The notes below the pieces were generated by a model. That model saw only the letters and a program-made list of their open reading frames with translations. It ran no database searches and had not been told where the DNA came from. Shown here piece by piece: positions 1-10,221 of a stretch of 10,221 bases of DNA (position 1 is the stretch's first letter; every line of letters starts with the position of its first letter). The position numbers and the translations under genes are program-made. The stretch covers positions 1 to 10,221 of the forward strand of contig MFVN01000021.1 of assembly GCA_001786095.1 (NCBI GenBank). Reading direction: 5' to 3'. This DNA is from Candidatus Nomurabacteria bacterium RIFCSPLOWO2_02_FULL_42_17 (GTDB taxonomy: Bacteria > Patescibacteriota > Minisyncoccia > Phycocordibacterales > MFVN01).

Positions 1-342
1 TCCATAATTCTTGTCAATTTAGGTAGTACACGTAAGCAGGCCCGTGACGTCAGCGCTATTTCTAGTATGTCCAGTATACGTGCGGCGGCGGAGGTTTTCT
101 TTAGCATTAATAATACTTATGTTGGGGCAGATGTTGCTGCTGGTGATGTGGATAGACTTTTGGAGGCAGTTAATACTCAACTTGGCGCTAAACCAGTTTT
201 TAACGAAGATCAATATAATTGGGAAGTTCATGCCGTTCTTTCTTCAAGTGGTGGTATGTCTTATTGTGTTGATTCTACCGGCTTTGCTGGTAAGATGTTA
301 ACAACAGCAGTTCCTGTTTCTGGAGATTTAACTTGCCTATAA
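1..342 (+). CDS. Type IV pilin, major-type (5' end missing)
   Basis: The reading frame is open from base 1 and closes at TAA 340-342, giving 113 visible residues. It begins [16 protein letters not shown], which is the end of the conserved N-terminal helix of a type IV pilin. The leader and the FTLIE segment lie to the left of the window. The next gene has the same stretch ([16 protein letters not shown]) followed by the same pattern ([13 protein letters not shown] versus [13 protein letters not shown]), so the two are tandem paralogs. The C-terminus carries [11 protein letters not shown] and a final cysteine (TCL). The two cysteines probably form the C-terminal disulfide loop typical of pilins (inference). 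The product would be an assembled pilus subunit anchored in the inner membrane before assembly. The middle region has diverged strongly from its neighbour. Confidence 0.85.
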
Positions 343-389
343 CAATAACAAAAATCCATCAAGGATTATCTTTAATAACCTTAAACAAA

Positions 390-902
390 ATGCGTAATAA
401 AGATGAAAAAGGTTTCACTTTAATTGAACTCTTGGTCGTCATCGCTATTATCGGTATTTTGGCTTCTGTGGTGCTTGTTAATTTAGGTAGTACGCGCAAG
501 TCAGCTAAAGACGCGAGTATTATTTCCACAATGAGCCAACTGCGCATTGCGGCTGAAATATATCGCGATTCTACTCCTAGGAGAAGTTATAATCATGGGG
601 CTGGTTTTAACGTGTGTTCCCAGGTTTCAGCATTAAACACTAATCCTAATCTTTCCGAAGTTCAACGTCTAAGAGTTGCTGTCGTAGAGCGTCTGCTTGG
701 TAGACCAAGTGGTACCAACACTAATAATTTCATGCCGTGCGCGGTTCGTCCAACATCAGGTAATAAAACTTCCTATACAATGTATATTAAATTGTATGAT
801 AAAAATTTTTATTGTATTGACAGTGACGGATTTTCGGGCCGTATCGGTACGATTGTGACTGATGGTTTAAATGGTTTTAGTGCCGGTATAAAATGTAAAT
901 AA
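390..902 (+). CDS. Type IV pilin, complete tandem paralog
   Basis: This is a 170-residue prepilin. I choose ATG 390 rather than an in-frame ATG at 333: it gives a short charged leader (MRNKDEKG) directly before the prepilin peptidase site G8|F9, then [22 protein letters not shown] with the conserved Glu at mature position +5. The ATG at 333 overlaps the previous gene and would give an unusually long leader. The globular part contains four cysteines: one near FNVCSQ, one in FMPCAV, and a C-terminal pair around [10 protein letters not shown] and IKCK. These allow two disulfides. The gene follows its truncated paralog after 47 nt and precedes the prepilin peptidase that would process it. No Shine-Dalgarno sequence is visible close to the start; an AAGGAT at 361-366 is too far upstream. 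Confidence 0.9.
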
Positions 903-915
903 AAAATAATTATTG

Positions 916-924
916 TGTTATAAT
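916..924 (+). promoter_or_regulatory. Extended -10 promoter for leaderless pilD
   Basis: TGTTATAAT is a perfect extended -10 element (TGn plus TATAAT at 919-924). It ends 6 nt before the GTG start at 931, so transcription should begin at or next to the start codon and give a leaderless mRNA. No convincing -35 box is present, as is usual for extended -10 promoters. That the mRNA is leaderless is an inference from spacing. Confidence 0.7.
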
Positions 925-930
925 GTTCCT

Positions 931-1764
931 GTGTCGGCGATTATATCTATTTTGTCTTTTGTTTTCGGAACCATAATCGGGAGTTTTTTGAATGTGGTGA
1001 TTCTACGCTACCACACTGGTCTTTCGGTGTGGGGAGGCGGGCTTGCCCCGTACCCAAGCGGAGCGCGTGGTGCGGGGTCGTTTTGCTTTTCCTGCGGGCA
1101 TAAGTTATCGGCGTGCGATCTGGTGCCGGTTTTTAGCTTTCTTTTTCTGGGCGGTCGGTGCCGTTATTGTAAAAGCAAAATTTCTTGGCAATATCCGATA
1201 GTTGAGATTTTAACCGGTTTAGTTTTTCTTTCTGTTGTTTTAAAATTTTCTAATTTACTTCTCTTTCCATATATTATTTATTCTGTATTTTATATTCTCG
1301 CTTTTTGTTTTTTGATTTTTATTTCAGTTTATGATTTCCACCACAAAATCATTCCCGAACGCCCCGTCTGGATTTTTGTCATTCTAGCCCTGCTCGGCAG
1401 TTTGTTTCTGCAAGTTTATGGAGCTAACGAAGCTATAAGCTATCAGCTACGAGCTCTCCTAGCCGGCCCTCTTATGGCGGCGCCCTTTTTTATACTATGG
1501 GCGGTTTCCCGCGGGCGCTGGATGGGCTTGGGCGACGCCAAGTTGGCGTTGGGTTTGGGTTTTCTTCTTGGTTCGTCCGGCGCGATCACGGCTCTGTTTC
1601 TTTCTTTCATACTAGGCGCGCTGGTTTCGGTTTTTCTGTTGATTTTCCGCGGGCGCAGGTTTACAATGAAAAGTGAAATTCCTTTCGGACCGTTTTTGGT
1701 CGTTGCTTCTTTCTTGGTTTTTATTTTTAATTTAAATTTACCAAACTTATGGCTCGTGGCGTAA
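931..1764 (+). CDS. pilD: Type IV prepilin peptidase (leader peptidase/N-methyltransferase)
   Basis: This 277-residue polytopic membrane protein cleaves prepilin leaders and N-methylates the new N-terminus. It would serve the pilins on both sides. After TM1 it carries two CxxC pairs, C52-C55 (CFSCGHK) and C77-C80 (CRYCKSKISWQYPIVE), the zinc-binding cytoplasmic loop of the GspO/PilD N-terminal domain. The two catalytic aspartates of this aspartyl protease family are visible: D135 in VYDFHHKIIP and D202 in MGLGDAKLA. About eight hydrophobic helices follow the family plan. The frame is open from a TTG at 913, but that codon is upstream of a perfect -10 box, so I use GTG 931. Residues about 36-49 (GGLAPYPSGARGAG) are an extra loop before the first CxxC, encoded by a palindrome (see repeat). 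The 3' end overlaps the next gene by 16 nt. Confidence 0.93.
   Translation: MSAIISILSFVFGTIIGSFLNVVILRYHTGLSVWGGGLAPYPSGARGAGSFCFSCGHKLSACDLVPVFSFLFLGGRCRYCKSKISWQYPIVEILTGLVFLSVVLKFSNLLLFPYIIYSVFYILAFCFLIFISVYDFHHKIIPERPVWIFVILALLGSLFLQVYGANEAISYQLRALLAGPLMAAPFFILWAVSRGRWMGLGDAKLALGLGFLLGSSGAITALFLSFILGALVSVFLLIFRGRRFTMKSEIPFGPFLVVASFLVFIFNLNLPNLWLVA
1046..1077. repeat. In-frame palindromic element in pilD
   Basis: CCCCGTACC (1046-1054) pairs with GGTGCGGGG (1069-1077), 9 bp with one G-T wobble; a small GCG/CGC stem lies inside. It encodes the extra Gly/Pro-rich loop before the first CxxC pair of PilD, a place where the family normally has a shorter connection. I infer an in-frame insertion. 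Confidence 0.55.
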
Positions 1765-2312
1765 CTATTATCGAAATTTTGGTGGTGTTGGCGATTTTTG
1801 CCATAATTTCAGGCGTGGTTTTTTTTAATTTCAGAGGTTTTAATGATGTAATGTATTTGGAGCGTTTAACGCACGACATAGCGTCTCAAATTGAAGAAGC
1901 AAAACGCGCCGCTATTTCAGGCGAGGACCCCGCTTCTTTTTCAGGTATTTGCTCGTCGACTTCTAAGCCTTGCAAACCGAGTTATGGTGTTCATTTTGAT
2001 CAATCCGCGAGTCCTAATATAATAAGTTATTTCCGCGACCAAGATAATAATTCATCTTTTGATGACCCTAATGAGCTTATCAGGGCATTTAATCCACCGA
2101 CGGGATACAGTATTGAGGATATTTGTTTTGATGGTAATGCTGTGTGTCCTAGTAATGAATTAACCGTAGTTTTCACTCGCCCTTTTCCCGATGCCGCGCT
2201 TTCGTCTCCATCCGGACCGATTTCTAATATGGCGGAAATAAAAGTTATATCACCAGACGGATATAAGCGAACAATTGCGGTTTATATTACGGGACAAGTT
2301 AGCGTACGATAA
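1749..2312 (+). CDS. Minor pilin, FimT/GspH-like
   Basis: This 187-residue class III signal protein has an exceptionally short leader, MARG, then VTIIEILVVLAIFAIISGVVFF. The predicted prepilin peptidase site is G4|V5 with Glu at +5. Position +1 is Val instead of the usual Phe. After the helix, a line of charged residues (LERLTHDIASQIEEAKRAAISG) is typical of GspH/FimT N-terminal stalks. The globular domain includes YGVHFD and EIKVISPDGYKRTIAVYITGQV, which fits the beta-rich end of FimT/GspH proteins. Four cysteines occur in two close pairs. The ATG lies inside the pilD 3' end (16-nt overlap), so translation is probably coupled to pilD. It is the first of four minor pilins in an H-J-I-K-like order. 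The subtype assignment rests on motif style and order. Confidence 0.82.
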   Translation: MARGVTIIEILVVLAIFAIISGVVFFNFRGFNDVMYLERLTHDIASQIEEAKRAAISGEDPASFSGICSSTSKPCKPSYGVHFDQSASPNIISYFRDQDNNSSFDDPNELIRAFNPPTGYSIEDICFDGNAVCPSNELTVVFTRPFPDAALSSPSGPISNMAEIKVISPDGYKRTIAVYITGQVSVR

Positions 2313-2316
2313 TAAT

Positions 2317-2883
2317 ATGAAATTAAAAACCAACCAATCCGGTTTCTCCCTCATTGAGATGATGGTCTCGGTGGCAATTTTTTCTTTGGTTATAACTATC
2401 GGCGGGGCGGCTGTTTTGAATCAAAACGCCTCTTTCAAAAAAACCCAGCACCTGCGTGAAATAAACGACAACCTTGCTTTTGTTATGGAAGAAATCTCGC
2501 GTCACTTGCGATTGGGGAGTAATTATAATTGCGGTTCATCTTTACCCATAGAGGAACCTAACGATTGCTTGTCTGACGCAGAAATTACTTTTGAGCACGT
2601 CTTTGGCAATCCCGACAATTCAAACGACCAATGGGTTTATCGAATAAATAATGGTCAAATACAAAAATCTAAAAATAGCGGTTCCAATTTTCCACTTGAT
2701 CTGACTCCGGTAGAGGTTGAAATAGACCCAGATATTTCGGGTTTTAGCGTTTTTGGTTCAGAACCGAATGACAATTTTCAGCCGCGGGTGCTTATTCGTC
2801 TGGCGGGTGTAATTAATTATAAGGGCCAACCAACACCCTTTAGTCTTCAAACTACAGTTAGCCAGCGTTCAATTTTTGAATAA
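2317..2883 (+). CDS. Minor pilin, PilW/GspJ-like
   Basis: This is a 188-residue prepilin. ATG 2317, 4 nt after the upstream stop, gives a leader MKLKTNQSG with cleavage G9|F10 and mature FSLIEMMVSVAIFSLVITIGGAAVL, with Glu at +5. An in-frame ATG at 2275 inside the upstream gene would add 14 residues and is less likely. The region after the helix (REINDNLAFVMEEISRHLRLGSNYNCG) matches the way PilW/GspJ-type minor pseudopilins continue. A cysteine pair follows (NCGSS and NDCLSD). The C-terminus RVLIRLAGVINYKG...FSLQTTVSQR is beta-strand-like and typical of minor pilins of this class. It is predicted to be a tip-complex subunit working with its three neighbours. No Shine-Dalgarno sequence is visible. 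Confidence 0.82.
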   Translation: MKLKTNQSGFSLIEMMVSVAIFSLVITIGGAAVLNQNASFKKTQHLREINDNLAFVMEEISRHLRLGSNYNCGSSLPIEEPNDCLSDAEITFEHVFGNPDNSNDQWVYRINNGQIQKSKNSGSNFPLDLTPVEVEIDPDISGFSVFGSEPNDNFQPRVLIRLAGVINYKGQPTPFSLQTTVSQRSIFE

Positions 2884-2885
2884 AT

Positions 2886-3419
2886 ATGAATAAATTTTTC
2901 AATAAAAATAACAAGGGACTTGTCCCTCCGAAGCTCCGAAAGAGCGAAGGAGGATTCACTCTTATCGAGACGCTCTTCGCGATTCTTATTTTTTCTTCAT
3001 CTCTTGCCGCCCTGTTGGTTGTTTCCGGAGGCGGAATCAACAGCACGGTTTTTGCCAAAAATCAGCTTGTTGCTTCCTTTCTGGCGCAGGAGGGCATAGA
3101 AATGGTAAGGAACATACGCGATAATAATGTTTTAAACGGGGACGGATGGGGTGGTTTTGGCGTTGATGTGATTGATTGCGTAGGTGGATGCGCGATAGAT
3201 CCTGTTGATTTAGCAATATCCACTAATTATGATCTTCAGTATGATAGTACCGGATTTTTTAGGCCCTCACTAACGGCAGGTTTATTTCAGCGAACCATCA
3301 CGGTTTATTTTCCAGGTGGTTTCTCTGAGGCCATGGTAACTTCTGAAGTTTCTTGGAACCATGGTTCAACTCCGCATAAAATTACTTTCAGAGAAAATCT
3401 TTTTGAAGTCACATGGTAA
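2886..3419 (+). CDS. Minor pilin, PilV/GspI-like, with palindrome-extended leader
   Basis: This is a 177-residue prepilin starting 2 nt after the upstream stop. Cleavage is predicted at G23|F24 (mature FTLIETLFAILIFSSSLAALLVV, Glu at +5). The segment LVASFLAQEGIEMVRNIRDNN is the hallmark I know from PilV-like proteins of candidate-phylum bacteria. The leader is unusually long at 23 residues. Its second half (GLVPPKLRKSEGG) is encoded by two consecutive hairpins (2914-2953), so the original leader was probably about ten residues (MNKFFNKNNKG-like). A close CVGGC pair could form a tight disulfide or bind metal. The role is as a minor pilin in the tip-initiation complex. It ends in TGG TAA, and that stop lies in a possible -10 element for the next gene. 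Confidence 0.85.
   Translation: MNKFFNKNNKGLVPPKLRKSEGGFTLIETLFAILIFSSSLAALLVVSGGGINSTVFAKNQLVASFLAQEGIEMVRNIRDNNVLNGDGWGGFGVDVIDCVGGCAIDPVDLAISTNYDLQYDSTGFFRPSLTAGLFQRTITVYFPGGFSEAMVTSEVSWNHGSTPHKITFRENLFEVTW
2914..2953. repeat. Double palindromic element in prepilin leader
   Basis: The first hairpin is AGGGAC-TT-GTCCCT (2914-2927, 6 bp). The second, overlapping its end, runs 2925-2953: CCTCC and GCTC pair with GAGC and GGAGG around a CGAAA loop, with a symmetric GAA/GAA internal loop. Both lie within the leader peptide codons, just before the mature pilin sequence. The pair may be an insertion, and it may also affect translation of this mRNA. Confidence 0.6.
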
Positions 3420-3430
3420 TATTAAAACTA

Positions 3431-3922
3431 ATGAAATTAACAAAGCTATCCCCCTATAGGGGATCTCCCGAAGGGAGAAAACCTAATAATTTCGGATTTA
3501 CTATCCTTTTTGCCATTCTGGCGTCCGCCGCGCTTCTCATTATGGCTCTGGGCATAACTAACATAACTTACAAAGAAATAATTCTTTCGGGTTCCGCCCG
3601 TGAGGCGGGTCATGCTCTTTTCGCGGCCGATACCGGTGTGGAGTGCGCGCTTTATTGGAGAGACACTTTTATTGATGGTTTAGGTAGTGCGCCTGAGTGT
3701 GTTTCTAGAACAGTAGATAATTTTAGCCCAACCCCTCTTCGAACGACTTTTGATTTTGAAGATGCGTCTGGGCACTGCGCGGAAGTTTCTGTTACGCCAG
3801 AGTTTTCTGTAGGTGTAGGTACTGAAACATTTATGCAAATTATTTCAACAGGATATAATGTAGATTGTTTAAGTATTTCAAATAAACGAGCCGTGTCGCG
3901 GGTCATAGAAGTTCTGCTATAA
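3431..3922 (+). CDS. Minor pilin lacking Glu+5, PilX/GspK-like
   Basis: This 163-residue protein has a leader ending NNFG and a hydrophobic helix FTILFAILASAALLIMALGI. If cleavage is at G22|F23, mature position +5 is Phe, not Glu. Loss of Glu+5 is characteristic of GspK, the tip pseudopilin of type II secretion, and is also tolerated in PilX-type proteins. The following EIILSGSAREAGHALFAADTGVECALYW matches the PilX N-terminal pattern (AF-AADTG-E-AL). Three further cysteines (PECVS, GHCAE, VDCLS) lie downstream. I choose ATG 3431. ATG 3413 overlaps the upstream gene by 7 nt, and a TGGTAATAT extended -10-like element (3414-3422) ends 8 nt before 3431. Residues about 6-17 are encoded by two hairpins. 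It completes the H-J-I-K-like minor pilin set. Confidence 0.8.
   Translation: MKLTKLSPYRGSPEGRKPNNFGFTILFAILASAALLIMALGITNITYKEIILSGSAREAGHALFAADTGVECALYWRDTFIDGLGSAPECVSRTVDNFSPTPLRTTFDFEDASGHCAEVSVTPEFSVGVGTETFMQIISTGYNVDCLSISNKRAVSRVIEVLL
3448..3478. repeat. Double palindromic element in prepilin leader
   Basis: CCCCTATAGGGG (3451-3462) is a perfect 12-nt palindrome, extended outward by AT/AT pairs around one bulged C. It is followed at once by TCTCCC-GAA-GGGAGA (3464-3478, 6-bp stem). They encode most of the leader SPYRGSPEGRK. A related ATCTCCC-nnn-GGGAGAT hairpin occurs at the gatA end (7717-7733). Confidence 0.65.
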
Positions 3923-3923
3923 T
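3915..3923 (+). promoter_or_regulatory. Extended -10 promoter for leaderless ligA, overlapping upstream stop codon
   Basis: TGCTATAAT: the TATAAT occupies 3918-3923 and contains the TAA stop (3920-3922) of the upstream pilin gene. It ends 8 nt before the ligA GTG at 3932, which puts the predicted transcription start at or next to the start codon. The same nine bases precede gatC. Confidence 0.7.
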
Positions 3924-3931
3924 GTGAATTT

Positions 3932-5968
3932 GTGAATAAATCTGTTGCTCAAAAAAGAATCTTAAAACTTCGGGCGGAGATTGAAGATCTGCGTTATCGT
4001 TATCATGTTCTGGATGATCCTAAAGTAAATGACGCGGTCACCGATTCTCTCACTTGTGAGCTTAGGGTGTTGGAAAAAGAATTTCCAGAATTACGCGATC
4101 CCCTTTCGCCGACCGAACGCGTAGGCGGAAAGCCGTTGGATAAATTTGTAAAAGTAAAACACTCTACGCCGATGCTTTCTTTAAATGATGCTTTTTCCCG
4201 CGCGGATTTGGAAGCGTGGAAAGAACGTATAAAAAAATTGAAGTCAGACTTCAAGGGCAGCCCGAAGTCTGACTTCTTGGAATACTTTTGCGAACTTAAA
4301 CTGGATGGTTTGGCTGTTTCGCTTATTTATAAAGACGGACTTTTTTTGCGCGGAGCGACGCGCGGTGATGGTTATATTGGCGAGGATGTCAGTGAAAATT
4401 TAAAAACTATTGAGACCATACCGCTTAAATTACGTACGCCGTTTCCAAAAATGATTGAAGTGCGCGGTGAGGTAATTATGGCCAAAAAGACGTTGAGGGA
4501 ATTGAATCGCGTGTATGAAAAAATTAACAAGCCTTTGTTGGCAAATACTCGTAACGCCGCGGCTGGCAGTTTACGCCAGCTTGATCCAAAACTTTCGCGT
4601 GAGCGTCATTTGGATTTTTTTGCTTATGATATTACGGAAATTTCTAAACTTGGGAGCTCAACTCCCACTTGGGAGTTGAGCTCCCAAGTGGACACCCATT
4701 CAAACAAACACGATTTTCTGCGTCAACTCGGATTTAAGGTAGATAAACATGAAGCTGTTTGTCGTAATTTAGATGAGGTTTGGAGTTTTACGGAGAAAAT
4801 AGGAAAGATGCGTCCTAATTTTCCGTACGGCACGGACGGTGTGGTTATTTCCGTGAATCAAACAGAACTTAGCAAGCGTCTCGGCTTTGTCGGCAAGGCC
4901 CCGCATTATGCCGTGGCTTTCAAATATCCGGCCGAAAAAGCAACCACTGTAATTAAAGATATTATTGTTCAGGTTGGGCGCACGGGCGTGCTGACGCCAC
5001 TGGCTGTGTTTACGCCGACTTTGGTTGCGGGTTCGACAATTTCCAAGGCCACGCTTCATAATTTTAATCAAATAGAACGGCTGGATGTGCGAATAGGAGA
5101 CACGGTTGTTATTCAAAAAGCTGGTGATGTTATCCCTGAAGTCGTGGAAGTTTTACCAAAGTTGCGTGTTGGTCATGAAAAAAAGTTTAAAATACCAACG
5201 CATTGTTCGGTGTGCGGAAGTAAAGTAGAAAAAAAGGAAATGGTTGCTTACTTTTGCGCTAATTCCAATTGTCCAGCTAAAAATATACGTGGCTTGTTGC
5301 ATTTCGCGCGAGCGTTGGAAATTGATGAGTTGGGTCCGAAAGTTTTAAATAGATTTCGTGATGAAGGACTTATTTCCGACGCGTCTGATATTTTTGCATT
5401 AAAAAAAGAAGATATTTCCGGATTGGAACGTTTCGGCGAAAAAAGCGCTGAAAATTTAATCGTTTCCATAAACGCGCGGCGGAAACCACCCCTATGGCGT
5501 TTTCTTTATGCGTTGGGGGTTTTGCATGTAGGGGAGGAAACCGCGCAAGATTTAGCCGAGCGTTTTGGAATTTTAGAAAAAATAATGACAGCGGAATTGG
5601 AGGAAATTCAAGCCGTGCCGAACATTGGGCCCATCGTGGCGCGTAGCGCCTACGAGTTTTTTCATAAAAAAGAAAATATAGATTTAATTAAAAAAATCCT
5701 GAAAACTGGAATTAAAATATTACCCGCCGAAAAACGCATAGCAGGTAAATTATTTGGTAAAACTTTTGTAATCACTGGCACATTAGAATCAATGTCGCGT
5801 GAAGAAGCCAAAGAAAAAATCCGCGCATTAAGCGGTAATGTATCCGAATCTATTTCGTCTCAAACAAATTATCTTATAACTGGTGAATCTCCGGGTTCTA
5901 AATTAGCCCGTGCCCCAAAATTAGGTGTAAAGGTTTTAACCGAAAAACAGTTTCTAAATTTGCTATAA
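3932..5968 (+). CDS. ligA: NAD+-dependent DNA ligase
   Basis: This 678-residue protein seals nicks in DNA in replication and repair, using NAD+. The domains appear in order. Domain Ia is at about 1-75 (YRYHVLDDPKVNDAVTDSL). The adenylation domain has the catalytic lysine K123 in ELKLDG, followed by RGDG, EVRGE and FKYPAEKA. The OB fold (VQVGRTGVLTPLA, HN-DQI-ERL-like) ends in KAGDVIPEV. A four-cysteine zinc finger uses C425, C428, C442 and C447. Helix-hairpin-helix repeats include LGVLHVGEETA and AVPNIGPIVA, and a BRCT domain lies at about 604-678 (GKTFVITGTLESMSREEAK). The usual DAEYD of domain Ia reads DAVTD, so Thr37 replaces a Tyr that helps bind the NMN half of NAD+. Two palindrome-encoded insertions lie at about residues 104-115 and 239-252. 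The start is GTG 3932, set by the -10 box. Confidence 0.97.
   Translation: MNKSVAQKRILKLRAEIEDLRYRYHVLDDPKVNDAVTDSLTCELRVLEKEFPELRDPLSPTERVGGKPLDKFVKVKHSTPMLSLNDAFSRADLEAWKERIKKLKSDFKGSPKSDFLEYFCELKLDGLAVSLIYKDGLFLRGATRGDGYIGEDVSENLKTIETIPLKLRTPFPKMIEVRGEVIMAKKTLRELNRVYEKINKPLLANTRNAAAGSLRQLDPKLSRERHLDFFAYDITEISKLGSSTPTWELSSQVDTHSNKHDFLRQLGFKVDKHEAVCRNLDEVWSFTEKIGKMRPNFPYGTDGVVISVNQTELSKRLGFVGKAPHYAVAFKYPAEKATTVIKDIIVQVGRTGVLTPLAVFTPTLVAGSTISKATLHNFNQIERLDVRIGDTVVIQKAGDVIPEVVEVLPKLRVGHEKKFKIPTHCSVCGSKVEKKEMVAYFCANSNCPAKNIRGLLHFARALEIDELGPKVLNRFRDEGLISDASDIFALKKEDISGLERFGEKSAENLIVSINARRKPPLWRFLYALGVLHVGEETAQDLAERFGILEKIMTAELEEIQAVPNIGPIVARSAYEFFHKKENIDLIKKILKTGIKILPAEKRIAGKLFGKTFVITGTLESMSREEAKEKIRALSGNVSESISSQTNYLITGESPGSKLARAPKLGVKVLTEKQFLNLL
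4240..4276. repeat. In-frame palindromic element in ligA (first)
   Basis: GAAGTCAGACTTC (4240-4252) is the exact reverse complement of GAAGTCTGACTTC (4264-4276), 13 bp each, with an 11-nt loop. Each arm is itself nearly palindromic, so the arms are also near-perfect direct repeats and encode the peptide KSDF twice (KSDFKGSPKSDF). It lies just before the adenylation motif, where LigA is variable, and adds about 12 residues. Confidence 0.75.
4648..4689. repeat. In-frame perfect palindromic element in ligA (second)
   Basis: A perfect 19-bp inverted repeat with a 4-nt loop: ACTTGGGAGCTCAACTCCC (4648-4666) pairs with 4671-4689 around ACTT. Its length is 42 nt, 14 codons, so it keeps the frame. 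It encodes LGSSTPTWELSSQ-like residues between the FFAYDI strand and the LRQLGFKV helix of the adenylation domain. Confidence 0.85.
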
Positions 5969-5969
5969 T
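5961..5969 (+). promoter_or_regulatory. Extended -10 promoter for leaderless gatC, overlapping ligA stop codon
   Basis: TGCTATAAT, with TATAAT at 5964-5969. The ligA stop TAA (5966-5968) is inside the box. The box ends 7 nt before the gatC ATG at 5977. It is identical to the ligA promoter nonamer and has the same relation to the preceding stop codon. Confidence 0.7.
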
Positions 5970-5976
5970 TAAACAT

Positions 5977-6273
5977 ATGGAACTTAAGGATGTAGAAAAA
6001 TTAGCCGAGTTGGCGCGGATAGAAATGTCAAGTGAAGAAAAGGCAAATATGCTCAAAGATTTTAAGTCTATTTTAGGTTATGTAGATCAGATACAATCAG
6101 TTGATTTGTCTACTAATTCCAGTGTTGAAAAATTAGACAAAATAAATATTTTTCGGGAAGATGTTTTATCAACTAGTGATTCACAAGAAGATAAAGATCC
6201 CATTAATACTTTCGTTTCTATTGCTCCACAAAAACAAGATGGCTATATAAAAGTTAAAAAAATATTATCATGA
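5977..6273 (+). CDS. gatC: Asp-tRNA(Asn)/Glu-tRNA(Gln) amidotransferase subunit C
   Basis: This 98-residue protein has the usual length of GatC, the small belt-like subunit that stabilises GatA and GatB. Recognisable family features are the N-terminal VEKLAELARIEMSSEEKANMLKDFKSILGYVDQI, matching the two-helix GatC start, the central NIFREDV, and the C-terminal QDGYIKVKKIL, which matches the conserved DGYFKVPKVL-like end. The stop overlaps the gatA start (ATGA, 6270-6273), so the two are translationally coupled. The complex amidates misacylated Glu-tRNA(Gln) and/or Asp-tRNA(Asn) in the cytoplasm. An own extended -10 box directly upstream suggests that gatC-gatA is transcribed from a leaderless promoter as well as by possible read-through from ligA. 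Confidence 0.95.
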   Translation: MELKDVEKLAELARIEMSSEEKANMLKDFKSILGYVDQIQSVDLSTNSSVEKLDKINIFREDVLSTSDSQEDKDPINTFVSIAPQKQDGYIKVKKILS

Positions 6274-7742
6274 ACCTTTCAGAACTTACAATAAAAAAAG
6301 CTATGATTGGCTTGAGTGAGAAAAAATTCTCCGCGCGCAAGTTAGCGGAGGATTGCTTGAAAAATATTGAAGAAAGAAATAAAGAGCTCAATGTTTTCTT
6401 GGAGGTTTTTGATGATGTTTTGGCGCAAGCTGACGTGGCGGATAAAATTATAAGTTCAGGAGAGGCTAATCCTCTAACCGGTATACCGTTGGCCATAAAA
6501 GATAATATTTTAATCAAGGGACGTAAATGTTCGTCTGCTTCAAAAATTTTAGAAAATTATACGGCTAGCTATGATGCCACGGTTATCAAAAAATTAAAAG
6601 ACGCCGGCGTGATTTTTATGGGTCGGACGAATATGGACGAATTCGCCATGGGTTCATCCACGGAAAGTTCGGCTTTTGGCCCAACTAAAAATCCTTTTGA
6701 TCTTTCACGCGTGCCCGGCGGTTCCTCTGGCGGTTCTGCTGTGGCGGTTGCCTCTGGTATGGCCCTTGGCGCTCTAGGTTCCGATACTGCCGGTTCCATA
6801 CGCCAACCCGCGGCTTTCTGTGGTCTAGTGGGTATGAAGCCGACTTACGGCGCGGTGTCGCGTTACGGGCTTATGGCTTTGGGTTCTTCGATTGATCAAA
6901 TTGGTCCCATTACTAAAACCGTGGAAGACGCGGAAATTATTTTCACTGCCATCGCTGGCGCGGATTCTCTGGACGCGACTTCGGTTGATGTTTCGCCGAC
7001 GGAAGAATTTTCTTGGCCCTCTCGTCCCTCGCTACGCTCGGCCCGGGCCGGCGAAAATTCTTCCGCCGGCTTCACAATCGGCGTGCCGCGCGATTTTCTT
7101 TCTGAAGGCGTGGATCCGGAAGTGCTGAAAAATTTTGAAGAGTCGCTAGAAAAACTGCGCGCGGCGGGTTGCAAAATCATAGACATTTCTCTGCCACTCG
7201 TAAAATATTCGCTGGCGGTTTATTATATTCTTATGCCGGCTGAAGCTTCTACTAATTTGGCGCGTTATGACGGGATGCGTTTTGGCTTTTCTGCCGAAGC
7301 ACCAAACCTTCTTGAAGTTTACAAGAAAACGCGTGGCGAGGGTTTTGGGCGGGAAGTGCGCCGTCGAATTATGCTAGGCACTTATGTTCTTTCTCATGGC
7401 TATTATGACGCTTATTACAACAAAGCTACGGCGGTGCGCGGACAGATAAAGCACGAGTTTGAAAAGGTTTTTGAAAAAGTCGATTTAATCGCCACACCGA
7501 CCGCACCGACTCCGGCTTTCAAATTAGGCGAAAAAATTGATCCGGTGTCTATGTACCTTTCAGATATTTTTACCGTGCCGGCCAACATTGCTGATTTGCC
7601 GGCCGTGTCCGTGCCGACCGGAAAGAACAAGGACGGTTTGCCGTTGAGTTTTCAGCTTATGGCGTCGATTGGGGGCGAAAGCGCGCTTTTTTCAACCGCG
7701 CGAATTTTAGAAAAATATCTCCCTGCGGGAGATCTCTCTTAG
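6270..7742 (+). CDS. gatA: Asp-tRNA(Asn)/Glu-tRNA(Gln) amidotransferase subunit A
   Basis: This 490-residue amidase-signature protein is the glutaminase subunit that releases ammonia for transamidation on GatB. The Ser-cisSer-Lys triad is visible: K77 in AIKDNI, S152 in PGGSSGGSA, and the nucleophile S176 in GSDTAGSIRQPA. This is the same spacing as in characterised GatA enzymes. Other conserved blocks are GRTNMDEFAMGSSTE, GLVGMKPTYGAVSRYGL, DQIGPITKTVEDA and RRIMLGTYVLS. Residues about 246-265, between the domain-linking DATSVDV stretch and IGVPRDF, are an extra low-complexity segment encoded by an imperfect palindrome. The last residues (LPAGDLS) and the stop lie in two further hairpins. 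Its start overlaps gatC by 4 nt; gatB does not follow. Confidence 0.96.
   Translation: MNLSELTIKKAMIGLSEKKFSARKLAEDCLKNIEERNKELNVFLEVFDDVLAQADVADKIISSGEANPLTGIPLAIKDNILIKGRKCSSASKILENYTASYDATVIKKLKDAGVIFMGRTNMDEFAMGSSTESSAFGPTKNPFDLSRVPGGSSGGSAVAVASGMALGALGSDTAGSIRQPAAFCGLVGMKPTYGAVSRYGLMALGSSIDQIGPITKTVEDAEIIFTAIAGADSLDATSVDVSPTEEFSWPSRPSLRSARAGENSSAGFTIGVPRDFLSEGVDPEVLKNFEESLEKLRAAGCKIIDISLPLVKYSLAVYYILMPAEASTNLARYDGMRFGFSAEAPNLLEVYKKTRGEGFGREVRRRIMLGTYVLSHGYYDAYYNKATAVRGQIKHEFEKVFEKVDLIATPTAPTPAFKLGEKIDPVSMYLSDIFTVPANIADLPAVSVPTGKNKDGLPLSFQLMASIGGESALFSTARILEKYLPAGDLS
6995..7070. repeat. In-frame palindromic element in gatA
   Basis: The 18-nt arm GCCGACGGAAGAATTTTC (6995-7012) is complementary to GAAAATTCTTCCGCCGGC (7053-7070) with one mismatch. 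A second inner stem, GGCCC/GGGCC (7015-7019 with 7045-7049), sits in the 40-nt loop. It encodes an Arg/Ser/Pro-rich stretch (residues about 243-267) that aligns with nothing I know in GatA. Confidence 0.7.
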
Positions 7743-7747
7743 AGAGA
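7717..7747. repeat. Two palindromes at the gatA stop codon
   Basis: ATCTCCC-TGC-GGGAGAT (7717-7733, 7-bp stem) abuts TCTCTC-TTA-GAGAGA (7733-7747, 6-bp stem), and the second contains the gatA stop TAG. The first resembles the TCTCCC-GAA-GGGAGA hairpin in the PilX-like leader. There is no T-tract, so it does not look like an intrinsic terminator. The 3' half lies 6 nt before the next start codon. Confidence 0.6.
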
Positions 7748-7752
7748 AATAT

Positions 7753-8484
7753 ATGGCAGATGTAAAAAAAACAGAAAGTGGTGGAGGTGGCGGGGGCGGG
7801 GGATTGTTTGCCTTTGTTGCTATTTTTTTGGCGGTGATTTTAGCGCTTTCTTTTACCGCCGGCAAGGGATCGCAACCCGACGCTATTTCAGTTACTCCCA
7901 GATCCGATTTCCTTAATCTAGAATATTTCTTTGCTAAAATATTTCAAATTTTCCAACCTTCTGTGGATGGAAGTATAGATGGTGGCATAAGTTTGGGACA
8001 AGAAATTTATTCTTGGTATGTAACCGTGCTTTCTATTTTGACGTTTGTAGCTATTGCGGTAATTATTTATTCTTTTATTCGTCTTTTGGAAATACGTCAT
8101 AAAGAAGACAAACATCTTGAAAATGAAATTAAAGAAGCCATGCTGGCCGACGACAAGAAAGAAAAGAAAAACAGCCGTTGGGATAAAATTGTGGAGCATA
8201 CGAATTCCGTGAATCCCAGTGATTGGCGTGTGGCCATAATCGAGGCCGATGCCGTATTGGATGAGCTTTTAATAAAGGCCGGTTTTATGGGGTCGGATTT
8301 GGGTGAACGTCTTAAAAATGCGCCAGCGGGAACGTTAGGGGCTGTAAACAGCGCGTGGGAGGCGCACAAGGTTCGCAATCAAATCGCCCATGGAGGATTA
8401 GATTTTAATTTAAGCCATAGAGAAACTAAGCGCGTAATCGGACTTTATGAAGAAGTTTTTCGGGAACTTAATTTTTTATCTTAG
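7753..8484 (+). CDS. Membrane protein with C-terminal HEPN-like domain
   Basis: This 243-residue protein is not one I can name. It begins with a short charged segment and eight glycines in a row (10-17). TM1 follows at about 18-35, an extracytoplasmic stretch of about 50 residues, TM2 at about 88-109 (WYVTVLSILTFVAIAVIIYSFI), a strongly charged linker (HKEDKHLENEIKEAMLADDKKEKKN) likely to be a helix or coiled coil, and a helical C-terminal domain of about 100 residues. That domain reads DWRVAIIEADAVLDELLIKAG ... VNSAWEAHKVRNQIAHGG. R208-N209-x3-H213 fits the RNxxxH signature of HEPN domains, which include many RNases; others are only binding modules. The domain should be cytoplasmic. The gene follows gatA by 10 nt. 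Start ATG 7753; a weak GAGAGA lies 6 nt upstream. Function is unproven. Confidence 0.85.
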   Translation: MADVKKTESGGGGGGGGLFAFVAIFLAVILALSFTAGKGSQPDAISVTPRSDFLNLEYFFAKIFQIFQPSVDGSIDGGISLGQEIYSWYVTVLSILTFVAIAVIIYSFIRLLEIRHKEDKHLENEIKEAMLADDKKEKKNSRWDKIVEHTNSVNPSDWRVAIIEADAVLDELLIKAGFMGSDLGERLKNAPAGTLGAVNSAWEAHKVRNQIAHGGLDFNLSHRETKRVIGLYEEVFRELNFLS

Positions 8485-8485
8485 G

Positions 8486-8503
8486 CCTGCCTGCGCAGGC
8501 AGG
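8486..8503. repeat. Perfect 18-nt palindrome after the HEPN-like gene
   Basis: CCTGCCTGCGCAGGCAGG is self-complementary over all 18 bases and begins 2 nt after the stop codon. A T9 run follows, but only after a 10-nt gap, so it is a weak terminator candidate. It could equally be another dispersed palindrome. Confidence 0.6.
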
Positions 8504-8504
8504 T

Positions 8505-8533
8505 TTGCAATAATTTTTTTTTCTCGCTAGAAT
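8505..8533 (+). promoter_or_regulatory. Promoter of tRNA-fMet
   Basis: A -35-like TTGCAA (8505-8510) and a -10 box TAGAAT (8528-8533) are separated by 17 nt. Transcription would start near 8540, about 14 nt before the tRNA. The spacer is almost all T and A. Confidence 0.55.
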
Positions 8534-8553
8534 AGAAAAGTCCGTTTAAATAT

Positions 8554-8625
<72 letters not shown>

Positions 8626-8646
8626 TTGCAAAATTGCCGGTGTAGC

Positions 8647-8736
8647 CCCGACGCTCCGACATATGGTCGGAGGTCGGGGTCCCGACTCCCGACGCTCCGA
8701 CATATGGTCGGAGGTCGGGGTCCCGACTCCCGACGC
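8647..8736. repeat. 41-bp tandem repeat with internal palindrome
   Basis: Two perfect 41-bp units (8647-8687 and 8688-8728) are followed by eight bases of a third. Each unit contains CCCGAC and CTCCGAC pairing with GTCGGAG and GTCGGG around an ATATG loop, with one bulged G, so each can form a hairpin of about 14 bp. A linking TCCCGACT completes the unit. The array lies between tRNA-fMet and the GIY-YIG gene in otherwise gene-free sequence. A final CCCGAC-GCAAA-GTCGGG hairpin (8729-8745) overlaps its end. Confidence 0.85.
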
Positions 8737-8786
8737 AAAGTCGGGACGTCAGGATTAAATAGTAGATAAATTAAATTATTATATAA

Positions 8787-9047
8787 ATGACATCTGTTTA
8801 TATTCTCAAAACTAGTAGCGGAAAGTATTATATTGGTAGTACGATTGATTTAGATAAAAGGATCAAACATCATAAGGGCGGGCATACTCCATCAACCAAA
8901 AGATTGGGTACGGTTGATTTAGTTTTCTCTCAAGAGTATGATTCTATAAATACGGCAAGAATGATTGAAAATCGTCTGAAGAAACTGAAAAGACGAGATT
9001 GTATAGAAAAAATAATTAAAGATGGCATTATTAAAATAAAAGTTTAG
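8787..9047 (+). CDS. GIY-YIG nuclease-like small protein
   Basis: This 86-residue protein consists of a single GIY-YIG domain of the UPF0213/YhbQ size class. The motif appears as V4-Y5-I6 then Y15-I16-G17, followed by the conserved arginine R25 (DLDKRIKHHKGG) and the catalytic metal-binding glutamate E61 in ARMIENRLKKLKR. All expected active-site positions are present, so it is probably an active DNA endonuclease, but stand-alone proteins of this type have no settled cellular role. It lies among tRNA genes, directly after the 41-bp tandem repeat. Its stop codon TAG ends at the base before the next tRNA, so the two could share a transcript. The upstream region is very AT-rich and has no Shine-Dalgarno sequence. 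Start ATG 8787 is the only good choice. Confidence 0.88.
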   Translation: MTSVYILKTSSGKYYIGSTIDLDKRIKHHKGGHTPSTKRLGTVDLVFSQEYDSINTARMIENRLKKLKRRDCIEKIIKDGIIKIKV

Positions 9048-9118
9048 GCCGGTGTAGTTCAATGGTAGAACGAGGGACTCATAAGCCCTAGAAAGTGGTT
9101 CAATTCCACTCACCGGCA
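9048..9118 (+). tRNA. tRNA with CAT anticodon, probably elongator tRNA-Met
   Basis: Acceptor GCCGGTG/CACCGGC is fully paired, D arm GTTC/GAAC, anticodon loop CTCATAA (CAT, 9080-9082), T arm AGTGG/CCACT with loop TTCAATT, discriminator A, no CCA. The anticodon stem AGGGA/GCCCT has an A-G mismatch next to the loop (31-39). The paired 1-72 position excludes the initiator. It could instead be tRNA-Ile, whose CAT anticodon is modified by TilS to read ATA; sequence alone does not settle this. Confidence 0.88.
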
Positions 9119-9140
9119 TTGGTTCTTTTAATAAGAAAAT

Positions 9141-9212
9141 GCGGCTGTAGCTCAACGGTAGAGCACTCGCCTGTCACGCGAGAGGTCGTGGGGTCAGCAC
9201 CCATCAGCCGCG
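9141..9212 (+). tRNA. tRNA-Asp (GTC), unusual T-loop
   Basis: Acceptor GCGGCTG/CAGCCGC, D arm GCTC/GAGC, anticodon stem CTCGC/GCGAG with loop CTGTCAC (anticodon GTC, 9173-9175) and T stem GTGGG/CCCAT are all well paired. Discriminator G is the one expected for Asp. The T-loop is GTCAGCA instead of the near-universal TTCRANN: T54 is G and A58 is G, the two bases that normally pair across the loop. No CCA is encoded. It lies 22 nt after the previous tRNA and is probably co-transcribed with it. Confidence 0.9.
9195..9212. repeat. 18-bp direct repeat, copy 1 (tRNA-Asp 3' end)
   Basis: CAGCACCCATCAGCCGCG here is the last 18 bases of tRNA-Asp and recurs exactly at 9390-9407. A duplicated tRNA 3' end is the usual sign of an attachment site, but only 177 bp lie between the copies. 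Confidence 0.8.
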
Positions 9213-9219
9213 CAGAACC

Positions 9220-9252
9220 AAAAATCGCCAGATCTTGTGTCTGGCAATTTTT
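9220..9252 (+). terminator. Intrinsic terminator after tRNA-Asp
   Basis: A 13-bp stem with a single mismatch: AAAAATCGCCAGA (9220-9232) against TCTGGCAATTTTT (9240-9252), loop TCTTGTG. The GC core is flanked by A and T runs, giving an uridine tract at the RNA 3' end. It begins 8 nt after tRNA-Asp and should end the tRNA transcript. Confidence 0.75.
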
Positions 9253-9253
9253 G

Positions 9254-9389
9254 TGTTTAGTGCAAGGCGAAGAAATGTCTGGAAGACATTTCGTTGGGTG
9301 CTGACAGGCGGAACGATGTTTTGCCAGCAGGCAAAACCGTGAGCCGGGGTAGCGAAATTTCCGAGCGACGGCGAGAAAATATTCGTGAC
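9254..9389. other. Non-coding palindrome-rich segment between duplicated tRNA ends
   Basis: No convincing gene. It holds GAAATGTC-TGGAA-GACATTTC (9272-9292), a TGGGTGCTGAC (9295-9305) that is the exact reverse complement of 11 bases of the tRNA-Asp T arm (9193-9203), GTTTTGCC-AGCA-GGCAAAAC (9318-9337) and a looser stem at 9353-9385. TGGGTGCTG (9295-9303) can also pair with CAGCACCCA (9390-9398), closing the segment into one branched structure. It may be a small repetitive element or a structured RNA. Confidence 0.5.
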
Positions 9390-9407
9390 CAGCACCCATC
9401 AGCCGCG
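9390..9407. repeat. 18-bp direct repeat, copy 2
   Basis: Exact copy of the tRNA-Asp 3' end (9195-9212), placed just before the promoter of the MBL-fold gene. There is no tRNA body upstream of it. Confidence 0.8.
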
Positions 9408-9415
9408 TCAATATG

Positions 9416-9424
9416 TGATATAGT
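9416..9424 (+). promoter_or_regulatory. Extended -10 promoter for leaderless MBL-fold gene
   Basis: TGATATAGT: TGn plus TATAGT at 9419-9424, five of six matches to TATAAT. It ends 6 nt before the ATG at 9431, the same geometry as at pilD, ligA and gatC. Confidence 0.6.
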
Positions 9425-9430
9425 AAAATT

Positions 9431-10021
9431 ATGGCGGAAGTTAAAGTTTTAATTGAAGGTTACGCAAAAGAAGAGGAGGGTTTTGAGCTTGCTTCTTCCA
9501 CGACAACCTTGATTAGAGAAGGCGATTTTAAAATAATCGTAGATCCCGGAATGAATAGAAAGTTATTATTAGAGGCCCTCGAAAAAGAAAATTTATCCAA
9601 AGAAGATATAAATTATGTCGTTTTGACCCACAATCACCTAGACCATATATTACTTGCCGGAATTTTTGAAAACGCGCAAATTCTGGACGAAGGCGCGATT
9701 TATTCTTTTGAGGGAACAATAAAAAATCATGAAGGTAGAATTCCCGGAACAAATATTGAAATAATAAGCACGCCCGGACACGACCAATCCCATTCCACTG
9801 TTTTGGTGGACACAAAAAAATTTGGCAAAGTGGCGATTGCCGCCGATGTTTTTTGGTGGGCTGATAATGAAGAGCAAAAAACGGACAAGGAAAGCTTGAT
9901 TGGCCGTGAGGACCCCTACGCAAAAGATAAAAAAAAGTTAATTGAAAGCAGAAAAAAAATACTAGAAAAAGCGGATTACATAATTCCCGGACACGGAAAA
10001 ATGTTTAAGGTAAAAAGATAA
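9431..10021 (+). CDS. Metallo-beta-lactamase-fold hydrolase, MBLAC1-like
   Basis: This 196-residue single-domain protein carries all motifs of the MBL fold. The metal ligands are H67, H69, D71 and H72 in THNHLDH; H117 in STPGHDQSH; D139 in IAADVFWW; and H188 in IPGHGKMF. The strand motif FKIIVDPGM comes first. The arrangement, with STPGH-xx-SHSTVLVDT, AADVF and ADYIIPGHGKMFKV near the end, resembles the MBLAC1 family, which includes a human histone pre-mRNA nuclease, and related prokaryotic proteins. No beta-CASP or rhodanese domain is attached and no signal peptide is present, so it should be a cytoplasmic hydrolase (nuclease, thioesterase or lactonase type; the sequence does not decide). 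The segment DNEEQKTDKESLIGREDPYAKDKKK forms a charged insertion before the last motif. It is flanked by tRNA genes and has its own promoter. Confidence 0.9.
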   Translation: MAEVKVLIEGYAKEEEGFELASSTTTLIREGDFKIIVDPGMNRKLLLEALEKENLSKEDINYVVLTHNHLDHILLAGIFENAQILDEGAIYSFEGTIKNHEGRIPGTNIEIISTPGHDQSHSTVLVDTKKFGKVAIAADVFWWADNEEQKTDKESLIGREDPYAKDKKKLIESRKKILEKADYIIPGHGKMFKVKR

Positions 10022-10035
10022 AAATTATCCTGAAA

Positions 10036-10063
10036 TTGAAAAATTATAATTAAATGTTAGAAT
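10036..10063 (+). promoter_or_regulatory. Promoter of the tRNA-Thr genes
   Basis: TTGAAA (10036-10041) and an extended -10, TGTTAGAAT (TAGAAT at 10058-10063), are 16 nt apart. The tRNA begins 9 nt after the -10 box, so the transcript would have almost no 5' leader. Confidence 0.65.
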
Positions 10064-10072
10064 ATTCGGTAC

Positions 10073-10145
10073 GCCGATGTAGCTCAGTTGGTAGAGCATC
10101 CCCATGGTAAGGGGAAGGTCGCCAGTTCGATTCTGGCCATCGGCT
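10073..10145 (+). tRNA. tRNA-Thr (GGT)
   Basis: A perfect cloverleaf: acceptor GCCGATG/CATCGGC, D arm GCTC/GAGC with loop AGTTGGTA, anticodon stem TCCCC/GGGGA with loop ATGGTAA (anticodon GGT, 10106-10108), T arm GCCAG/CTGGC with loop TTCGATT, discriminator T. No CCA is encoded. It reads ACC and ACT. Confidence 0.95.
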
Positions 10146-10182
10146 TCAGGCTTGGATAGAGCCCAAAGCTTTATCTTCAGTT

Positions 10183-10221
10183 GCCGCCTTAGCTCAGTTG
10201 GTAGAGCACTATTTTCGTAAA
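10183..10221 (+). tRNA. tRNA-Thr (CGT), 3' part cut by the window end
   Basis: Acceptor 5' strand GCCGCCT, TA, D arm GCTC/GAGC with loop AGTTGGTA, anticodon 5' stem CTATT and loop TTCGTAA (anticodon CGT, 10216-10218). The sequence stops one base into the 3' anticodon stem. It follows tRNA-Thr(GGT) by 37 nt and probably belongs to the same transcript. Confidence 0.82.

Follow-up and report, generated by a model that had tools for sequence, protein, structure and literature searches.

Palindromic sequences within protein genes of a small Patescibacteria-like genome as probable REP/REPIN-like mobile elements

The palindromes found inside protein genes of the window (the whole stretch of DNA analysed, 10,221 nucleotides) are probably non-autonomous REP/REPIN-type mobile elements of small size, of which at least the two in ligA are likely to have been moved in trans by RAYT-type transposases. 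Repeat families, the pairing of transposase genes with palindromes, insertions relative to orthologs and the exact recurrence of one element in an unrelated gene were all observed. In the mechanism we favor, each RAYT-type (Y1/HUH) transposase would recognize its own hairpin, and therefore several unrelated-looking element families would coexist. A hairpin or hairpin doublet would be copied or moved by the RAYT as single-stranded DNA and could land anywhere, many landings falling in genes because about 91% of the sequence read is occupied by ORFs. The survivors would be landings that keep the frame in tolerant loops, leaders and ends, with a gain of roughly 8-15 presumably neutral residues.

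Hairpin elements in the window

The preliminary description of this DNA had listed seven hairpin-forming elements within coding sequence, which are given here with two host genes and an intergenic array.

1046..1077, + strand: segment of a pilD-like ORF, an insertion relative to G087; hairpin not significant
2914..2953, + strand: hairpin pair within a minor-pilin leader (PilV-like)
3448..3478, + strand: leader of a minor-pilin-like ORF, with two adjoining small hairpins, CCCCTATAGGGG and TCTCCCgaaGGGAGA
3932..5968, + strand: ligA, NAD-dependent DNA ligase, host gene (NF005932, 787.1 bits, cut-off 369)
4240..4276, + strand: family A doublet GAAGTCnGACTTC-N11-GAAGTCnGACTTC in ligA, encoding KSDFKGSPKSDF
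4647..4691, + strand: overlapping palindrome copies CACTTGGGAG-n5-CTCCCAAGTG in ligA, one exact and one imperfect (4647-4671 and 4666-4690), about residues 239-253 (KLGSSTPTWELSSQV)
6270..7742, + strand: gatA, host gene (TIGR00132, 570.6 bits, cut-off 481.1)
6995..7070, + strand: gatA hairpin with 18-bp arms, 94% complementary and 40 nt apart, encoding about residues 242-267
7717..7747, + strand: pair of adjoining small hairpins closing gatA at its 3' end, where they encode its final residues and stop codon
8646..8754, unstranded: intergenic palindrome array between a tRNA gene and an 86-aa ORF (8787-9047)

Each region was folded as single-stranded DNA and its z-score determined against 200 dinucleotide shuffles. 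Six of the seven elements folded better than the shuffles, most strongly the second ligA element (4640-4699, z -9.45), followed by the family A doublet (4230-4286, z -6.14), the 3' end of gatA (7710-7755, z -3.62), the internal gatA hairpin (6985-7080, z -2.94) and the two pilin leaders (3440-3486, z -2.81; 2905-2960, z -2.37); the intergenic array reached z -6.70 (8640-8760). The exception was the pilD-like segment (1030-1093, z -0.42), where 66 of 200 shuffles folded equally well. This element, in an ORF that matched no NCBIfam model and owes its gene name to the preliminary description, retains its standing as an insertion, with 13 residues missing from one relative (G087), but not as a hairpin.

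All seven elements lie in open frames, in agreement with the initial claim that they keep the reading frame. The gatA stop codon is contained in 7717-7747, so that this element is a gene end and not an internal insertion; the alignment with GatA of G087 stops just ahead of it. Neither pilin leader could be aligned to G087. The PilV-like ORF matched TIGR02523 below the cut-off, and an NCBIfam search with the ORF carrying 3448-3478 gave no match.

The location of some elements at gene ends or in leaders (7717-7747, 3448-3478) would suit hairpins that act as mRNA or DNA control signals under selection within genes, and PMC3733652 presents an RNA role as the presumed one for many REPs elsewhere. 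We nevertheless consider such a role very improbable, since one and the same family occurs in differing reading frames, in unrelated genes and at insertion sites, and since Rfam at gathering thresholds returned four tRNAs and no other RNA family in the window.

Genome-wide hairpins and insertions relative to orthologs

The source genome is Patescibacteria-like and small (about 0.5 Mb; 0.51 Mb in 46 contigs). A hairpin census (score >=11, loop <=20) covered 31 of the 46 contigs (361,657 bp, including the first 20 kb each of C3 and C44), with ORFs called by the longest-ORF rule rather than by a trained gene finder. It yielded 93 hairpins, as against 2, 5, 3 and 4 in dinucleotide shuffles, a count far above chance in the genome-wide check that the preliminary description had proposed; the threshold was reached by three of the seven window elements (4240-4276, 4648-4689 and 6995-7070). 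When codons were shuffled within ORFs and intergenic DNA was kept unchanged, 32-37 hairpins were left. Fifty-three hairpins were placed wholly within ORFs, 29 between ORFs and 11 at edges, indicating no preference for genes because ORFs already cover 91% of the sequence read. The density of in-ORF hairpins was 14.7 per 100 kb compared to 4.0 in G087, and GC-rich in-ORF hairpins numbered 42 in 362 kb compared to 5 in 400 kb of G087, a genome in which no RAYT was found.

Fully open frames were present in 19 of 46 intragenic hairpins versus 9.5% of random coding segments. The 46 intragenic hairpins showed no difference in open frames from the 25 others (p 0.24), and a stop-codon filter, by which stop-free families alone would enter genes, was left unsupported by this comparison.

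Small 7-bp hairpins are common in the window and the pilD site is no better than shuffles, as would be the case if the elements were products of chance or of assembly. Such an origin is scarcely credible in view of the census counts, of the frames that remain open and of the presence of the same families in other assemblies; shuffle counts and other assemblies tell against it for both ligA elements.

Insertions were scored against a single relative, G087, which is no closer than order (LigA identity 59-61%). Thirteen of 36 hairpin-encoded segments (8 to 26 aa) were insertions compared to 12 of 776 random segments (11 aa each; p 9e-13), and the other 23 were non-insertions by the criterion used. 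In G087, gaps were opposite 7 of 13 residues of the ligA 4240 element, 8 of 15 of the ligA 4648 element and 12 of 26 of the gatA 6995 element. The view that the elements are in-frame insertions was thereby sustained for both ligA elements, at least half of which is gapped, and nearly so for gatA 6995. In a comparison with 30 other LigA sequences (31 in total), rare columns held 10 of the 15 residues encoded by the 4648 element but only 2 of the 13 encoded by the 4240 element.

RAYT transposases and palindrome families

Eleven RAYT-type ORFs (Y1/HUH, Y1_Tnp) were found in the 0.51 Mb genome. The HUH motif was present in all of them and the pattern for the Tyr motif matched eight. Nine are bordered by a matching palindrome on both sides and two, C16 and C45, on one side only. 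These flanking palindromes are near-perfect, and their central bases, compared by eye, form inverted pairs in some cases and direct pairs in others. The palindromes linked to RAYTs are not high-copy repeats (1-6 copies each in 31 of 46 contigs), and four of them (R9, R16, R24 and R44) had no copies distant from a RAYT in the 31 contigs. By eye, in-frame palindromes were also located inside RAYT genes, before the HUH motif in C32:10244, L153, L178 and L221 and after the Tyr motif in C9 and C44. In six of 13 stem pairs the changes altered both sides, a value reached in 0 of 500 shuffles by a test that has bias.

The preliminary description had treated the in-gene palindromes as one set. Its observation that the arms follow no single consensus was correct, and the differences reflect a mixture of several families. 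Two of these have RAYT-type genes as likely movers, for which reason we group the two with REP/REPIN sequences. The likeness seen at two loci in ATCTCCC-nnn-GGGAGA proved weak, its core TCTCCC-n3-5-GGGAGA occurring just four times in 31 contigs.

The first of the two families is that of the second ligA element. Its copy at 4666-4690 matches C32:9997-10021, which adjoins a RAYT domain (C32:10244-10465), at all 25 bp, and a RAYT of genome G047, 48% identical to C32:10244, carries the CACTTGGGAG palindrome family both at its start and internally. In three other genomes most copies of this palindrome are intergenic, with 3 of 14 located in ORFs. A RAYT beside a copy in G019 was dropped as support, as it belongs to another clade and its position is probably fortuitous.

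The second is family A, of which the source genome holds nine copies (<=4 mismatches, 31 contigs), all in ORFs. Family A doublets were present in at least 114 sequence stretches, 88 of them titled Patescibacteria. In the 114 loci, 243 of 251 13-mers were paired within 60 bp, a share biased upward as the loci were retrieved by the pair pattern, and 85 of 121 pairs lay within ORFs, which is not above the ORF cover of 86%. Five RAYTs were contained in these loci, two of which (L146 and L178) are bordered by the 13-mer on either side; the flanked RAYTs belong to two clades, and that of L146 groups with the source genome's own C32:5553 and C34:1834 (support 100/100). RAYTs were present in 8 of 8 genomes with exact family A compared to 88 of 146 (p 0.015). 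Carriage on viral contigs was rejected, with family A on 0 viral stretches.

The 37-mer of the ligA 4240-4276 element recurs without change in a copper P-type ATPase gene of another genome from another family. This bears on local templated mutation, in which replication fold-back inverts a nearby stretch and palindromes arise in place with no transposase. Fold-back would account for elements devoid of known relatives, for instance the gatA 6995 hairpin and the pilin-leader 29-mer (2925-2953), whose only occurrence among 144 genomes (<=2 mismatches) was in the source genome. It cannot place one family in many unrelated genes, nor the same 37-mer in both ligA and an ATPase gene, and is an unlikely explanation. 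Movement by RAYTs, the explanation we prefer, concerns the two ligA families; the gatA, pilin-leader and pilD items were linked to no RAYT.

Relation to known repeat systems

In-gene repeats are known from other bacteria, and the elements described here look like an unusual variety. With REP/REPIN sequences and their RAYTs the elements share short palindromes, hairpin doublets and Y1/HUH genes flanked by the same palindrome (PMC2817692, PMC3116915). They differ in that each family has few copies, half a megabase contains about ten palindrome types and the GTAG foot tag is lacking; none of 25 RAYT-family palindromes had a GTAG, GTGG, GGAG or CGTC foot tag. GTAG was found within the 5' arm of two of the 25, both at C32:5553, whose GTAG..CTAC arrangement recalls double-foot REPs (PMC6006769). 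Furthermore, most family A copies lie in genes, in contrast to the predominantly extragenic REPs of the literature (PMC2817692, PMC3116915).

Intragenic GTAG/CGTC REPs are likewise inserted in frame in protein genes, their targets including a DNA ligase of Opitutus terrae, and more than half of the insertions are dimers or groups; these REPs are, however, mostly intergenic overall and carry GTAG or CGTC tags (PMC3733652). The same source describes TIRYT/TIRtron elements as terminal inverted repeats with GGGGWSAS. REPs occur inside tnpAREP genes of subclass 2.4, as in-frame palindromes do in the transposase genes here, and atypical structures surround subclass 2.6; inserts in tnpAREP generally lie between the HUH and Tyr motifs, and those seen here by eye lie outside that span (PMC6006769).

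Rickettsia palindromic elements show the same habit of in-frame palindromic insertion in many protein genes (PMC3733652), and the analogy fits as far as this habit goes. True kinship is very improbable: compared by description, the elements here lack the CGTC foot tag (0 of 25 RAYT-family palindromes) and are accompanied by transposase genes, whereas CGTC repeats are reported to lack such an association (PMC3733652).

Judged by title and abstract start, the matches listed in a literature search, whose scope left aside preprints (bioRxiv) and most subscription papers, contained none on such elements in Patescibacteria; RAYT in Parcubacteria gave a false match to an author name alone, and DUF559 with palindromic gave nothing related by title. 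We tentatively consider it possible that Patescibacteria harbor a large, so far unnamed set of tagless REP-like systems, which time and again add short peptides to essential proteins by means of two movers, RAYTs and DUF559 nucleases (CCCCT..AGGGG), and that a whole DUF559 domain can sit in frame in leucyl-tRNA synthetase.

If the elements are mobile, mobile repeats can persist even where a streamlined genome leaves little spacer DNA, by residing within proteins, and unusual peptide inserts in proteins of Patescibacteria (KSDF..KSDF, for example) may stem from mobile DNA and not from adaptation. The elements would then be a natural record of insertion-tolerant places in essential proteins, and a single genome with about ten transposase-hairpin pairs would offer a test of hairpin choice without the GTAG foot as guide.

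Separately, a second palindrome type (CCCCT..AGGGG) was observed to associate with DUF559 nucleases.

Hairpins in the genome and in its reading frames

The preliminary description proposed at least seven in-frame hairpins in the window:
1046-1077, pilD
2914-2953, pilin leader
3448-3478, pilin leader
4240-4276, ligA
4648-4689, ligA
6995-7070, gatA
7717-7747, gatA

Folded as single-stranded DNA, six of the seven performed better than 200 dinucleotide shuffles (z -2.37 to -9.45), whereas the pilD element did not (z -0.42). An intergenic palindrome array at 8646-8754, which adjoins a tRNA gene, gave z -6.70.

The genome has 509,331 bases in 46 contigs and is 87.1% complete, the window being the entire contig C21; it was the sole member returned when its genus and family were searched for relatives. 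For comparison we used G087, a relative within the order (59-61% LigA identity) that carries no RAYT, i.e. no Y1/HUH single-strand transposase. Hairpins (score of at least 11, loop of at most 20) were counted in 31 of the 46 contigs (361,657 bases), and 93 were found versus 2, 5, 3 and 4 in dinucleotide shuffles. Codon shuffling within ORFs, with intergenic DNA unchanged, left 32-37 hairpins in the same contigs. The 93 hairpins fall into 53 in ORFs, 29 between ORFs and 11 at their edges, with ORFs covering 91% of the sampled sequence. G087 has 16 in-ORF hairpins in 400,000 bases; if only hairpins whose arms reach 45% GC are counted, it has 5 in ORFs versus 42 in the 361,657 bases sampled here. 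These and the following tests are limited by low copy numbers, a single distant relative and simple ORF calling.

A match in G087 was available for 37 in-ORF hairpin segments, 36 of them scorable. Segments of which at least half was gapped in G087 were scored as insertions, with 776 random segments of 11 residues as controls. This was the case for 13 of 36 hairpin segments versus 12 of 776 random ones (Fisher p = 9e-13); the other 23 failed, so that not all hairpins are inserts. With 12 of its 26 residues gapped, the gatA 6995 element fell narrowly short. When the window LigA was aligned with 30 further LigA sequences (29 loci and genome G019), 10 of 15 residues of the ligA 4648 element but only 2 of 13 of the 4240 element lie in rare columns, the latter because other LigAs partly fill that loop. 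The loop of the 4648 element holds an unrelated 20-bp palindrome in L019 (genome G107), and that of the 4240 element another palindrome in L023 (G004). Twelve hairpins were found in other LigA frames, eight of them outside rare columns; two of the remaining four precede the first residue of the window LigA. The LigA of PDB entry 2owo is shorter by 6 and 10 residues at the two ligA elements, and the GatA of 3h0l by 11 residues at the gatA element.

RAYT transposases and their palindromes

RAYTs belong to the single-strand HUH transposases and bind hairpins. The genome contains 11 ORFs with a Y1_Tnp domain (PF01797), whose open frames are 216-247 aa long, the highest number of such ORFs among 146 genomes of the order, 88 of which have any. 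All 11 carry the HUH motif, the Tyr-motif pattern matches 8, and 9 are flanked on both sides by a matching palindrome no further than about 650 bp from where the domain begins. The ligA palindrome 4666-4690 agrees in all 25 bp with C32:9997-10021, which adjoins the RAYT domain C32:10244-10465; the ORF of this RAYT contains an imperfect copy of the palindrome, and another copy lies downstream.

With 20 of its bases kept fixed, this palindrome is present in 4 of 144 genomes. The other three genomes hold 14 copies, 3 in ORFs and 11 outside. One of the latter lies where a G047 RAYT begins; this RAYT shares 48% identity with C32:10244 and holds a further 11-bp copy internally. One of the in-ORF copies lies in the LigA of G019, at a different site within the gene; the RAYT adjoining it belongs to a different clade, and its closeness is probably a coincidence. 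Six RAYT ORFs (C32:10244, C9:6116, C44:14769, L153, L178 and L221) carry a palindrome in frame within the coding sequence, which is of the flanking type except in L153, where it is a pair of the doublet family to which the ligA 4240 element belongs (family A).

Distribution of family A

The ligA 4240 element reads GAAGTCnGACTTC-N11-GAAGTCnGACTTC. Nine copies with at most 4 mismatches occur in the 31 contigs, all in ORFs. Besides LigA, hosts above the NCBIfam cut-off include ATP synthase gamma, leucyl- and valyl-tRNA synthetase, exodeoxyribonuclease III, a Xer-type recombinase and TsaD; a contig-edge fragment nearest to isoleucyl-tRNA synthetase is below it. Nine of the ten known copies (eight of the nine and a C15 hairpin; C32:8663 was omitted) were aligned, and 6 of 13 stem pairs were changed on both sides, a value reached in 0 of 500 shuffles; the test is biased towards pairing, since it was as palindromes that the copies had been picked out. 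In their count of further pair types the copies did not stand out (113 of 500 shuffles).

A scan of bacteria and archaea with one genome per species returned at least 114 family A stretches. By record title, a hand count of the 114 matches listed gave 88 from Patescibacteria lineages, 9 from other phyla and 17 without a name. Among these matches, 121 pairs were placed relative to ORFs of 100 aa or more, with 85 inside, 27 between and 9 at edges; such ORFs cover 86% of the loci, so that genic copies are many but in no excess over random landing. The pairs under other-phylum titles (L103, L128, L141 and L183, a Parabacteroides MAG; L113, Chloroflexota; L102, L202, L179 and L191) are family-A-like, some within repeat arrays, and may be related, convergent or misbinned.

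The exact pair occurs in 8 of 144 genomes of the order, most often (6) in the present one, and the pattern read backwards gave no match in the 144. All 8 are RAYT-positive (p = 0.015, in a RAYT sample of 146 genomes slightly different from the 144). An identical copy of the 37-mer of the ligA 4240 element sits in G046, within a gene for a P-type ATPase that scores above the cut-off of the NCBIfam copper-ATPase model. Five RAYTs lie in family A loci among the 114 matches listed, and two of them, L146 and L178, are flanked by the 13-mer on both sides. In the RAYT tree, L146 falls in a clade with C32:5553 and C34:1834 (100/100), nearest to C34:1834 (93/87), and L178 in another. The C32:5553 palindrome carries a related apex, GAAGTCAAACTTC, found also as the apex of the family A copy C32:6544. 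These relationships are therefore no more than suggestive of a tie between family A and one RAYT clade.

Relation to REP systems and a second palindrome type

Earlier papers describe in-frame REPs within genes, including DNA ligase (PMC3733652), and REPs within transposase genes (PMC6006769). Unlike in REP/REPIN systems, the GTAG/CGTC foot tag is absent in 25 of 25 RAYT-family palindromes here (GTAG lies within the arm in both C32:5553 palindromes), there are few copies per family and about ten palindrome types per half megabase, and family A copies are mostly intragenic. We file the elements as a variety of REP/REPIN that probably works in the same way and claim no membership in the GTAG or CGTC superfamily. 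The elements would probably be copied or moved in trans by RAYTs, frequently landing in genes because genes make up nearly the whole sequence, and surviving copies would be those that preserve the frame in loops, leaders or ends. We infer this movement and its substrate by analogy with the enzymes of E. coli, Stenotrophomonas and Marinomonas (PMC8266576). The gatA, pilin and pilD elements, which have no RAYT link, could have other origins.

A second palindrome type, the CCCC type, may belong to a DUF559 nuclease. Of 14 strong DUF559 loci, 11 have such hairpins within 300 bp of the domain, 5 of them on both sides, versus 0 of 16 weak ones (L246-L261), by a criterion set after an earlier look at the data; the 14 (L233-L245 and L262) are those with a locus given among 21 strong matches. 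In three genomes a DUF559 domain lies in frame within leucyl-tRNA synthetase, apparently at one common site: L061:10021-13446 (G000, contig C44), L262 (G107) and L238 (G109), the synthetase being identified by NCBIfam for L061 and by eye for the other two. The edges of the insert encode similar Pro/Gly-rich peptides. CCCC-type hairpins flank it on both sides in L262; L061 and L238 have one at one side by a looser criterion and none by a stricter one. By eye, the L061 synthetase also seems to contain a NUDIX-like stretch, at residues ~530-660.
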